Shown: one piece after another, positions 1-64,000 of the stretch
How positions within the stretch are numbered: the first letter of the stretch is position 1
Layout: every line of letters starts with the position of its first letter
Assembly: GCF_003202235.1 (NCBI RefSeq)
Contig: NZ_MASU01000006.1
Location: forward strand, 186,001 to 250,000
Direction: 5' to 3'
Length of the DNA: 64,000 nt
Source of the DNA: Prauserella flavalba
GTDB lineage: Bacteria > Actinomycetota > Actinomycetes > Mycobacteriales > Pseudonocardiaceae
The notes under the pieces: generated by a model
Told to the model about the DNA's origin: nothing
The model's database searches: none
The model's input: only the letters and a program-made list of their open reading frames with translations
Program-made: the position numbers and the translations under genes

Positions 1-8
1 TCGGCCGG

Positions 9-1349
9 GTGCTCTGGCGCTACCCGCTGACAGTCACGGTCGCGGTGCTCGTCGGCTGGCTCCAGGCCACGGCGGGGCACTGGGTTCTGGCTTTCACACT
101 GCTGGCCGTCGTCCTGGTGCTTGCGTTGTGGCGCTGGCGGCATGCCTCGTCGTTCGACCGCTTCGTGGCACCGCAGCCGCGCACGGAGTTTCGCCGGTTC
201 TCGGTGTACGCGTGCCAGTGGCGCACGGTGATGCGGCTGTCGGACCTGGTGAAGACCAGCCGGGGCAAGGAGTACCGACCGAAGCTCGGGTGGGTGCGCT
301 CAGAGGGCTGGCGTGATCGGGTGCGCGTGCGGATGGTGAAGGGGCAGGCACCCGAACAGTGGGAGCTGCGGGCCTCGGGTCTGGCTCACGCGTTCAAGGC
401 CAAGTCGTGCCGGGTGCGGGTGCGCAAGCCGGGTCGGCTCGAACTCGACCTGGTGCACCGGGATCCGCTCGTGCGGCCGGTTCCCGTGCCCGCGCTCACC
501 GACGATGCGGCCAGCGTGGATCTGAAGCGCGTGACGGTGGGCCGGACGGAGACCGGCAAGCCGTGGCGGGTTCGGCTGCTCGGCACGCACCTGCTGACCG
601 TGGGTGTCTCGGGTGCGGGCAAGGGCTCGCTGCTGTGGTCGATCGTGTGGGCGCTCGCGCCGTTGATCCGCAGTGGCCGCGTTCGGCTGGCGGGGATCGA
701 CCCCAAGGGCGGCATGGAGCTCGGCCAAGCTCCGGAGGTGTTCAGCCGGGTCGTGTTCGACAACGGCCCTGATGCCGTAGCGCTGCTGGAAGAGATCGCG
801 GCCACCGTAAAGGAACGCGCGACCCGGTACCGAGGCAGATTGCGGGCGTGGACCCCAGAGACGGGCGACCCGTTCATCCTGCTCGTGGTCGACGAGCTGG
901 CCGACGTGATCGCCTACCAAACCGACAAGGGCCTGCGAGAGCGGGCAAGCCGGGCCGTGCAGACCATCACGAGTCAGGGCCGTGCCCCCGGCGTGTGCGT
1001 GCTCGGTCTGCTCCAGGACCCGCGCAAGGAGGTCATCAGCTTCCGGCACCTGTTCTCCACGCGCATCGCGATGCGGCTGGACGAGAAGGCGCAGGTCGAC
1101 ATGGTGCTTGGCGATGGCGTGCGGGAACGTGGGGCGACGGCGCATGAGATCTCCGAGCACACGCCCGGTGTCGGCTGGGCCAAGGAAGAGGGACGACGGG
1201 AACCGTTCCGGGCACGGGCCTTCCACGTCACAGACACCGACCTGGATGAGCTGGTCACCTATGTGACCGGGGTGCCGGTCCACCGTGCTGACGTGCTGGC
1301 CTTCCCCACACCGCAGGACGGGTCGCAGAGCGGGGGTGTTGCGGCATGA
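9..1349 (+). CDS. FtsK/SpoIIIE-domain DNA translocase (TraSA-like), possibly 5'-partial
   Basis: An ATP-driven DNA translocase of the type that moves double-stranded AICE DNA between mycelia (TraSA family). Two hydrophobic helices lie at about residues 6-42, so the protein is membrane anchored. Walker A GVSGAGKGS is at about 198-206 and Walker B FILLVVDELADV at about 289-300. The first possible start in the window is GTG at 9, but the frame is open to the window edge, so the true start may be upstream. It overlaps the next gene by ATGA, which indicates translational coupling. The family assignment is firm; the exact transfer role is inferred from context. Confidence 0.85.
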   Translation: MLWRYPLTVTVAVLVGWLQATAGHWVLAFTLLAVVLVLALWRWRHASSFDRFVAPQPRTEFRRFSVYACQWRTVMRLSDLVKTSRGKEYRPKLGWVRSEGWRDRVRVRMVKGQAPEQWELRASGLAHAFKAKSCRVRVRKPGRLELDLVHRDPLVRPVPVPALTDDAASVDLKRVTVGRTETGKPWRVRLLGTHLLTVGVSGAGKGSLLWSIVWALAPLIRSGRVRLAGIDPKGGMELGQAPEVFSRVVFDNGPDAVALLEEIAATVKERATRYRGRLRAWTPETGDPFILLVVDELADVIAYQTDKGLRERASRAVQTITSQGRAPGVCVLGLLQDPRKEVISFRHLFSTRIAMRLDEKAQVDMVLGDGVRERGATAHEISEHTPGVGWAKEEGRREPFRARAFHVTDTDLDELVTYVTGVPVHRADVLAFPTPQDGSQSGGVAA

Positions 1350-2989
1350 CCGAGGTCGCTTCGTTCCCTGCCGATGTCGCGGGGCAGACCCGTGCGCAGC
1401 GGATGCGGCAGCCGCTCTCGGCCGAGGTCATCAAGGCCACGGCGGAGAAGCACGGCGTGTGTGTCCGGCCTTTCACGATGGAGGTGGGCGATCCGGACAC
1501 CGGTGAGTTGCGGTACGTCGCTGTGCCGTGCGGGTCCACGGTCGAGTCGGTGTGCGCTCCGTGCGCGAAGAAGGCCAAGGCGCTGCGGATGGTGCAGTGC
1601 CGGGAAGGCTGGCACCTGACCGAGGAACCGGACTTCACCCCGGAGCCACCGACCCGCCAGCAGACCGAGCTGCTCGAGTTCCGGGCCGATCTCGTGCACG
1701 CCTATCGGCAGGCCCTGGCCGAGGGCGTCGAGTGCGATGCGGAGGAGCTGCGCGAAGAGATCCGGGGCGTCGACGAAGAACTTCGGCAACTCGGCATGCG
1801 GGGTCGGCTGCCCTCGCCGGAGCCTCCGGGCAAGAGGCCGGCCAAGCGCTCCACGAAGCGGCGGCAGGATGCCCCGGACCTGCCTACCCGCAAGGTCGCC
1901 AAGACCACGGTGGGACGCGAGTACGCAGGGAAGTTCCGGCCGTCCATGTTCGTCACGCTCACCTGTGACACCTATGGGCGAGTGCGGGAGGACGGCACAC
2001 CCGTTGACCCGGCGAGCTACGACTATCGACGGGCGGCGCGGGATGCGGTGCATTTCTCGTCGCTGGTGGACCGGTGGTGGCAGAACCTGCGTCGGGTCGT
2101 CGGCTGGGACGTGCAGTACTTCGCGACGGTCGAGCCGCAGAAGCGGACGGCCCCGCACCTGCACGCCGCTATCCGGGGATCGATTTCGCACGAGGTCATC
2201 CGGCAGGTCACCGCGGCCACCTACCACCAAGTCTGGTGGCCTGCGCATGATTGGCTCGTCTACGACGGCGACCAGGTGCCCGTCTGGGACTCGCGTACGG
2301 CCTGCTTCGTGGACCCGGCCACGCGGCGTCCGTTGACAGAGTGGCACGACGCCGTGGAAGCCGTGGAGGAACCGGCGCATGTGGTCACCTTCGGGCGGCA
2401 GGTGCACTCCAAGGGCATCCTCGGCGGCACCGAGGAAGCCGGGCGGCACATCGGCTACCTGACCAAGTACCTCACCAAGTCCACGGGCGAGGTCGTCGAG
2501 GCCACCAGCAACCGGCAACGGGATCACCACGACCGGCTACACGCGGAGCTGGCGATCACCCCGTGCTCGCCCCGGTGCGCGGTCTGGCTGCTCTACGGCA
2601 TCCAACCCGTGGGCGCGAACCCCAAGACCGTGCCCGGCAGGTGCAAGGGCCGGGCACATCGGCGCACCACCCTTGGCCTGCCCGGACGGCGGGTGCTCGT
2701 GTCGCGCAAGTGGTCCGGCAAGTCGCTGGCCGACCACAAGGCCGACCGCAAGCGGTTCGTGCGGGACATGCTCGCCGGAGTCGGCATCGAGAAACCGGAG
2801 GAAGACACCTCCCGACTGATCTGGCGCAAGGTCGCGCCTGGTGACCAGCAGGTTCCGCCGAGGGCTCATCTGCTCATGCACGCGATCGCCGAACGGGTCA
2901 CGTGGAAGGCCGAGTACGACCGGGCGCTACTCGCCGCACAAGGGCCACCAGGTGCGCCAGAAACTTCGGCAATTCAGCAGGCGGCTTGA
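1346..2989 (+). CDS. Replication initiator protein, RepSA family (HUH nuclease)
   Basis: A 547-aa initiator resembling pSAM2 RepSA, which nicks the element origin to start rolling-circle replication after excision. The N-terminal part carries a cysteine cluster (CAPC...C, about residues 70-87) that could bind zinc. The HUH motif PHLH has its two histidines at 271 and 273. A tyrosine motif YLTKYLTK follows, with Tyr371 and Tyr375 as candidate nucleophiles. A basic linker around 150-175 separates the domains. It starts at ATG 1346 inside the ftsK-like stop. No origin hairpin was identified with confidence. Confidence 0.88.
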   Translation: MTEVASFPADVAGQTRAQRMRQPLSAEVIKATAEKHGVCVRPFTMEVGDPDTGELRYVAVPCGSTVESVCAPCAKKAKALRMVQCREGWHLTEEPDFTPEPPTRQQTELLEFRADLVHAYRQALAEGVECDAEELREEIRGVDEELRQLGMRGRLPSPEPPGKRPAKRSTKRRQDAPDLPTRKVAKTTVGREYAGKFRPSMFVTLTCDTYGRVREDGTPVDPASYDYRRAARDAVHFSSLVDRWWQNLRRVVGWDVQYFATVEPQKRTAPHLHAAIRGSISHEVIRQVTAATYHQVWWPAHDWLVYDGDQVPVWDSRTACFVDPATRRPLTEWHDAVEAVEEPAHVVTFGRQVHSKGILGGTEEAGRHIGYLTKYLTKSTGEVVEATSNRQRDHHDRLHAELAITPCSPRCAVWLLYGIQPVGANPKTVPGRCKGRAHRRTTLGLPGRRVLVSRKWSGKSLADHKADRKRFVRDMLAGVGIEKPEEDTSRLIWRKVAPGDQQVPPRAHLLMHAIAERVTWKAEYDRALLAAQGPPGAPETSAIQQAA

Positions 2990-3005
2990 TGACAGGGGGA
3001 ACGTG

Positions 3006-3200
3006 ATGGGCACGGTGTCGAAATTCGAGCGGCTGTGGACGATCGAGGAGGTCTCCGACTACCTCGGCATCCCGGTGAAGACGCTCTACCAGTGGAAGTG
3101 GCGTGGTGAGGGTCCACCGGTCCGCAAGATCGGCCGTCACCTTCGCTACGACCCGGCCAAGGTGCGGGCCTGGGTTGACGGATCGGCGGAGGCGGCCTGA
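3006..3200 (+). CDS. xis: Excisionase/helix-turn-helix protein
   Basis: A 64-aa MerR-like winged-helix protein of the excisionase family; such proteins bend att DNA and bias the integrase toward excision. The recognition segment reads WTIEEVSDYLGIPVKTLYQW, followed by the wing RKIGRHLRY. ATG 3006 is chosen because AGGGGGA at 2994-3000 gives a 5-nt spacing; GTG at 3003 is too close to that site. The stop overlaps the integrase ATG (TGATG), so the two are probably translated together. Confidence 0.88.
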   Translation: MGTVSKFERLWTIEEVSDYLGIPVKTLYQWKWRGEGPPVRKIGRHLRYDPAKVRAWVDGSAEAA

Positions 3201-4450
3201 TGGGACACATCCAGGACCGTTGGTTCCGGCCTGCTCGTGACCCGGAGACGGGCAAGATTCTGCTCGACGGGCGGAACAGGCCGGTCATGGAGCGCACCGA
3301 GCTGTACGGCAAGGGCAAGCGCTACAAGGTGCGCTACCTCGACCCGGACGGCGAGGAACGGTCGAAGTCCTTCCCGGACAAGCAGAAGAAGCGGGCCGAA
3401 GACTTCTTGATCGAGATGGAGTCGGACAAGCGGGAGGGCAAGTACGTCGATCCGCAGGCGGCGCGGAAGAAGTTCCGGCAGGTCGCCGAGAACTGGTTGA
3501 TGGGGCAGTCACCGGACGCTGCCACGCGGGCCGTGCTGCGCAGCCGGTTGGAGAGCCAGATCTACCCGCGCTTCGGTGACCTGCGTATCGGGTCCATCAA
3601 GCCGTCCACGGTGCGCGAGTGGCTGGGATACCTCGACAGTCGGAAGTTCAGCGAGAACTACAAACTCGTGCTGTTCACGGTGCTGTCCGGTGTCCTGGAC
3701 TCGGCCGTGGAGGACAAGCTTATCCGGGAGAACCCGTGCCGGGCCAAGACGGTGCGTCGCCCGGTCGGCCGGAGTCCAAAGGTCGTGGTGTGGCCGGAGG
3801 AGCGCGTGAGCACCGTGCGCGGCGGGCTGGAGGAGCGCTACTCCGTGATCGTGCCGCTCGGTGCGGGCCTCGGCCTGCGGCAAGGGGAAATCCTGGGCTT
3901 CTCGCCGGACGACCTCGATGATGACGAGATGACCGTGCACCTCCAGCGACAGATCCGGACCATCGGCCGGACGCTGGTGTTCGCGCCACCGAAGGGAGGC
4001 AAGACGCGGATCGTGCCCGTGTCGACAAGTGTCCTCGCGGAGATCCGCGATCACGAGTCTCGGTATCCGGCCGTTGCGGTCACGTTGCCGTGGCGGGAGC
4101 CGGAAGGTGAGCCGGTGACGGTGCGGTTGCTCATCACCGGTGAAGAGGGACGGCTTTACTCGGGTGACCTGTTCGCCAAGGTGGTGTGGCGGGGCGCGTT
4201 CCGGGAAGCCGAGCTGGTGTATCGCGGGCGCGCGGATGGGATGCACGCGCTGCGGCACTTCTACGCGTCGGTGCTGCTCTCGCAGGGCGTGTCCATCAAG
4301 GAGCTGGCCGACTACCTCGGGCACGCCGACCCCGGGTTCACCCTACGGACCTACACGCATTTGGTGCCGTCCAGCCACGAGCGCGCTCGGGTGGCCGTCG
4401 ACGGAGTGTTCGGACGGCCTGAGCCGAATGACGGCCTACAGGCGGCCTGA
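3200..4450 (+). CDS. int: Tyrosine site-specific integrase of the AICE
   Basis: A 416-aa phage-type integrase. The N-terminal third carries SAM-like and AP2-like DNA-binding segments. The catalytic set is visible: Arg227 in GLGLRQGE, the box His349-x-x-Arg352-His353, His375 in the GHADP motif, and the nucleophile Tyr385 in RTYTHL. It is complete and shows no sign of decay, so the element may still excise. It ends 93 bp before a convergent chromosomal gene. AICE integrases usually sit beside attP, so the right attachment core should lie just after this stop. Confidence 0.92.
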   Translation: MGHIQDRWFRPARDPETGKILLDGRNRPVMERTELYGKGKRYKVRYLDPDGEERSKSFPDKQKKRAEDFLIEMESDKREGKYVDPQAARKKFRQVAENWLMGQSPDAATRAVLRSRLESQIYPRFGDLRIGSIKPSTVREWLGYLDSRKFSENYKLVLFTVLSGVLDSAVEDKLIRENPCRAKTVRRPVGRSPKVVVWPEERVSTVRGGLEERYSVIVPLGAGLGLRQGEILGFSPDDLDDDEMTVHLQRQIRTIGRTLVFAPPKGGKTRIVPVSTSVLAEIRDHESRYPAVAVTLPWREPEGEPVTVRLLITGEEGRLYSGDLFAKVVWRGAFREAELVYRGRADGMHALRHFYASVLLSQGVSIKELADYLGHADPGFTLRTYTHLVPSSHERARVAVDGVFGRPEPNDGLQAA

Positions 4451-4484
4451 TCATGAAACCAGGATTCGTGATGCTCCGAGAGAA

Positions 4485-4529
4485 GGAAACCGCCCGTTCA
4501 CTGCGAGACACAGTGGACGGGCGGTTTCC
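4485..4529. terminator. Bidirectional hairpin between integrase and fadE
   Basis: A 19-bp stem (GGAAACCGCCCGTTCACTG against its complement with one G-T pair) closes a 7-nt loop CGAGACA. It sits between convergent genes with AAGG on one side and CCCTTG on the other. It probably terminates the minus-strand acyl-CoA dehydrogenase transcript and read-through from the element. Confidence 0.75.
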
Positions 4530-4542
4530 CTTGCTGCGTAAG

Positions 4543-5748
4543 CTACTTCAGCTCGGCGGAGGTCTTTCCGAGAAGGCGACGGGCCACGATCAGTTGCTGG
4601 ATTTGTTGCGTGCCTTCGAAGATGTCCAGGATCTTCGCATCGCGGCTCCACTTTTCCAGCAGGAGTTCCTCCGTGTAGCCCAGCGTGCCCGCCAGTTCGA
4701 CGCAGCGGAGCGTGATGTCGACCACCGAGCGGCCCGCCTTCGCCTTCGCCATCGACGCCTGCAGTGAGTTCGGCTTGCGGTTGTCCGCCATCCACGCCGA
4801 TTCCAGCGCCAGCAGGTACGCCGCCTCGTAGTCGGCCTCCAGCTGCAGATAGGTGGCCGCTGCCGCGTGTTGCGTGTTCGCCGGCTTGTCGTAGTCCACC
4901 TTCACGCCCGCCTCGGCCAGCAGGCGCCCCGTCTCCTCCAGCGCCGCCCTCGCCACGCCGATCGCCATCGCGGCCACGAGCGGGCGGGTGTTGTCGAAGG
5001 TCTGCATGACCCCGGCGAAGCCCTTGCTCGTGTCGATCTCCGGCGTCCCCAGCAGATTTTCCCGGGGTACCCGGCAGTTCTCGAACCGCAGCACCGCCGT
5101 GTCCGACGCCCTGATGCCGAGTTTGTGCTCCAGCCGCACGACCTCGAAACCGGGTGTGCCCTTCTCGACCACGAACGACTTGATCGCCGCGCGGCCCTTC
5201 GACTTGTCCAGGGTGGCCCAGACCACCACGGCGTCGGCTCGCTGGCCCGCGGTCACGAAGATCTTCTCGCCGTTCAGCACGTACTCGTCGCCGTCGAGCG
5301 TCGCGGTCGCCGTGATCGCGGCCGAGTCGGAGCCACAACCCGGCTCCGTGATCGCCATCGCCGCCCACATGCCCGCGAAGCGCTGCAACTGCTCGTCGTT
5401 GGCGACCGACGCGATCGCCGCGTTGCCGAGACCCTGCCTTGGCATCGACAGCAGCAGCGCCACGTCGCCCCAGCACATCTCGATCGCGCCGAGCACCGTG
5501 CTCAGGTTGCCGCCGTTGCGATTGCCCTTCGTGTCGTCGTCCTTGCGCCGCACACCGGCAGCGCCCGCGCCGCCCTCACCCGAGGAGTTGAGTCCGTCGA
5601 GCAGCGCCGCCAGCATGTCCAGCTCCGCCGGGTACGAGTGCTCGGCGCGGTCGTACTTACGCGAAATGGGCCGGAAGACCTCGGCCGCGGCCTGGTACGC
5701 CTGGTTGACCAGCGTCTGGGCCTTCTTCGGAATCTCGAGATTGATCAC
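4543..5748 (-). CDS. Acyl-CoA dehydrogenase (FadE-type)
   Basis: A 401-aa flavoprotein of the acyl-CoA dehydrogenase family, which introduces the alpha-beta double bond in acyl-CoAs and passes electrons to ETF. The C-terminal FEGTQQIQQ matches the family segment carrying the catalytic base, here Glu378. It begins with GTG at 5748, only 9 bp after the stop of the upstream acyl-CoA dehydrogenase, so the two are one operon. Tandem FadE pairs in actinobacteria may form mixed complexes; whether this pair does cannot be seen here. The substrate is not assigned, but the neighbouring fadA-fadB genes point to fatty-acid beta-oxidation. Confidence 0.9.
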   Translation of the reverse strand: MINLEIPKKAQTLVNQAYQAAAEVFRPISRKYDRAEHSYPAELDMLAALLDGLNSSGEGGAGAAGVRRKDDDTKGNRNGGNLSTVLGAIEMCWGDVALLLSMPRQGLGNAAIASVANDEQLQRFAGMWAAMAITEPGCGSDSAAITATATLDGDEYVLNGEKIFVTAGQRADAVVVWATLDKSKGRAAIKSFVVEKGTPGFEVVRLEHKLGIRASDTAVLRFENCRVPRENLLGTPEIDTSKGFAGVMQTFDNTRPLVAAMAIGVARAALEETGRLLAEAGVKVDYDKPANTQHAAAATYLQLEADYEAAYLLALESAWMADNRKPNSLQASMAKAKAGRSVVDITLRCVELAGTLGYTEELLLEKWSRDAKILDIFEGTQQIQQLIVARRLLGKTSAELK

Positions 5749-5757
5749 TGCAGCCCC

Positions 5758-7095
5758 TTAGAGAAGAACAACGCCTTCGAGCACGCCGATCGCGCGCAGG
5801 TCCCGGTACCAGCGCTCGACGGGGTGCTCCTTCACGAAGCCGTGCCCGCCAAGCAGCTGCACGCCCGCGCTGCCGATCTGCATGCCCTTGTCGGTCGCGA
5901 GCTTGCGCGCCAGCGCGACCTCCCGCGCGTACGGCTTGCCCTGCTCGGCCCTCGCCGCCGCCTTCAGCGTCACCAGGCGCAGGCCCTCGAGCTCGATCGC
6001 GATGTCGGCCACCTGGAACGCCACGCCCTGACGGTGGCTCACCGGCTCGCCGAACGCCTGCCGCTCGTTGACGTAGGGGATCACGTAGTCGAGCACGGCC
6101 TTGCCGGTGCCGCACGCGAGCGCCGCCCAGCCGAGCCGCGAGAGGCGCACGACGTCGGCGAAGGCGTCCGGCTTGCCGCCGCCGAGCAGCGCGCCCGCCG
6201 GCAGGTTCACCTTGTCCAGCAACAACTTCCCGGTCGCCGCGCCCCGCAGGCCCATCGCGGGCTCTGCCTCGATGCTCACGCCCTCGCTGGACGACTCGAT
6301 GATGAACAGCGCGGGGCCGCGGCCCTCCAGATCGGCGGACACGACGAACAGCTCCGCCTGTGCCGCGCGCGGAACGAGCGACTTCGCGCCGTCGAGCCGG
6401 TAGCCCTTCGGGGTGCGCCTGGCCGTGACCGAGGGCTTGAACGGGTCGAACAGCGCGGTCCGCTCCTGAAGGGCCAGTGCCGCCGCGGGCACGTTCTCGC
6501 CGACGAACGACGGCAGGTAGGTCGCCTGTTGATCCTCGTCGCCCCACTGCACGAGGGCGGTGCTGACGGCGGAGGGGGCGAGCACCGCGACGGCCAGCCC
6601 CAGGTCGCCGTGCGCGAGCGCCTCGGCGACGAGCGCGTTGGTGACCACGGAGCGCTCGGTGCCGACCCCGCCCAGCTCCTCGGGGATGCCGACGAGCGTC
6701 ACGCCCAGCTCGCTCGCGCGGCCGAGCAGACCGTCCGGTGGGGCCAGCTTCGTGTCGGCCTCGGCCGCGGCGGGCCGCAGCTGCTCGGCGGCGAACTCGC
6801 CGACCGTCTCGACGATCAGCTGCTGATCCTCGGTGGGCGTCAGGTCGAACAGCCCGGCGTCGGGGGCCGGCGCCAGCCTCGCGGGCTTGCCGAGCCGCGA
6901 CGTCGCCTTGAACGCCCTGCTGGTGGCACCCACCGCGCGGAACCCGCCCCTGGTGGCGGCCGAGACGACGTTCTCGACGGGTTTGCGCAGGCCCGCACGC
7001 TCGATCGTCCTGCTGCCGGCCAGCCGCGTGAGCGCGGCGAGGCCCCATCCCATCGCATCGCGCTTGCGCTGCGGAGTCTGTCGGCTCACGGTCAT
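5758..7095 (-). CDS. Acyl-CoA dehydrogenase (second FadE paralogue)
   Basis: A 445-aa acyl-CoA dehydrogenase with an N-terminal extension of about 70 basic residues ahead of the domain (which begins near FDLTPTEDQQLIVETV). The protein stops only five residues after Glu440 (VLEGVVLL), at the place where the usual EGT segment and final helix would continue. The C-terminus is therefore short compared with its neighbour, and it may be the structural partner of a two-subunit enzyme (inference). ATG 7095 has GAAGGGG upstream. A perfect 18-bp palindrome lies just before the ribosome-binding site, suggesting TetR-type control. Confidence 0.88.
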   Translation of the reverse strand: MTVSRQTPQRKRDAMGWGLAALTRLAGSRTIERAGLRKPVENVVSAATRGGFRAVGATSRAFKATSRLGKPARLAPAPDAGLFDLTPTEDQQLIVETVGEFAAEQLRPAAAEADTKLAPPDGLLGRASELGVTLVGIPEELGGVGTERSVVTNALVAEALAHGDLGLAVAVLAPSAVSTALVQWGDEDQQATYLPSFVGENVPAAALALQERTALFDPFKPSVTARRTPKGYRLDGAKSLVPRAAQAELFVVSADLEGRGPALFIIESSSEGVSIEAEPAMGLRGAATGKLLLDKVNLPAGALLGGGKPDAFADVVRLSRLGWAALACGTGKAVLDYVIPYVNERQAFGEPVSHRQGVAFQVADIAIELEGLRLVTLKAAARAEQGKPYAREVALARKLATDKGMQIGSAGVQLLGGHGFVKEHPVERWYRDLRAIGVLEGVVLL

Positions 7096-7105
7096 CCCCT
7101 TCGCT

Positions 7106-7123
7106 ACCTACTCGCGAGTAGGT
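7106..7123. promoter_or_regulatory. Perfect 18-bp palindrome upstream of fadE (likely TetR-type operator)
   Basis: ACCTACTCGCGAGTAGGT is perfectly self-complementary. It lies 11 bp before the ATG at 7095 and overlaps a candidate -10 TAACCT on the minus strand (7120-7125). The position fits a repressor operator controlling the acyl-CoA dehydrogenase pair. The TetR regulator encoded at 8404-9600 is the nearest candidate, but this is inference. Confidence 0.7.
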
Positions 7124-7159
7124 TAACGCCTCGTGGGGGCCGCGCGCCAGAGGGCCCGC

Positions 7160-8356
7160 TCAGTGCGCGAGCAGGCGGGCGCGCCGCTGCGCGAGCACGA
7201 CGCGCTCGAACGTCACGAGCGCCGCTGTGACCGCCGCGACCGCGGCGACGAGCGCGGCCGCGGGCAGCAGCTCCAGCGCGGGCGTCACGGCGAGCAGGAA
7301 CGCGGCGACCGCGAGGCGCTGCACGTTCCAGCCGCCGAGGTTGCGCCTGCGCAGCGCGCTCAGCGCCACGAGATAGAGCGCGAGCCCGCCCGTCATCGCC
7401 CACAGCGCGACGCCGTGCAATGCCGCGCCGGGCGGGTAGTGCTCGGTGTCGGCCACGTAGAGCAGTGCCTTCTTCATCCCGAGCGCGAGCAGCACGATCC
7501 CGGCGACGAGTGGCAGGTGCAGGTACGTGTAGGAGTCGGTCGCCAGCCTGACGCGCTCCTCGCCGGTCGCGGTCGTGAGCCTGCGCTCCGCGACGTGAGC
7601 GACCACCCCGAAGTACAGCCACCACATGCCCGCCGACACCGACAGCGCGAGCCCCGAGGTGAGCAGCACCAGCCACGACATCGGCAGGGTGCTGATGCCG
7701 ACGCCGATCGCCACGATCGACTCGCCCAGGGCGATGATCACCACGAGCCCGAAGCGTTCCGCGAAGTGTCCCGGCGCGGGCACCCGCCAGCCCCGCGCCC
7801 CCGCGACGTGCACGCCGACGTAGTCGATGCCGAGCGCGAGCACCCAGAGCCCGAGCTGCGTCCAGCCACCGGTGAACGCGGCACCGGCGAGGATGAGCGC
7901 GCCGCAGATGCCGGGCGCGGTGCTGCGCAGCACCACCGAGCGCAGCTCGGGATCCTCCCTCGCCGCCCCGAGGTAGGCCACCAGGTGCAGCAGCCGCACG
8001 AGCAGGTAGCAGACGGCGAACAGCAGCGGTGCGTACAGCCCGCCCTCGAAGTCCCCGAACGCCTCCGGAATGGTGAGCGCCATCAGCATGATCACCGTCA
8101 TGGCGCCGAACAGCGCCCAGCGGGCGGCACCCTCGTCGGCGCGGACGGTGGTGCCGAGCCAGGCGTAGGCGCACCAGCACCACCACAGCACGGCGACCAC
8201 GACGACTCCCTGGCCGAGCCCGAGCAGCGTGAGGTGATCGGACATCAGCTGCACGGTCTGCGTGATCGCGTAGACGAAGACGAGGTCGAAGAACAGCTCC
8301 AGGGTGGTCACCCGGTGGCCCTCGGTGACCGCGGTCAGGCGACGCGACGTCGGCAT
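7160..8356 (-). CDS. Low temperature requirement protein A (LtrA) family membrane protein
   Basis: A 398-aa polytopic membrane protein with the LtrA signature near the N-terminus (ELFFDLVFVYAITQ). About ten or more hydrophobic helices follow. The family is named from a Listeria low-temperature growth mutant; its biochemical role is not established. It lies between the fadE pair and the TetR gene on the same strand, with a 64-bp gap to the downstream fadE. I see no direct link to fatty-acid metabolism apart from position. Confidence 0.88.
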   Translation of the reverse strand: MPTSRRLTAVTEGHRVTTLELFFDLVFVYAITQTVQLMSDHLTLLGLGQGVVVVAVLWWCWCAYAWLGTTVRADEGAARWALFGAMTVIMLMALTIPEAFGDFEGGLYAPLLFAVCYLLVRLLHLVAYLGAAREDPELRSVVLRSTAPGICGALILAGAAFTGGWTQLGLWVLALGIDYVGVHVAGARGWRVPAPGHFAERFGLVVIIALGESIVAIGVGISTLPMSWLVLLTSGLALSVSAGMWWLYFGVVAHVAERRLTTATGEERVRLATDSYTYLHLPLVAGIVLLALGMKKALLYVADTEHYPPGAALHGVALWAMTGGLALYLVALSALRRRNLGGWNVQRLAVAAFLLAVTPALELLPAAALVAAVAAVTAALVTFERVVLAQRRARLLAH

Positions 8357-8403
8357 GCGGTCACAGTGACACGCATCACACGATCAGGGGAGAGTCGTTC
8401 GCC

Positions 8404-9600
8404 TCAGGCGATATCGAGCGCCGCCGACATGAGCGCGACGAGCTCGGCGGCGAGTCCCGGCCGCCCGCTGACGCGCCGGGTGCGCGTGAGGTCGTTGGCG
8501 ATCGTCAGCGCCGCGTGCACGGTGATCTTGGCCTCGCGCTGGTTCAGCTCCGGGTGCGCCGCCTCCAGCAGCGAGACCCACCTGGCGACGTAGTCGCGCT
8601 GGATGCGCACGAGGTCGGTGCGGTCGCGGTCGTCGATGTGCACGCGGTCGACGGAGAACGACACCAGCAGCTCGGGCGGTCCCGTGAGCGTCTGCACGTA
8701 GGACTCGGCGAGCCCGCGCAGCGCCTGCCGCTCGTCCGACGGCGCCTCCGTCCGCAAGGCGTGGTCCGCGGCCAGCGCGAGCCGGTCGGCCGCCCTGCGG
8801 CCGATGGCGCCGAGCAGGCCCGCCTTGCTGGGAAAGTGCCGGTACACGCTCGGCCCCGCGATACCCGCGGCCTTGCCGATGTCCTCCATGCTCACGGCCG
8901 TGAAACCGCGCTTGCGGAAGAGCTCGGCCGCCGCGGTGAGCAGCTGTTCGCGACGCGACGGAGGGGTGAGCGGGGCGGGGGGTTCCGGCGCGGGTTCACC
9001 GTCGGGCTCCGGCAGGTCGGTGTGCAGCACCCGCAGCGCGATGTCCACGAGCAGCTGGCCGAACCGCCGCTTCGCGACGCTCGTGTGGTGCACCGACACG
9101 CTGCCGAACACCGACAGCACCGCCCAGCACAGCAGCTCGGCGTCGTCGGCGGCCAGCTCGGGCCGCACGCGCATGAGCAGCTTCGCCCACAGCGCGAGCA
9201 TCGCCGTCGAGCGCTCGCGGACGGCCTGCTGGTCCTCGGCGCCGAGGTGGCGGCCCTCCCAGCGCCACAGCGCGGCGACCTCACGGCGCTCCACCGACTT
9301 GGTGGCGAGGCTGGTGAGCAGTGCCCTGATCTGTTCCGGCGTCGGCGTCTCGGCGAGCTCGAACGCGCCTTCGGTGGCGGTCTCCATCTCCTCGATGCCG
9401 CTGAGCAGCACGTGCCCGAGGATCGCCTGCTTGTCGGCGAAATGCCGGTACAGCGCGGGGCCGGTGACCCCGGCGGCTGCGGCGATGTCGTTGATGCCGA
9501 CGCCGTGGTAGCCGCGGGCACGAAACAGCTCCGACGCGACCGCGGCCAGCTGGCTCTTCCGGTCGCGCGGGCGTTTGCTCTTGGGGGCTCGCTCGTTCAT
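8404..9600 (-). CDS. TetR-family regulator with two tandem TetR modules
   Basis: This 398-aa protein is twice the usual TetR length. One HTH lies at about residues 12-60 (ending GPALYRHFADKQAILGHVL). A second, clearly homologous HTH lies at about 215-265 (ending GPSVYRHFPSKAGLLGAI). Each HTH is followed by its own helical ligand-type region. It is divergent from fadA-fadB with back-to-back promoters in the 124-bp gap, so it probably controls beta-oxidation genes and itself. Comparable double-TetR proteins exist in actinobacteria as I recall, but the ligand here is unknown. Confidence 0.88.
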   Translation of the reverse strand: MNERAPKSKRPRDRKSQLAAVASELFRARGYHGVGINDIAAAAGVTGPALYRHFADKQAILGHVLLSGIEEMETATEGAFELAETPTPEQIRALLTSLATKSVERREVAALWRWEGRHLGAEDQQAVRERSTAMLALWAKLLMRVRPELAADDAELLCWAVLSVFGSVSVHHTSVAKRRFGQLLVDIALRVLHTDLPEPDGEPAPEPPAPLTPPSRREQLLTAAAELFRKRGFTAVSMEDIGKAAGIAGPSVYRHFPSKAGLLGAIGRRAADRLALAADHALRTEAPSDERQALRGLAESYVQTLTGPPELLVSFSVDRVHIDDRDRTDLVRIQRDYVARWVSLLEAAHPELNQREAKITVHAALTIANDLTRTRRVSGRPGLAAELVALMSAALDIA

Positions 9601-9610
9601 ACGTGATCCA

Positions 9611-9638
9611 ACCTTAGCGTCAGTTGACCGTATGACAA
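9611..9638 (-). promoter_or_regulatory. Promoter of the double TetR gene
   Basis: On the minus strand, -35 TTGTCA (9633-9638), a 16-bp spacer and -10 TAAGGT (9611-9616) lie 11 bp before the ATG at 9600. It abuts the fadA promoter, so a regulator bound here could affect both directions. Confidence 0.5.
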
Positions 9639-9642
9639 CCCG

Positions 9643-9673
9643 TTGACAGCATGGGAAGGAGGCGGATTATGTT
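9643..9673 (+). promoter_or_regulatory. Promoter of fadA-fadB
   Basis: -35 TTGACA (9643-9648) and -10 TATGTT (9668-9673) with a long 19-bp spacer, about 50 bp before the GTG at 9725. The perfect -35 with an over-long spacer suggests an activated or repressed promoter. Confidence 0.45.
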
Positions 9674-9724
9674 AGTAGCGATTAGCGCAGCGATGGAGGC
9701 CGTGGGGCAGGAAGGACCGTTGGT

Positions 9725-10936
9725 GTGAGTACAGAGGCGTTCATCTACGAGGCGATCCGGACGCCTCGTGGCAGGAACAAGGGCGGATCCCTGCACGGGA
9801 CCAAGCCGATCGACCTGGTGGTCGGCCTGATCGACGAGCTGAAGGCGCGGCACCCCAACCTAGACCCCGCGCTGATCGACGACATCATCCTCGGCGTCGT
9901 GTCGCCCGTCGGCGACCAGGGCGCCGACATCGCACGCGCCGCCGCGATGGCGGCGGGCCTGCCCGACACGGTGGCAGGCGTGCAGCTGAACCGCTTCTGC
10001 GCCTCCGGGCTCGAAGCGGTCAACCAGGCCGCGCAGAAGGTACGGGCCGGCTGGGACAACCTGCTGATCGGCGGTGGCGTCGAGTCGATGTCGCGCGTGC
10101 CGATGGGCTCCGACGGCGGCCCGATGTTCACCGACCCCGCCACGAACTACGACACGTACTTCGTGCCGCAGGGCATCGGCGCCGACCTGATCGCCACGAT
10201 CGAGGGCTTCTCCCGCGAGGACGTCGACGCCTTCGCCGTGCGCTCGCAGGACCTGGCCGAGAAGGCGTGGGCGGGCGGCTACTTCGCCAAGTCGGTCGTG
10301 CCGGTCAAGGACATGAACGGCGTGACGATCCTCGACCACGACGAGCACCGGCGCCCCGGGTCCACCGTGGAGAGCCTGGGCAAGCTCAAGCCCGCGTTCG
10401 AGGGCATCGGCGAGATGGGCGGCTTCGACGCCGTGGCGCTGCAGAAGTACCACTCGGTCGAGAAGATCAACCACGTGCACACCGGCGGTAACTCCTCCGG
10501 CATCGTCGACGGCGCGGCGCTCGTGCTCGTCGGCAACGAGGAGGTCGGCAAGACCATCGGTATCGAGCCGCGCGCGCGGATCGTCGCGACGGCCGTCACC
10601 GGCACCGATCCGACGATCATGCTCACCGGGCCGACGCCCGCCACGCAGAAGGTGCTCAAGAAGGCGGGCCTCACCGTCGACGACATCGACCTGTTCGAGC
10701 TGAACGAGGCCTTCGCGTCCGTCGTCCTCAAGTGGATGAAGGACCTGAAGCTGCCCGACGAGAAGGTCAACGTCAACGGTGGCGCCATCGCGATGGGTCA
10801 CCCGCTCGGAGCCACCGGCGCGATGATCCTCGGCACGATGGTGGACGAGCTGGAGCGCCGCCAGGCCCGGCGGGCGCTCGTGACGTTGTGCATCGGCGGC
10901 GGCATGGGCCTCGCCACGATCATCGAGAGGGTTTGA
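9725..10936 (+). CDS. fadA: Acetyl-CoA C-acyltransferase (thiolase), FadA
   Basis: A 403-aa thiolase that cleaves 3-ketoacyl-CoA to acetyl-CoA and a shortened acyl-CoA. The nucleophile Cys92 is in [10 protein letters not shown], the histidine His359 in [10 protein letters not shown], and the second catalytic Cys389 in LCIGGGMG, so all active-site elements are present. It starts with GTG 9725 behind AGGAAGGA. It is followed after 2 bp by fadB, so together they would form the trifunctional beta-oxidation complex, as in Mycobacterium FadA/FadB. Confidence 0.93.
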
Positions 10937-10938
10937 GC

Positions 10939-13107
10939 ATGGCCGAGGCGAAGACCATTCGCTGGGAACAGGACGACGACGGCATCGTCCTGCTGACGAT
11001 GGACGACCCGAAGCAGTCGGCCAACACGATGAACGCCGACTACCGCGAGTCGATGGGCGCCATCGTCGACCGGCTGGAGGCGGAGAAGGACTCGATCACC
11101 GGTGTGGTGCTGACGTCGGCGAAGAAGACGTTCTTCGCCGGTGGTGACCTCAACGACCTGATCCAGGCCACACCCGAGCACGCCGAGGCCATCACGCAGC
11201 AGGGCAACGAGCTCAAGGCGCAGCTGCGCAGGCTGGAGACCTTCGGCAAGCCCGTGGTCGCCGCCATCAACGGCGCCGCGCTGGGCGGCGGGCTCGAGAT
11301 CGCGCTCGCGTGTCACCACCGCATCGCCGCCGACGTCAAGGGCAGCGTCATCGGCCTGCCCGAGGTGACGCTGGGCCTGCTGCCCGGCGGCGGCGGCATC
11401 GTGCGCACCGTGCGCCTGCTCGGCATCCAGAACGCTATCCTGAACGTGCTCGTGCAGGGCCAGCGGCACAAGCCCGCCAAGGCACTGGAGCTCGGCCTCG
11501 TGCACGAGCTGGTGTCCACTGTGGACGAGCTGGTGCCGAAGGCCAAGGAGTGGATCAAGGCCAACCCCGAGGCCGTGCAGCCGTGGGACGCCAAGGGCTA
11601 CAAGATCCCCGGCGGCAGCCCGTCGAACCCGGGCTTCGCCGCGAACCTGCCCGCGTTCCCGGCAAACCTGCGCAAGCAGCTCAAGGGTGCGCCGATGCCT
11701 GCTCCGCGGGCGATCCTGTCGGCGGCCATCGAGGGCGCGCAGGTGGACTTCGAGACCGCGTCGCTCATCGAGACCCGGTACTTCACGAGCCTCGTGATCG
11801 GCCAGGTCGCGAAGAACATGACCAAGGCGTTCTTCTTCGACCTGCAGCACATCAACTCCGGCGGCTCGCGGCCCGACGGCTACGAGAAGTATCAGGCGAA
11901 GAAGGTCGGCGTGCTCGGCGCGGGCATGATGGGCGCCGCGATCGCCTACGTCTCCGCCAAGGCGGGCATCGAGGTGGTGCTCAAGGACGTCTCGCAGGAG
12001 AACGCCGAGAAGGGCAAGGGCTACGCCGTCAAGCTGGAGGAGAAGGCCCGGGGGCGCGGCAAGACCACGCAGGCGAAGTCCGACGAGCTGCTCGCGCGGA
12101 TCAAGCCCACGGCCGATCCTGCCGACCTCAAGGGCGTCGACTTCGTGATCGAGGCCGTGTTCGAGAGCCAGGAGCTCAAGCACAAGGTCTTCCAGGAGAT
12201 CGAGGGCGTGGTGAACCCGGACGCGGTGCTGGGCTCCAACACCTCGACGCTGCCGATCACCGGGCTCGCCGAGGGCGTGCAGCGGCAGGAGGACTTCATC
12301 GGCATCCACTTCTTCTCGCCGGTGGACAAGATGCCGCTCGTGGAGATCATCCGCGGTGAGAAGACCTCCGACGCCACGCTCGCGAAGGTCTTCGACTACA
12401 CGCTGCAGATCAAGAAGACCCCGATCGTCGTCAACGACAGCCGGGGGTTCTTCACCAGCCGCGTCATCGGCACGTTCATCAACGAGGCCGTCGCCGCCGT
12501 GGGCGAGGGCGTGGAGCCCGCCAGCGTCGAGCAGGCCGGTTCGCAGGCCGGTTACCCGGCGCCGCCGCTGCAGCTGATGGACGAGCTGACGCTGACCCTG
12601 CCGCGCAAGATCCGGCAGGAGACGCGGGCCGCGGTGGAGGCCGCGGGCGGCACGTGGACCGAGCACCCCGCCGAGGCCGTCATCGACCGGATGATCGACG
12701 AGTTCGACCGCAAGGGCCGCTCCAGTGGGGCCGGCTTCTACGAGTACGACGAGAGCGGCAAGCGCACCCGGATCTGGCCGGGGCTGCGTGAGGCGTTCAA
12801 CTCGGGCTCCGCGGCGATCCCGTTCGAGGACCTCAAGGAGCGCATGCTCTTCGCCGAGGCGCTGGAGACCGTGAAGTGCTTCGACGAGGGCGTGCTCACC
12901 TCGGTGCAGGACGCCAACATCGGCTCGATCTTCGGCATCGGGTTCCCGGCGTGGACGGGCGGTGTCATCCAGTACATCAACCAGTACCCGGGTGGCCTGA
13001 AGGGCTTCGTCGCGCGCTCGCGTGAGCTGGCGCAGCGCTACGGCGACCACTTCAACCCGCCGCAGTCCCTGGTGGACAAGGCCGAGAAGGGCGAGATCTT
13101 CGAGTAG
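10939..13107 (+). CDS. fadB: Enoyl-CoA hydratase/3-hydroxyacyl-CoA dehydrogenase, FadB
   Basis: A 722-aa two-domain enzyme. The N-terminal crotonase domain (about 1-300) has the oxyanion-hole segment around [17 protein letters not shown] and a [15 protein letters not shown] loop. The C-terminal NAD-binding 3-hydroxyacyl-CoA dehydrogenase domain begins at about 323 with [16 protein letters not shown] 10939 directly follows the thiolase stop. The longer frame upstream is only an overlap with fadA. The transcript probably ends at the hairpin at 13123-13169. Confidence 0.93.
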
Positions 13108-13122
13108 GTCCGCCGGCTGTCC

Positions 13123-13169
13123 CCCAAGGCCACCTTTGTTGCGCTCAACGCACCAAAGGTGGCCTTGGG
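13123..13169. terminator. Short REPIN-like hairpin, convergent terminator of fadB and PP2C gene
   Basis: A perfect 16-bp stem, arm CCCAAGGCCACCTTTG at 13123-13138 and its complement at 13154-13169, with a 15-nt loop that itself contains GCG/CGC. It lies between convergent genes and belongs to the AAGGCCACC repeat family found at five places in the window. Confidence 0.8.
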
Positions 13170-13187
13170 TGCATTGAGGGGCAGCTT

Positions 13188-13913
13188 TCAGAGTAGGAGG
13201 CGGTCGACCACTATCGCGGTGGCGTTGTCGCGGCTGCCGAACGTCCTCGCGGCGGTGACGAGCGCGTTGGCCGTGTCACCGGCCCGCACGCCGTCGGCCA
13301 GGATGCCCTTGATCTGCACCAGGTCCAGCAGCTTGTGCACACCGTCGCTGCTCAGCACCAGCCTGCCGGGCCCGGCGCCGACCCGCGCCCGCCCGATGTC
13401 GCTCTCCTTCGCCGTGCGCACCGAGTCGGTCACCATGTGCTCCAGCCTCGGCGACGGCTCCACGCCGCCCCGGCGCCAGAACTCCGCGAGCGTGTGGTCC
13501 ACCGTGATCTGGTGCAGCACGCGGCCGTTCCAGCGGTAGGCCCGGCAGTCGCCGACCCACGCGATGTCGACCGTCTCCTCGTCGGTTCCTTCCGGCGGGA
13601 ACACGGCGACGACCAGCACGGCGTCGGCCTTCGGCTGCTCGAACTGCGCCAGCAGCTCCTGTTGCGCCCGCAGCAGCCCGCCGACGGCTCCGTGGCGGAC
13701 GGCCTGCGCCGCCGCGGTGCTCGCCGAGAGCCGGGCCGCGCGGGCGGCGAGCAGGTGGTCGCCGACGCCATCGGCGACCACGAACGCCATGCGCCCGCTC
13801 GCTTCGTCCGTGTGGGTGGCCACGGCGTCGGCGTTGATGTCGCGCGGGCCCCGGTCGCTCGCCGCGTCGGACCGCGTGTGGACCTTCAGCGGCAGGTGGG
13901 GAGTGGTCAGCAC
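13188..13913 (-). CDS. PP2C-family serine/threonine protein phosphatase
   Basis: A 241-aa PP2C domain protein without membrane segments. Metal-binding and core motifs are visible: [10 protein letters not shown] (usually DGMGG), [21 protein letters not shown] and [10 protein letters not shown]. It should dephosphorylate Ser/Thr phosphoproteins with Mn2+ or Mg2+. The DGVGD variant of the DGMGG motif is unusual but keeps the aspartate. It stands alone, with no kinase gene beside it. GTG 13913 is the furthest start. Confidence 0.85.
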
Positions 13914-14024
13914 GGCCGTACCTCCTCCGAGCGGTGGCCGACCCCCGACGATCGGCCGTTACCTGCTCAACGCCGGAACCGCCGTGCTTACTCCAAGAGT
14001 TTCCTGTGAATCCCCGTCACCGGG

Positions 14025-15578
14025 TCACAGCAGCGGCGGGATCGCCGCGTCGATCAGGTGCGGCCCCGGCTCGGCGAGCGCCCGCGAGAACTGCTCGGCC
14101 AGCTCCTCGGCGGTCGTCGCGCGGGTCGCCGGGACGCCGAGACCCTCGGAGATCTTCACGAAGTCCAGCTCGGGCGGGGACAGGTCGAGCAGGCTCTTCG
14201 CCTTCGGCCCCGAGCCCTCGGCGCCGACCCGCTGCAGCTCCATCCGCAGGATCGCGTACGCGCGGTTGTTGAGGATCACCGTGGTGACGTTCAGGTTCTC
14301 GCGTGCCTGCGTCCACAGCGCGGAGATCGTGTAGAGCGCGCTGCCGTCGGACTCCAGGTTGATCACCGGGCGGTCCGGTGCGGCGATCGCGGCACCCGTC
14401 GCCACGGGCATGCCCTGGCCGATCGCGCCGCCGGTGAGGGTGAGCACGTCGTGGCGGGGTGCGCCGGCGGTCGCGCCGGGTAGCAGCAGGCCGGACGTGT
14501 TCGCCTCGTCGGAGATGATCGCCTGCTCCGGCAGCAGCGCGCCAATCACCTGCACCCAGTTCTGCGCGGTCAGCTCGCCGCTCGGCAGCTCGGGCCGCTG
14601 CGGCTGCGCGAGCACCGGCTCCGTGCCCGCGGCGACCAGCTCGGCCAGGTCCTCCAGCGCGCCCACCACGTCGTCCTCGACGGCCGCGAGCGTGTGCACC
14701 TGCGCGCCCTCGGGCACGAGGTCGCTCGCCTTGCCGGGGTAGGCGAAGAACGACACCGGCGGCCTGGTGCCCGCGACGATCACGTGCCGCGTGCCCTCGA
14801 GCTGGTAGGCGACCTGCTCGGCGAGGTAGCCGAGCCGCTCGATCGCGGGCAGGCCCGCGCCCCGTTCGAGCCGGCCCGGGAACGTCTCGATGAACGGCCT
14901 CGCCCCGGTGGCCTTCGCGATCCGGCTCGCGGCGCGCAGCCCGCTCTCGCGGCACGCGTCCCCGCCGAGCAGCAGCGCCACGGGCTCGCCCGTGCGCAGC
15001 ACCTCGGCGACCGACTTCACCGTGGTCTCCGCGACCGGTTTCGCCGTGCGCGGCGGCACGGGCGGGCACGGCCTGCCGCCGTCGCCCCACGAGACGTCCG
15101 CGGGCAGGATCAGCGTGGCGACGCGGCCCGGCGCGTCCTGCGCGGCGCCCACCGCGGCGGCCGCGTCCGCGCCGACGTCGGCGGTGCTCTCGCTGCGCCT
15201 CACCCAGCCGTTCAGCGAACCGGCGACGGCCTCGATGTCGGATTCCAGGGGCGCGTCGTAGCGCTTGTGGTAGGTCGCGTGGTCGCCGATGACGTTGACC
15301 ACCGGGGTGTTGGCGCGGCGCGCGTTGTGCAGGTTCGCCAGGCCGTTGCCGAGGCCGGGGCCGAGGTGCAGCAGAGTCGCCGCGGGCTTGCCGGCGATGC
15401 GCGCGTAGCCGTCGGCGGCACCGGTGACGACGCCTTCGGCGAGCCCGAGCACGCCCCTCATCTCCGGTGCCGTGTCGAGTGCGGCGACGAAGTGCATCTC
15501 GGACGTGCCCGGATTCGAGAAGCACACGTCGACCCCCGCGTCGACGAGCGTCCGGATCAGCGACTGCGCGCCGTTCAT
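14025..15578 (-). CDS. Thiamine-diphosphate enzyme of the acetolactate synthase/benzoylformate decarboxylase family
   Basis: A 517-aa protein with the three-domain ThDP decarboxylase architecture. The N-terminal catalytic glutamate lies in LAEGVVTGAADGYAR. The C-terminal cofactor segment is ESDGSAL...NNRAY, with ESDG in place of the usual GDG. Databases tend to label such proteins acetolactate synthase large subunit, but no small regulatory subunit is nearby, so a 2-oxoacid decarboxylase is equally possible. ATG 15578 has GAGGAGG upstream. It follows the GlcD-like gene after 19 bp, so a 2-hydroxyacid could be oxidised and then decarboxylated (inference). Confidence 0.8.
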   Translation of the reverse strand: MNGAQSLIRTLVDAGVDVCFSNPGTSEMHFVAALDTAPEMRGVLGLAEGVVTGAADGYARIAGKPAATLLHLGPGLGNGLANLHNARRANTPVVNVIGDHATYHKRYDAPLESDIEAVAGSLNGWVRRSESTADVGADAAAAVGAAQDAPGRVATLILPADVSWGDGGRPCPPVPPRTAKPVAETTVKSVAEVLRTGEPVALLLGGDACRESGLRAASRIAKATGARPFIETFPGRLERGAGLPAIERLGYLAEQVAYQLEGTRHVIVAGTRPPVSFFAYPGKASDLVPEGAQVHTLAAVEDDVVGALEDLAELVAAGTEPVLAQPQRPELPSGELTAQNWVQVIGALLPEQAIISDEANTSGLLLPGATAGAPRHDVLTLTGGAIGQGMPVATGAAIAAPDRPVINLESDGSALYTISALWTQARENLNVTTVILNNRAYAILRMELQRVGAEGSGPKAKSLLDLSPPELDFVKISEGLGVPATRATTAEELAEQFSRALAEPGPHLIDAAIPPLL

Positions 15579-15597
15579 GGTCCTCCTCAGGAGATGA

Positions 15598-16971
15598 CTA
15601 GTCGAAAAGTACGCCGGGGTTGAGGATCCCGGCCGGGTCGAAGGCGGTCTTGATCCGCTTCATCAGCTCCACCTTGGCCGGGTCCTCGAGCTCCAGCCAG
15701 TGCTCCTTCTTCGCGCGGCCGATGCCGTGCTCACCGGAGATCGCGCCGCCGAGCTCCATGCCCACGGCAAAGATGTCGTGCAGCAGGCTCGCGCGCTTGG
15801 CCGGGTCCTTCTGGAAGATGCCCAGATGCACGTTGCCGTCGCCGGCGTGCCCGCAGCCGACCACGCCCGACTCGGTCTTGGCGGCGATTTCCCTTGCCCT
15901 GCTGAGGAACTCGGGCATCGCGGCCCTGGGCACCACCACGTCGATCACGTCGTCGGCACCCGCCGACTTCGCCGTCCAGAACGCCTTCTCGCGGGCCTCG
16001 ATGAGCTTGCGGGCCGAGCCGCCCTCCAGCACGTAGACGTCGGTGGCGCCGAGCCCGGACAGCAGCTCGCCGAGCGCCTGCACGTCGTCGTCGAGCCGGT
16101 CGGTCTCGCGGTTCTCCAGCCCCACCACGAGGTACGCCTGCGACGCGTCGCGCACCTTGTCGGGGATGCCGAGCGAGAGCTGCGCGGTGTAGGTGATCGC
16201 GGCCATCGTGAGCGCGTCGATGTATTCGAGGATGTGCGGCGCGAGCCCGCTCGACACGATCGCCGGGACGGCCGCCATCACCTGGTCCAGGTCGCTGAAC
16301 GGGGCGAGCACGGTGGCCCCGTGGGTGAGCCTGGGGTGCAGCCGGACGGTGATCTCGGTGGCCAGCGCGAGCGTGCCCTCGGAGCCGATCACGAGCTGCG
16401 TGAGGTCGTAGCCCGTGGAGGTCTTCACGATCTTGCCGCCGGTGCGGATGACCTCGCCGGTGGCCAGAACCGCTTGCAGGCCAAGGACGTTGTTGCGCGT
16501 GACGCCGTACTTGACGGCCCGCATGCCGCCCGCGTTGGTGCCGACGTTGCCGCCGACGCTCGCACTCATCTCGCCGGGGTAGACGGTGTAGCCGAGGCCG
16601 CTCTCGGCGGTCCGTTCGTCCAGTTCGGACAGTGTGGCGCCGGGCTGCACCACCGCGACGTGGTTGGTGGTGTCGATCTCGAGGATCGCGTTCATGCGCT
16701 CGAAGGAGACGAGGATCCCGTCGGGATGGGGCCGGGCGGCGGCGGAGAGCCCGCTGCCGGAACCTCGGGCGGTGACGGGGATGCGGTGTTCGGTCGCCGT
16801 GGTGAGGACGGCGGCGACCTCGTCGGTGGTGGCCGGCTTGACCACGTACCGGGGCTTGACGGGTTCGCCGACGAGTGCTTCGTCGCCCGCGTAGTCCTCG
16901 GTGACGGCCTCGCCGGTCAGGAGGTGCTGATCGCCGACGATCTCGGCCAGTCGCTGCGCAACGTCGCCCAT
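15598..16971 (-). CDS. FAD-linked 2-hydroxyacid oxidase/dehydrogenase (GlcD/D-lactate dehydrogenase-like)
   Basis: A 457-aa flavoprotein with an FAD_binding_4 domain (PVTARGSGSGLSAAARP around 65-85; VGGNVGTNAGGMRAVKYGV near 140) and a C-terminal FAD-oxidase domain ending GEHGIGRAKKEHW...AFDPAGILNPG. Family members oxidise glycolate, D-lactate or D-2-hydroxyglutarate. The ATG at 16971 follows a -10-like TAGGCT by 6 nt, so translation may be leaderless. A second GlcD-like paralogue is at 40436. Confidence 0.88.
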   Translation of the reverse strand: MGDVAQRLAEIVGDQHLLTGEAVTEDYAGDEALVGEPVKPRYVVKPATTDEVAAVLTTATEHRIPVTARGSGSGLSAAARPHPDGILVSFERMNAILEIDTTNHVAVVQPGATLSELDERTAESGLGYTVYPGEMSASVGGNVGTNAGGMRAVKYGVTRNNVLGLQAVLATGEVIRTGGKIVKTSTGYDLTQLVIGSEGTLALATEITVRLHPRLTHGATVLAPFSDLDQVMAAVPAIVSSGLAPHILEYIDALTMAAITYTAQLSLGIPDKVRDASQAYLVVGLENRETDRLDDDVQALGELLSGLGATDVYVLEGGSARKLIEAREKAFWTAKSAGADDVIDVVVPRAAMPEFLSRAREIAAKTESGVVGCGHAGDGNVHLGIFQKDPAKRASLLHDIFAVGMELGGAISGEHGIGRAKKEHWLELEDPAKVELMKRIKTAFDPAGILNPGVLFD

Positions 16972-16977
16972 GGCGGA

Positions 16978-16983
16978 AGCCTA
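16978..16983 (-). promoter_or_regulatory. Leaderless -10 element of the GlcD-like gene
   Basis: TAGGCT on the minus strand lies 6 nt before the ATG at 16971, placing the expected transcript start at the start codon. Confidence 0.4.
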
Positions 16984-17019
16984 GTACGACCGCGCGGCTG
17001 AAAGCTATTCACGTTCGCC

Positions 17020-17066
17020 GCCGGGGCGGGGCCGGTCCGCGCCAACGTACCGACCCCGCCCTCGGC
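17020..17066 (-). terminator. Terminator of the 27-codon gene
   Basis: A GC-rich stem (17020-17036 against 17049-17066, one bulge) with a 12-nt loop, 16 bp beyond the stop of the small ORF at 17082. It would separate the small gene from the GlcD-like gene downstream on the same strand. Confidence 0.6.
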
Positions 17067-17081
17067 TTCAGCTCAACGGCC

Positions 17082-17165
17082 TCAGACCAGCCAGCCCAGG
17101 ATGTTGGCCAGGTGCGCGAGGATGCCGGTGATGATGTCGCCGCCGTGGGTGACGAAGATCTGCAT
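17082..17165 (-). CDS. Small hydrophobic amphipathic peptide, 27 aa, unknown function
   Basis: A short ORF with strong gene signals: AAGGAG nine nt before an ATG at 17165, a stop at 17082 and a terminator hairpin right after. The peptide starts MQIFVTHGGD, then carries an amphipathic stretch IITGILAHLANILGWLV up to its C-terminus. It has no cleavable signal or leader motif. Possible classes are a type I toxin-like membrane peptide, a leaderless bacteriocin or a PSM-like peptide; none is shown. The 535-bp gap otherwise holds only regulatory-looking structures. Confidence 0.55.
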   Translation of the reverse strand: MQIFVTHGGDIITGILAHLANILGWLV

Positions 17166-17240
17166 TTCGAGGGGCTCCTTAACAGGAAAATCGGTTACAC
17201 GGATTGCCGTGTGCACACAGCTGCTTTCGAAAGCCAGGCA

Positions 17241-17269
17241 AGGTTTTCAAGGCGGTGCGGCGGTGTCAA
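17241..17269 (-). promoter_or_regulatory. Candidate promoter of the 27-codon gene
   Basis: On the minus strand, -35 TTGACA (17264-17269), a 17-bp spacer and a weak -10 AAACCT (17241-17246). The predicted 5' leader is about 70 nt. A 9-bp inverted repeat AACCCGAAA/TTTCGGGTT (17294-17302 and 17328-17336), with GTTTAAAC in its loop, lies upstream and could be a regulatory site. Confidence 0.35.
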
Positions 17270-17355
17270 AGAGCCGGAAACGCGGTGAAGCGGAACCCGA
17301 AATCCCTTCAGTTTAAACACGTAAGTCTTTCGGGTTTTGCACCGGCCCAGGGCTT

Positions 17356-17395
17356 CCACTCCGTTGGTGACGATGCGTAGTCACCAACGGAGTGG
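17356..17395. terminator. Perfect 15-bp inverted repeat downstream of the DUF3830 gene
   Basis: CCACTCCGTTGGTGA and its exact complement flank a 10-nt loop. It lies 112 bp past the DUF3830 stop on the minus strand and probably ends the aminotransferase-DUF3830 transcript. No U-run follows, so a processing or regulator-binding role is also possible. Confidence 0.55.
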
Positions 17396-17506
17396 TCACC
17401 CGGGGTAACGGTGATCTTGATGCGATGTTCGGGGGCTGTCGGCCCACGAACGAGTTAAGGCGGTGGCACTACAGGTGAATTCGCGCCTTCCACCCGTCCG
17501 AGTGAC

Positions 17507-18004
17507 TCAGGCCCGTGCGTACGTCATGGTCTCGCCCTCTACGCCGCGTAGCCAGAGGTCCTGCGCGGCCGCCGCCATCTCGGGCAGCCCCTCCTCGATC
17601 GTGGCGAACACGTTGCCGGGGACCCAGCCCGCGTCGCCGTTGATGAGCAGGTTGTTGCGGCCGTAGAAAATGGCGAGATCGGTGGCGCCCTGCGCGCTGT
17701 GCGCCTCGCTGCCCTCGTCGTAGCCGTAGGCCGGGTTGCCGATCTCCCACGGCTCGAAACCGAAGTACACGACGTCACCGGGAATGGGTGTGATCGTGGG
17801 ATTCTCGCGGCCGGGCTTCGGGTCGGCGAACGGCGGCACGAGGGTGTAGACCTCGTTGCGGGCGTACTTGGCGTGGTAGGCCGAGCCGCTCTGCGGCAGC
17901 GCGTCCCACACCGCCTGGCAGGTTCGTGGCGCCTCGTCGTCGAGCAGGCGCGCACGGCACGAGACGCCGCGCTTGTCGAGGGTGATCGTGATGTAGCGGG
18001 CCAC
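17507..18004 (-). CDS. DUF3830 family protein
   Basis: A 165-aa protein starting VARYITITLDKRGVSCRARL. It starts at GTG 18004 behind AGGAG; the longer upstream frame overlaps the aminotransferase and is rejected. The sequence matches my memory of DUF3830, a cyclophilin-like fold family of unknown function that often sits with amidases, Asp/Glu-racemase-like enzymes and GntR regulators. That fits the operator-linked cluster at 28-33 kb. It follows the aminotransferase by 26 bp on the same strand. Confidence 0.75.
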   Translation of the reverse strand: MARYITITLDKRGVSCRARLLDDEAPRTCQAVWDALPQSGSAYHAKYARNEVYTLVPPFADPKPGRENPTITPIPGDVVYFGFEPWEIGNPAYGYDEGSEAHSAQGATDLAIFYGRNNLLINGDAGWVPGNVFATIEEGLPEMAAAAQDLWLRGVEGETMTYARA

Positions 18005-18030
18005 TGGGACTCTCCTAGCGCTCTCTTCGG

Positions 18031-19284
18031 TTATTTGGTGACGGTCGCGACGACGTCGGTCCAGATCTCGAGTGCCTCGTCGATCTGCTCGGACGTGACG
18101 ATCAGCGGCGGGATCATCCGCACGACGTTCATGTAGGCGCCGCACGTGAGCATGAGCAGCCCGCGCTCGGCGGCGAGCTTCTGCGCGGCCTGCGCCGTGG
18201 CGTTGTCGGGCTTGCCGTCGGCGGTGGTGAACTCCGAGCCGACCAGCAGGCCGAGGCCGCGGACGTCGCCGATCGCCGGGGTCTTGTCGCCGATGGCGCG
18301 CACGCCGTCGAGCAGCTGGCGGCCTCGGGCGGCGGCGTTCTCGACGAGGCCCTCCTCCTTGATCACCTCGAGCGTGGCCAGCGCGGCGGCGCACGCGACG
18401 GCGTTGCCGCCGTAGGTGCCGCCCTGCGAGCCCGGCCACGCCTTCGCCATCAGCTCCTGCGAGGCGGCGATGCCCGAGATCGGGAAGCCGCTCGCGAGGC
18501 CCTTGGCGATCGTGATGACGTCGGGACGGACGTCGAAGTGCTCGTGCCCCCAGAACTTGCCCGTGCGGCCGAAGCCGGTCTGGATCTCGTCGATGACCAG
18601 CAGGATGCCGTGCTCGTCGGCGCGGGCGCGCAGGCCGGCCATGAACTCGGGGTTGGCGGGCACGTAGCCGCCCTCGCCGAGCATGGGCTCGATGAAGAAC
18701 GCGGCCGTCTCTCCCGGGGAGGTCTGCGTCGCGAAGAGGTAGTCCAGCTCGCGCAGCGCGAAGTCGGTGGCGGTCTTCTCGTCCCAGCCGTAGCGGTAGG
18801 CGAACGGGAACGGCGCCACGTGCACGCCGCCCATGAGCGGCGAGAAGCCCGCGCTGAACCGGGTGCCCGAGGTGGTCATGGTCGCGGCGGCGACGGTGCG
18901 GCCGTGGAAGCCGCCCTGGAACACCACGACGTTGGGCCTGCCGGTGGCCTGCCGGGTCAGCCGCAGCGCGGCCTCCACCGCCTCGCTGCCCGAGTTGGAG
19001 AAGAAAAGCGAGTCGAGCCCGCTCGGCAGCACCTCGGTGAGGCGCTCGGTCAGTTCGAGCAGCGGCTTGTGCATCACGGTGGTGTACTGGCCGTGGATGA
19101 GCTTGCCGATCTGCTCCTGGGCGGCCCGTACGACCTTCGGGTGGCAGTGGCCGGTGCTCGTCACGCCGATACCGGCGGTGAAGTCGAGGTGGCGGCGGCC
19201 GTCGACGTCATAGAGGTAGACGCCCTCGCCGTGGTCGACGACGACCGGCGTGGCCTGCTTGAGGATGGGGGACAGCTTGGCCAT
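18031..19284 (-). CDS. Class III PLP aminotransferase (GABA/beta-alanine/ornithine type)
   Basis: A 417-aa omega-aminotransferase. The PLP lysine is Lys261 in ITIAKGLASGFP, and the preceding LLVIDEIQTGFGRTGKF is the classical class III motif. SNSGSEAVEAAL binds cofactor phosphate. ATG 19284 has GGAGG upstream. It is divergent from an NAD(P)-dependent succinate-semialdehyde-type dehydrogenase, which suggests that an omega-amino acid such as GABA is transaminated to a semialdehyde and then oxidised. The shared promoter region carries one of the three ATTGT-NN-ACAAT sites. Confidence 0.88.
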   Translation of the reverse strand: MAKLSPILKQATPVVVDHGEGVYLYDVDGRRHLDFTAGIGVTSTGHCHPKVVRAAQEQIGKLIHGQYTTVMHKPLLELTERLTEVLPSGLDSLFFSNSGSEAVEAALRLTRQATGRPNVVVFQGGFHGRTVAAATMTTSGTRFSAGFSPLMGGVHVAPFPFAYRYGWDEKTATDFALRELDYLFATQTSPGETAAFFIEPMLGEGGYVPANPEFMAGLRARADEHGILLVIDEIQTGFGRTGKFWGHEHFDVRPDVITIAKGLASGFPISGIAASQELMAKAWPGSQGGTYGGNAVACAAALATLEVIKEEGLVENAAARGRQLLDGVRAIGDKTPAIGDVRGLGLLVGSEFTTADGKPDNATAQAAQKLAAERGLLMLTCGAYMNVVRMIPPLIVTSEQIDEALEIWTDVVATVTK

Positions 19285-19334
19285 GACAGCGGCCTCCTTC
19301 GGACATGGAAGGGGTAAGACCTGGAGGGTTGTAG

Positions 19335-19346
19335 ATTGTCAACAAT
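19335..19346. promoter_or_regulatory. GntR-type operator copy 1 (ATTGTCAACAAT)
   Basis: A 12-bp dyad ATTGT-CA-ACAAT in the divergent region between the aminotransferase and SSADH genes. Matching sites occur at 29476 and 30309, next to the GntR-linked cluster. Confidence 0.75.
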
Positions 19347-19403
19347 ATTCGTAGCATGGCCGTCGTAGCGCGGTCAAAACCAAGGGAGCCCAGGAGCTGT
19401 GGA

Positions 19404-20867
19404 ATGAGCACGGTCAGCGAGTCCGGCGTGGTCAGCGCGGTGAACAAGGAGCTGTTCATCGGCGGGAAGTGGACCGCCGCGAGCGGTGGCAGGACGTTCC
19501 CCGTCCAGGATCCGGCGACCGGTGAGGTGTTGTGCGAGGTCGCCGACGCCTCACCCGAGGACGGTATCGCCGCCCTCGACGCCGCGGTCGCCGCGCAGGG
19601 GGACTGGGCGGCGCACCCGCCGCGCGAACGGGGCGAGATCCTGCGCAGGGCCTACGACGCGCTCATGGCGCGCCAGGAGGAGCTCGCGCTGCTCATGACG
19701 CTCGAGATGGGCAAGCCGCTGGCCGAGGCGCGCGGCGAGATCGCCTACGCCGCCGAGTTCTTCCGGTGGTTCGCCGAGGAGGCCGTGCGCATCGACGGCG
19801 GCTACGCCACCGCACCCAACGGCAGCGGCCGTTTCCTCATCGCCAAGCAGCCGGTGGGGCCCTCGCTGCTGATCACGCCGTGGAACTTCCCGATGGCCAT
19901 GGGCACCCGCAAGATCGGGCCCGCCGTCGCCGCCGGGTGCACGATGGTGATCAAGCCGGCCGCACAGACACCGCTGTCGATGCTGGCGCTCGCCCAGATC
20001 CTCGCCGACGCCGGCCTGCCCGAGGGCGTGCTCAACGTCGTCACCACCTCCAGCGCGGGCTCCGTGATGGAGCCGCTGATCCGCGACGGCCGCGCGCGTA
20101 AGCTCTCCTTCACCGGCTCGACGGCCGTCGGCCGCAAGCTGCTGGAGCAGTGCGCCGACAAGGTGCTGCGCACGTCGATGGAGCTGGGCGGCAACGCGCC
20201 GTTCCTCGTCTTCGACGACGCCGACCTCGACGCCGCCGTCGAGGGCGCCATGCAGGCGAAGATGCGCAACATCGGCGAGGCGTGCACCGCCGCCAACCGC
20301 TTCTACGTGCAGCGGGGCGTCGCCGACGAGTTCGCGCGCAGGCTCACCGAGCGCATGGCCGCGCTGCCGATCGGCCGGGGCACCGAGGACGGCGTCGTGG
20401 TGGGCCCGCTCATCGACGAGGCCGCGATCGAGAAGGTCAGCGAGCTGGTGAGCGACGCCGCGCAGCGCGGCGCGAAGGTGCTCACCGGTGGGGCCACTGT
20501 GGACGGTCCGGGCAACTTCTACCAGCCGACCGTGCTCACCGACGTGCCCCAGGCCGCGCGGATGACCAGCGAGGAGATCTTCGGCCCGGTGGCGCCGATC
20601 TCGGTGTTCGACACCGAGGACGAGGTGATCGCCAAGGCCAACGACACCGAGTACGGCCTGGTCAGCTACGTCTTCACCAGTGACCTCAAGCGCTCGCTGC
20701 GCGTGTGCGAGCGGCTGGAGACCGGCATGGTCGGCCTCAACCAGGGCATCGTGTCGAACCCGGCGGCGCCGTTCGGCGGTGTCAAGCAGTCCGGCCTCGG
20801 GCGTGAGGGCGGCACGGTCGGCATCGACGAGTTCCTCGAGACTAAGTACATCGCGGTGAGCCTGTGA
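19404..20867 (+). CDS. Succinate-semialdehyde dehydrogenase-type aldehyde dehydrogenase
   Basis: A 487-aa aldehyde dehydrogenase. Glu260 in MELGGNAPF and Cys294 in GEACTAANRFY form the active site. The C-terminal AAPFGGVKQSGLGREGG is typical of GabD-like enzymes. ATG 19404 is chosen because AGGAGC lies 6 nt upstream; an upstream GTG at 19356 has no such site. It overlaps the next gene by GTGA (translational coupling). Substrate specificity (succinate semialdehyde) is inferred from the paired aminotransferase. Confidence 0.88.
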   Translation: MSTVSESGVVSAVNKELFIGGKWTAASGGRTFPVQDPATGEVLCEVADASPEDGIAALDAAVAAQGDWAAHPPRERGEILRRAYDALMARQEELALLMTLEMGKPLAEARGEIAYAAEFFRWFAEEAVRIDGGYATAPNGSGRFLIAKQPVGPSLLITPWNFPMAMGTRKIGPAVAAGCTMVIKPAAQTPLSMLALAQILADAGLPEGVLNVVTTSSAGSVMEPLIRDGRARKLSFTGSTAVGRKLLEQCADKVLRTSMELGGNAPFLVFDDADLDAAVEGAMQAKMRNIGEACTAANRFYVQRGVADEFARRLTERMAALPIGRGTEDGVVVGPLIDEAAIEKVSELVSDAAQRGAKVLTGGATVDGPGNFYQPTVLTDVPQAARMTSEEIFGPVAPISVFDTEDEVIAKANDTEYGLVSYVFTSDLKRSLRVCERLETGMVGLNQGIVSNPAAPFGGVKQSGLGREGGTVGIDEFLETKYIAVSL

Positions 20868-21919
20868 CCGACTACCGGATCGCCTCGATCCCCGGCGACG
20901 GCATCGGCGTCGACGTCCAGATCGAGGCACAGAAAGTCCTTGACGCGGCTGCGAAACGGTTCGGCTTCGGTCTGGAGTGGACGGAGTTCGACTGGAGCTG
21001 CGAGCGCTACGCCAAGACCGGCACGATGATGCCGGAGGACGGCATCGAGCAGCTGAGCGGGTTCGACTCGATCCTGCTGGGCGCCGTCGGTTTCCCCGGC
21101 GTGCCCGACCACGTCTCCCTGTGGGGACTGCTCATCCCGGTGCGCAGGGCGTTCCAGCAGTACGTCAACCTGCGGCCCGTGCGGCTGCTGCCGGGCACCA
21201 CGTCGGTGCTCGCCGGGCGGTCGGCCGACGAGCTGGAGATGGTGATCGTCCGCGAGAACTCCGAGGGCGAGTACTCCACGCTCGGCGGCAGGCACAACTC
21301 CGGGCAACCGGGCGAGTTCGCGCTGCAGGAGGCCGTGTTCACGCGCGTGGGCGTCGAGCGGATCATCAGGTACGCCTTCGAGGTGGCGCGCACCCGCAGC
21401 GGCCGCGTGACCTCGGCGACCAAGTCCAACGGCATCATCCACACGATGCCGTTCTGGGACGAGATCTTCGGCGAGGTCGCGGCGGAGTACCCGGACGTGA
21501 AGTCCGAGCTGACCCACATCGACGCGCTCGCGGCGCGGATGGTGCAGCAGCCGGACCGGCTCGACGTGGTGGTGGGTTCCAACCTGTTCGGCGACATCCT
21601 GAGCGACCTCGCGGCGGCCGTCACGGGCGGGCTCGGCATGGCGCCGTCGGGTAACCTCAACCCGGAGCGCGCGTACCCGTCGATGTTCGAAGCCGTGCAC
21701 GGCAGCGCCCCGGACATCGCTGGCCAGGGCATCGCCAACCCGGTGGCCCAGGTCCTCGCGGCGACGATGATGCTGGAGCACCTCGGTGAGACCGATGCCG
21801 CGGCGGCCGTCAACGCGGCGGTGGAGAAGGTGCTGAGCGAGGGAGTGGCCCTGACCCCCGACCTCGGCGGCAAGGCCACCACCGCCCAGCTCGGCACGGC
21901 GATCGCGGAGGCGATCTAG
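20864..21919 (+). CDS. Tartrate dehydrogenase/decarboxylase or D-malate dehydrogenase
   Basis: A 351-aa member of the isocitrate/isopropylmalate dehydrogenase family. RPVRLLPGTTSVLAGR and VRENSEGEYSTLGGR are characteristic of the tartrate/D-malate (TtuC/DmlA) branch rather than LeuB. Metal-binding aspartates are in SNLFGDILSDLAAA. It would oxidatively decarboxylate D-malate to pyruvate and CO2 with NAD and Mn2+. The GTG start overlaps the SSADH stop. It links the operon to C4-acid catabolism. Confidence 0.88.
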   Translation: MTDYRIASIPGDGIGVDVQIEAQKVLDAAAKRFGFGLEWTEFDWSCERYAKTGTMMPEDGIEQLSGFDSILLGAVGFPGVPDHVSLWGLLIPVRRAFQQYVNLRPVRLLPGTTSVLAGRSADELEMVIVRENSEGEYSTLGGRHNSGQPGEFALQEAVFTRVGVERIIRYAFEVARTRSGRVTSATKSNGIIHTMPFWDEIFGEVAAEYPDVKSELTHIDALAARMVQQPDRLDVVVGSNLFGDILSDLAAAVTGGLGMAPSGNLNPERAYPSMFEAVHGSAPDIAGQGIANPVAQVLAATMMLEHLGETDAAAAVNAAVEKVLSEGVALTPDLGGKATTAQLGTAIAEAI

Positions 21920-21929
21920 CCCCAGTCAA

Positions 21930-22037
21930 CCGCAGTGAAGGCCACCCTCACCGCGTGGAATCAGCACAGCGGCGCGGAGCGCCCCCACTTGGGTGGGGGG
22001 AGACGGGTGGGCGCAGGCATGGTGGCCTTCACTGCGG
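21930..22037. repeat. Long mosaic palindromic element, copy 1 (17-bp terminal inverted repeats)
   Basis: Arms CCGCAGTGAAGGCCACC (21930-21946) and its exact complement (22021-22037) flank a 74-bp interior containing CACAGCGGCGCGGAGCG and GAGACGGGTGGGCGCAGGCA. The same interior occurs at 63740-63816 and, reversed, at 27871-27977. It fills the gap between convergent tartrate-type dehydrogenase and ZIP genes. Confidence 0.85.
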
Positions 22038-22043
22038 CCACCC

Positions 22044-22766
22044 CTAAGAGAGCGCGGTCAGCAGGAACGCGGACAGGAAACCGGCGGTCGTGACCAGTCC
22101 CACCGAACGGCCGCCGTTTTCGTAGGCCTCGGGCGCCATCGTGTCGGCGAGCATCGTGAGGATCGCGCCGCCCGCGAAGGCGTTGACGAACGCGACCACG
22201 GACGGGTCCGCCGTGTCGAGCAGCAGGTAACCGGCGAGCGCGGCGAGGCCGCTCGTGATCGTCACCGTCGTCCACAGGCCCAGCACCCCGGCCGGGCGCC
22301 ACGAGCGTGCCCGCAGGCCCACCGTCGCGGCGACCGCCTCCGGCAGGTTCGATAGGAACACCGCCGCGAGCACCGCCAGGCCGATCGTGTCGCTCGTGAC
22401 GAGCGTCAGGCCGAGCACGATCGACTCGGGGATCCCGTCGAGCACGATGCCGAGCACGATCGCGGGCGCCGAGGAGTTCGCCGGGTGGTCGCCGCTGCGT
22501 TTGCGGTTGTGCCCGCCGATCCGGTCGATCAGCGCGTCGCCCGTGTAGAAGACCAGCGCGCCCGCGAGCATGCCCACCCCGACGCCGACCGCCGAGCGCT
22601 CGAACGAGTCCTCGACGAGCTCGTAGGCGACGGCGCTGGTGAGCACGCCCGTGCCGAACGCCATGATCAGGCCCAGCGCGCGGCGGGGAACCCGCAGCCA
22701 CAGAGCGAGCAGTCCGCCGAGGATCAGCGACGACGCCGCGAGCGCGCCCCAGGCGAACGCGGCCAC
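22044..22766 (-). CDS. ZIP-family metal permease
   Basis: A 240-aa membrane protein with about eight hydrophobic helices. The ZIP transmembrane IV/V motifs appear as LDGIPESIVLGL and FLSNLPEAVAA, a variant set in which the usual HNxPEG histidine is replaced by Asp-Gly. A His-rich loop (GGHNRKRSGDH) links the halves. It probably moves divalent metal, but the altered TM4 site leaves the substrate uncertain. It follows the Pr6Pr-like gene by 3 bp. Confidence 0.8.
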   Translation of the reverse strand: MAAFAWGALAASSLILGGLLALWLRVPRRALGLIMAFGTGVLTSAVAYELVEDSFERSAVGVGVGMLAGALVFYTGDALIDRIGGHNRKRSGDHPANSSAPAIVLGIVLDGIPESIVLGLTLVTSDTIGLAVLAAVFLSNLPEAVAATVGLRARSWRPAGVLGLWTTVTITSGLAALAGYLLLDTADPSVVAFVNAFAGGAILTMLADTMAPEAYENGGRSVGLVTTAGFLSAFLLTALS

Positions 22767-22769
22767 GGC

Positions 22770-23375
22770 TCAGGCTTCCACGGCCGGGCCCGGCTGACCG
22801 CGCTTGGCGTTGCCCACGGTCGTGATCAGCCACGTCAGCGCCACGAACACCACGGCGATCACCAGGCTCAGCACCGCGACCGTGCCGTAGCCGTTCTCGT
22901 CAGGATCGAGGAACGGGTAGGGGTACCAGTGCAGGGCCGGGCCGCGGACGAGGGTGAACGCGAGGTAGGCGAGCGGAAACACCAGCCACCACAACGCTTT
23001 CCGCAGCGCGATGCGGCGGCGCGGCGGGTCGGCGAGCCAGTCCACCGCCACCAGGATCGGCAGCACGACGTGGAGGATCCGGTTGGCGTACAACGGGGTT
23101 CCGACGTCGATGCCGCGCAGCAGGACCGCGTAGACGATCCCCGTGGTCAGCATGTAGAGCACGGCCGCGCCCCGCACCGGCCCCGGCACCTCCGTGAAAG
23201 CACCGGCCAGCAGCACCAGCGCGGCGAACACGTTGGAAAGCACCGTGAAGTACCCGAAGTGCGTCACCGGGTTGAAGCGGGGGCCGAGGTGGACGATCAG
23301 GTAGATCTCCGCGGAGACGACCAGGCCGAATCCGGCAAGGCGCAGCAGAGTGAGCACCCGGGTTCTCGTCAGCAC
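22770..23375 (-). CDS. Pr6Pr family membrane protein
   Basis: A 201-aa protein with six predicted membrane helices and the family-typical WYPYPFLDPDENGYG motif between the last two. The Pr6Pr family (FAR-17a/AIG1-like) has no settled bacterial function. GTG 23375 is preferred because residues upstream are basic and unlike the family; the longer frame begins at 23444. It is in an operon with the ZIP permease. Confidence 0.78.
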   Translation of the reverse strand: MLTRTRVLTLLRLAGFGLVVSAEIYLIVHLGPRFNPVTHFGYFTVLSNVFAALVLLAGAFTEVPGPVRGAAVLYMLTTGIVYAVLLRGIDVGTPLYANRILHVVLPILVAVDWLADPPRRRIALRKALWWLVFPLAYLAFTLVRGPALHWYPYPFLDPDENGYGTVAVLSLVIAVVFVALTWLITTVGNAKRGQPGPAVEA

Positions 23376-23516
23376 CCTGTCATTGAAGCGGCAGCCCCGG
23401 CGTCCCCGCAGTGCATGGCAAGGGGATTGCCCCGGTCGGGTCACCGCGGTTCCCGATGATCAAGGACTTGCCCTGCTCATGCATACCTTCCGACGGATCT
23501 GGGCACTACTTCCCGC

Positions 23517-26500
23517 ATGAAGCTGTTCGGGGTGTCCGTACCGGGTCCGTTGTCCGTCGTCGGCGCCACCGTGGGAACCGCTCGCGGGCTCGCCACGCTG
23601 GCCACGCGGCCGCGACGGCACGTGTGGTCCTGCCCTGGCCGGTTGCACATCGAGGCACATGGCGTGCACGGCACGGGCAGCGAGCGCGTCGCCAGGCGGA
23701 TCGAGCGCGCGCTGGAGGAGCACGCGGGTGTGGAGTGGGCGCGGGTCAACGCGCCGTCCTCGCGTGTGATCGTCGCGGTGACCGACCCGCCGCCGAGGAC
23801 CCACGAGCTCGTGCGGATCGTCGAGCGCGCGGAGTCGGAGCCGTCGTGCCGCGAGGAGGAGGCCGCCGAGGACGAGCTGCACCACCCCGCCGACGGGCTG
23901 CGCGGCACACGGCTGCTGCCCACCCTCGCCACGGACGTCTTCGGGGTCGGCATGTCGCTGGTCACGCGCCTCGCGCCGTGGGCGCCCCTGCCGTCCGAAC
24001 TGGCCTCGCTGCCCGCGCTCGTCGACCACCACCCCGCTCTGAAGGAACGGATGGCGCAGCGGGCCCGCAGTCACGAGCGGGCCGACTCGATGACGTCGAT
24101 GTTCGCCGCGCTCGCACAGGGACTCGCGGGCGGCGGTGAGGGCGCCGTCCTCGACGCCGCGCAGCGGATGGGCCAGTGGCGTGAGGCGCGGGCGCACGAA
24201 CGGGCGTGGTGCGACGCGGAGAACGGGCTCATCACCGGACCGGACTTCGCCGGCGCCGAGTCGTGCGCGATCGAGCGGCCGGCGCCGCTGCCCGAGGGAG
24301 ACGTCGAGCAGTACGAGCGCAAGATCCTCACGCTGGGCGCGACGGCGAGCGCGGTCGCGGTGCCGTTCGCGGGCCCGCGCAGGGCGCTGGCGCTCGGCTA
24401 CTCGGCCGTCCCCAAGTCGGCCGAGGTGGGCAGGTCCGCGTTCGCGAGCGCGCTCGGCGCGGTGCTGGCCCGCAGGGGAGCGCTCGTCATGGACCGCTTG
24501 GCGCTGCGCAGGCTCGACCGCATCGACACCCTCGTGCTCGACCGGTCCGCGCTGGAGACGGGCCGCTCGGTGCTGAAGGACCTCGCCCCGCTGCCGGGCG
24601 CCGACCACCACGCGGTCGCCGAGCTGGCCTGGCGGCTGTTCGACCCGGCCTCGGCCGAGGAGGTGCGCACCGAGGCAGAGTGGCGGCTCGGCCCGCTCGA
24701 CGTGCTGGACGTGCACGGCGGCGAGGACGAACGGAAGCGGTTCGAACAGCAGGGCGCCACCGGGGTACTGGGGCTCGTCGAGGGCGAGAGCTTGCAGGCC
24801 GTGCTGGCGCTCGGCGGGGAACAGCTGCCCGGCGTGCACACCCTGACGGCGGCCGCGCAGCGGTCGGGCCTGCGCGTGGTGGACGCCGACAAGCCGTTCG
24901 CGTGCGTGCGGGAACTGCAGGAACAGGGCGCGGGCGTGCTGCTGGTCTCCACCGATCGGCGTGCGCTCGGCGCCGCCGACTGCGGTGTCGGCACCCACCG
25001 CGACGGCGAGCCCGCGCCGTGGGGCGCTCACGTGCTGGCCGGTGACGACATCGCCGTGGTCGCGCTGCTCGTGGAGGCGGTCACCGCGGCGAAGACCGTG
25101 AACTCCGACAGCATCCGCATCGCGCAGGCGTCCACCGGCGTCGGCGTGGTGACGGCGCTGCAACCGGGCCGCACGAGCCCGACGTCGCGCGGCATGCGGG
25201 CGGTCAACGCCGGTGCGGGCATCGCGCTCGTCAACGCACGCCGCAGGGCGAACCGGCTGGAGGTGCCGGAGGGCGCGATCCCGGACACCGTGCCGTGGCA
25301 CCTCATGCCCGCCGAGGCCGTGCTGGCCCGGCTGGACGTGACCGCGGAGGGGCTCACCGACGAGCGGGCCCGCCGCCGGGCACGCGGCGGGGGCGGCGGC
25401 CGGGTCCGCAAGACCCTCGGCGAGGCGTTCGTGGAGGAGCTGGCGAACCCGCTGACGCCGGTGCTCGCCGGCGGTGCCGCGCTGTCGGCCGCGGTCGGCT
25501 CACCGGTGGACGCCGCGCTGGTGGCAGGGGTGACCGGGCTGTCCGCGCTGATCGGCAGCATCCAGCAGGTGCGGACCGAACGGGAGCTGGCCGATCTGCT
25601 GAGCCGCTCGTCCGTCAGCGCGACCGTGCTGCGGGCCGGCGAGGAGCGCGTGATCAGCGCCGACGACCTGGTGCCCGGCGACGTCGTGGCGGTGACGGCC
25701 GGCGACGTGGTGCCCGCCGACTGCCGCCTGCTGGAGGCCGACGGACTGGAGGCCGACGAGTCGTCGCTCACGGGGGAGTCGCTGCCGGTGGCGAAGGACC
25801 CGGCGCCGGTGGTGGCCGGGGAGATCGCCGAGCGCACGTCGATGCTCTACGAGGGCACGACCGTCGCGGCGGGCGAGGCGACGGCCGTGGTGGTGGCCGT
25901 CGGCGACGACACCGAGGCCGGGCGCAGCATGGCGATCGCGCGGCAGGGCGCGCCGAGCACCGGCGTCGAGCGGCGGCTGACCGAGCTGACGGAGAAGAGC
26001 ATGCCGCTCGCCGTGGGCTCGGCCGCGGCCGTGGCGGGTGCCGGGCTGCTGCGGGGCGTGCCCTTGCGGGAGAGCCTCGGCGCGGCGGTGAACCTCGCGG
26101 TCGCGTCGGTGCCGGAGGGCCTGCCGTTCCTGGTGAACGCCGCCCAGCTGGCCGCGGCGAGGCGGCTGGCCGAGCTCGGCGCGCTCGTGCGCAACCCGCG
26201 CAGCATCGAGGCGCTCGGCCGGGTCGACGTGCTGTGCTTCGACAAGACCGGGACCCTCACCGAGGGCAAGCTGAGCGTCAGCGAGCTCGACGACGGCGAG
26301 CGGCGGTGCCGCGTCGACGCGCTGCAGGAACCCGTGCGGCCGGTGCTCGCCGCCGCGCTGCGGGCGACCCCGCACGCGGACAGCCCCGGCGACCTTCCAC
26401 ATGCGACGGACCGCGCGATCGTCGAGGCGGGACAACGGCTGAAGATGACCGCGGCCGCGGGTGCTTCCGGGTGGGCGCTGGAGTCGTCGGCTCCGTTCGA

Positions 26501-27773
26501 GCCCTCCCGCGGCTACCACGCGGCGGTGGGCCGGACGAAGAAGGGCCTGCTGCTGAGCGTCAAGGGCGCGCCAGAGGAGGTGCTGCCGCGCTGCTCGCTC
26601 GACGGCCGCGCCCGTAAGCGCATGAGCGGCCGGATGCGGGCGCTCGCGAAGGCGGGGCACCGGGTGCTCGCGGTCGCCGAGCGCACCGTCGGCACCGGCG
26701 AGATCACCGACGACCTCGTGCGCGAGCTGACCTTCCGCGGGTTCGTCGCCATCTCCGACCCGGTGCGCGGCAGTGCGGCACCGGCGGCCGCGCAGCTGCG
26801 GGACGCCGGCGTGCACATCGTGATGATCACCGGCGACCACCCGGTGACCGGCGAGGCGATCGCGTCGGAGATCAACGGTGAGAGCGACCTGCACGTGGTG
26901 ACCGGCGCCGACATCGACGAGCTTGACGACGAGCGGCTCAAGGAGGTGCTGCCCGGCGTCGACGTGGTGGCGCGGTGCAGCCCGACGCAGAAGGTGCGGA
27001 TCATCCAGGCGTACCAGGGTCTCGGCAAGACCGTGGCCATGACCGGCGACGGCGCCAACGACGCGCCGGCGATCCGGCTCGCCGACGTGGGCATCGCGCT
27101 CGGCGGGCACGGCACCCCGGCCGCGAAGGCGGCGGCCGACCTCGTGGTGACCGACGACCGGCTGGAGACGATCATCGCGGCGCTCGTGGAGGGACGCGCG
27201 ATGTGGGCGTCGGTGCGCTCGGCGCTCGGGGTGCTGCTCGGCGGGAACCTCGGCGAGATCGGGTTCAACGTGCTGGGTGCGGCGCTGACCGGGCGCTCGC
27301 CGCTGAGTGCGCGGCAGCTGCTGCTGGTGAACCTGCTGACCGACCTGGCCCCTTCGCTGGCGATCGCGTTGCGGCGGCCCGACAACGAGACGGTGGAGGA
27401 GCTGCTGCAGGAGGGCCCGGAGAGCTCGCTCGGCGGCAGGCTCTACCGCGAGATCGGGTTCCGGGCCGGGTCGACCACGGCGGGCGCGACGGCCGCGTGG
27501 TCGCTCGCGCGGGTCACCGGCAGGCGGCGCAGGGCCTCGACGGTGGCGCTGGCCGCGCTGGTGGGCACGCAGCTCGGGCAGACGCTGCTGACGGGCGGGC
27601 GCAGCCCGGCGGTGCTCGCGAGCGGACTCGGGTCGGCGGCGGTGCTGGCGGCGGTGATCCAGACGCCGGGCGTGAGCCGGTTCTTCGGCTGCACGCCACT
27701 GGGCCCGGTCGGCTGGGGCATCGCGCTGGGCAGCGCGGGCGCGGCGAGTGTCCTCGGAGCCGTCGTGCAGTGA
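23517..27773 (+). CDS. Giant cation-translocating P-type ATPase (CtpI/CtpH-like) with degenerate N-terminal half
   Basis: A 1418-aa protein whose C-terminal ~850 residues are a complete P-type ATPase: TGES at 752-755, phosphorylated Asp909 in CFDKTGTLTEG, and GDGAND at 1177-1182. Its N-terminal half, about residues 260-580, is a relic of the same domain. RIDTLVLDRSALETG (Asp342) lines up with the DKTGT region, and a later LLVSTDRRALGAADCGVG segment with the GDGAND hinge. Mycobacterial CtpH and CtpI are similarly oversized. The transported ion is unknown, and the protein is membrane located. The resemblance between halves is my own reading. Confidence 0.87.
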   Translation: MKLFGVSVPGPLSVVGATVGTARGLATLATRPRRHVWSCPGRLHIEAHGVHGTGSERVARRIERALEEHAGVEWARVNAPSSRVIVAVTDPPPRTHELVRIVERAESEPSCREEEAAEDELHHPADGLRGTRLLPTLATDVFGVGMSLVTRLAPWAPLPSELASLPALVDHHPALKERMAQRARSHERADSMTSMFAALAQGLAGGGEGAVLDAAQRMGQWREARAHERAWCDAENGLITGPDFAGAESCAIERPAPLPEGDVEQYERKILTLGATASAVAVPFAGPRRALALGYSAVPKSAEVGRSAFASALGAVLARRGALVMDRLALRRLDRIDTLVLDRSALETGRSVLKDLAPLPGADHHAVAELAWRLFDPASAEEVRTEAEWRLGPLDVLDVHGGEDERKRFEQQGATGVLGLVEGESLQAVLALGGEQLPGVHTLTAAAQRSGLRVVDADKPFACVRELQEQGAGVLLVSTDRRALGAADCGVGTHRDGEPAPWGAHVLAGDDIAVVALLVEAVTAAKTVNSDSIRIAQASTGVGVVTALQPGRTSPTSRGMRAVNAGAGIALVNARRRANRLEVPEGAIPDTVPWHLMPAEAVLARLDVTAEGLTDERARRRARGGGGGRVRKTLGEAFVEELANPLTPVLAGGAALSAAVGSPVDAALVAGVTGLSALIGSIQQVRTERELADLLSRSSVSATVLRAGEERVISADDLVPGDVVAVTAGDVVPADCRLLEADGLEADESSLTGESLPVAKDPAPVVAGEIAERTSMLYEGTTVAAGEATAVVVAVGDDTEAGRSMAIARQGAPSTGVERRLTELTEKSMPLAVGSAAAVAGAGLLRGVPLRESLGAAVNLAVASVPEGLPFLVNAAQLAAARRLAELGALVRNPRSIEALGRVDVLCFDKTGTLTEGKLSVSELDDGERRCRVDALQEPVRPVLAAALRATPHADSPGDLPHATDRAIVEAGQRLKMTAAAGASGWALESSAPFEPSRGYHAAVGRTKKGLLLSVKGAPEEVLPRCSLDGRARKRMSGRMRALAKAGHRVLAVAERTVGTGEITDDLVRELTFRGFVAISDPVRGSAAPAAAQLRDAGVHIVMITGDHPVTGEAIASEINGESDLHVVTGADIDELDDERLKEVLPGVDVVARCSPTQKVRIIQAYQGLGKTVAMTGDGANDAPAIRLADVGIALGGHGTPAAKAAADLVVTDDRLETIIAALVEGRAMWASVRSALGVLLGGNLGEIGFNVLGAALTGRSPLSARQLLLVNLLTDLAPSLAIALRRPDNETVEELLQEGPESSLGGRLYREIGFRAGSTTAGATAAWSLARVTGRRRRASTVALAALVGTQLGQTLLTGGRSPAVLASGLGSAAVLAAVIQTPGVSRFFGCTPLGPVGWGIALGSAGAASVLGAVVQ

Positions 27774-27851
27774 CGGACGCGCTCCCACCGTGTCGGACAT
27801 GGACGCCGAGTTGTCAGACGAGCGTGTGCCCGTGGCCAGCCCGCAGTGATC

Positions 27852-27996
27852 GACCGCAGTGAAGGCCACCATGCCTGCGTTCAACGCAGTGAAGGCCACC
27901 ATGCCTGCGCCCACCCGTCTCCCACCACCACCCGAACGGAGACGCTCCGCGCCGCTGTGCTGATTCCACGCAGTGAAGGTGGCCTTCACTGCGGTC
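27852..27996. repeat. Long mosaic palindromic element, copy 2 (inverted interior, partly duplicated)
   Basis: Terminal arms GACCGCAGTGAAGGCCACC (27852-27870) and its exact complement (27978-27996). The interior is the reverse complement of the module in copy 1, and a unit of about 30 bp (GCAGTGAAGGCCACCATGCC...) is duplicated in tandem at its left. It lies between the convergent P-type ATPase and GntR genes and fills most of the 233-bp gap. Confidence 0.85.
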
Positions 27997-28006
27997 GGTG
28001 TGTCGC

Positions 28007-28732
28007 TCAGGCCAGGTCGACGCCGTCGCGCGTCAGGTCCGGCGCGGGGCCCGAGTGCAGGCTCGTGCCAGGGGCCAGGCGCTGCACCGCGTCGTCCATG
28101 TGCGCTTCGAGCAGCGCCAGCATCGACTGCTCGTCGCCCGAGCGCAGGGCCTCGATGATCTTGTTGTGCTCGGTGACGCGCTCGTCAACGCCCTGGTAGT
28201 TCTTGCTGTAGGTGCTCTGCAGCGCGGACAGGCACATGCGCGTCTCGATGAGCAGTGTCCGCGCCATCCTGGCCAGGCGCCTGCTGCCCGACGCCTCGAT
28301 CAGCGCCTCGTGGAAGCGCAGGTCCGCCTCGGTGAGCGCGGTGGGGTCGTCCTGCTCGTCGGCGTGGGCCATGGCCTCGACGGCCTCGTCGAGGATCCCG
28401 GCCACGCGTTCCCGGTCGCCCGAGCGCACCACGCGCGTCGCCGCGGCCCGCTCGACCGCGGAGCGCGCGGAGTAGATGTCGTAGACGTCGCCCGGTTCGA
28501 GGTCGATCACGAACAGGCCCCGGTGCCGTTCGCTGCGCAGCAGGCCCTCGGACACCAGCCGTTGCATGGCCTCGCGCAGGGGCCCGCGCGAGACCTGGAA
28601 CCGTGCGGCCAGCTCGGTCTCGCCGAGTTGCGCGCCGGGCGGCAGCGAACCGGTCATGATCGCGTCCCTGAGCTGGCGCGCGATGATGGCCGCGGTGGAT
28701 TCCCGGTTGACCGGTTCGATGTCCGCCAGCAT
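28007..28732 (-). CDS. GntR-family regulator, FCD (FadR) subfamily
   Basis: A 241-aa protein with an N-terminal winged HTH (AIMTGSLPPGAQLGETELAA, then VSRGPLREAMQRL) and an all-helical FCD ligand domain. Candidate metal ligands are in DLRFHEALIEASG and LEAHMDDA. ATG 28732 lies just after the stop of the maleate-isomerase-like gene (TGAGCATG), so it is the last gene of that operon. It is the best candidate to bind the ATTGT-NN-ACAAT sites at 19335, 29476 and 30309, whose size and symmetry suit FadR-type proteins. The effector is unknown, perhaps a C4 dicarboxylate. Confidence 0.88.
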   Translation of the reverse strand: MLADIEPVNRESTAAIIARQLRDAIMTGSLPPGAQLGETELAARFQVSRGPLREAMQRLVSEGLLRSERHRGLFVIDLEPGDVYDIYSARSAVERAAATRVVRSGDRERVAGILDEAVEAMAHADEQDDPTALTEADLRFHEALIEASGSRRLARMARTLLIETRMCLSALQSTYSKNYQGVDERVTEHNKIIEALRSGDEQSMLALLEAHMDDAVQRLAPGTSLHSGPAPDLTRDGVDLA

Positions 28733-28734
28733 GC

Positions 28735-29457
28735 TCACGCGCCCTTCGTCCGGAACAGGGTGCCGAGGCCGGGGGCCTCGCGGGTCGCGCCGGTCAGGCG
28801 CAGGCCCTCCCACACGGTGACCTGGTTGGCCGTCAGCACGGGCTTGCCGATGCGCTCCTCGATCATGTCGATCAGCGCGAGCGTGCGCATCGCGGTGTCG
28901 GGCACGAGCAGCGCGTCGGCGTCCGGGTGGTCGCGGCTGACGATCAGCTCGACGACCTGCTCAGGGGCCAGCTCGCCCACCTCGGCCGCCGTGTCGATGT
29001 CGGCGGCCGACATGGAGAGGACCTCGATGCCGCCCCGGCCGAGGAACTCCACGAACAGCTTCGCGACGTCGTCGGGGTAGCTCGCGGCGACGGCGACACT
29101 GCGCAGGCTCAGCGCGTTCGCCGCCCGCACGAAGGCGAACGACGTGCTCGACGCGGGCAGCCCGCCCGCGGCGGCCGAGAGCTTGGCGACCTGCTCCTCG
29201 GCGCCGTCCCAGCCGTAGACGAAGCTGCCGCTCGTGCACGCCCACACCACGGCCGACGGCTCGTACTTGGCGAGCAGCGCGGCGCCCTCGGCGAGCCGGG
29301 CCGGGGAGCCCAGGTCGAGCAGCTCGGCGACGGCGTGCAGGTCGGTGCCGTAGATGTGCTCGACGGGCAGCCTCGCACCGTCACCGAGCATGCGCTCGGC
29401 GAGCGGGTAGTCGTCCTCCGCCGCGTGGTCCGGGTAGATGAAGCCGACCGTGGGCAC
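28735..29457 (-). CDS. Maleate isomerase/Asp-Glu racemase-like protein lacking the second cysteine
   Basis: A 240-aa member of the maleate isomerase/arylmalonate decarboxylase superfamily. The first active-site cysteine is Cys74 in WACTSGSF. Where the paralogue next door has SCTN, this protein has PDTA, so Asp187 stands in place of the second cysteine. A racemase or isomerase needs both cysteines, hence this one may be a decarboxylase, a hydrolase or non-catalytic. GTG 29457 is preceded by GAGGAGG. An operator overlaps its promoter at 29476. Confidence 0.8.
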   Translation of the reverse strand: MPTVGFIYPDHAAEDDYPLAERMLGDGARLPVEHIYGTDLHAVAELLDLGSPARLAEGAALLAKYEPSAVVWACTSGSFVYGWDGAEEQVAKLSAAAGGLPASSTSFAFVRAANALSLRSVAVAASYPDDVAKLFVEFLGRGGIEVLSMSAADIDTAAEVGELAPEQVVELIVSRDHPDADALLVPDTAMRTLALIDMIEERIGKPVLTANQVTVWEGLRLTGATREAPGLGTLFRTKGA

Positions 29458-29475
29458 TGGTGCACCTCCTCGCAG

Positions 29476-29487
29476 ATTGTCGACAAT
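29476..29487. promoter_or_regulatory. GntR-type operator copy 2 (ATTGTCGACAAT)
   Basis: A perfect 12-bp palindrome 18 bp upstream of GTG 29457. It overlaps a candidate minus-strand -10 GACAAT, whose -35 TTGACC is at 29500-29505 with an 18-bp spacer. Binding would block the isomerase-GntR operon, giving autoregulation. Confidence 0.78.
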
Positions 29488-29501
29488 CCTACTAGAACGG
29501 G

Positions 29502-30251
29502 TCAAGATACCTCACGCAGCCACTTGCCCGGCCCGACGATGGGCAGTCCCATGCGCTTGAGGCACGCCCACATCGTCAGCTGGTTGGCCGTGAGCACCGG
29601 CTTGCCGAGCCGCTCCTCGAGCGGCTCGATCACGTCGTAGGTAGGCAGGTTGGTGCAGCTGACGAAGATGGCCTCGGCTGCGCTGTGGTCGGCGGCGAGA
29701 ATGCGCTCGGCGATGGTGCGGTAGCTGACCTTCCAGATGCCGCCGCCGAGTCCGAGGTGGTCGCTCGACATCGTCTTCACGCCGAGCTCGTCGAGGAACT
29801 CGTGCAGCTTGCCGGTGAGGTCCGCGTCGTAGGGCGTGAGCACCGAGACGCGGGAGAGGTTCAGCTGCTGCAGCACCTCCGCGAGCGCGCCCGAGGTCGT
29901 CACCGCCGTGGGGGCACCGGCGTCGCAGATCACCTTGCGCAGCGTCTTCTCCGCGTCCACCCCACTGACGAAGCTGCCCGACGTGCACAGGTATGCCACG
30001 ACCTCCGGCTCCACATGCAACACGTCACGCGTGGCGGCCGCGAGGTGGTGCGCGTTGCTGACCAGGTGGGCCATCTCCATGCTCACCGGCACGGGTTCGT
30101 ACGGAGTCCTGGCGAGGTGCAGCGAGACCTCCATCGGCACCCACCGCCAGAGCTCGCGTTCCAGCGCGAGATCGAACGGCGCGATCACGCCGATTCCCCG
30201 CTGGGCCAACGGCCCTTCGAAGGCGGGGAAGTCCAGGGCTGCGAAATCCAA
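29502..30251 (-). CDS. Maleate isomerase-like protein (Asp/Glu racemase superfamily)
   Basis: A 249-aa protein with both signature cysteines, Cys89 in YLCTSGSF and Cys199 in FVSCTNLP, and the family start RGIGVIAPFDLALERELW. Maleate cis-trans isomerase converts maleate to fumarate; related EutA-type proteins act in other catabolic clusters. TTG 30251 is chosen because GGAGG lies 7 nt upstream. An ATG at 30323 also opens the frame but overlaps the operator at 30309. It shares a divergent promoter region with the 2-hydroxyacid dehydrogenase gene. Confidence 0.82.
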   Translation of the reverse strand: MDFAALDFPAFEGPLAQRGIGVIAPFDLALERELWRWVPMEVSLHLARTPYEPVPVSMEMAHLVSNAHHLAAATRDVLHVEPEVVAYLCTSGSFVSGVDAEKTLRKVICDAGAPTAVTTSGALAEVLQQLNLSRVSVLTPYDADLTGKLHEFLDELGVKTMSSDHLGLGGGIWKVSYRTIAERILAADHSAAEAIFVSCTNLPTYDVIEPLEERLGKPVLTANQLTMWACLKRMGLPIVGPGKWLREVS

Positions 30252-30308
30252 GGCTCCGACCTCCGACGGCTTTCTTTGCAGGAGTGTGCCTCCGGGGTGA
30301 CTCCTCGG

Positions 30309-30341
30309 ATTGTTGACAATCATACGACCGGCTCTTACCGT
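30309..30341 (+). promoter_or_regulatory. GntR operator copy 3 (ATTGTTGACAAT) over the -35 of a leaderless promoter
   Basis: The operator dyad spans 30309-30320 and contains a perfect -35 TTGACA (30313-30318). A 17-bp spacer leads to -10 TACCGT (30336-30341), and the GTG start of the 2-hydroxyacid dehydrogenase follows 6 nt later at 30348. The transcript should begin at the start codon. A bound regulator would cover the -35. Confidence 0.72.
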
Positions 30342-30347
30342 GTCAAC

Positions 30348-31325
30348 GTGAGTGGCACGGAATCACCGGTGCTCGCGGTGCTCTGCGGGGACAAGCACCC
30401 CCCGGACATGGAGCCCATCGAGCAAGTGGCGGCAGTTCGTTACACCGATGCCGACGGCCTTGCCGATGCCCTGCGAGACGCCGACGCGTTGTTCGTCTAC
30501 GACTTTCTCTCCACGGCGGTACCCGGCGCCTGGCATGCCGCAAACCGTTTGCGCTGGTTGCACATCGCGAGCGCGGGCGTCGACCCCGTGATGTTCCCCG
30601 CGCTGCGCGAGAGCGACGTGGTACTGACCAATTCGCGGGGTGTGTTCGACAACTCCATCGCGGAGTACGTCCTCGGGCAGATCCTTGCGTTCGCAAAGGA
30701 TTTCGCCAGATCGATCAAGCTCCAGCGCGAGCGGACGTGGCGGCACCGGGAGAGCGAGCGCATCGAGGGCCGCTCGGTGCTCGTGGTCGGCACCGGGCCG
30801 ATCGGACGGTCGATCGCGCGGCTGCTGCGCGCCGTGGGCATGCACGTCGCGGGCGCGGGTCGCACGGCGCGTGACGGCGACCCCGACTTCGGGACCGTGC
30901 ACGCCTCGGCGCGGCTGAACGAGCACCTCCCGGAGTTCGATTACGTCGTGGCGGTCGCGCCGCTGACCGAACAGACAAAAGGGATGTTCGACGCGGCCGC
31001 CTTCGCCGCGATGAAGCCGGGTGCCCGCTTCGTCAACGTCGGCAGGGGCGAGCTCGTGGTCACCGGCGACCTCGTGGAGGCACTGCGCGCCGAGCGGATC
31101 GCGGGCGCGGCACTCGACGTCTTCGACACCGAGCCGCTGCCCCCCGACAATCCGCTGTGGACGATGGAGAACGTGCACATCTCGCCGCACATGTCGGGCG
31201 ACTTCGTCGGCTGGCGCAACGCGCTGGTCGAGGTCTTCGCCGACAACTTCCGGCGATGGCGCGCCGGGCAGCCCCTGGTCAACGTGGTCGACAAGGGTTT
31301 GGGCTACGTTCCGTCAGGTGGTTGA
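30348..31325 (+). CDS. NAD-dependent D-isomer-specific 2-hydroxyacid dehydrogenase
   Basis: A 325-aa protein with the Rossmann motif VVGTGPIGRSIARLL and the catalytic arginine region FVNVGRGELV. A downstream acidic residue and the histidine in ISPHMSGD complete the set. It would interconvert 2-oxo and D-2-hydroxy acids. GTG 30348 is taken because it is 6 nt after a good -10; no Shine-Dalgarno is present, so translation is probably leaderless. The amidase gene follows after 66 bp on the same strand. Confidence 0.87.
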   Translation: MSGTESPVLAVLCGDKHPPDMEPIEQVAAVRYTDADGLADALRDADALFVYDFLSTAVPGAWHAANRLRWLHIASAGVDPVMFPALRESDVVLTNSRGVFDNSIAEYVLGQILAFAKDFARSIKLQRERTWRHRESERIEGRSVLVVGTGPIGRSIARLLRAVGMHVAGAGRTARDGDPDFGTVHASARLNEHLPEFDYVVAVAPLTEQTKGMFDAAAFAAMKPGARFVNVGRGELVVTGDLVEALRAERIAGAALDVFDTEPLPPDNPLWTMENVHISPHMSGDFVGWRNALVEVFADNFRRWRAGQPLVNVVDKGLGYVPSGG

Positions 31326-31391
31326 CGGGCGAGGCGGCCTGCCTCGCCGGTGACGCCGCACGCCGAGCCGCTACCAGCACCGAGGAGAGAC

Positions 31392-32801
31392 ATGCCGAGC
31401 ACCGGAACCCTGCTGACCGCGAGCGAACTGGTCGCGGCCTACTCGTCGGGGGAACTGTCTCCGGTGGAGGCGACCAAGGCCTCGCTCGACGTGATCGAGC
31501 AGCACGACAAGGAGCTCAACGCCTTCACGCTCGTCGACCCCGAGGTGGCGCTCGACCAGGCACGGGCTTCGGAGGAGCGCTGGCGGGAGGGCAATCCGAT
31601 CGGCTGGCTCGACGGCGTGCCCGCCTCGATCAAGGACATGTTCCTGACCCAGGGCTGGCCGACCTTGCGCGGCTCGGTGTGCATCGACCGCGACCAGCCG
31701 TGGGAGGTGGACAGCCCGGTGACCGCGCGCATGCGGGAGAACGGGCTCGTGCTGCTCGGCAAGACCACCACCCCCGAGCTGGGCTGGAAGGGCGTCACCG
31801 ACAACCCGCTCGACGGCATCACCCGCAACCCGTGGAACCCCGCGCTCACGCCCGGTGGCTCCAGCGGCGGCAGCGCGGTCGCGGTCGCGACGGGCATGAG
31901 CGAGCTGTCCGTGGGCACCGACGGCGGCGGCTCCGTGCGCATTCCCGCGTCGTTCTGCGGCATCGTCGGGTTCAAGCCCACGGCGGGCCGCGTCCCGCTG
32001 TTTCCCGCGAGCCCGTTCGGCGCGCTCGCCCACGCCGGCCCGATGGCGCGCTCGGTGGACGACGTCGCGCTGCTGCTCGACGTGCTGGCCACGACGGACC
32101 ACCGCGACCCGAGCGCGCTGGCGCCGCCGATCGGCACCTACCGCGAGGCCGTGCGCCGCGACGTCCGAGGGCTGCGGGCCGCGTTCTCGCCCGCGCTCGG
32201 CTACATCGACGTGGACCCCGAGGTGGCGCAGGCGGTCGTGTCGACGGTCGCGGCGCTGACCGAGGCGGGGCTGTCGGTGGAGGAGGCCGACCCCGGCTTC
32301 GCCGACCCCGTCGAGGCGTTCGACGTGCTGTGGTCCACGGGCGCGGCGAAATGGCTCGACTCGTTCCCCGCCGGTTCGGAGGAGCGGATCGACCAGGGCC
32401 TGCGCAGGGTGTGGGAACAGGGGCGCACCTACTCGGCGAGCGACTACCTCGACGCGCAGGCCACGCGCGCGGCGCTCGGCATCCACATGGGCGAGTTCCA
32501 CCTGCGCTACGACGTGCTGATCACGCCGACGATGCCGATCCAGCCGTTCGAGGCCGGCCACGACGTGCCGCCCGGCAGCGGGCTCGAGAGCTGGCCACAG
32601 TGGACGCGGTTCACATACCCGTTCAACATGACCCAGCAGCCCGCGATCACGGTGCCGGCCGGGTTCACGTCGCAGGGGCTGCCGGTGGGCCTGCAGATCG
32701 TCGGCCCTCGCCACTCCGACGACCTCGTGCTCGCGGTGGCGAAGCTGGTCGAGGAGATCCGTCCCTGGGCCACCGACCGCCCCGCGGGCTCCCCGCGTTG
32801 A
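31392..32801 (+). CDS. Amidase signature-family amidohydrolase
   Basis: A 469-aa amidase. The Ser-cisSer-Lys triad region is clear: Lys81 in ASIKDMF, GGSSGGSAVAVA with Ser157/158, and the nucleophile Ser181 in GTDGGGSVRIPAS. It would hydrolyse an amide to acid and ammonia. ATG 31392 follows GAGGAGAG. Its place beside maleate-isomerase-like genes suggests a maleamate- or hydantoin-like intermediate, as in nicotinate or other N-heterocycle breakdown, but this is inference. Confidence 0.9.
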   Translation: MPSTGTLLTASELVAAYSSGELSPVEATKASLDVIEQHDKELNAFTLVDPEVALDQARASEERWREGNPIGWLDGVPASIKDMFLTQGWPTLRGSVCIDRDQPWEVDSPVTARMRENGLVLLGKTTTPELGWKGVTDNPLDGITRNPWNPALTPGGSSGGSAVAVATGMSELSVGTDGGGSVRIPASFCGIVGFKPTAGRVPLFPASPFGALAHAGPMARSVDDVALLLDVLATTDHRDPSALAPPIGTYREAVRRDVRGLRAAFSPALGYIDVDPEVAQAVVSTVAALTEAGLSVEEADPGFADPVEAFDVLWSTGAAKWLDSFPAGSEERIDQGLRRVWEQGRTYSASDYLDAQATRAALGIHMGEFHLRYDVLITPTMPIQPFEAGHDVPPGSGLESWPQWTRFTYPFNMTQQPAITVPAGFTSQGLPVGLQIVGPRHSDDLVLAVAKLVEEIRPWATDRPAGSPR

Positions 32802-32806
32802 TCGTC

Positions 32807-32855
32807 CCCCAAGGCCACCTTAGGTGCGTTGAACGCAACAAAGGTGGCCTTGGGG
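32807..32855. terminator. Short REPIN-like hairpin after the amidase gene
   Basis: A perfect 15-bp stem, arm CCCCAAGGCCACCTT and its complement, around a 19-nt loop holding an inner stem TGCGTT/AACGCA. It begins 6 bp after the amidase stop and is the probable terminator. It is the same subfamily as the hairpin at 13123. Confidence 0.8.
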
Positions 32856-32964
32856 AGCGTCAACCGGGCGCGAGTGGGGGCATCGCGGCGCCGCCGAGTG
32901 CCAGTTGGCGAGGAAGCCGGTTGTCGCCCTGTGCGCGCTTTCCGCGGGGAGAGGTGGGTCCCGA

Positions 32965-33021
32965 CCGCAGTGAAGGCCACCTTCACTGCGTTGAACGCAG
33001 GCAAGGTGGCCTTCACTGCGG
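32965..33021. terminator. REPIN-like hairpin before the WS/DGAT 3' end
   Basis: A perfect 19-bp stem, arm CCGCAGTGAAGGCCACCTT (32965-32983) and its complement (33003-33021), with an inner 7-bp stem CTGCGTT/AACGCAG in the loop. It lies 12 bp beyond the stop of the minus-strand acyltransferase and probably ends that transcript. Its arms match the termini of the long mosaic elements. Confidence 0.82.
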
Positions 33022-33032
33022 CTGGGCGAGGG

Positions 33033-34400
33033 CTACCGGGCCGCGTACTCCAGCTCCGCCAGTGCGGTGTCCAGGTGCAGCAGGAGCCGCTGGAGGTGGG
33101 GCACGCTGCGGCGGCAACCGGTGATGCCGAAGTCGAGGTTGTCGCCGTTGTTGGTCAGCGTGATGTTGAGCGCCTGCCCGTCGAGCAGCACCGACGCCGG
33201 GTAGATGCCGTCGAGCGTCGCCCCGTTCCAGTACATCTGCTTGCGCGGGCCCGGCACGTTCGAGATCACGATGTTGAACGGCGGGCGCGTGTGGTTGGCG
33301 TACCCGGGCAGCGGTGAGGCGCCGAGCGGAGCGATGTTGAGCGCCGACAGCAGCAGGATCTGCAACGGCGTCAGCTCCTTGAACAGGCGCTTGCCGTCGG
33401 CCATCGAGCGGGAGATCACGGCGAGCCGCTCCGCCGGATCGGACCGGTCGGTGCCGAGGTTGCACAGCAGCGCTCCGATCTGGTTGCCGGATGCCTCGCC
33501 CGCGTCGGCACGGCTGCGCAGCGACACCGGCACCATCGCGGTCAGCGGCGCGTCCGGAAGCGCGCGCTGCTCGATGAGGTAGTCACGCAGCGCCCCCGCG
33601 CACATCGCGAGCACCACGTCGTTGCGCGACACCCCGGCCGCCGTCGCCACCTTGCGCACGCGCTCCAGCGGCCACGACTGCGCGGCGAACCGGCGCGCAC
33701 CACCGATCGCGACGTTGAACATCGTCCTCGGCGCCTGCAACGGCAGGGTCAGCGTGTGCTCGCGGAACGCCTCGGTCGCCACCTTCGCCGTCATCCTCGG
33801 CACGCCGGCGAGCTGTTTCGCCGTGCTGCCCGCTCCGCGCAGCAGCGCGAGCGCGTCGGGCCTGCCGCGCCTCGGCTGGGCAGGCCCCCGCGAACCCCAC
33901 GGTGGCGGCCCGTCCATCGCCAGCGGATCGTCGCTCAGGGTGCTCTGCAGCTGGCGCAGGGCCGAGACGCCGTCCATCAGCGCGTGGTGGATCTTGCTGT
34001 ACAACGCGAACCGGCCGTCGTTGAGGCCCTCGACGAGGTGCACCTCCCAGAGCGGCCGGTGCCGGTCGAGCAGCGTGCTGTGCCAGCGCGACGTCAGCTC
34101 CAGCAGCTCCCTGATCCGCCCCGGCTGGGGCAGGGCCGAATGCCGGAAGTGGTAGTCGAGATCGAGCTCCGAGTCCTCGGCCCACGCGAGGTAGCCCCTG
34201 GTGTTGACGGGGCGGGCAGGCCGGCGCCGGAACAGGCTGCGCACGCCGGAGTTCTCCAGCAGACTCTCGCGGAGTGATTTCAGGTAATCCGGCCCCGCGC
34301 CGTCGGGTTTGGTGAACAGCTGGAGCCCGCCCACGTGCATGGGGTGTTCCCTGGTCTCGATGAACAGGAACATCGAGTCCGTCACTGGCATCATCGGCAT
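33033..34400 (-). CDS. Wax ester synthase/diacylglycerol acyltransferase (WS/DGAT)
   Basis: A 455-aa acyltransferase that makes triacylglycerol or wax esters from acyl-CoA, typical of storage-lipid-forming actinobacteria. The catalytic HHALMDG motif lies near residue 140. A conserved C-terminal N-[IV]-V-x-S-N-V-P-G segment (FNIVISNVPGPRKQMYWNG) is present. ATG 34400 is preferred for GAGGG about 8 nt upstream; GTG 34409 is an alternative. It is probably associated with membrane or lipid droplets. Confidence 0.9.
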   Translation of the reverse strand: MPMMPVTDSMFLFIETREHPMHVGGLQLFTKPDGAGPDYLKSLRESLLENSGVRSLFRRRPARPVNTRGYLAWAEDSELDLDYHFRHSALPQPGRIRELLELTSRWHSTLLDRHRPLWEVHLVEGLNDGRFALYSKIHHALMDGVSALRQLQSTLSDDPLAMDGPPPWGSRGPAQPRRGRPDALALLRGAGSTAKQLAGVPRMTAKVATEAFREHTLTLPLQAPRTMFNVAIGGARRFAAQSWPLERVRKVATAAGVSRNDVVLAMCAGALRDYLIEQRALPDAPLTAMVPVSLRSRADAGEASGNQIGALLCNLGTDRSDPAERLAVISRSMADGKRLFKELTPLQILLLSALNIAPLGASPLPGYANHTRPPFNIVISNVPGPRKQMYWNGATLDGIYPASVLLDGQALNITLTNNGDNLDFGITGCRRSVPHLQRLLLHLDTALAELEYAAR

Positions 34401-34462
34401 GACGTCCACCCTCGCGTCGCTCGGCCGGCGTTCGATGTGCGCCGTGTGGCGAGTCTACGTAC

Positions 34463-34468
34463 TAGGGT
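34463..34468 (+). promoter_or_regulatory. Leaderless -10 element of the GST-like gene
   Basis: TAGGGT ends 7 nt before the ATG at 34476; no ribosome-binding site is visible. Confidence 0.4.
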
Positions 34469-34475
34469 CACTGGC

Positions 34476-35477
34476 ATGACCATTCCGACCGATCCCGAAA
34501 CCGGCGAGTTTCATCGGGCCCCCAACAGGTTCGCCGAGCGGATCACGGCGGACGGTCGCGACGGCTGGCCCGTCGAACCCGGCCGCTACCGGCTCGTGGT
34601 CAGCAGGGCGTGCCCGTGGGCGAGCCGGGCGCTCGTGGTGCGGCGGCTGCTCGGGCTGGAGTCCGTGCTGTCGGTCGCCGTGGCCGACCCGATCCAGGAC
34701 GAGCGGAGCTGGCGGTTCACGCTCGACCCCGGTGGCGTCGATCCCGCGCTGGGTATCCGTTTTCTGCACGAGGCGTACGCGAAGGCCGACCCGGACTACG
34801 ACGGCGGCATCAGCGTGCCCGCGATCGTCGACGTGCCCAGCGGCAGGCTCGTCACCAACGACTACCCGCAGATCACCCTGGACCTCTCGACCGAGTGGAC
34901 CGCCCACCACCGCGAGGGCGCGCCCCAGCTGTACCCGGAAGCGCTGCGCGAGGAGATCGACGAGGTCAACCGCGGCGTGTACGCGGACGTCAACGCGGCC
35001 GTGTACGAGGCGGGGTTCGCGTCGAAGCAGCCGGCCTACGAGGACGCCTACGACCGGCTCTTCGCCCGCCTCGACGCGCTGTCGAAGCGGCTGGAAAGCC
35101 AGCGCTACCTCGTGGGCGACACCATCACCGAGGCCGACATCCGGTTGTTCACCACGCTCGTCCGCTTCGACGCGGTGTACCACGGGCACTTCAAGTGCAA
35201 CCGGAACAAGCTGACCGAGCTGCCCGTGCTGTGGGCGTACGCGCGCGACCTCTTCCAGACCCCGGGGTTCGGCGACACCGTCGACTTCGACCACATCAAG
35301 CGGCACTACTACCAGGTGCACGAGCAGATCAACCCGGCGCGCATCGTGCCGAAAGGTCCGGACCTTTCACTGTGGGCGACGCCGCACGGCCGCGAGGCGC
35401 TCGGCGGCAGGCCGTTCGGCGACGGTACGCCTCCCGGGCCGCCGCCTGCCGAGGAGTCCCTGCCGCCACAGTGGTGA
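34476..35477 (+). CDS. Xi-class glutathione S-transferase-like quinone/hydroquinone reductase (ECM4/YqjG family)
   Basis: A 333-aa protein with the Xi-class active site SRACPWASRALVVRRLLGLE (catalytic Cys followed by Pro-Trp), a long insert before the thioredoxin-like core ends, and an all-helical C-terminal domain. The family reduces S-glutathionyl-hydroquinones. Actinobacteria generally use mycothiol in place of glutathione, so a mycothiol-linked substrate is likely here, though not shown. ATG 34476 is chosen since the upstream frame overlaps the divergent WS/DGAT promoter region. It lies 22 bp before a TPP enzyme gene. Confidence 0.85.
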   Translation: MTIPTDPETGEFHRAPNRFAERITADGRDGWPVEPGRYRLVVSRACPWASRALVVRRLLGLESVLSVAVADPIQDERSWRFTLDPGGVDPALGIRFLHEAYAKADPDYDGGISVPAIVDVPSGRLVTNDYPQITLDLSTEWTAHHREGAPQLYPEALREEIDEVNRGVYADVNAAVYEAGFASKQPAYEDAYDRLFARLDALSKRLESQRYLVGDTITEADIRLFTTLVRFDAVYHGHFKCNRNKLTELPVLWAYARDLFQTPGFGDTVDFDHIKRHYYQVHEQINPARIVPKGPDLSLWATPHGREALGGRPFGDGTPPGPPPAEESLPPQW

Positions 35478-35487
35478 ACGCTGCTCG

Positions 35488-35493
35488 TATCCT
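35488..35493 (+). promoter_or_regulatory. Leaderless -10 element of the TPP enzyme gene
   Basis: TATCCT, then 6 nt to the GTG at 35500. No Shine-Dalgarno sequence is present. Confidence 0.45.
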
Positions 35494-35499
35494 CGCGTC

Positions 35500-37131
35500 G
35501 TGGGTCGGACCGGAGCGCAGCATCTCGTCTCTGCACTGGGCGAGCTCGGGGTCGACGTCGCGTTCGGCCTGCCCGGAGTGCACAACCTGCCCATCTGGGA
35601 GGCACTGTCCTCGGCGGGTATCCGGATCATCGGGGTCCGCCACGAGCAGGCGGCCGGGTTCGCCGCCGACGGCTACGCCCGCGCCACCGGCAGGCTCGGC
35701 GTCGCCGTGGTCACCACCGGCCCGGGGGCGGCCAACACCCTCGGCGCCGTGGGCGAGGCGATGGCGTCGGCGTCGCCGGTGCTGGTGCTCGCCACCGACA
35801 TTCCCTCCACCCTGCGCAGGCCAGGTATCACGCGCGGTGTGCTGCACGAGACCAGTGACCAGCAGGCGATGTTCGCACCCGTCACCAAGGCGGGCTTCAC
35901 CGTCGAGCATCCCGACGACCTCGCGGGCACGGTGCGGCGCGCCGCGAGGCTCGCGCTGCGGCCGCAGAGCGGTCCCGTGTACGTCGGGATTCCCACGGAC
36001 TTCCTCACCGCGGAGTGCTTGGACCGCAACGATTCCGAGCCCACCGAGCTGCTCCACACCCTCGACGTCGAGGACCTCGACCGGGCCCGCGAGGTGCTCG
36101 CCGCCGCCGAACGCCCGCTGATCTGGGCGGGCGGGGGCGCGCTGCGCTCGGGTGCGGGCGAGGCCGTCGGCAGGCTCGCCGAGACGCTCGCGGCGCCGAT
36201 CATCACCACGTTCGCCGCCCGCGGTATCGTGCCGCCCGACCACCCGTGCCGTGCGTCCAACCCCGTGCACACACCGGAGGTCGGTGCGCTGTGGGACGAG
36301 GCCGACGTCGTGCTCGCCGTCGGCACCGACTTCGACGGGCTCATGACCCAGAACTGGCGGATGCCGCAGCCGCCGAGGCTCATCGCCGTCAATGTCGACC
36401 CCGCCGACGCCGCGAAGAACTACCCGCCGGACCTGCTGCTGCTCGGCGACGCGCGGCAGGTGGTGGAGCGCCTGCTCACCGGGCTCGCCGCTCGGCCGGG
36501 CCTCGACGGGCTCTCGCGCAGGCTCGACGAGATCGAGGTGCGCGTGCGGCGCCGGGTCCGCAAAGAGGAGCCCCAGGCGGCGGAATTCCTTGCCGCGCTG
36601 GGGGAAACGCTGCCCGACGACTCGGTGCTCGTGTCGGACATGTGCGTGGCCGGCTACTGGGTCGGCGGCTTCTACCGGATCGCGGCGCCGCGCAAGCTCG
36701 CCTACCCGATGGGCTGGGGCACGCTCGGGTTCGGCTTCCCCGCCTCGCTCGGCGTCGCCGCCGCCGCGCAGGGCCGGGCGGTGTGCATCACGGGTGACGG
36801 CGGGTTCCTCTACGGCGTCGGCGAACTGGCCACGGCGGTGCAGGAGAACCTGCCGATCACGGTGGTCGTCGTCGACGACGGCGGCTACGGGATGCTCCGC
36901 TACGACCAGACGAGGGCCGGGCTGCCGCACCGGGGTGTCGACCTCGTCACACCGGACTTCGTCGGGCTGGCCAAGTCGTTCGGCGTCTACGCCGACCGGG
37001 TGGACGGCTTCGGCAGGGCGTTTCGCAGGCTGCTGCGGGAGTTCACGCGAGCCGACGAGCCGAACGTGCTGGTGGTGAGCGCGGAGCTGAGCCCGCCGCT
37101 CAACACCTCGCCCCGGTGGTACCGCAAGTAG
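35500..37131 (+). CDS. Thiamine-diphosphate-binding enzyme (acetolactate synthase-like)
   Basis: A 543-aa ThDP enzyme with an N-terminal catalytic glutamate (VRHEQAAGFAADGYARATG), central domain and cofactor motif ITGDGGFLYG...DDGGYGM. The usual Asn of the second part of the motif is replaced here by Asp-Gly. It is called acetolactate synthase-like by similarity, but it lacks an adjacent IlvN, so the true reaction could be another 2-oxoacid decarboxylation or ligation. GTG 35500 sits 6 nt after a -10 element. Confidence 0.82.
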   Translation: MGRTGAQHLVSALGELGVDVAFGLPGVHNLPIWEALSSAGIRIIGVRHEQAAGFAADGYARATGRLGVAVVTTGPGAANTLGAVGEAMASASPVLVLATDIPSTLRRPGITRGVLHETSDQQAMFAPVTKAGFTVEHPDDLAGTVRRAARLALRPQSGPVYVGIPTDFLTAECLDRNDSEPTELLHTLDVEDLDRAREVLAAAERPLIWAGGGALRSGAGEAVGRLAETLAAPIITTFAARGIVPPDHPCRASNPVHTPEVGALWDEADVVLAVGTDFDGLMTQNWRMPQPPRLIAVNVDPADAAKNYPPDLLLLGDARQVVERLLTGLAARPGLDGLSRRLDEIEVRVRRRVRKEEPQAAEFLAALGETLPDDSVLVSDMCVAGYWVGGFYRIAAPRKLAYPMGWGTLGFGFPASLGVAAAAQGRAVCITGDGGFLYGVGELATAVQENLPITVVVVDDGGYGMLRYDQTRAGLPHRGVDLVTPDFVGLAKSFGVYADRVDGFGRAFRRLLREFTRADEPNVLVVSAELSPPLNTSPRWYRK

Positions 37132-37144
37132 GCGCGGCCCGACG

Positions 37145-37150
37145 CACAAT
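37145..37150 (+). promoter_or_regulatory. Leaderless -10 element of the CoA-binding protein gene
   Basis: CACAAT, 6 nt before the ATG at 37157. The same CACAAT-N6-ATG arrangement occurs at 43294. Confidence 0.4.
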
Positions 37151-37156
37151 GGCGGT

Positions 37157-37561
37157 ATGGACGACACCGCCGCACGCATTCTCCGGGACTCGAAGACGAT
37201 CGCCGTGGTGGGCCTGAGCCGCCATCCGGCCAAGGCCGCCCACTCGGTGCCCGCCGCCATGCAGGCCGCCGGGTTCCGCGTGCTCCCGGTGAACCCGACC
37301 GCCGACGTGCTGCTCGGCGAGCGCGTCTACCGTTCGCTCTCCGACATTCCGGACGAGGTCGACGTCGTGAACGTGTTCCGGCCCTCGCCCGAGGCCGCCG
37401 GGGTCGCGCGCGAGGCCGTGCGGATCGGCGCGAAGGCGCTGTGGTTGCAGCAGGACATCGTGTCGCCGGAAGCCCGGGCGATCGCCGAGGAGGCCGGGCT
37501 GGCCTACGTCGAGGACCAGTGCATGGCCGTGGTCCGCGCCATCAACGGCATCCGCAAGTAG
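37157..37561 (+). CDS. CoA-binding domain protein (YccU family)
   Basis: A 134-aa single Rossmann domain of the CoA_binding_2 family: TIAVVGLSRHPAKAAHSV nucleotide loop, then VLPVNP and ALWLQQDI, ending in AYVEDQCMAV. Such proteins bind CoA and act as small sensors or helper proteins; no specific function is known. Its TAG stop directly abuts the stop of the convergent deazaflavin-type gene, with no intergenic base. Confidence 0.88.
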   Translation: MDDTAARILRDSKTIAVVGLSRHPAKAAHSVPAAMQAAGFRVLPVNPTADVLLGERVYRSLSDIPDEVDVVNVFRPSPEAAGVAREAVRIGAKALWLQQDIVSPEARAIAEEAGLAYVEDQCMAVVRAINGIRK

Positions 37562-37939
37562 CTACTCCTCGGCGAGGTACAGCAGATCGTTCACGCTCAG
37601 CAGGCCGAGGAACGCGCTGACCGGCCGGGGAAGCGCGCCGCGGGTCTCATCGTGCACGAGCCGCGGCCGCACGAGGCGCACCGTGCGGCCGCGGGTCTCC
37701 AGCTCGCAGCCGCCCTCGGCGAGGACGTTGCGCACCCAGTCGGTGTCAGGGCCGTAGGTGAGCGCGATGACGTAGCCGCCCTTGATCGGGAACACGTTCA
37801 GCGGCGTGCGGTACGTTCTGCCGGACTTGCGTCCCCGGTGCACGAGGATGCCGAACCACGGCAGCCGTCCCGCGCCCACGCTCGCGACACGGTTGGTGAC
37901 GACGCGGTTGAAGCGGGCGAGTCCCCTCGGTAGTGGCAT
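37562..37939 (-). CDS. Nitroreductase/deazaflavin (F420)-dependent oxidoreductase family protein
   Basis: A 125-aa protein resembling the Ddn/DUF385 family: RGRKSGRTYRTPLNVFPIKGGYVIAL and WVRNVLAEGGCEL are the split-barrel and cofactor-binding hallmarks. Members use F420H2 to reduce quinones or nitro compounds at the membrane. ATG 37939 is the family-consistent start; the very long upstream reading frame is an antisense artefact. It overlaps no gene and converges with the CoA-binding gene. Confidence 0.85.
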   Translation of the reverse strand: MPLPRGLARFNRVVTNRVASVGAGRLPWFGILVHRGRKSGRTYRTPLNVFPIKGGYVIALTYGPDTDWVRNVLAEGGCELETRGRTVRLVRPRLVHDETRGALPRPVSAFLGLLSVNDLLYLAEE

Positions 37940-37987
37940 GGCCCGCAGTCTGCCGTAACCGGGCCCCTCGCGTGTGAGGATGCGGGG

Positions 37988-39205
37988 GTGCATCTGCTGG
38001 AGCGGCGCGCGGCCCGGCGCCGGAGCCTCGGGTTCTGGCTGGTGGCGACCGCGCTGTTCCTGCTCATGTTCGCCGCCAGCGCGCCCTCGCCGCTCTACGT
38101 CGTGTACCAGGGGCTGTGGGGGTTCAGCCCGGCCACGCTCACCGCGGTGTTCGCCGTCTACGTGCTCGCGTTGCTGGCCATGCTCGTGTCGGCGGGCGGG
38201 CTGTCCGACTTCGTCGGCCGCAGGCCCGTGCTCGCGGCGGCCATCGCGGTCGAGGCGGTGAGCATGCTGCTGTTCCTGCTCGCCGACGGCGTCGGCTGGC
38301 TCTACGCGGCCCGGATCCTGCAGGGCGTCGGCACGGGGCTGGCGACGGGCGTGATCAGCGCGTCGCTGATCGACCTCGAACGCAGGCCGGGCTTCGGCGC
38401 GCTCGTCAACAGCGCGGTGCCCACGGCGGGGCTCGCGGCGGGCGCGCTCGGCACGGGGCTGCTCGTGCAGTACGCACCGGCGCCGACACGCCTGGTGTAC
38501 GCGCTGCTGCTCGGCGCGTTCGTGCTCACCGGCCTCGCGCTCGCGGTCATGCCGGAGCCGGTGCGCCGCAGGCACGGCGCGCTGCGCTCGCTGCTGCCGG
38601 AGCTGGGCGTGCCGAAACCCGCGCGCCTCGCGTTCGTGGTGGTGCTGCCCTCGCTCATGGCCACGTGGTCGCTCGGCGGGCTCTACCTCTCCCTCGGGCG
38701 GTCGCTGGTGGTGGAGGTGCTCGGTGTCACCTCGCCCATAGCGGGCGGGCTCGTGATCTTCCTGCTGATGGGCACCGGGTCGGTCGCATCGGTGCTGCTG
38801 CGCGGACGGGACTCCCGTACGGCGATCGTCGCGGGCGGGCTGCTGCTGGCGGGTGGCGTCGCGTTGCTGCTGCTGGCGCTCGCGCTGCCCTCGCCCGCGC
38901 TGTTCTTCGCGGGCACGGTGGTGAGCGGTTCCGGCTTCGGCGCGTCGTTCCTCGGCGCGTTCCGCACGGCCACTAGCCTCGCCGAGCCCGGCAGCAGGGC
39001 CGCGCTCGTCGCGACCCTCTACACGGCGTCGTACCTGTCGTTCAGCCTGCCCTCGCTCGCTGCCGGCCTCGCCGCGACGCATCTCGGCCTGCATCCCTCC
39101 GCAACGGGTTATGGGCTGGTGGTGATCGTGCTCGCACTGACGGCCGTGGCCGCGACCGTTCGCTTCGCGCGGAAAACCCGCGACAGGACGGACGAATCCG
39201 GCTAA
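37988..39205 (+). CDS. MFS transporter
   Basis: A 405-aa, 12-helix major facilitator protein. The loop 2-3 motif is GGLSDFVGRRPVLAAA (motif A-like), and ARILQGVGTGLATGVISA is the motif in helix 4. It is probably a drug or small-molecule exporter; the substrate is not predictable. GTG 37988 sits 6 nt after GAGGAT, a weak -10. Its TAA stop is part of the -10 TAATCT of the next transporter gene. Confidence 0.87.
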   Translation: MHLLERRAARRRSLGFWLVATALFLLMFAASAPSPLYVVYQGLWGFSPATLTAVFAVYVLALLAMLVSAGGLSDFVGRRPVLAAAIAVEAVSMLLFLLADGVGWLYAARILQGVGTGLATGVISASLIDLERRPGFGALVNSAVPTAGLAAGALGTGLLVQYAPAPTRLVYALLLGAFVLTGLALAVMPEPVRRRHGALRSLLPELGVPKPARLAFVVVLPSLMATWSLGGLYLSLGRSLVVEVLGVTSPIAGGLVIFLLMGTGSVASVLLRGRDSRTAIVAGGLLLAGGVALLLLALALPSPALFFAGTVVSGSGFGASFLGAFRTATSLAEPGSRAALVATLYTASYLSFSLPSLAAGLAATHLGLHPSATGYGLVVIVLALTAVAATVRFARKTRDRTDESG

Positions 39206-39208
39206 TCT
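39203..39208 (+). promoter_or_regulatory. Leaderless -10 overlapping the upstream stop codon
   Basis: TAATCT contains the TAA stop of the preceding MFS gene and lies 6 nt before an ATG at 39215, the ancestral start of the next MFS gene. Confidence 0.45.
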
Positions 39209-39214
39209 CACCGC

Positions 39215-40426
<1,212 letters not shown>

Positions 40427-40435
40427 TCTGCGGGC

Positions 40436-41803
40436 ATGCTGATCGACGACCTCAGGCGAGAGCTGCCCGCCGACCGCCTCGTGGAAGACCAGGACGTCGC
40501 CTCCGGCTACCTCCACGACGAGGCCGAATGGGCGCCGCACGGCAAGCCCGTCGCGGTGGTGCGGCCGCGCACGGCCGAGGAGATCCAGGCCGTGGTCAGG
40601 GCCTGCGTCCGGCACGGTGTCCCGCTCGTGCCGCGTGGCGCGGGCACCGGGCTGTCCGGCGGGGCCAACGCCGTCGACGGCGGCGTGGTGCTCTCCACCG
40701 AGCAGCTGTCGGCGATCCGCGAGATCAACCCGCTGGAGCGGCTCGCGGTCGTGGAGCCGGGTGTCGTCAACGACGACCTGCGGGCCGCATGCGCCGAGCA
40801 CGGCCTGTGGTACCCGCCGGACCCGGCGAGCGCGCCGTGGTCGACCATCGGCGGCAACGTGGCGACCAACGCGGGCGGCCTGTGCTGCGTGAAGTACGGC
40901 GTGACCCGCGACTACGTGCTGGGTCTCCAGGTCGTGACGGGCACGGGCGAGCTGGTGCGGCTGGGCAGGCGCACCGCCAAGGGCGTCGCGGGCTACGACC
41001 TCGCCGGGCTCATGGTCGGCTCGGAGGGCACGCTCGGCGTGATCACCGAGGTGACCGTGCGGCTGCGCCCGCTGCGCGACCCCGAGCACACGGTCGCCGG
41101 GTACTTCTCCTCGGTCGTCGACGCGGGCCGCGCGGTGTCGGCCGTCGCGGCGGCCGGGCTCACGCCCTCGGCGCTGGAGCTGATCGACAGGCACTGCCTC
41201 GCCGCGGTGGACCAGTGGAAGAACATGGGCCTCGCCGTGGACGCCGACGTGGTGCTGCTGGGCCGCACCGACGCGCCCGGCGCCGCGGGTGAGCGCGAGG
41301 CCGCCGCGATGCTGGAGTGCTTCGAGCAGGCGGGGGCGAGCTGGGCCGCGCGCTCGACCGACCAGGAGGAGGCCGACGCGCTGTTCGCCGCGCGGCGCCT
41401 GGCCTACCCCGCGCTGGAACGGCTCGGCCCGGTGCTCACCGAGGACGTGTGCGTGCCGAAGGCGGCCGTGCCCGAGATGCTCGCGCGCATCGAGGCCGCG
41501 GCGACCCGCCACGACACGCTCATAGCCAACATCGCGCACGCCGGAGACGGCAACCTGCATCCGCTGCTCATCACCCCGCCCGGCGACGACGACGCACGCG
41601 TGCGCGCACAGCGGGCGTTCCACGAGATCATCGCCGACGCGATCGACCTCGGCGGCACGGTGACCGGCGAGCACGGGGTGGGGCTGCTCAAGCGCGACGG
41701 CCTCGCCGGGGAGCTGGCGGAGCCCGTGCTGGACCTGCACCGCGCCGTCAAGGCCGCGCTCGACCCGCACGGCATCCTCAACCCCGGCAAGGTGATCCCC
41801 TAG
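40436..41803 (+). CDS. FAD-linked oxidase (GlcD-like)
   Basis: A 455-aa flavoprotein, paralogue of the protein encoded at 15598. The FAD-binding loop LVPRGAGTGLSGGANAVDGG and IGGNVATNAGGLCCVKYGVT are visible. The C-terminus ends with GEHGVGLLKRDG...LDPHGILNPGK. The likely reaction is oxidation of a 2-hydroxyacid (glycolate/D-lactate type). The start is ATG 40436. Because GlcE/GlcF genes are absent nearby, it probably works as a single-subunit dehydrogenase. Confidence 0.87.
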   Translation: MLIDDLRRELPADRLVEDQDVASGYLHDEAEWAPHGKPVAVVRPRTAEEIQAVVRACVRHGVPLVPRGAGTGLSGGANAVDGGVVLSTEQLSAIREINPLERLAVVEPGVVNDDLRAACAEHGLWYPPDPASAPWSTIGGNVATNAGGLCCVKYGVTRDYVLGLQVVTGTGELVRLGRRTAKGVAGYDLAGLMVGSEGTLGVITEVTVRLRPLRDPEHTVAGYFSSVVDAGRAVSAVAAAGLTPSALELIDRHCLAAVDQWKNMGLAVDADVVLLGRTDAPGAAGEREAAAMLECFEQAGASWAARSTDQEEADALFAARRLAYPALERLGPVLTEDVCVPKAAVPEMLARIEAAATRHDTLIANIAHAGDGNLHPLLITPPGDDDARVRAQRAFHEIIADAIDLGGTVTGEHGVGLLKRDGLAGELAEPVLDLHRAVKAALDPHGILNPGKVIP

Positions 41804-41867
41804 GAGTGGGCTGAACGACCCCGCCCGCAGCGAGCGGCGATCAAGACGGTCGCCCCGTAAGGCGGAG

Positions 41868-41899
41868 GGAAGCCCTCGTACCGGGTCGTCGGGCTTTCC
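41868..41899. terminator. Hairpin between convergent genes
   Basis: GGAAGCCC (41868-41875) pairs with GGGCTTTCC (41891-41899) with one bulged base. It lies in the 159-bp gap between the GlcD-like gene and the B3/4-domain gene, and nothing else is evident there. Confidence 0.45.
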
Positions 41900-41962
41900 G
41901 GCAACGCGGCGAGGCGCCGTCTGGGCGTCGCGCAGGCAGGGCAGCGGTTGTGCAGCGCGCTC

Positions 41963-42655
41963 CTAGAACTCGAAGCGGGGCTCGCCGGCGGTCAGCAGCG
42001 CCGTTTTCGGTGCCACGCCCCAGATCGCGGTCAGCTCACCGGCGAGCGTGGTGACGAGCCGCGCGACGTCCTCGGCCGCGGTCGGGTGCACGGCCTCGGC
42101 GACGATCAGCACCGACGTGGTCGAGTCGCGCACCACCGAAAGCCCGCTCTGCCGGTTGGTCCAGCGTCGCGCGTGCGCGTTGCCCTCGGCGTCGGCGAAC
42201 GTCACCTCCCCCTCGGCCGGGTGCTCGGGCTGCCCGGACAGCGTCAGGTACCGCTCGCCACCCGTGGCGTGCCGGACCTCCAGCCCGCCGCCGATCGCGG
42301 CGCGGTCCAGCACCGCGACGGGGATCGCGAAGGCCATCGACACCGCGTTGCACAGGTCCACCAGCGGATGGATCGCGGGCAGCGCGCCCTCCTTGCGGAG
42401 GCGGCGCAGCAGCGACTCCGCCGCACAGCGGTACTGCGTCGGCTTGAGGCCCATCCGCGAGAACGTCCGCCGCCACGCCTGGATCTCGGGCAGGCCTGCC
42501 TCCGTGCCCGAGGCCAGCCTGCGGGTCGCCACCGCGGTGTGGGCGGCGACGCGGCCTGCCACGTCGGCGTCGGCCCTGATCCCGTCGGCGACGATCGCTC
42601 CGGCGGCGAGCTCCGGGTGCCGGGCCCGGATCTGCGGTGAGTGCTGGAAGTACAC
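41963..42655 (-). CDS. B3/B4 tRNA-binding-domain protein
   Basis: A 230-aa stand-alone B3/4 domain like that of the phenylalanyl-tRNA synthetase beta chain (COG3382). The typical core is KPTQYRCAAESLLRRLRKEG, then HPLVDLCNAVSMAFAIPVAVLD. In the synthetase this domain edits mischarged tRNA; free-standing versions may do trans-editing, but this is unproven. GTG 42655 is the start. The downstream part includes a conserved RWTNRQSGLSVV segment. Confidence 0.82.
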   Translation of the reverse strand: MYFQHSPQIRARHPELAAGAIVADGIRADADVAGRVAAHTAVATRRLASGTEAGLPEIQAWRRTFSRMGLKPTQYRCAAESLLRRLRKEGALPAIHPLVDLCNAVSMAFAIPVAVLDRAAIGGGLEVRHATGGERYLTLSGQPEHPAEGEVTFADAEGNAHARRWTNRQSGLSVVRDSTTSVLIVAEAVHPTAAEDVARLVTTLAGELTAIWGVAPKTALLTAGEPRFEF

Positions 42656-42665
42656 GCGGTTCTCG

Positions 42666-43277
42666 CTAGCGGTCGGTGAGGGCGAGGCTGGTGGCGAGCC
42701 CGGCGAAGGAGCCGGCGAAGACGCGACGGGTCCACGTCAGTACGCGCGGCCGGGAGATCACCTGGTCGCGCACGGCCGCCGCGCAGAGCCCGTACGCGGC
42801 GAACACGAGGAACGTCATCAGCATGAAGATGCCGCTCAGCTCCAGCAGCGTCGGCAGCGACCGCGGGTCGTCCGGGCTGACGAACTGGGGAAGGAACGCG
42901 ACGAAGAAGATCGTCAGCTTCGGGTTGAGGACGTTGATGAGGACGGCGGAGGTGATCACCTTCGCTGCGGACTCGCGCGGCGCCTGCTCGCGTACCACGA
43001 GCGCGCGTTTGTCGCGCAGCGTCGCCACGGCCAGGTACAGCAGGTACGCCACACCGAGGTAGCGCAGCACCTCGAAGGCGAGCGCACTCGTGTGCAGCAG
43101 CGCGGCCAGCCCGGTGAGAGTGGCGACGATGTGCGGGACCACCCCGAGGGTGCAGCCGAACGCCGCGACGAGCCCGGCGCGCCCGCCCCGCGAGACGCCT
43201 GCGGAGAGCGTGTAGATCGCGCCGGTGCCGGGGATGGCGGCCACGACGAGCGAGTTCAGCAGGAATGCGGCGTTCAT
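42666..43277 (-). CDS. LysE/RhtB-family amino acid exporter
   Basis: A 203-aa membrane protein with six helices. AAIPGTGAIYTLSAGVSRGGRAGL near the N-terminus is the LysE signature, and LINVLNPKLTIFFVAFLPQF is the central motif. It should export an amino acid or related compound. ATG 43277 is 28 bp from the divergent MocR gene, a common arrangement in which the regulator controls the exporter. Confidence 0.88.
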   Translation of the reverse strand: MNAAFLLNSLVVAAIPGTGAIYTLSAGVSRGGRAGLVAAFGCTLGVVPHIVATLTGLAALLHTSALAFEVLRYLGVAYLLYLAVATLRDKRALVVREQAPRESAAKVITSAVLINVLNPKLTIFFVAFLPQFVSPDDPRSLPTLLELSGIFMLMTFLVFAAYGLCAAAVRDQVISRPRVLTWTRRVFAGSFAGLATSLALTDR

Positions 43278-43293
43278 GCCTTCACTGTGCTGC

Positions 43294-43299
43294 CACAAT
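43294..43299 (+). promoter_or_regulatory. Leaderless -10 element of the MocR-type gene
   Basis: CACAAT followed by 6 nt and ATG 43306, in the 28-bp divergent gap with the LysE gene. Confidence 0.4.
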
Positions 43300-43305
43300 G
43301 GTCCG

Positions 43306-44778
43306 ATGAGTAGGGCCAAAGCGAGCCCATCGAAGGGGTCCATAACGTCGCCGGGCTCCGACTTCCTGCAACTCGACATCGCCGACGCGCCACCGGGCGG
43401 CAGGGCGGCGTGGCTCGCCGAGCGGCTGCGGCTCGCGATCGCCGACGGCCGTCTGCCCGTGGGCGGCAGGCTGCCCGCGTCGCGCGTGCTCGCGGCGGAC
43501 CTGCGCGTGTCGAGGGGCGTCGTCACCGAGGCGTACCAGCGGCTCGCCGAGGACGGTCACGTCGCGGGGCGCGGCAGGGCCGGCACCATCGTCGTGTCGG
43601 CCCCGGTGGCGGCGGTGCCGTCGGCACCCCCACCGGAGCCGCCGGCGCCGTTCCCGGTGACGCCCGGCGTCGACGTCTTCGACACGCTGCGCGCCGCGCG
43701 AGCGCGAATCGACCTGTCGTCGGGAGTGCCCGATCTCGCCGCGTTCCCGCGTTCGGCGTGGCTGCGCGCGGAACGCGCCGTGCTCGGCCGCCTGGTGCCC
43801 GCCGACTTCGGCTACGGCGACCCCAGGGGAACGCCCGTGCTGCGGGCCGCCGTCGCGACGTGGCTCGCCCGCAACCGCGGTATCCGCGTCGACCCGCGCG
43901 AGGTCGTGATCGTCGCCGGCGTGTCACAGTCACTCGGCCTGCTCGCACAAGTGTTGCGGGACAACGGGATCACCACCGTCGCCGTGGAGGACCCCTGCTC
44001 GCTCGGGGTCCGCCAGCACCTGCGGAACTGGCGGCTGGACACGCCGCCGGTGCGGGTCGACGACGCGGGGCTGTGCGTCGACGAGCTGAGCGCGGCGGGC
44101 CATCCGGCGGTGCTGCTGACCCCGGCGCACCAGTTCCCGACCGGCGTCGTGCTCGACGGTGTGCGGCGGCGCGCCCTGCGGGGGTGGGCCGAGGCGGGCG
44201 GGCTGATCATCGAGGACGACTACGACGCCGAGCACCGCTACGGCCGCCCGCCCGTGCCCGCGCTGCGGGCGACGCTGGCCGAGCACGTCTGCTACGCCGG
44301 AAGCGTGTCGAAGCTGCTCGCGCCCGCGTTGCGAATCGGCTGGCTGCTCGTGCCGGCGCGCTACCGCGAGGCGGTGACGGCGGCCAAGCGCGACGCGGAC
44401 CTCGGCAACGCCGCGCTGCCGCAGCTGGTGCTGGCCGAGCTGATGTCGTCGGGCGCGTTCGAGCGGCAGCTGCGCCTGCTGCGCCGCCGTCATGTCCGCC
44501 GCAGGGACGCCATGATCGCGGCGATCGAGCGGCACCTGCCCGGTGCGGTCGTGCACGGTGCGGCGGCCGGGCTGCATCTGATGGTCACCTTCGCCGGGTC
44601 GTTCTCCGACGTCGACCTCGCCGCGGCGGCGTTCGCGCGCGGCGTCAAGGTGCAACCGCTGTCGTGGCACAGCCAGCGCGAAGGGCCGCCGGGCCTGGTG
44701 CTCGGCTACGCGGCCAGCGCGGTGGGCGACATCGAGGAGGGCATCGCGGCCGTCGGCGCCGCGTTGCGCGCGCTTTAG
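43306..44778 (+). CDS. MocR/PdxR-type regulator (GntR HTH fused to aminotransferase domain)
   Basis: A 490-aa fusion of an N-terminal winged HTH (GGRLPASRVLAADLRVSRGVVTEAYQRL, about 55-85) and a class I aminotransferase-fold domain with PLP lysine in YAGSVSKLLAPALRIGWL. Such regulators sense PLP or amino-acid aldimines. The divergent LysE-type exporter is the probable target. ATG 43306 is taken because of the upstream -10. Its TAG stop interlocks with the TAA of the convergent GNAT gene (4-bp overlap). Confidence 0.9.
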   Translation: MSRAKASPSKGSITSPGSDFLQLDIADAPPGGRAAWLAERLRLAIADGRLPVGGRLPASRVLAADLRVSRGVVTEAYQRLAEDGHVAGRGRAGTIVVSAPVAAVPSAPPPEPPAPFPVTPGVDVFDTLRAARARIDLSSGVPDLAAFPRSAWLRAERAVLGRLVPADFGYGDPRGTPVLRAAVATWLARNRGIRVDPREVVIVAGVSQSLGLLAQVLRDNGITTVAVEDPCSLGVRQHLRNWRLDTPPVRVDDAGLCVDELSAAGHPAVLLTPAHQFPTGVVLDGVRRRALRGWAEAGGLIIEDDYDAEHRYGRPPVPALRATLAEHVCYAGSVSKLLAPALRIGWLLVPARYREAVTAAKRDADLGNAALPQLVLAELMSSGAFERQLRLLRRRHVRRRDAMIAAIERHLPGAVVHGAAAGLHLMVTFAGSFSDVDLAAAAFARGVKVQPLSWHSQREGPPGLVLGYAASAVGDIEEGIAAVGAALRAL

Positions 44779-45374
44779 GGCTTCTTGCTCATGGCCCACG
44801 TCCTCGGCCCGTGGTGGGGCAGCTCGATCTCGGCGACCACGTCGAAGCCGAACCTGCGGTAGAGGGCGACGTTGCTCTCCAGCGAGGTCTCCAGGAACGC
44901 GGGCACGCCCTCGGCCTCGGCGGCGCGCAGCCCCGGCTCGATCACGGCCCTGCCGAGGCCGCGGCCCTGCTGTCCTGGCCGCACTCCCACGGTGCCGAGG
45001 AACCAGCTGGGCGTGGTGGGCCGGTGTGGTGCCAGCGCTGCCTCGGTGGCCGCCGCGATCGCGGCCCGGTCGCCCGCGATGGCGCCGAGCTCGGGAGCCA
45101 GCTCGGTGAACACCCGCTCCAGGCCCGTCGAGGCCGGTGTGGTCCAGACCGCGACGGCTGCGGCGTCGTCGCTCACCCACACGCGGCCGTGGGGCAGGCC
45201 GATCCGGGCGAGGAACAGCCGCTGCATCCGGGCGAGCCGGCCGAGGTGGTCGTCGGCGGCGATCGTGTGGCGGGTGAACGGGTAGTCGGCGAACGCGTCG
45301 CGCAGGGTCTCGGTGGCGGGATCGATGTCGGCGGAGGTCGCCTCGCGGATCAGGGGTTTCATCACCCCCGACAT
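44775..45374 (-). CDS. GNAT-family N-acetyltransferase
   Basis: A 199-aa acetyltransferase. The acetyl-CoA loop is VGVRPGQQGRGLGRAVIEPGL (motif A, R/Q-x-x-G-x-G/A), and FLETSLESNVALYRRFGFDV is motif B. The substrate is not predictable. ATG 45374 overlaps the TAA stop of the Nudix gene (TAATG), so the two are translationally coupled. ATG 45362 is an alternative start. Confidence 0.87.
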   Translation of the reverse strand: MSGVMKPLIREATSADIDPATETLRDAFADYPFTRHTIAADDHLGRLARMQRLFLARIGLPHGRVWVSDDAAAVAVWTTPASTGLERVFTELAPELGAIAGDRAAIAAATEAALAPHRPTTPSWFLGTVGVRPGQQGRGLGRAVIEPGLRAAEAEGVPAFLETSLESNVALYRRFGFDVVAEIELPHHGPRTWAMSKKP

Positions 45375-45787
45375 TACCGGCCCGCGCCGAGTTCGAGCGT
45401 CTCCGCGAAGTGCGGCGCCATCGGCAGTTCGCGCGCGTCGCCGCGGGAGAGCCACGCGTGGCCGTCGTGTTCGGCGGGGTTGAGCACCACCTCCGCCCGG
45501 CCCGTTTCGCGTGACTCGTAGACGACGGCGTGCACGCGCAGCGCCCGCCCGGTGATGTCCATCCACGTGTACCTGCCGCGCTCGCCGGTCACCGTCACCG
45601 CGAGCCCGGTCTCCTCGGCGATCTCACGGACGGCGGCCGACTCGGGGGCCTCGCCCGGCTCGACGGTGCCGCCCGGGAGTTCCCAGTTGCCCCCGAGGAA
45701 GGTGCCGGGCGCGCGCCGCAGCAACAGCACCGCTCCCGCGCGTTCGAGCCAGCAGTACACCAGGTGTTTCTCCGCGGTCACGGCCAT
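45374..45787 (-). CDS. Nudix hydrolase
   Basis: A 137-aa Nudix protein with the box [24 protein letters not shown], matching Gx5Ex5[UA]xREx2EExGU after the usual offset. It would hydrolyse a nucleoside diphosphate derivative, perhaps an oxidised nucleotide (MutT-like). ATG 45787 is chosen; the extra residues of the longer frame do not look like a domain. It is coupled to the GNAT gene downstream and divergent from clpP-like at 45865. Confidence 0.88.
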
Positions 45788-45852
45788 GCGGCACATTCTC
45801 GCGCGGACGTCTGCCGTCAGCGAACAGGCGCCCGTCACGCGCCGATCGCGGC

Positions 45853-45858
45853 TACTTT
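45853..45858 (+). promoter_or_regulatory. Leaderless -10 element of the ClpP-like gene
   Basis: TACTTT, 6 nt before ATG 45865. Confidence 0.45.
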
Positions 45859-45864
45859 CCCAGT

Positions 45865-46446
45865 ATGACCGCAATGATGGAGGCACTCGAGGGGTCCGTG
45901 GGCAACGCCGACTCGGTCTACGACCGGCTCCTGGCCGAGCGCATCGTGTTCCTGGGGTCCGAAGTGGACGACGCCGTCGCGAATCGGATCTCCGCGCAGT
46001 TGTTGTTGCTGGCGGCGGAGGACCCGGACACCGACATCACGTTCTACATCAACTCGCCTGGCGGGTCGGTGACGGCCGGGATGGCGATCTACGACACCAT
46101 GCAGCTCATCAAGCCCGACGTCTCGACGTGGGCGCTCGGCTTCGCCGCGTCGATGGGCCAGTTCCTGCTGTCCTCCGGCACGCCGGGCAAGCGGTACGCG
46201 CTGCCGAACACGCGGCTGCTCATGCACCAGCCGTCGGCGGGCATCCGGGGTACCGCCACCGACATCAGGATCCAGGCGAGCGTCTTCAGCCAGATGAAGC
46301 GGCACGTCGCGGAGCTGACGGCGGCGCAGACCGGCCAGCCGGTGGAGCGCATCGTCGCCGACGCCGACCGCGATCGCTGGTTCACCGCGACGGAGGCGCT
46401 GGAGTACGGCCTCATCGACCACGTGGTGGCCAAGACCGTCGCATGA
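45865..46446 (+). CDS. clpP: ATP-dependent Clp protease proteolytic subunit, solitary paralogue
   Basis: A 193-aa ClpP-type serine protease. The catalytic Ser96 is in [11 protein letters not shown], His121 in [11 protein letters not shown], and the acid is Asp168 or Asp170 in [21 protein letters not shown]. There is no clpX or second clpP beside it, so it is not the main clpP1P2 pair. Streptomyces carry accessory ClpP3-5 proteins, one of which is activated under stress by a regulator. ATG 45865 is probably leaderless. Confidence 0.88.
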
Positions 46447-46685
46447 GGACGATTCCTGGCGGTCCTTCGGCAGCACGACGATGCCGCTCGAGGTCGACGG
46501 CCAGCCCGAGCTCCATCCGCTGGGTGCCGTAGAGCATCGCCGTGAACTCGTTGACGTAGGTCGTCGCGAGCGGGGTACGCCTGCGCCTGCGGTGTCGATG
46601 CCGGACGAGTTCGTACCCGGCCACGGCGACCCAGGATCACCGACCCGGGGATGCTCCACTCGAGCGCCGTTGGGCGAACCGCCAC
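46447..46685 (-). pseudogene. Remnant of a small membrane-anchored protein (two frameshifts)
   Basis: Three minus-strand frames carry consecutive pieces of one protein: ALEWSIPGSVIL (46640-46685), then VAGYELVRHRHRRRRRTPL plus TYVNEFTAMLYGTQRMEL, then GIVVLPKDRQESS. Removing one G near 46632 and one base near 46483 restores a single frame with a membrane helix, an Arg-rich stretch and a soluble tail. It resembles small actinobacterial membrane proteins (perhaps DUF6191-like; low confidence). Either decay or two sequencing errors would explain it. Confidence 0.5.
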
Positions 46686-46705
46686 TAGTAGACAAGTCCA
46701 CTAGT
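46684..46705. promoter_or_regulatory. 22-bp imperfect palindrome, probable PadR operator
   Basis: ACTAGT-N10-ACTAGT, with inner GAC/GTC also symmetric. The right half overlaps the -10 TAGTCT (46702-46707). It lies 20 bp before the padR-like start, which suits autorepression. Confidence 0.65.
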
Positions 46706-46713
46706 CTGGTGTC

Positions 46714-46743
46714 ATGCTGAGGGCATGGTGCTGGCGCGCGTGA
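46714..46743 (+). other. Possible leaderless 9-codon upstream ORF overlapping padR
   Basis: The ATG at 46714 is 6 nt after the -10 TAGTCT, the same spacing as other leaderless starts here. It encodes MLRAWCWRA and overlaps the PadR start (46725) in another frame. Confidence 0.3.
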
Positions 46744-47246
46744 TACTCGGCCTGCTCGATCTGTCGCCCATGACCGGATACGAGGTCAAACGGCACTGCG
46801 ACACGACGATCAGGTACTTCTGGCAGGCCGACAAGGCGCAGATCTACCGGACGCTGTCCCAGCTGACCGGGGACGGCCTCGCCGCGGTCGAGACCGCTCC
46901 CGGCGTCGGCGGCCCGGCCCGTCAGGTCCACCACATCACCGACCGGGGACGCGAGGTCCTGAACGACTGGCTGACGTCGAGGCTCGACCCGCAACCGGAA
47001 CGCGACGTGTTCCTGGCGCGGCTGTTCTTCTCCGGCGGCCTGCCTGAGCCGGAACTGGCGGAACTGCTCGCGACGCGGCGGAAGACCGCCGAGTCCCTGC
47101 TGGTGGAGCTGGAGGACATGCGGCGGTCGGCGCCGGATCCGGCCGACCGGCGGGCTCGGCTCCGTCTGGCCACTTTGGACCACGGCATCGCGCAGGTGCG
47201 CACGGAGCTCGACTGGCTCACCGAGGTGGAGAAGGAGCTGACGTGA
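46725..47246 (+). CDS. PadR-family transcriptional regulator
   Basis: A 173-aa PadR protein. The N-terminal winged helix is VILGLLDLSPMTGYEVKRHC...IYRTLSQLTGDGLAAVE, and the C-terminal helical dimerisation region is Vir-like (PadR_C), ending ELDWLTEVEKELT. It overlaps the alpha/beta hydrolase gene by GTGA, so it is probably controlling its own two-gene operon. A palindromic operator candidate covers its promoter. The inducer is unknown, perhaps a phenolic or lipophilic compound. Confidence 0.9.
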   Translation: MVLARVILGLLDLSPMTGYEVKRHCDTTIRYFWQADKAQIYRTLSQLTGDGLAAVETAPGVGGPARQVHHITDRGREVLNDWLTSRLDPQPERDVFLARLFFSGGLPEPELAELLATRRKTAESLLVELEDMRRSAPDPADRRARLRLATLDHGIAQVRTELDWLTEVEKELT

Positions 47247-48019
47247 CGGGCTTCGCGGAGCTGCACGAGCCGGCCACAGACACGGCGGCCCCTCCGGTGT
47301 TGCTGCTGCACGGCAACGCCGCGGCGAGCTGGATGTGGGCGCCGCAGGTGGAGGCATTCGGCGACCGGCTCGTCGTGACGCCCGACCTCCCCGGCTTCGG
47401 CGAGCACGCCGGCGAGGTATGGCCTGGCCTGCCGGAGGTCGCCGACCGGGTAGCTGATCGACTCGCGGCACTGGGGATCACCACACCGGTCGACGTCGTC
47501 GGGCTCTCGCTGGGCGGGATCGTCGCGCTGCACCTCGCTGCCCGGCATCCAGGACTGGTGCGTTCCCTGTTCGTCACCGGTGCGATGGTGACGCCGCTCG
47601 GATCGACAGTGCGGGCGACGGCGAAGCTGCAACTGCTGCTGTGGAACGCTCCCTGGTTCTGGAAGGCGCAGGCCGCGGCGTTCCGGCTGCCCGAGGACGG
47701 CAGGAAGACCTATGTGGAACACGGGCTCAGCGTGTCGAGGGAGACGGCCCGGCGCGTGCTCGCCGACGTGACCACGGGCGGAGTTCCCGATGGGCTGAAG
47801 CACTTCACGGCTCCGCTGCTGGCCGTGGTCGGCGAGCGGGAACCACGGTCGACGCGTCGCTCGCTCCACGCCGTCCGGGCCGCCGCCCCGCACGCGAAGG
47901 TCCACGTGGTCCCGGGGATGCACCACATCTGGAACGTGGAGGACGTGGCCCTGTTCAACGCGACGATGCGACACTGGCTCGACGGCGAAGTGCACCCGCG
48001 ATTGACCGGGATTCCATGA
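47243..48019 (+). CDS. Alpha/beta-fold hydrolase
   Basis: A 258-aa hydrolase with the oxyanion segment LLLHGNAAASWMW, nucleophile elbow VGLSLGG (Ser89) and catalytic histidine His227 or His228 in PGMHHIWN. The usual acid position after strand 6 (VVGEREPRS) has glutamate, so the acid may be Glu. The substrate is unknown. It is translationally coupled to the PadR regulator, which probably controls it. Confidence 0.86.
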   Translation: MTGFAELHEPATDTAAPPVLLLHGNAAASWMWAPQVEAFGDRLVVTPDLPGFGEHAGEVWPGLPEVADRVADRLAALGITTPVDVVGLSLGGIVALHLAARHPGLVRSLFVTGAMVTPLGSTVRATAKLQLLLWNAPWFWKAQAAAFRLPEDGRKTYVEHGLSVSRETARRVLADVTTGGVPDGLKHFTAPLLAVVGEREPRSTRRSLHAVRAAAPHAKVHVVPGMHHIWNVEDVALFNATMRHWLDGEVHPRLTGIP

Positions 48020-48034
48020 GGGGTGGAGGTTCAG

Positions 48035-48712
48035 GTGGCTGGGACGACGGTGGACGAGGTGCTGGCCGAGCTGGCCGCGCTCGAGGACCCGAAGGCACGC
48101 GCGGTCAACGAGAGGCACGGTGACGATCACGGCGTGAACCTCGGGAAGCTGCGCGCGCTCGCGAAGCGGCTCAAGACCCAGCAGGACCTCGCGCGCGAGC
48201 TGTGGGGGACCGGGGACACCGCGGCGAGGCTGCTGGCGCTCCTGGTCTGCCGGCCGAAGGCGTTCGAGCGCGACGAGCTGGACACCATGCTGCGCGAGGC
48301 GCGCACCCCCAAGGTGCACGACTGGCTCGTGAACTACGTCGTGAAGAAGAGCCGGCACTCCGAGGAGCTGCGCCTGGCGTGGTTCGCCGATCCGGACCCG
48401 GTGGTCGCGAGCGCGGGTTGGGCCCTGACCACCGAACGCGTGGCGAAGAAACCCGAGGGGCTCGACCTCCCGGGACTGCTCGACGTCATCGAGGCGGAGA
48501 TGAAGGACGCGCCGGACCGCCTGCAGTGGGCGATGAACCACTGCCTGGCCCAGATCGGGATCGACCACCCCGAATACCGCGCGAGGGCCATCGACATCGG
48601 CGAGCGCCTCGAGGTGCTCAAGGACTACCCGACCCCGCCGAACTGCACGTCCCCGTTCGCGCCGGTCTGGATCACGGAGATCGTGCGCAGGCAGGTCGAG
48701 ACCACCGGCTGA
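48035..48712 (+). CDS. DNA alkylation repair protein (AlkD-like HEAT repeats)
   Basis: A 225-aa all-helical protein of the AlkD superfamily, which recognises and excises N3- and N7-alkylated bases. Characteristic segments are NLGKLRALAKRLKTQQDLARELW and, later, VVKKSRHSEELRLAWFADPDP. GTG 48035 is preferred for GGAGG at 48025-48029; GTG 48023 is an alternative. It follows the hydrolase by 15 bp and may share its transcript. Confidence 0.82.
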   Translation: MAGTTVDEVLAELAALEDPKARAVNERHGDDHGVNLGKLRALAKRLKTQQDLARELWGTGDTAARLLALLVCRPKAFERDELDTMLREARTPKVHDWLVNYVVKKSRHSEELRLAWFADPDPVVASAGWALTTERVAKKPEGLDLPGLLDVIEAEMKDAPDRLQWAMNHCLAQIGIDHPEYRARAIDIGERLEVLKDYPTPPNCTSPFAPVWITEIVRRQVETTG

Positions 48713-49016
48713 GACTTTAAATGCCGGAGTGATCGGCTTCGGATAACGAGCATTCACGCTCTGTTCGAACTCTTGCGTCACCGATGCGCCCACCTCGACC
48801 CGCGTCAAGGACCGGTGGAAGTAAAGGCGCGGTTCCTGGGCGGGGTGAGTACCGGGTCAATGCCTGGGCAGTGAAGATCTTGGTAGGCCGCACTTGGTCA
48901 CCGGTTCTGAGCGTGTCCAAGCCTTGTCCACGGCTCGCGTCAGCGTGGCCGGGCATTGGCCGGAACTGTCCGTAGATCGCCCGTGTTGGCCGGACGTCGC
49001 CGGACAACACGTTAAA
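48713..49016. other. 304-bp gene-free stretch
   Basis: I see no supported gene here. The composition is less GC-rich near its start (TTTAAATG), and short plus-strand frames have no recognisable sequence. It is flanked by the tRNA-Arg terminator, and no tRNA 3' duplication or integrase remnant was found. Confidence 0.5.
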
Positions 49017-49050
49017 GGGCCTCGACCGGCGTTTCCGCTGGTCGAGGCCC
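49017..49050 (-). terminator. Terminator of tRNA-Arg
   Basis: A perfect 11-bp stem GGGCCTCGACC/GGTCGAGGCCC with a 12-nt loop, 22 nt past the tRNA 3' end on the minus strand and followed by TTTAAC. Confidence 0.8.
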
Positions 49051-49072
49051 TGCACCCGCAAAACGATCTGGG

Positions 49073-49145
49073 CGCCCTCGGCAGGATTCGAACCTGCGAC
49101 ACCTGCCTCCGGAGGGCAGTGCTCTATCCACTGAGCTACGAGGGC
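49073..49145 (-). tRNA. tRNA-Arg, anticodon CCG
   Basis: A 73-nt tRNA reading GCCCTCG at the acceptor 5' side, D-arm GCTCAGTGGATAGAGC, anticodon loop CTCCGGA (anticodon CCG, codon CGG), T-arm GCAGGTTCGAATCCTGC and acceptor 3' side CGAGGGC with discriminator G. CCA is not encoded. A terminator hairpin follows. It decodes a common Arg codon of this GC-rich genome. In mycobacteria, as I recall, a tRNA-Arg also lies just ahead of argS. Confidence 0.95.
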
Positions 49146-49169
49146 CCATCGCCGTGCGACCGGTGAAGC

Positions 49170-50645
49170 TTAGCGCACCCGCCCACCCGGGTTCACCGGC
49201 GGCCCCGGTTCGAGGGCCGGGAGGGTGCGGATGCCGAACTCCTTGCGCAGGACGGCGCGTGCCGCGTGGTAGCCGGCCATGCCGTGCACGCTCGGGCCCG
49301 GGGGCGTCGACGCCGAGCACAGGTACACGCCGGGCAGTGGCGTCGCGTACGGGTTCACGCGCAGCGCCGGCCTGGCCAGCATCTGTGGCACCGTGACCGC
49401 TCCGCCCGCGATGTCGCCGCCCACGTAGTTGCGGTTGTAGCTCTCGAACTCCGGCGCGGTGATCGCCCTGCTGGCCAGCACCGTGTCGCGGAAACCGGGC
49501 GCGTACCGCTCGATGCGGGCCGTGATGGCTTCCGTCGGGTCCACCGGGTCGCCGTTCGGTACGTGGCAGTACGCCCAGAGCGGTCGCCTGCCGGAGCGGG
49601 CCCGGTCCGGGTCGGCCACCGCCGGGTCGACGAGCAGTACGAACGGCTCGCCGCGCCGTTCCCCGCGCTGCACCGCGGACTCGTAGGCGAACACCTCGCG
49701 GTCGTCGCCGCCGACGTGCACGGTCGGCGCACTGCCCACTTCAGGGTCGCGCCACGGCACGGGCTCGGAGACGAGGAAGTCGACCTTCGCCGACGCGGGG
49801 CCGTGGTCGAACCGGCCGAGGCGGCGCCGGTAGCGATCCGGCAGGCGCGGGCCCGCCAGGGCGAGGAACACCTTCGGGCTCACGTTCAGCAGCACGGCCT
49901 TCGCCCGCTCCACCTCGCGCAGGTCCTCGATCGGCGTCGCGGCGTGACACGTGCCGCCGTGCGCCTCGATGTCGGCCACGAGCGCGTCGGCGAGACGCTG
50001 GCTGCCGCCCCTGGGCAGCGGCCACCCGCTCGCGTGCGCCAGGTGGCCCAGCAGCATCGCCACGGCACCGCCCGGCAGGCTCGGCAGCCTGCCGAGCGAG
50101 TGGGCGGCGACCCCGGCGAGCAGGGCGCGCGCCGTGCGGCTCGCGAGGAGCCTGCTCGTCAGCGGCGATCCGCCCAGCAGGGCTCGCGGCGCGAGCAGCA
50201 GGGGAGCGAGCACGTCCCTCGGCAGGTGCCGCTGGTCGGAGAGCACCAGGTCGACGACGCTTTGGCTGTGCTCGACCAGCGGCTCCATGAGCCTGCGCCA
50301 GCGTGGGCCGTCGCGGCCCAGCCGTTCGCAGGTGCGCTCCAGGTCGCGGTAGGCGACGCCCGCTTGCGCGCCGTCGAGCGGGTGCGCGTAGCTCGCCTCG
50401 GGTACGCACAGCTCCACGCCGCGGGCCTCGAGATCGAACTCGCGGAAGAACCGGGACGCGGCGCCGAGCGGGTGCACCGCCGAGCAGATGTCGTGCACGA
50501 TCTCGGGGTCGAAGAGCGGCTTCGAGCGCAGCCCGCCGCCGAACGTGTCCCCGGCCTCGAAGACGTGCACGGACAGTCCGGCTCTCGCCAGGACCACCCC
50601 GGCGGCCAGTCCGTTCGGTCCGCTTCCGACGATGGCGACATCCAC
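49170..50645 (-). CDS. FAD-dependent oxidoreductase, phytoene dehydrogenase-like (COG1233)
   Basis: A 491-aa flavoprotein with the N-terminal dinucleotide motif VAIVGSGPNGLAAGVVLARAG and HVFEAGDTFGGGLRS, and the C-terminal motif PGVYLCSASTPPGPSVHGMAGYHAA typical of CrtI-like amine-oxidase folds. There are no carotenoid genes around it, so it is not assigned to carotenoid synthesis. ATG 50645 faces the divergent CDF gene; the 143-bp gap carries an iron box whose target could be either gene. Confidence 0.87.
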   Translation of the reverse strand: MDVAIVGSGPNGLAAGVVLARAGLSVHVFEAGDTFGGGLRSKPLFDPEIVHDICSAVHPLGAASRFFREFDLEARGVELCVPEASYAHPLDGAQAGVAYRDLERTCERLGRDGPRWRRLMEPLVEHSQSVVDLVLSDQRHLPRDVLAPLLLAPRALLGGSPLTSRLLASRTARALLAGVAAHSLGRLPSLPGGAVAMLLGHLAHASGWPLPRGGSQRLADALVADIEAHGGTCHAATPIEDLREVERAKAVLLNVSPKVFLALAGPRLPDRYRRRLGRFDHGPASAKVDFLVSEPVPWRDPEVGSAPTVHVGGDDREVFAYESAVQRGERRGEPFVLLVDPAVADPDRARSGRRPLWAYCHVPNGDPVDPTEAITARIERYAPGFRDTVLASRAITAPEFESYNRNYVGGDIAGGAVTVPQMLARPALRVNPYATPLPGVYLCSASTPPGPSVHGMAGYHAARAVLRKEFGIRTLPALEPGPPVNPGGRVR

Positions 50646-50709
50646 GCGAGGTGACGGTACGCGTCGTTTGCTCCCTCAGGCGCGGGGGAATTCCGCAGTA
50701 CAGTATGCG

Positions 50710-50724
50710 AGGTTAGGCTCACCT
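50710..50724. promoter_or_regulatory. Iron box (IdeR/DmdR-type operator core)
   Basis: AGGTTAGGCTCACCT equals the central 15 bp of the Streptomyces DmdR iron box TTAGGTTAGGCTCACCTAA, recalled from the literature. It is 64 bp upstream of both divergent starts (50645 and 50789). ATGCGCAT, another small palindrome, lies at 50736-50743. Confidence 0.7.
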
Positions 50725-50788
50725 GTATTGCACTTATGCGCATGTGACTATATGTTTCGTGCGGCGGAACGAAACCGGAGGTGACGCT

Positions 50789-51715
50789 ATGGGGCATGGG
50801 CACGGCCACGGGCACGTCGGCCCGGCGAGGTCGGGCAGCGCCTCGGCCCGTCACGTGCGCAGGCTCGCCGCCGCACTCGCCATCGGTGCCGCGTTCATGG
50901 TGCTGGAGTTCGTGGTCGGGTTCGCCACGTCCTCGCTGGCCCTCATCTCCGACGCGGCCCACATGTTCACCGACGTGCTCGGCGTCGCGATGGCGCTCGT
51001 GGCCGTCGCGCTCGCCCGCCGCAGCGGCCCCACGTACACGCGCACGTTCGGCCTCTACCGGGCCGAGGTGCTCGCCGCGCTCGGCAACGTGCTCCTGCTC
51101 TTCGGCGTCGCCGCCTACGTCGTCTACGAGGCGATCGAGCGGATCGGCGATCCGCTCGTGGTGCCCGGCCTGCCGGTGCTGCTCGCGGGGCTCGCGGGGC
51201 TCGTCGCCAACCTGGTGGCGTTCTTCCTCCTGCGCTCCGGCGCCAAGGAGAGCCTCAACGTGCGCGGTGCCTACCTGGAGGTGCTGGCCGACCTCGTCGG
51301 CTCGGTCGGCGTGCTCGTCAGCGCGGCCGTCACGATGCTCACCGGCTGGCGCTACGCCGACCCGATCGTGGGTGTCGCGATCGGGTTGTGGGTGCTGCCG
51401 AGGACCGCGTCGCTCGCCGCGCGCACGCTGCGGATCCTCTTCCAGCACGCCCCTCGCGGCATCGACGTCGCGAAGCTCAGCGGCCAGCTCACCGAGCTCG
51501 ACGGCGTCGAGGACGTCCACGACCTGCACGTCTGGACGCTCACCTCGGGCATGGAGGTGGCCTCGGCGCACCTCACCGTCGCGCCCGACGCGGAGACCTC
51601 GGACGTGCTGGCCGCGGCACAGCGGCTGCTCGCGCAGGAGTACTCGATCGAACACGCGACGCTGCAGATCGAGCCGAGGGAGTCGGCGCGGCGCTGCGAG
51701 GAACTGACCTGGTGA
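50789..51715 (+). CDS. Cation diffusion facilitator (CDF) metal exporter
   Basis: A 308-aa six-helix CDF protein with a His-rich N-terminus (GHGHGHGHVG). The site-A motifs include SDAAHMFTDVLG in helix 2 and LADLVGSVGVL in helix 5, giving the D-H/D-D pattern seen in Zn transporters (ZitB/CzcD type). A cytoplasmic C-terminal domain ends with HDLHVWTLTSGMEVASAHL. ATG 50789 follows GGAGGTG. The iron-box-like operator upstream suggests iron-dependent control, although the metal itself is unknown. Confidence 0.9.
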   Translation: MGHGHGHGHVGPARSGSASARHVRRLAAALAIGAAFMVLEFVVGFATSSLALISDAAHMFTDVLGVAMALVAVALARRSGPTYTRTFGLYRAEVLAALGNVLLLFGVAAYVVYEAIERIGDPLVVPGLPVLLAGLAGLVANLVAFFLLRSGAKESLNVRGAYLEVLADLVGSVGVLVSAAVTMLTGWRYADPIVGVAIGLWVLPRTASLAARTLRILFQHAPRGIDVAKLSGQLTELDGVEDVHDLHVWTLTSGMEVASAHLTVAPDAETSDVLAAAQRLLAQEYSIEHATLQIEPRESARRCEELTW

Positions 51716-51718
51716 GGC

Positions 51719-52426
51719 TCAGGGGAAGGGCAGGGGCTCGGCGTTCCGCTTCGCGAGCAGCTGCCGCATGAGGTTCGCCTCCGGAACCTGCGACGCGAGG
51801 ATGCTGTTCGCGAGCGTCCGCACGGCGCCCACCTGGGCGTGCTCCTTGCCGTACTCCGCCATCTCGGTGCCGCCCTGGTGGTGGCGGAGCATGAGCTGCA
51901 GGAAGTAGACGTCGAGCTCACGGCCGGACAGCGAACGGAGCTTCTGCAGCTCCTCCTCAGTGGCCATGCCGGGCATGGCGCCACCGGAGTCGTCCTCGCC
52001 GGAGGAGCCTCCGTGCTGGTGCCCGCCGGGCTCGGTCATCCACGTCATGTACTCGCCGAGCGGCTCCTCCGGCTGCTGCCACAGCATCAGCCAGCCCTTC
52101 ATGCGGCCGACCTGCTCGGTCTGGGTGCTGGCGATGTCGAAGGCCAGCTGCTCGATCGCGGGGTCGGTGCTGTGGCTGCGCGCCCAGTTGGCCATCGTGA
52201 CGGCCTGCAGGTGGTGCACCGACATGTCCTGCGCGAAGCCGACATCGACGGAGCCCGCGGTCGGCACCGGCTGTTCCTCGTCGCCGACCGCCTGGGCGAG
52301 TACGAGCCCGATCGTCGCGCCGATCAGCAGCACCGCGAGCGTGGCGGCGCCGAAGATCAGCACGCGCGACCAGCCCGCGGTTTCGGCCTCCTGATCGACG
52401 GGCTCGTCGTGCTCGTCGGGTGCCAC
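51719..52426 (-). CDS. DUF305 domain protein, membrane anchored
   Basis: A 235-aa protein with one N-terminal membrane helix (about 23-44) and an extracytoplasmic DUF305 domain (ferritin-like four-helix bundle). It has paired HH motifs: QDMSVHHLQAVTMA near 70 and LRHHQGGTEMA near 185. A Met/His-rich loop (GGHQHGGSSGED, AMPGMA) could bind copper or other metal. It follows the DUF3105 gene by 3 bp, a pairing common in actinobacteria. Function is unknown; metal binding is inferred. Confidence 0.87.
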   Translation of the reverse strand: MAPDEHDEPVDQEAETAGWSRVLIFGAATLAVLLIGATIGLVLAQAVGDEEQPVPTAGSVDVGFAQDMSVHHLQAVTMANWARSHSTDPAIEQLAFDIASTQTEQVGRMKGWLMLWQQPEEPLGEYMTWMTEPGGHQHGGSSGEDDSGGAMPGMATEEELQKLRSLSGRELDVYFLQLMLRHHQGGTEMAEYGKEHAQVGAVRTLANSILASQVPEANLMRQLLAKRNAEPLPFP

Positions 52427-52429
52427 GGA

Positions 52430-53266
52430 TCAGCCGCCGGTCGGGGCAGCGGACGGGGTGCCGCTCATCGACTGGTCCTGCTGCGCGCCCTCGGAGCCCT
52501 GGTAGTTCATGGGCTTCGCGTCGGGACCCGGCTTCGACGGGTCGAACGGCGGCGGGTTGTCCGGGTCGAAGGCGCCGGGGCCGAGCGCGTCGCAGGACGC
52601 ACCGACCTCGGGGTAGGTGTTCGGGTTGCGCCGCAGCGCCGCGATGAACTGGTCGATGCGCTGGTCCTCGGCGCTCTCGAGCTTGAGCTGATGACCCCAC
52701 GACTGCAGTGAGATCGGCGTGTCGAGGCCGGGGTAGGGCGACATCATCGTGAACGGCTTGCCCTCGGCGCGCACCCGCAGCTTCTCCAGCTCGTCGCCCT
52801 GCACCCGGTCGGGGTTGTAGGCGATCCACACCGCGCCGTGTTCGAGCGAGTGCACCATGTTCTCGGTGCGCACGGCGTTCGGGTAGACGATGCCCGTGCA
52901 CGCGGCCCAGAAGCCGTCGTGCGGGCCGCCGAAGGGCGGCGTCTTGTCGTAGGCGACGCGCTCGTTGGGCAGCACGTGCGCACCCGCGGCGTACTCGCCG
53001 GTGACGACGCCCTCGATGTCCTTCGACGGGTCCGGGTTCTGCTGCGACGGGGCGAAGGCGGCCGCCGCCTCTTCGCGGTCGCGCTGCTCCCGCTGGTCGC
53101 TCGAGGCGATCCAGTAGTAGCCGAACACGCCCGCCGCGAGCAGCAGGATCGCGACGACGGAGAAGATCGTCCCCCACGGCGTGTGCTTCTTGGTGACGAC
53201 CGATCCACGGGCTGCCTTGACCGCGTTCTTCTTCGGGCTGCCCTTTTTCTTCGTGCCGCTGGCCAT
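52430..53266 (-). CDS. DUF3105 family protein, membrane anchored
   Basis: A 278-aa protein with a basic N-terminus, one membrane helix (about 31-52) and an extracytoplasmic domain carrying the family motif MVHSLEHGAVWIAYNP. A second motif is AYDKTPPFGGPHDGFWAAC. Two cysteines (in AACTGIVYP and GASCDALG) may form a disulfide outside the membrane. Function is unknown. It is co-transcribed with the DUF305 gene. Confidence 0.87.
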   Translation of the reverse strand: MASGTKKKGSPKKNAVKAARGSVVTKKHTPWGTIFSVVAILLLAAGVFGYYWIASSDQREQRDREEAAAAFAPSQQNPDPSKDIEGVVTGEYAAGAHVLPNERVAYDKTPPFGGPHDGFWAACTGIVYPNAVRTENMVHSLEHGAVWIAYNPDRVQGDELEKLRVRAEGKPFTMMSPYPGLDTPISLQSWGHQLKLESAEDQRIDQFIAALRRNPNTYPEVGASCDALGPGAFDPDNPPPFDPSKPGPDAKPMNYQGSEGAQQDQSMSGTPSAAPTGG

Positions 53267-53327
53267 GGCTCCCGTGTTTCCCTCGAGGACGGACGCGTAC
53301 CGGCTGTGAAGTGTAGGGAAGAAGATG

Positions 53328-53461
53328 TGAGGGGCGCGTAGCGCCTCCTTGGGGGTGGTGGTCGGGCTGGCGGGAGGGCGTGAGGGGCGCGTAGCGCCTC
53401 CGTGGGGGGTGGTGGTCGGGCTGGCGGGAGGGCGTGAGGGGCGCGTAGCGCCTCCTTCGGG
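53328..53461. repeat. Tandem repeat, about 53-bp unit, 2.5 copies
   Basis: Units start TGAGGGGCGCGTAGCGCC at 53328, 53381 and 53435 (spacing 53 and 54 bp), the third partial. Each holds a small stem GGCGC-GTA-GCGCC followed by GGTGGTGGTCGGGCTGGC. It occupies the divergent gap between the DUF3105 gene and argS, ending about 40 bp before the argS -10. Confidence 0.85.
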
Positions 53462-53499
53462 AGCCTTGGGTGGTGGACGGGGCGCGGGGTCTCCGGCCG

Positions 53500-53505
53500 T
53501 ACACT
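53500..53505 (+). promoter_or_regulatory. Leaderless -10 element of argS
   Basis: TACACT followed by 6 nt and the GTG at 53512, with no Shine-Dalgarno. The start gives the expected ArgS N-terminus. Confidence 0.5.
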
Positions 53506-53511
53506 CGGCTG

Positions 53512-55167
53512 GTGACTCCCTCCGCCCTTGCTGACCTGGTGCGTTCGTCCGCGGTAGAAGTGCTGTCGGCGCGTGGCCTCGACCACGGCGTCCTGCCCGA
53601 CCCGGTCACGGTCGAGCGACCCCGCAACCCCGAGCACGGCGACTACGCGACGAACGTGGCGCTGCAGGTGGCGAAGAAGGTCGGGCTGAAGCCGCGCGAG
53701 CTGGCCGAGGCGCTGGCGGAGACGCTCGCGAAGGCCGACGGCGTGGAGGCCGCCGAGGTCGCGGGCCCCGGCTTCCTCAACCTGCGGCTCGCCGCCGACG
53801 CGCAGGGTGAGCTCGTGAGCCGCGTGCTGAGCGAGGGTGACGCCTACGGCCGGGGCGACTCGCTGGCCGGTGTCAAGATCAACCTGGAGTTCGTGTCGGC
53901 CAACCCGACGGGCCCGATCCACCTCGGCGGCACCCGCTGGGCCGCGGTCGGCGACGCGCTCGGCCGCCTGCTCAGCGCGCAGGGCGCCGACGTGACCCGC
54001 GAGTACTACTTCAACGACGCCGGCGCGCAGATCGACCGGTTCGTCCGGTCGATGATCGCCGCCGCGAAGGGCGAGCCCGCGCCCGAGGACGGCTACGCGG
54101 GCGCCTACATCAACGACATCGCCGCCGAGGTGATCCGCAAGGAGCCCAGCGCGCTCTCGCTGCCGGAGGACGAGCGGCACGAGCTGTTCCGCCGCATCGG
54201 CGTCGGCCTGATGTTCGACGAGATCAAGAAGAGCCTGCACGAGTTCGGCACCGACTTCGACGTGTACTTCCACGAGGACTCGCTGCACAGCTCGGGCGAG
54301 GTCGAGAAGGTCGTCGGGGAGCTCAAGGAGTCGGGCAGCCTCTACCACGCCGACAACGCCTGGTGGCTGCGCTCCACCGAGCACGGCGACGACAAGGACC
54401 GCGTAGTCATCAAGAGCGACGGCAACCCCGCCTACATCGCGGGCGACCTCGCCTACCTGCGGGACAAGATCGGGCGCGGCTTCGAGCTGTGCATCTACAT
54501 GCTCGGCGCCGACCACCACGGCTACATCGCCAGGCTCAAGGCCGCCGCCGCCGCGATGGGCCACAGCCCCGACGTGGTCGAGGTGCTGATCGGCCAGATG
54601 GTGAACCTGGTCAGTGGCGGCAAGCCCGTGCGGATGAGCAAGCGGGCGGGCACCGTCGTGACGATGGAGGACCTGGTGGAGGCCGTCGGCGTCGACGCGG
54701 CCCGCTACGAGCTCACCCGGTACTCCGTGGACTCCTCCCTCGACGTCGACCTCGACCTGCTGCGCAAGCACAGCAACGAGAACCCGGTGTACTACGTGCA
54801 GTACGCCCACGCGCGGCTCGCGTCGCTGCAGCGCAACGCCGCCGAGCTGGGCATCGAGCGCGCGGCCGACGTCGAGCTCGGTCTGCTCACCCATCCCAGG
54901 GAAGGCGACCTGATCCGCACGATCGGGGAGTTCCCGTCCGTGCTCAAGAAGGCGGCCGAGCTGCGCGAACCGCACCGCGTCGCCCGCTACCTCGAGTCGC
55001 TCGCGTCGGCGTACCACAAGTTCTACGACGTGGCTCGGGTGCTGCCCCAGGGCGACGAGGAGGCCACGCCCCTCACCCACGCCCGCCTGGCGCTGTGCGA
55101 GGCCGCCCGTCAGGTGTTCGCCAACGGACTGTCGCTGCTCGGGGTCTCCGCCCCGGAACGGATGTAA
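53512..55167 (+). CDS. argS: Arginyl-tRNA synthetase
   Basis: A 551-aa class I synthetase that charges tRNA-Arg. The HIGH-like motif is [21 protein letters not shown]; the KMSK region is degenerate ([11 protein letters not shown]), as is usual for ArgS. The N-terminal Add-1 domain recognises the tRNA D-loop and the DALR-type C-terminal domain binds the anticodon stem. GTG 53512 is leaderless-type. A tRNA-Arg gene lies 4.4 kb upstream. It leads the lysA-hom-thrC-thrB cluster, separated from lysA by 8 bp, so they may be one transcript. Confidence 0.95.
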
Positions 55168-55175
55168 CGATCTAG

Positions 55176-56615
55176 ATGTGTGCTCACCCCGCGGGGCCCC
55201 GCCACGCCGAGGTCTACCCGCACGTCGACCAGGCGGGGTTCCCGCCCTCCACCTCGGCCGAGCTGGACAAGCTGTACCCGAAGGTGTGGCCGCGCAACAC
55301 CTACCGCGCCCCGGACGGCGTCGTGCGCATCGCCGGCGTCGACGTCCGTGAGCTGGCGCGGACGTACGGCACGCCGCTGTTCGTGGTGGACGAGGCCGAC
55401 TTCAAGGCCCGCTGCGCCGAGTACGCGGAGGCGTTCGACGACCCGGCGCTCGTGCACTACGCGGGCAAGGCGTTCCTGTGCACCGAGGTCGCGCGGTGGG
55501 TCGCCGCGCAGGGCCTCAGCCTCGACGTGTGCAGCGGCGGCGAGCTGGCGATCGCGCAGCGCGCCGGGTTCCCGCCGGAGCGGATCACCTTCCACGGCAA
55601 CAACAAGTCGGTCGCCGAGCTGGAGGCCGCGATCGAGGCCGGGGTCGGCACGGTGGTGCTCGACTCGTTCTACGAGATCGCCCGGCTCGCCGACCTCGCG
55701 GCCAAGCACGACGTGGTGCAGAAGGTGCTCGTGCGCGTCACGGTGGGCGTCGAGGCGCACACGCACGAGTTCATCGCGACCGCGCACGAGGACCAGAAGT
55801 TCGGTTTCTCGCTCGCAGCGGGCGACGCCGCCGAGGCGGTGCGCAGGGTGCTCAACGCGCCGTCGCTGAGCCTCGTCGGACTGCACAGCCACATCGGCTC
55901 GCAGATCTTCGACGCCGACGGCTTCGAGGTGGCCGCGCGCCGCGTGATCGGGCTGCTCGCCGAGTTGCGCAAGGAGCACGGCGCCGACGCGCTCGCCGAT
56001 TTGTCCATTGTGGACCTCGGTGGCGGGTTCGGCATCGCCTACACCGACAAGGACAACCCGCCGCCGCCCGCGCAGCTGGTCACGCAGATCCGCGACATCG
56101 TGCGCAAGGAGTGCGCGTTCGCCGACATCCCGGTGCCGCGCATCGCGGGCGAGCCAGGCCGGGCGATCGCGGGCCCCGGCACGGTCACCCTCTACGAGGT
56201 GGGCACCATCAAGGACGTCGCGCTCGGCGACAACGAGACGCGCCGCTACGTGAGCGTCGACGGCGGGATGAGCGACAACATCCGCACCGCCCTCTACGAC
56301 GCCGCCTACGACGTCCGGCTGGTCTCGCGCTCCAGCGACGACGGCCAGCCGGAGCCCGTGGGCGCCGTGCTGTCCCGAGTCGTGGGAAAGCACTGTGAGT
56401 CCGGCGACATCGTGGTCCGCGACTGCTGGTTGCCCGACACCCTGGCACCTGGCGACCTGCTCGCCGTCGCGGCGACCGGCGCCTACTGCTACTCGATGGC
56501 CAGCAACTACAACCGGCAGCCCCGGCCGGCGGTGGTCGCCGTGCGCAACGGCAACCACCGGCTGCTGCTGCGGCGGGAGACGAACGAGGACATGTTGCGA
56601 CTGGAGGTGTCATGA
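55176..56615 (+). CDS. lysA: Diaminopimelate decarboxylase
   Basis: A 479-aa PLP enzyme (alanine-racemase fold) that decarboxylates meso-diaminopimelate to L-lysine. The PLP lysine is Lys98 in VHYAGKAFL. Conserved pieces include [35 protein letters not shown] and the catalytic-type CESGD near the end. It overlaps hom by ATGA. The order argS-lysA-hom-thrC-thrB is conserved in many actinobacteria. Confidence 0.95.
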
Positions 56616-57925
56616 GCGTGGCCACGCTCGACGGGCGGACGGTCCGGGTAGCGCTGCTCGGCTGCGGCACGGTCGGCAGCGAGGTCACGCGCATGCTCAT
56701 CGACGACGCCGACGAGCTCGCGGCAAGGGTCGGTGCCCCGGTGGAGCTGGCCGGTATCGCGGTGCGCCGTCCCGACAAGCACCCCGAGCTGCCGCAGCAC
56801 CTGCTCACCGCCGACGCCGGGAAGCTCGTCGAGTCCGATGTGGACGTCGTCGTGGAGCTCATCGGCGGCATCGAACCGGTGCGGGGCTGGCTGCTGACGG
56901 CCCTGCGCAAGGGAAAGTCGGTGGTCACCGGCAACAAGGCGCTGCTCTCCGAGTACGCGGCCGAGCTGGCGGAGGCCGCCGACACCTCGGGTGCCGACCT
57001 CTACTACGAGGCGTCCGTCGCGGGCGCCATCCCGCTGCTGCGCCCGCTGCGCGAGTCGCTCGCCGGTGACCGCATCACGCGCGTCATGGGCATCGTCAAC
57101 GGCACCACCAACTTCATCCTGTCCGCAATGGACTCCACCGGCGCGGGTTACGCGGAGACCCTCGACGAGGCGACGCGGCTCGGCTACGCCGAGGCCGACC
57201 CCACCGCCGACGTCGACGGCTACGACGCGGCGTCCAAGGCGGCGATCCTCGCGTCGCTGGCCTTCCACAGCAGGGTCACCGCCTCCGACGTGCACCGCGA
57301 GGGCATCGCGGGCATCAGCGCGTCGGACATCGGCGCGGCGAAGCTGCTGAACCGCACCGTGAAGCTGCTGGCGATCTGCGAGCGGGTGACCGCCGACGAC
57401 GGCACCGAGTCGGTGTCGGCGCGCGTGCACCCGGTGATGATCCCGCGCAGCCACCAGCTCGCCGGGGTGGGCGGGGCGTTCAACGCCGTCTACGTCGAGG
57501 CCGAGGCCGCGGGTGAGCTGATGTTCTACGGCCAGGGCGCCGGCGGTGCCCCCACGGCGAGCGCGGTGCTCGGCGACCTCGTCGCCGCGGCCCGCAACCG
57601 CGTGGCGGGCGGCCGGGGGCCGCGCGAGTCGGCGCACGCGGCGCTGCCGGTGCGGCCGATGGGCCAGACGCCGACGCGCTACCACATCAGCCTCGACGTG
57701 GCCGACAAGCCGGGCGTGCTCGCCCAGGTCGCGCAGGTCTTCGCGGTCCACGGCGTCAGCATCGCGGCGGTCCGCCAGCGCGACCGCCTCTCCACGGCGA
57801 GCCTGGTGATCGTCACTCACCTGGCCCCGGACGCCGCACTGCAGGCCACGGTGGAAGAGATCAGCAAGCTGGACGTCGTTCGCGAGGTCGTCAGCGTCAT
57901 GCGGGTGGAAGGCGAGGACTCGTGA
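56612..57925 (+). CDS. hom: Homoserine dehydrogenase
   Basis: A 437-aa enzyme that reduces aspartate semialdehyde to homoserine. The NAD(P) motif [17 protein letters not shown] is at the N-terminus, and [14 protein letters not shown] and [10 protein letters not shown] form the catalytic region. A C-terminal ACT domain ([21 protein letters not shown]) should give threonine feedback control. It overlaps both neighbours (ATGA and GTGA), so translation is coupled through the operon. Confidence 0.95.
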
Positions 57926-59001
57926 ACACGGTGAACGCTCCGGTCAAGGCGGGCTGGCCCGGCATCATCAAGGCCTACTCGGCGCGGATCCCCATCCCGG
58001 CCGGCGCCGAGGTGGTGACACTGGGCGAGGGCAACACCCCGCTCATGCCCGCGCCGCACCTGTCGGAGCTCACCGGCTGCACGGTGTACCTGAAGGTCGA
58101 GGGCGCCAACCCCACCGGCTCGTTCAAGGACCGTGGCATGACCGTCGCGATCACGCACGCGCTCGCGAGCGGGCTGCAGGCCGTGATCTGCGCGTCCACC
58201 GGCAACACCTCGGCGTCGGCGTCGGCCTACGCCGCCAGGGCCGGGCTTACCAGCGCCGTGCTGGTGCCGCAGGGCAAGATCGCGCTCGGCAAGATGGCGC
58301 AGGCCGTGCTGCACGGCGCCCGCATCCTGCAGGTCGACGGCAACTTCGACGACTGTCTCGAACTCGCCCGCAAGACGGCGGCCGACTACCCGGTGACGCT
58401 GGTCAACTCCGTCAACCCGGTGCGGCTCGTGGGCCAGAAGTCCGCCGCGTGGGAGATCTGCGACGTCCTGGGCACCGCGCCCGACATCCACTGCCTCCCG
58501 GTGGGCAACGCGGGCAACATCACCGCCTACTGGGCCGGCTACACCGAGTACGCCGCCGACGGTGTGGTGGAGAACACGCCGCGCATGTTCGGCTTCCAGG
58601 CCGCGGGCAGCGCGCCGCTCGTGAAGGGCGAACCCGTCGCCGAGCCCGAGACGATCGCGACGGCGATCCGCGTGGGCAGCCCCGCGTCGTGGGACCCCGC
58701 GGTGAAGGCGAAGAACGCCAGCGGCGGCCTGTTCGAGGCCGTCACCGACGAGAAGATCCTCGCCGCCTACCGGCTGCTCGCCCGCAAGGAGGGCGTGTTC
58801 GTCGAGCCCGCCTCGGCGACCAGCGTCGCGGGCCTGCTGCTGACCGCGGCCGACGGCCGCATCCCGCGCGGCTCCACCGTCGTGTGCACGGTGACCGGGC
58901 ACGGCCTCAAGGACCCGGCCACGGCGCTGGAGGGCAACGTCGAGGTCGAACCCCTCGCCGTGGACCCGCGCGCCGTCGCCTCCGCGCTCGAACTGTCATG
59001 A
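57922..59001 (+). CDS. thrC: Threonine synthase
   Basis: A 359-aa PLP enzyme that converts phosphohomoserine to threonine. Lys69 in [11 protein letters not shown] binds PLP, the SxGNTSAS motif appears as [19 protein letters not shown], and the glycine loop as [11 protein letters not shown]. It is a short-form threonine synthase as in other actinobacteria. It lacks an N-terminal SAM-binding extension. It overlaps hom and thrB. Confidence 0.95.
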
Positions 59002-59882
59002 GGCTGCGGGTCACCGTCCCGGCGTCGACGGCCAACATCGGCTCGGGGTTCGACACCTTCGGCATGGCGCTCGGCCTGTACGACGTCGTCGAGGTCGACG
59101 TGACCGAGTCGGGGCTCAAGGTCGAGGTGATCGACGCGGGCGCAGGCGACATGAGCGGCGTGCCCACGGACGAGAACCACCTCGTGGTGCGCGCGCTGCG
59201 CACGGCGTGCAGGCACCTCGACGTGCACGTGCCCGGGCTGCATCTGCGGTGCCACAACGCGATTCCGCACTCGCGGGGCCTCGGCTCGTCGGCCGCCGCC
59301 GCGGTCGCGGGCATCGCGGCGGGCTATGCGCTCGCCGGCAAGGCGCTGGACGACACCGCGCTGCAGCTGGCCGCCGGGTTCGAGGGACACGCCGACAACG
59401 CCGCCGCGAGCCTGTCCGGTGGGTTCGTGATCGCCTGGCAGGCCGATGACCGCTTCCACGCCGAGCGGCTGGAGCCGCATTCCGCCATCCGCCCCGTGGT
59501 CGCCGTTCCCGCGACGCGCTCGTCCACCAAGGAGACGAGGGGCCTGCTCCCGGACAGCGTGCCGCTGGCCGACGCGGCGTTCTCCGCCGGCCGCACCGCG
59601 CTCGCGGTGCACGCGATCACCGCGAGGCCCGAGCTGCTGCTCGCGGCCACCGACGACCGGCTGCACCAGGGCTACCGGGCGCCCGCCTACCCCGCGACCG
59701 CCCGGCTCGTGCGGGAGCTGCGGGAGCGTGGCGTGGCGGCCGCGGTCTCCGGCGCCGGGCCGACCGTGCTCGCGCTCACCACGACGGGAATACTTCCCCA
59801 GGGAGTCGGCGTTGATGAGTTCGACGTCTCCGAGCTGGCCGTTGATCTGACCGGGGTCCAGGTGGAAGCCAGGTCACAATAG
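58998..59882 (+). CDS. thrB: Homoserine kinase
   Basis: A 294-aa GHMP kinase that phosphorylates homoserine with ATP. The substrate end is [21 protein letters not shown], the ATP loop is [17 protein letters not shown], and the C-terminal motif [12 protein letters not shown] completes the fold. ATG 58998 overlaps the thrC stop (ATGA); the longer frame is an overlap with thrC. It is the last gene of the threonine operon, 44 bp before the predicted rho promoter. Confidence 0.95.
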
Positions 59883-60216
59883 GCCACAACAGGCACAGTG
59901 AGGCACGCCACGCAGGGGGTGGTTGTTGCACCACGACCTCGGGCGGTCTACCCTCGGGGGCGTTCGGTCACCGTGCATTTCCGCACCCGGTGATGGTCCT
60001 GGGATCTTTTCCCGGTCGCATCTTCCGTTTATTCGAAGCGGGTTCCCGGTAGACACGGTGGTCGTTCCCACCTCGTGCAGGCGGCTCCGCCGCTGCGACT
60101 CGCATGTCTCAGCCGGATCGCTCGCACCAGGTACTACAACGCCGTCTCGCAATTCGGACGCGGGCGGCGGTCCGCTGGTCCACCGTGGAGGCGTGGACCG
60201 GTCAGGAAGGACATGT
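59883..60216 (+). promoter_or_regulatory. rho promoter and long 5' leader
   Basis: A 334-bp gene-free stretch. A good promoter is present: -35 TTGCAC (59926-59931), 17-bp spacer, -10 TACCCT (59949-59954). Transcription would start near 59961 and leave a leader of about 255 nt before the GTG at 60217. A small stem around GGGATCTTTTCCC lies near 60000. Long rho leaders are used for autogenous termination in E. coli; here this is inference. Confidence 0.6.
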
Positions 60217-62157
60217 GTGAGCAACACCGATCTTTTGAGCGGCGACGTGAATGCCCAGGCCGAGGCGCCGGGCACCGGGGAGCAGACGCCGCAGGCTGGT
60301 GGTGCGGCCGCGGCGCCCAAACGACGTCCGGGCGGACTGTCCGGGATGGTCATCGCCGATCTTCGTGCCCTGGCCGGTGAGCTGGGCATCGGCGACACCA
60401 CGGGAATGCGCAAGGGCGACCTGATCGCCGCCATCCGCGAGCGTCAGGGCAAGTCCAAGCGCGGCAGGTCCGCCTCGGCCGGTGCCGACACGCTGCCGCT
60501 GGACGGCATCAGCGAGGCCAAGGCGCCCGAGAAGGCCCCGGCGGAGAAGCCCGCCAAGGCCGAGAAGGACACGCCCGAGAAGGCGCAGGCGGACAAGGGC
60601 GCGCAGAAGGCCCCCGCCAAGCAGGACCAGTCGGACAACGGCTCCGGCGACGCGCCGCAGCAGCAGCCCGACGAGGGTGGCCGCCCGAGCCGCCGTCGCC
60701 GTAGCTCCAACCGCCCCGCGGGCAGTCCCGACGGTGGCGGCCAGCAGAAGGGCGACGACGAGTCCGCCCAGCGTGGCGGCGAGCAGCCCTCCTCCGAGCA
60801 GCAGCGCGGCGGGGGCAACGCGGGCGACGAAGGCCGCAGGCAGAACAACAACAACCAGCGCGGCCAGCAGCAGAACAACAACAGCAACAACAACGCGGGC
60901 GGTGGCCAGGACGACGACGAGCGCGGCGGGCGCCGCGGTCGCCGGTTCCGGGACCGTCGCCGCCGCGGTGGCCGCGGTGAGGGCGGCGGCAACGCCGACA
61001 CCGAGATCCGTGAGGACGACGTCCTGCTTCCGGTCGCGGGCATCCTCGACGTGCTGGAGAACTACGCGTTCGTCCGCACCTCGGGTTACCTGCCCGGCCC
61101 GAACGACGTCTACGTGTCGCTGTCGCTCGTGCGCAAGTACGGCCTTCGCCGCGGTGACGCCATCACCGGTGTGGTGCGCCAGCCGCGTGAGGGCGAGCAG
61201 CAGCGCCAGAAGTTCAACCCGCTCGTCCGGGTGGACTCGGTCAACGGCCTCGAGCCGGACGTCGCCAAGAAGCGGCCCGAGTTCACCAAGCTGACCCCGC
61301 TCTACCCCAACGAGCGGCTCCGGCTGGAGACCTCGTCGAACAAGCTCACCACACGCGTGATCGACCTGGTGATGCCGGTCGGCAAGGGCCAGCGTGCGCT
61401 GATCGTGTCGCCGCCGAAGGCGGGCAAGACCACGATCATGCAGGACATCGCCAACGCGATCACCACCAACAACCCCGAGTGTCACCTGATGGTCGTGCTC
61501 GTGGACGAGCGCCCGGAAGAGGTCACCGACATGCAGCGGTCGGTGAAGGGTGAGGTCATCGCCTCGACCTTCGACCGCCCGCCGTCGGACCACACCTCGG
61601 TCGCCGAGCTCTCCATCGAGCGCGCGAAGCGGCTCGTGGAGATGGGTCACGACGTGGTGGTGCTGCTCGACTCGATCACCCGCCTCGGCCGTGCCTACAA
61701 CCTGGCGGCCCCGGCGTCCGGCCGGATCCTCTCCGGTGGTGTCGACTCGACCGCGCTGTTCCCGCCGAAGCGGTTCCTCGGCGCGGCGCGCAACATCGAG
61801 GACGGCGGCTCGCTGACGATCTTCGCCACGGCGATGGTCGAGACCGGTTCCACCGGTGACACGGTGATCTTCGAGGAGTTCAAGGGCACGGGTAACGCCG
61901 AGCTCAAGCTCGACCGCAAGATCGCGGAGCGCAGGGTCTTCCCCGCGGTGGACGTCAACCCGTCCGGTACCCGCAAGGAGGAGCTGCTGCTCTCGCCGGA
62001 CGAGCTCGCGGTCACGCACAAGCTGCACCGGGTGCTGCACGCGCTCGACTCGCAGCAGGCGATCGACCTCCTGCTCGACCGACTGCGCAAGACGAAGACC
62101 AACATCGAGTTCCTGATGCAGGTCTCCAAGACCGCACCGGGCAACGACGACGACTGA
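60217..62157 (+). CDS. rho: Transcription termination factor Rho
   Basis: A 646-aa Rho, longer than E. coli Rho (419 aa) because of a large N-terminal insertion. Residues about 35-75 form a SAP-like Rho_N domain (VIADLRALAGELGIGD). Then comes a disordered Lys/Glu, Gly/Arg-rich stretch with an Asn/Gln-rich run around 209-228 (QNNNNQRGQQQNNNSNNNAG). The RNA-binding cold-shock domain includes VAGILDVLENYAFVR. Walker A is PPKAGKTTIM (Lys404), Walker B VVLLDSITRLGRAYN, followed by the Q-loop and R-loop regions. GTG 60217 follows AGGAAGG. Confidence 0.95.
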   Translation: MSNTDLLSGDVNAQAEAPGTGEQTPQAGGAAAAPKRRPGGLSGMVIADLRALAGELGIGDTTGMRKGDLIAAIRERQGKSKRGRSASAGADTLPLDGISEAKAPEKAPAEKPAKAEKDTPEKAQADKGAQKAPAKQDQSDNGSGDAPQQQPDEGGRPSRRRRSSNRPAGSPDGGGQQKGDDESAQRGGEQPSSEQQRGGGNAGDEGRRQNNNNQRGQQQNNNSNNNAGGGQDDDERGGRRGRRFRDRRRRGGRGEGGGNADTEIREDDVLLPVAGILDVLENYAFVRTSGYLPGPNDVYVSLSLVRKYGLRRGDAITGVVRQPREGEQQRQKFNPLVRVDSVNGLEPDVAKKRPEFTKLTPLYPNERLRLETSSNKLTTRVIDLVMPVGKGQRALIVSPPKAGKTTIMQDIANAITTNNPECHLMVVLVDERPEEVTDMQRSVKGEVIASTFDRPPSDHTSVAELSIERAKRLVEMGHDVVVLLDSITRLGRAYNLAAPASGRILSGGVDSTALFPPKRFLGAARNIEDGGSLTIFATAMVETGSTGDTVIFEEFKGTGNAELKLDRKIAERRVFPAVDVNPSGTRKEELLLSPDELAVTHKLHRVLHALDSQQAIDLLLDRLRKTKTNIEFLMQVSKTAPGNDDD

Positions 62158-62171
62158 GGTACGGAATAGCC

Positions 62172-62212
62172 GCCAGGTGGGGCGCGTTCAACCGAGTGCT
62201 GCCCCATCTGGC
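62172..62212 (+). terminator. Hairpin after rho
   Basis: A 12-bp stem GCCAGGTGGGGC/GCCCCATCTGGC with one G-T pair and a 17-nt loop, 14 bp after the rho stop and upstream of a weak -10 CAGAAT (62212-62217) that could serve rpmE. Confidence 0.6.
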
Positions 62213-62285
62213 AGAATCATTCCGCTGACGTCCGGCTCCGGTTCACCTCCCAGCGAGGACCCGGCGGCCACCGAGAGAGGACCCC

Positions 62286-62510
62286 ATGAAGAGCGGTATT
62301 CACCCCGAGTACGTGGTCACCGAGGTGACCTGCGGTTGTGGCAACACCTTCACCACCCGCAGCACCAAGGGCTCCGGCAAGATCCACGCCGAGATCTGCT
62401 CGAACTGCCACCCCTTCTACACCGGTAAGCAGAAGATTCTGGACACCGGTGGCCGGGTCGCGCGGTTCGAGGCTCGCTACGGCAAGCGCAAGAAGAGCGA
62501 CGCCAAGTAG
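62286..62510 (+). CDS. rpmE: 50S ribosomal protein L31
   Basis: A 74-aa L31 of the zinc-binding (C+) type: VTCGCGNTF and [12 protein letters not shown] carry the four-cysteine site. The paired C- version is not in this window, so no zinc-dependent swap can be judged here. ATG 62286 has GAGAGG upstream. The order rho-rpmE-prfA is conserved in actinobacteria. Confidence 0.95.
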
Positions 62511-62609
62511 CTTCACCGACGGCGCCCGCATCTGCCTCACCGGCAGGGCGGGCGCCGTTTGCTTGAGCAGTGTTCGTCCGGCCTCCGGCCGGTTCGCGAG
62601 AGGAAGCCA

Positions 62610-63677
62610 GTGGAATCGAGTGCTCTGCAGGGGCTGCTCGACGAGTACGCCGAGCTGGAGGAACAGCTCGCGGACCCGTCGGTGCACGCCGACCAGGCCC
62701 GGGCACGCAAGCTGGGCCGTCGCTACGCCGAGCTGGCTCCCATCGTGAAGGCCCGCAAGGAGCTGGACGGTGCCCGTTCGGACCTCGCGGCGGCGAAGGA
62801 GCTCGCGGCCGAGGACCCGGCGTTCGCGGAGGAGGCCGAGGAGCTCGAGGCCCGTATCCCGGCGCTGGAGGCGCGGCTGACCGAACTGCTGCTGCCCCGC
62901 GACCCCTACGACGGCTCCGACGTCGTCATGGAGATCAAGTCGGGTGAGGGCGGCGAGGAGTCGGCCCTGTTCGCCGGCGACCTGCTGCGCATGTACCTGC
63001 GCTACGCCGAACGGCACAACTGGAAGGCCGAGGTGCTCGACGCCACCGAGTCCGACCTCGGCGGCTACAAGGACGTCACGGTGTCCATCAAGAGCAAGGG
63101 CGCCGAGGCCGACGGCGTGTGGTCGCGGCTGAAGTTCGAGGGCGGCGTGCACCGCGTGCAGCGCGTGCCCGCTACGGAGTCACAGGGCCGCATCCACACC
63201 TCGGCCGCGGGCGTGCTGATCTACCCGGAGCCGGAGGACGTCGAGGTCGAGATCGACCCGAACGACCTGCGCATCGACGTGTTCCGCTCGTCGGGCCCCG
63301 GCGGGCAGAGCGTCAACACCACCGACTCCGCCGTGCGCGTGACCCACCTGCCCACCGGCATCGTGGTGTCCTGCCAGAACGAGAAGTCGCAGATCCAGAA
63401 CCGGGCGAGGGCGATCCAGGTGCTCCAGGCCCGGCTGCAGGCACTCGCGGAGGAGGAGGCCGCCGCGAAGGCGGCCGACGCCCGCCGCTCGCAGGTCCGC
63501 ACGGTCGATCGCTCGGAGCGCGTGCGCACGTACAACTTCCCGGAGAACCGGATCTCCGACCACCGCGTGAACTACAAGGCCTACAACCTGGACCAGGTGC
63601 TCGACGGGGAGCTGACCGGCGTGCTCGACGCGCTCCGCGACGCCGACCGCGAGGAACGCCTCGCCGCCCAGTCCTGA
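62610..63677 (+). CDS. prfA: Peptide chain release factor 1
   Basis: A 355-aa class I release factor. Codon-recognition tripeptide Pro187-Ala188-Thr189 ([10 protein letters not shown]) marks it as RF1 (UAA/UAG). The GGQ motif, residues 231-233 in [17 protein letters not shown], promotes peptidyl-tRNA hydrolysis. GTG 62610 behind GAGAGGAAG gives the normal N-terminus. The HemK-type methyltransferase gene that often follows is absent here; a repeat element and a convergent gene follow instead. Confidence 0.95.
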
Positions 63678-63720
63678 GCCAACTGCCTTCCAGCCCGCGT
63701 GCCTGCTGGCCCGCGTGCCT

Positions 63721-63835
63721 GACCGCAGTGAAGGCCACCTTCACTGCGTTGGTTGAACACAGCGGCGCGCAGCGTCTCCGTGTGGGTGGTGGTGGGAGAC
63801 GGGTGGGCGCAGGCATGGTGGCCTTCACTGCGGTC
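63721..63835. repeat. Long mosaic palindromic element, copy 3 (19-bp terminal inverted repeats)
   Basis: Arms GACCGCAGTGAAGGCCACC (63721-63739) and exact complement (63817-63835). The interior is in the same orientation as copy 1, with CACAGCGGCGCGCAGCG and GAGACGGGTGGGCGCAGGCA conserved. It lies between prfA and the convergent LLM flavoprotein gene. Confidence 0.87.
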
Positions 63836-63840
63836 AGGGG

Positions 63841-64000
63841 TCAGCCGCTCAGGGCGTGCGTGAACTCGCCGAGGCGGGTTCGGGTGCCTTCGGCGGGGCC
63901 GAAGTGGACGGCCACCGCGTCGGCTCCCGCCTCGGCGAAGCCGCGCACGTCGGCGACGGCCCTCGCCAGCTCCGCCGCGCCACCCCGCCAGTCAAGGCGG
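63841..64000 (-). CDS. LLM-class flavin/F420-dependent oxidoreductase, C-terminal fragment (runs off window)
   Basis: The last 52 codons of a minus-strand gene whose stop is at 63841. The visible end is ARAVADVRGFAEAGADAVAV, then HFGP...RLGEFTHALSG. The AEAGAD element followed by a hydrophobic strand is typical of the last strand of luciferase-like monooxygenase barrels, often F420-dependent in actinobacteria. The start lies outside the window, so the assignment is tentative. Confidence 0.6.
   Translation of the reverse strand, partial: RLDWRGGAAELARAVADVRGFAEAGADAVAVHFGPAEGTRTRLGEFTHALSG

Follow-up and report, generated by a model that had tools for sequence, protein, structure and literature searches.

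The window analysed here is a stretch of 64,000 nucleotides from the 8.09 Mb genome of Prauserella flavalba (G000, contig C6, positions 186001 to 250000). Three long hairpin elements are found in it, each between convergent genes and each with an interior module in its loop (Table 1). A scan of the window with the arm sequence CCGCAGTGAAGGCCACC gives exact matches at 21930+, 22021-, 27854+, 27978-, 63723+ and 63817-, and a match with one mismatch at 27884+. Ten matches with three or fewer mismatches are present, compared with a mean of 0.54 and a largest value of 3 in 100 shuffles. The inverted repeats of the three long copies reach 26, 30 and 31 bp. Exact terminal inverted repeats are found where the original prediction had placed them, and the reversed interior and extra 30-bp unit that it described for the middle copy are also seen in the sequence.

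The observation is real, but it is part of something larger. That prediction overlooked one short copy that lacks the interior, and also two members of a sister class, here termed class B, which has other outer arms (CCCC/GGGG). The short copy, which like the long ones belongs to class A, lies in the same convergent intergenic region as the class B copy at 32807-32855.

Table 1. Hairpin copies and module M in the window, and module M sites in protein genes (window coordinates unless a contig is given)
Feature	Position	Strand	Remarks
Long copy 1, class A hairpin	21930-22037	none	module M in loop; from arm scan and inverted repeat
Convergent genes beside long copy 1	20864-21919 and 22044-22766	+ and -	
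Module M of long copy 1	21956-22011	+	boundaries approximate
Long copy 2, class A hairpin	27852-27996	none	left 30-bp unit duplicated, module M reversed
Module M of long copy 2	27910-27968	-	boundaries approximate
Long copy 3, class A hairpin	63721-63835	none	module M in loop; 3' of gene 62610-63677 (+)
Module M of long copy 3	63749-63807	+	boundaries approximate
Short class A copy, 57 bp	32965-33021	none	two inverted REP-like palindromes
Class B copy (CCCCAAGGCCACC...GGTGGCCTTGGGG)	32807-32855	none	3' of gene ending at 32801
Class B copy	13123-13169	none	convergent neighbour genes
Module M in protein genes	G000:C2:293817, 296764, 394968, 71467; G000:C1:131259		

Anatomy, copy number and distribution of the hairpins

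The three long copies do exist, but a search of the whole Prauserella genome with the 15-base arm GCAGTGAAGGCCACC, of the kind the original prediction had proposed, finds 472 exact occurrences (235 + 237); the reversed control gives 0. The majority of sampled copies are short palindromes of 57-65 bp with a REPIN-like build, i.e., two inverted REP-like palindromes. Class A has the approximate layout CCRACY-GCAGTGAAGGCCACC-(inner arm)-TTGAA-(inner arm)-GGTGGCCTTCACTGC-RGTYGG, which can be divided into a palindrome, GCAGTGAAGG-CCA-CCTTCACTGC, and the inverse of that palindrome, with a few bases between the two. The unit as a whole is a near-perfect palindrome in which a 41-bp core, AAGGNNACC-(23)-GGTNNCCTT, lies within the outer arms. 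The end consensus of class A is approximately CCRACY...RGTYGG and that of class B is variable. In the sampled stretches of G000 (1.02 Mb, 13% of the genome), 78 arm clusters comprise 63 plain pairs, 5 with extra arms or two pairs, 6 solo palindromes, 2 in which one arm is damaged and 2 that are weak matches in coding sequence.

The short copy is predicted to fold into one long stem (-57.3 kcal/mol, z -10.2). The predicted folds of the three long copies have z values of -3.7, -9.5 and -7.8, and the predicted hairpins of all four copies beat all 200 shuffles. On inspection of the sequence no run of T follows the class A stem, i.e., the U-rich tract of a classical terminator was not seen there. 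Actinobacterial terminators are often U-poor.

The 15-base arms hardly vary among 47 distinct short class A copies from G000 and its sister species G002. Inner positions 11 and 12 change independently of each other, with no covariation, and their pairing lies below that of shuffles (0.40 vs 0.52 and 0.43 vs 0.51). As these positions are underpaired and the arms nearly invariant, the letters are kept as sequence and not just as fold. RNA covariation was considered as the cause of class A conservation and is unsupported, except at inner position 9 and, weakly, at the outer ends.

The arm pairs are highly uniform. The class A spectrum for 0 to 4 mismatches of 30 is 39, 4, 1, 0 and 0 in the G000 sample and 19, 1, 1, 1 and 1 in G002; class B pairs in G000 number 19 with no mismatch and 8 with one. 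In the relative G001, which has its own arm, 8 of the 8 hairpins found with that arm are perfect for the altered letters. An excess over control at 5-7 mismatches in G000 (18 vs 1 for class A, 15 vs 0 for class B) is also seen. Read individually, these items are mostly half-matches by chance beside the arm of a good copy; others are solo palindromes, coding matches and some cross-matches between the classes. One real truncated class B copy is found at G000:C2:235944 and three damaged copies are found in G002 (C1 sample positions 164370, 169264 and 280598). Copies are partly at sites shared by genomes that are ∼5-7% diverged, and such limited decay requires that they be renewed often, be converted or be under selection that is very strong.

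The degenerate core AAGGNNACC-(19 to 27)-GGTNNCCTT was used to survey 390 Pseudonocardiaceae genomes. More than 50 cores are present in 14 of these, which represent 7 genera (e.g., 285 in G000, 279 in G002, 220 in G108, 195 in G160 and 194 in G353). No cores are found in 127 genomes and most others have 1-7; the reversed control gives at most 2. The core of the short copies measures 41 bp in 105 of 107 exact cases from six genomes with 30-52 bp allowed, the stretches of G095, G108 and G119 in this sample having been picked by matches of 37-45 bp. The letters are species-specific, with AAGGCCACCTTGAGGAAC... in G095 and AAGGGAACCATGAGGGAATC... in G108, and class A letters reappear outside the genus, in G329 (L213), while almost the same letters are found in G119 (L210). 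The family is nearly absent from G003 (1 core match), where a different intergenic repeat with units such as GCCGAGATCCGC and CGCGAGTCCCCC is found at C1 5.5-5.7 Mb (L100-L105, L113-L116).

One search of a plasmid collection with the short copy gave no match, and one search of viral contigs with a 23-mer gave no exact match. The exact motifs of both the hairpin and the module M family are absent from the full text of open-licence PMC papers. Nothing on the family appeared in the open-licence literature under REPIN/Actinobacteria, Pseudonocardiaceae REP or Amycolatopsis/Saccharopolyspora repeats, nor among the matches listed for mycobacterial or bidirectional terminators, convergent-gene repeats and Rickettsia palindromic elements (RPE).

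Gene-end position and turnover among relatives

In the 1.02 Mb of G000, an element is found in 36 of 90 convergent intergenic regions of 20-400 bp, in 9 of 270 co-directional regions and in none of 140 divergent ones (Fisher p ∼5e-22, convergent versus the rest). A gene 3' end is faced by 116 of 128 hairpins detected in samples of six genomes, where genes were called by a simple caller and the G095, G108 and G119 stretches were chosen for hairpins already listed there. Of these 116, 77 lie between convergent genes and 39 beside a single 3' end, and in 96 a stop codon is within 30 bp. The other 12 comprise 7 hairpins within called genes and 5 between divergent ones; among 90 exact arms, 6 lie within called genes. 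All 9 hairpins of G095 are at 3' ends according to a gene model trained on G000. Pfam hits support 7 of 10 flanking genes in G000 and all 9 of the flanking proteins searched in G095, one of the latter hits being below the curated cut-off. The hairpins have, in sum, the placement and predicted stability of terminators: a stable predicted stem right after stop codons, mainly between convergent genes. As REP elements of other bacteria are likewise found at gene ends, position alone does not prove termination.

For a query of 19,701 bases taken around the finding, identity to G000 in the main collinear pieces is 93-95% in G002, 82-90% in G001 and 72-82% in G003. When a wider stretch is compared, identity is 92.6-95.3% in 10 of 12 G002 blocks and 88-90% in the other two. 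Among 396 intergenic sites compared between G000 and G002, an element or arm is present in at least one of the two genomes at 25. Of these, 8 carry the same class, 3 have classes A and B exchanged, 6 have module M in one genome only and 8 have the element in one genome only. In total, 17 of the 25 sites differ in presence, class or module in genomes that are mostly 93-95% alike, and the copies are not static. The exchange of classes at one site could represent replacement, or independent gains at a limited number of permissive sites.

Neighbouring gene content also differs at two of the eight one-genome-only sites, and long copy 2 is at one of these. Its locus in G002 is an empty site after a stop codon, with a longer stretch upstream of which G000 keeps just both ends. 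By eye, two short remnants to the left of long copy 2 (window 27774-27850) match the start and very end of this G002 stretch (L087:14180-14990, minus strand), which itself looks like an antitoxin/toxin pair.

More distant relatives display other forms at these positions. The class B copy at 13123 has a class B counterpart in G002, and in G001 a GGGCACC-type hairpin of that genome's own. Of 66 hairpins given by the detector in G000, at least one of them a chance match in coding sequence, it was possible to place 18 in the G001 sample: 5 of the mapped sites have a detected hairpin, 2 are unclear and 11 were scored as lacking one. By eye, these 11 consist of 3 sites with an ordinary hairpin, 7 with 2-14 bp between the aligned flanks and 1 with G001's own version, in which both arms are altered (GTGAAGGGCACC...GGTGCCCTTCAC). 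In G003 some of these sites are occupied by plain hairpins that resemble terminators, and one of these hairpins has A and T tracts. Near G000:C6 143,261 the element is absent from both G001 and G003, with the genes abutting, which favours a gain in the G000 lineage; the direction of change is unproven at most empty sites.

The original prediction held that copies conserved at the same loci in all relatives, with no empty sites, would be stable terminators rather than mobile elements. Empty sites are found and the loci are not uniformly occupied. The two descriptions are not exclusive here: the positions are those of terminators, yet the copies turn over.

Module M, a nested element that enters genes in frame

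The interior module noted in the original prediction is present in the long copies, but it is itself a separate dispersed element of ∼52-59 bp. The sampled stretches have 43 matches: 23 are within hairpins of class A or B, 12 are intergenic, and called genes account for 8, of which 2 are weak. Nesting is seen at G000:C2:12714-12787, where the class B arms and flanks are alike in G000 and G002 and the loop is short in G000 and filled by module M in G002. A 23-base signature of the module is present in 25 of 390 genomes, representing 8 genera, with a control of 0 in all, and tandem copies ∼49-54 bp apart are found in several genomes. G361, from another genus, has 23 signature matches and 12 hairpin cores. 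This genome is rich in module M and poor in cores, and the two families therefore need not travel together.

Three G000 genes carry module M in frame where the G002 orthologue is empty. NRPS adenylation domains are the sites of two of these insertions, with net lengths of 51 and 57 bp; the third, net 54 bp, is in a gene of the proton-antiporter family. A formamidopyrimidine-DNA glycosylase gene has the module in G000 and G002 and not in G001 (54 bp). An ABC exporter gene also carries a copy, but its best G002 hit is 68-70%, and there is no orthologue suitable for comparison. The reading frame stays open across the module, as in YRTGDRVRWRVDN-SDAERLRLGGGGRRAGR-NLDFLGR compared with YRTGDRVRWRADG-NLDFLGR, and all 5 strong genic sites, few as they are, are in the sense direction. 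With 17-19 residues net, these adenylation domains, antiporter-family protein and glycosylase provide a natural set of in-frame insertions.

RPE are described, in parts of PMC10969869, as short dispersed elements found in frame in unrelated protein genes. Module M resembles them in this respect. It differs in size (∼52-59 bp compared with the ∼150 bp given there) and is not a palindromic unit of ∼150 bp. It is also a GC-rich actinobacterial element, nested in the loops of another repeat and present in the tandem arrays mentioned above.

Known repeat systems and candidate explanations

REPINs are described in parts of PMC3116915 and PMC8049555 as inverted doublets of imperfect palindromes that form one long hairpin, occur solo or clustered, and are numerous and intergenic. 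The Prauserella hairpins are like the REPIN/REP elements of Pseudomonas, E. coli and others in the doublet build with a short spacer, foldable as one hairpin, in the presence of solo palindromes and tandem units, and in their abundance between genes. These likenesses would fit REPINs in the strict sense, whose single-stranded hairpins are moved by a REP-associated Y1 tyrosine transposase (RAYT). However, a search for the Y1 domain (Y1_Tnp, PF01797), in line with the RAYT search proposed in the original prediction, gives 0 matches in the G000 genome. Of 16 genomes tested, 13 lack the domain, and among the 14 that have more than 50 cores it is missing from 11; the high-copy genomes that have it are G336, G353 and G363. 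Strict REPIN membership fails on the missing transposase. In addition, a constant GTAG or CGTC tag was not found in the end consensus of either class, and the nearly constant 41-bp core and the second element nested in the loop set these hairpins apart from REPINs. Already largely refuted by the missing transposase and tag, this explanation is highly improbable. The label REPIN/MITE-like thus holds in part: a dispersed, non-coding, REPIN-shaped family, varying in presence and class among close relatives, is supported, but not its membership in a RAYT system.

Two other systems are close in some traits. CGTC-tagged REPs are palindromic and of high copy number, and are reported in parts of PMC3733652 without a dedicated transposase; the Prauserella hairpins lack the CGTC tag, and the main text of that paper has no mention of Actinobacteria, Streptomyces, Mycobacterium, Amycolatopsis or Saccharopolyspora. 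For Streptococcus pneumoniae, parts of PMC3049150 describe SPRITE as terminator-like hairpins enriched between convergent genes and near 3' ends, with no matching IS, and BOX as modular in build. SPRITE thus shares with the Prauserella hairpins the location at gene ends and in convergent regions, and BOX shares the modular build. In the same account SPRITE elements are AT-rich, have a long tract rich in T and number in the tens, whereas the Prauserella hairpins are GC-rich, number in the hundreds, differ in class between sister species and have letters particular to each species. The hairpins work like a REPIN population and a SPRITE-like terminator repeat combined, outside the RAYT-REPIN family.

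The MITE part of the original label, i.e., internal-deletion derivatives of a DDE transposon with shared terminal repeats and target-site duplications, agrees with the small size, the terminal inverted repeats, the dispersal and the empty sites in relatives. No clear target-site duplication was seen by eye, though, at six empty sites tried, five of which aligned cleanly. The 1.02 Mb sampled, 13% of the G000 genome, has no full-length partner: of 11 genes called between close pairs of copies, ten were tested against Pfam and none is a transposase, 7 having hits (enzymes, DoxX-like, DUF) and 3 none. A fixed place after stop codons and the scarcity of damaged copies are also unusual for dead MITEs, and such an origin is unlikely. 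Stationary terminators kept similar by selection alone, for example by a sequence-specific termination factor, and with no mobility, would account for the 3'-end position, for the exchange with ordinary hairpins in relatives and for the near-perfect arms. Against this are the differences at 17 of 25 sites between G000 and G002, and the confinement of high copy number (more than 50 cores) to 14 of 390 family genomes, with 127 having none. Moreover, the eight G001 hairpins, all perfect for their altered letters, call for a concerted change across the genome. Pure immobility is therefore also an unlikely account.

Uptake sequences of Neisseria are often paired into terminators, and are common as singles in genes. 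DNA-uptake-like or protein-binding signals gathered by molecular drive, and often paired into terminators, could likewise display species dialects and near-perfect copies as gene-end hairpins; the link between uptake sequences and terminators is touched on in PMC3049150, as far as the relevant part of that paper goes. In G000, however, both arms are present in 68 of 78 clusters, and only 6 of 90 exact arms are in called genes. Since the arms are rarely unpaired, an uptake-like signal is thought very unlikely.

The reading that is preferred here, with a probability of roughly 0.6, is that of bidirectional terminator-type hairpins that spread or are homogenized in a REPIN-like manner without a RAYT, with module M as a nested, RPE-like element that inserts in frame. 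The original interpretation is thereby partly supported. The RNA of a unit would form a highly stable stem immediately after the stop codon, and this stem probably ends transcription from both sides, or might protect the 3' end, on both strands, as judged from the predicted fold and the position. The copying or converting process would most likely be a recombinase or replication template switching acting on the hairpin. The long copies would arise when the separate ∼52-59 bp module inserts into a hairpin loop; the module is dispersed independently and, as the empty orthologues show, also inserts in frame into protein genes. A broader proposal is more tentative, and the odds are somewhat against it: a process in Pseudonocardiaceae might rewrite terminator hairpins genome-wide, whereby a species-specific palindrome with a 41-bp core is copied to gene ends, older versions and ordinary terminators are replaced, and the set is kept letter-perfect without a RAYT. 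Module M would then use the loops as a refuge and genes as further sites.

Selection on each site, or a REP transposase, is the usual explanation for repeated terminators. In the present case copies vary in presence and class among close species, yet they are homogeneous, occur in genomes where a Y1 transposase was not found and have species-specific letters on one nearly fixed geometry. This allows a direct test, in soil actinomycetes, of what copies and homogenizes REP-like elements. Knowledge of both families would also benefit genome annotation and terminator prediction in these bacteria.

The window has other features as well. An L31-Actinobacteria ribosomal protein leader is found at 62232-62269 (Rfam RF03158, 48.6 bits). 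Two strong inverted repeats unrelated to the hairpin family, at 17346-17405 (26-bp arms, 85% complementary) and at 4485-4529 (19-bp arms, 95% complementary), are possibly ordinary terminators or operators.
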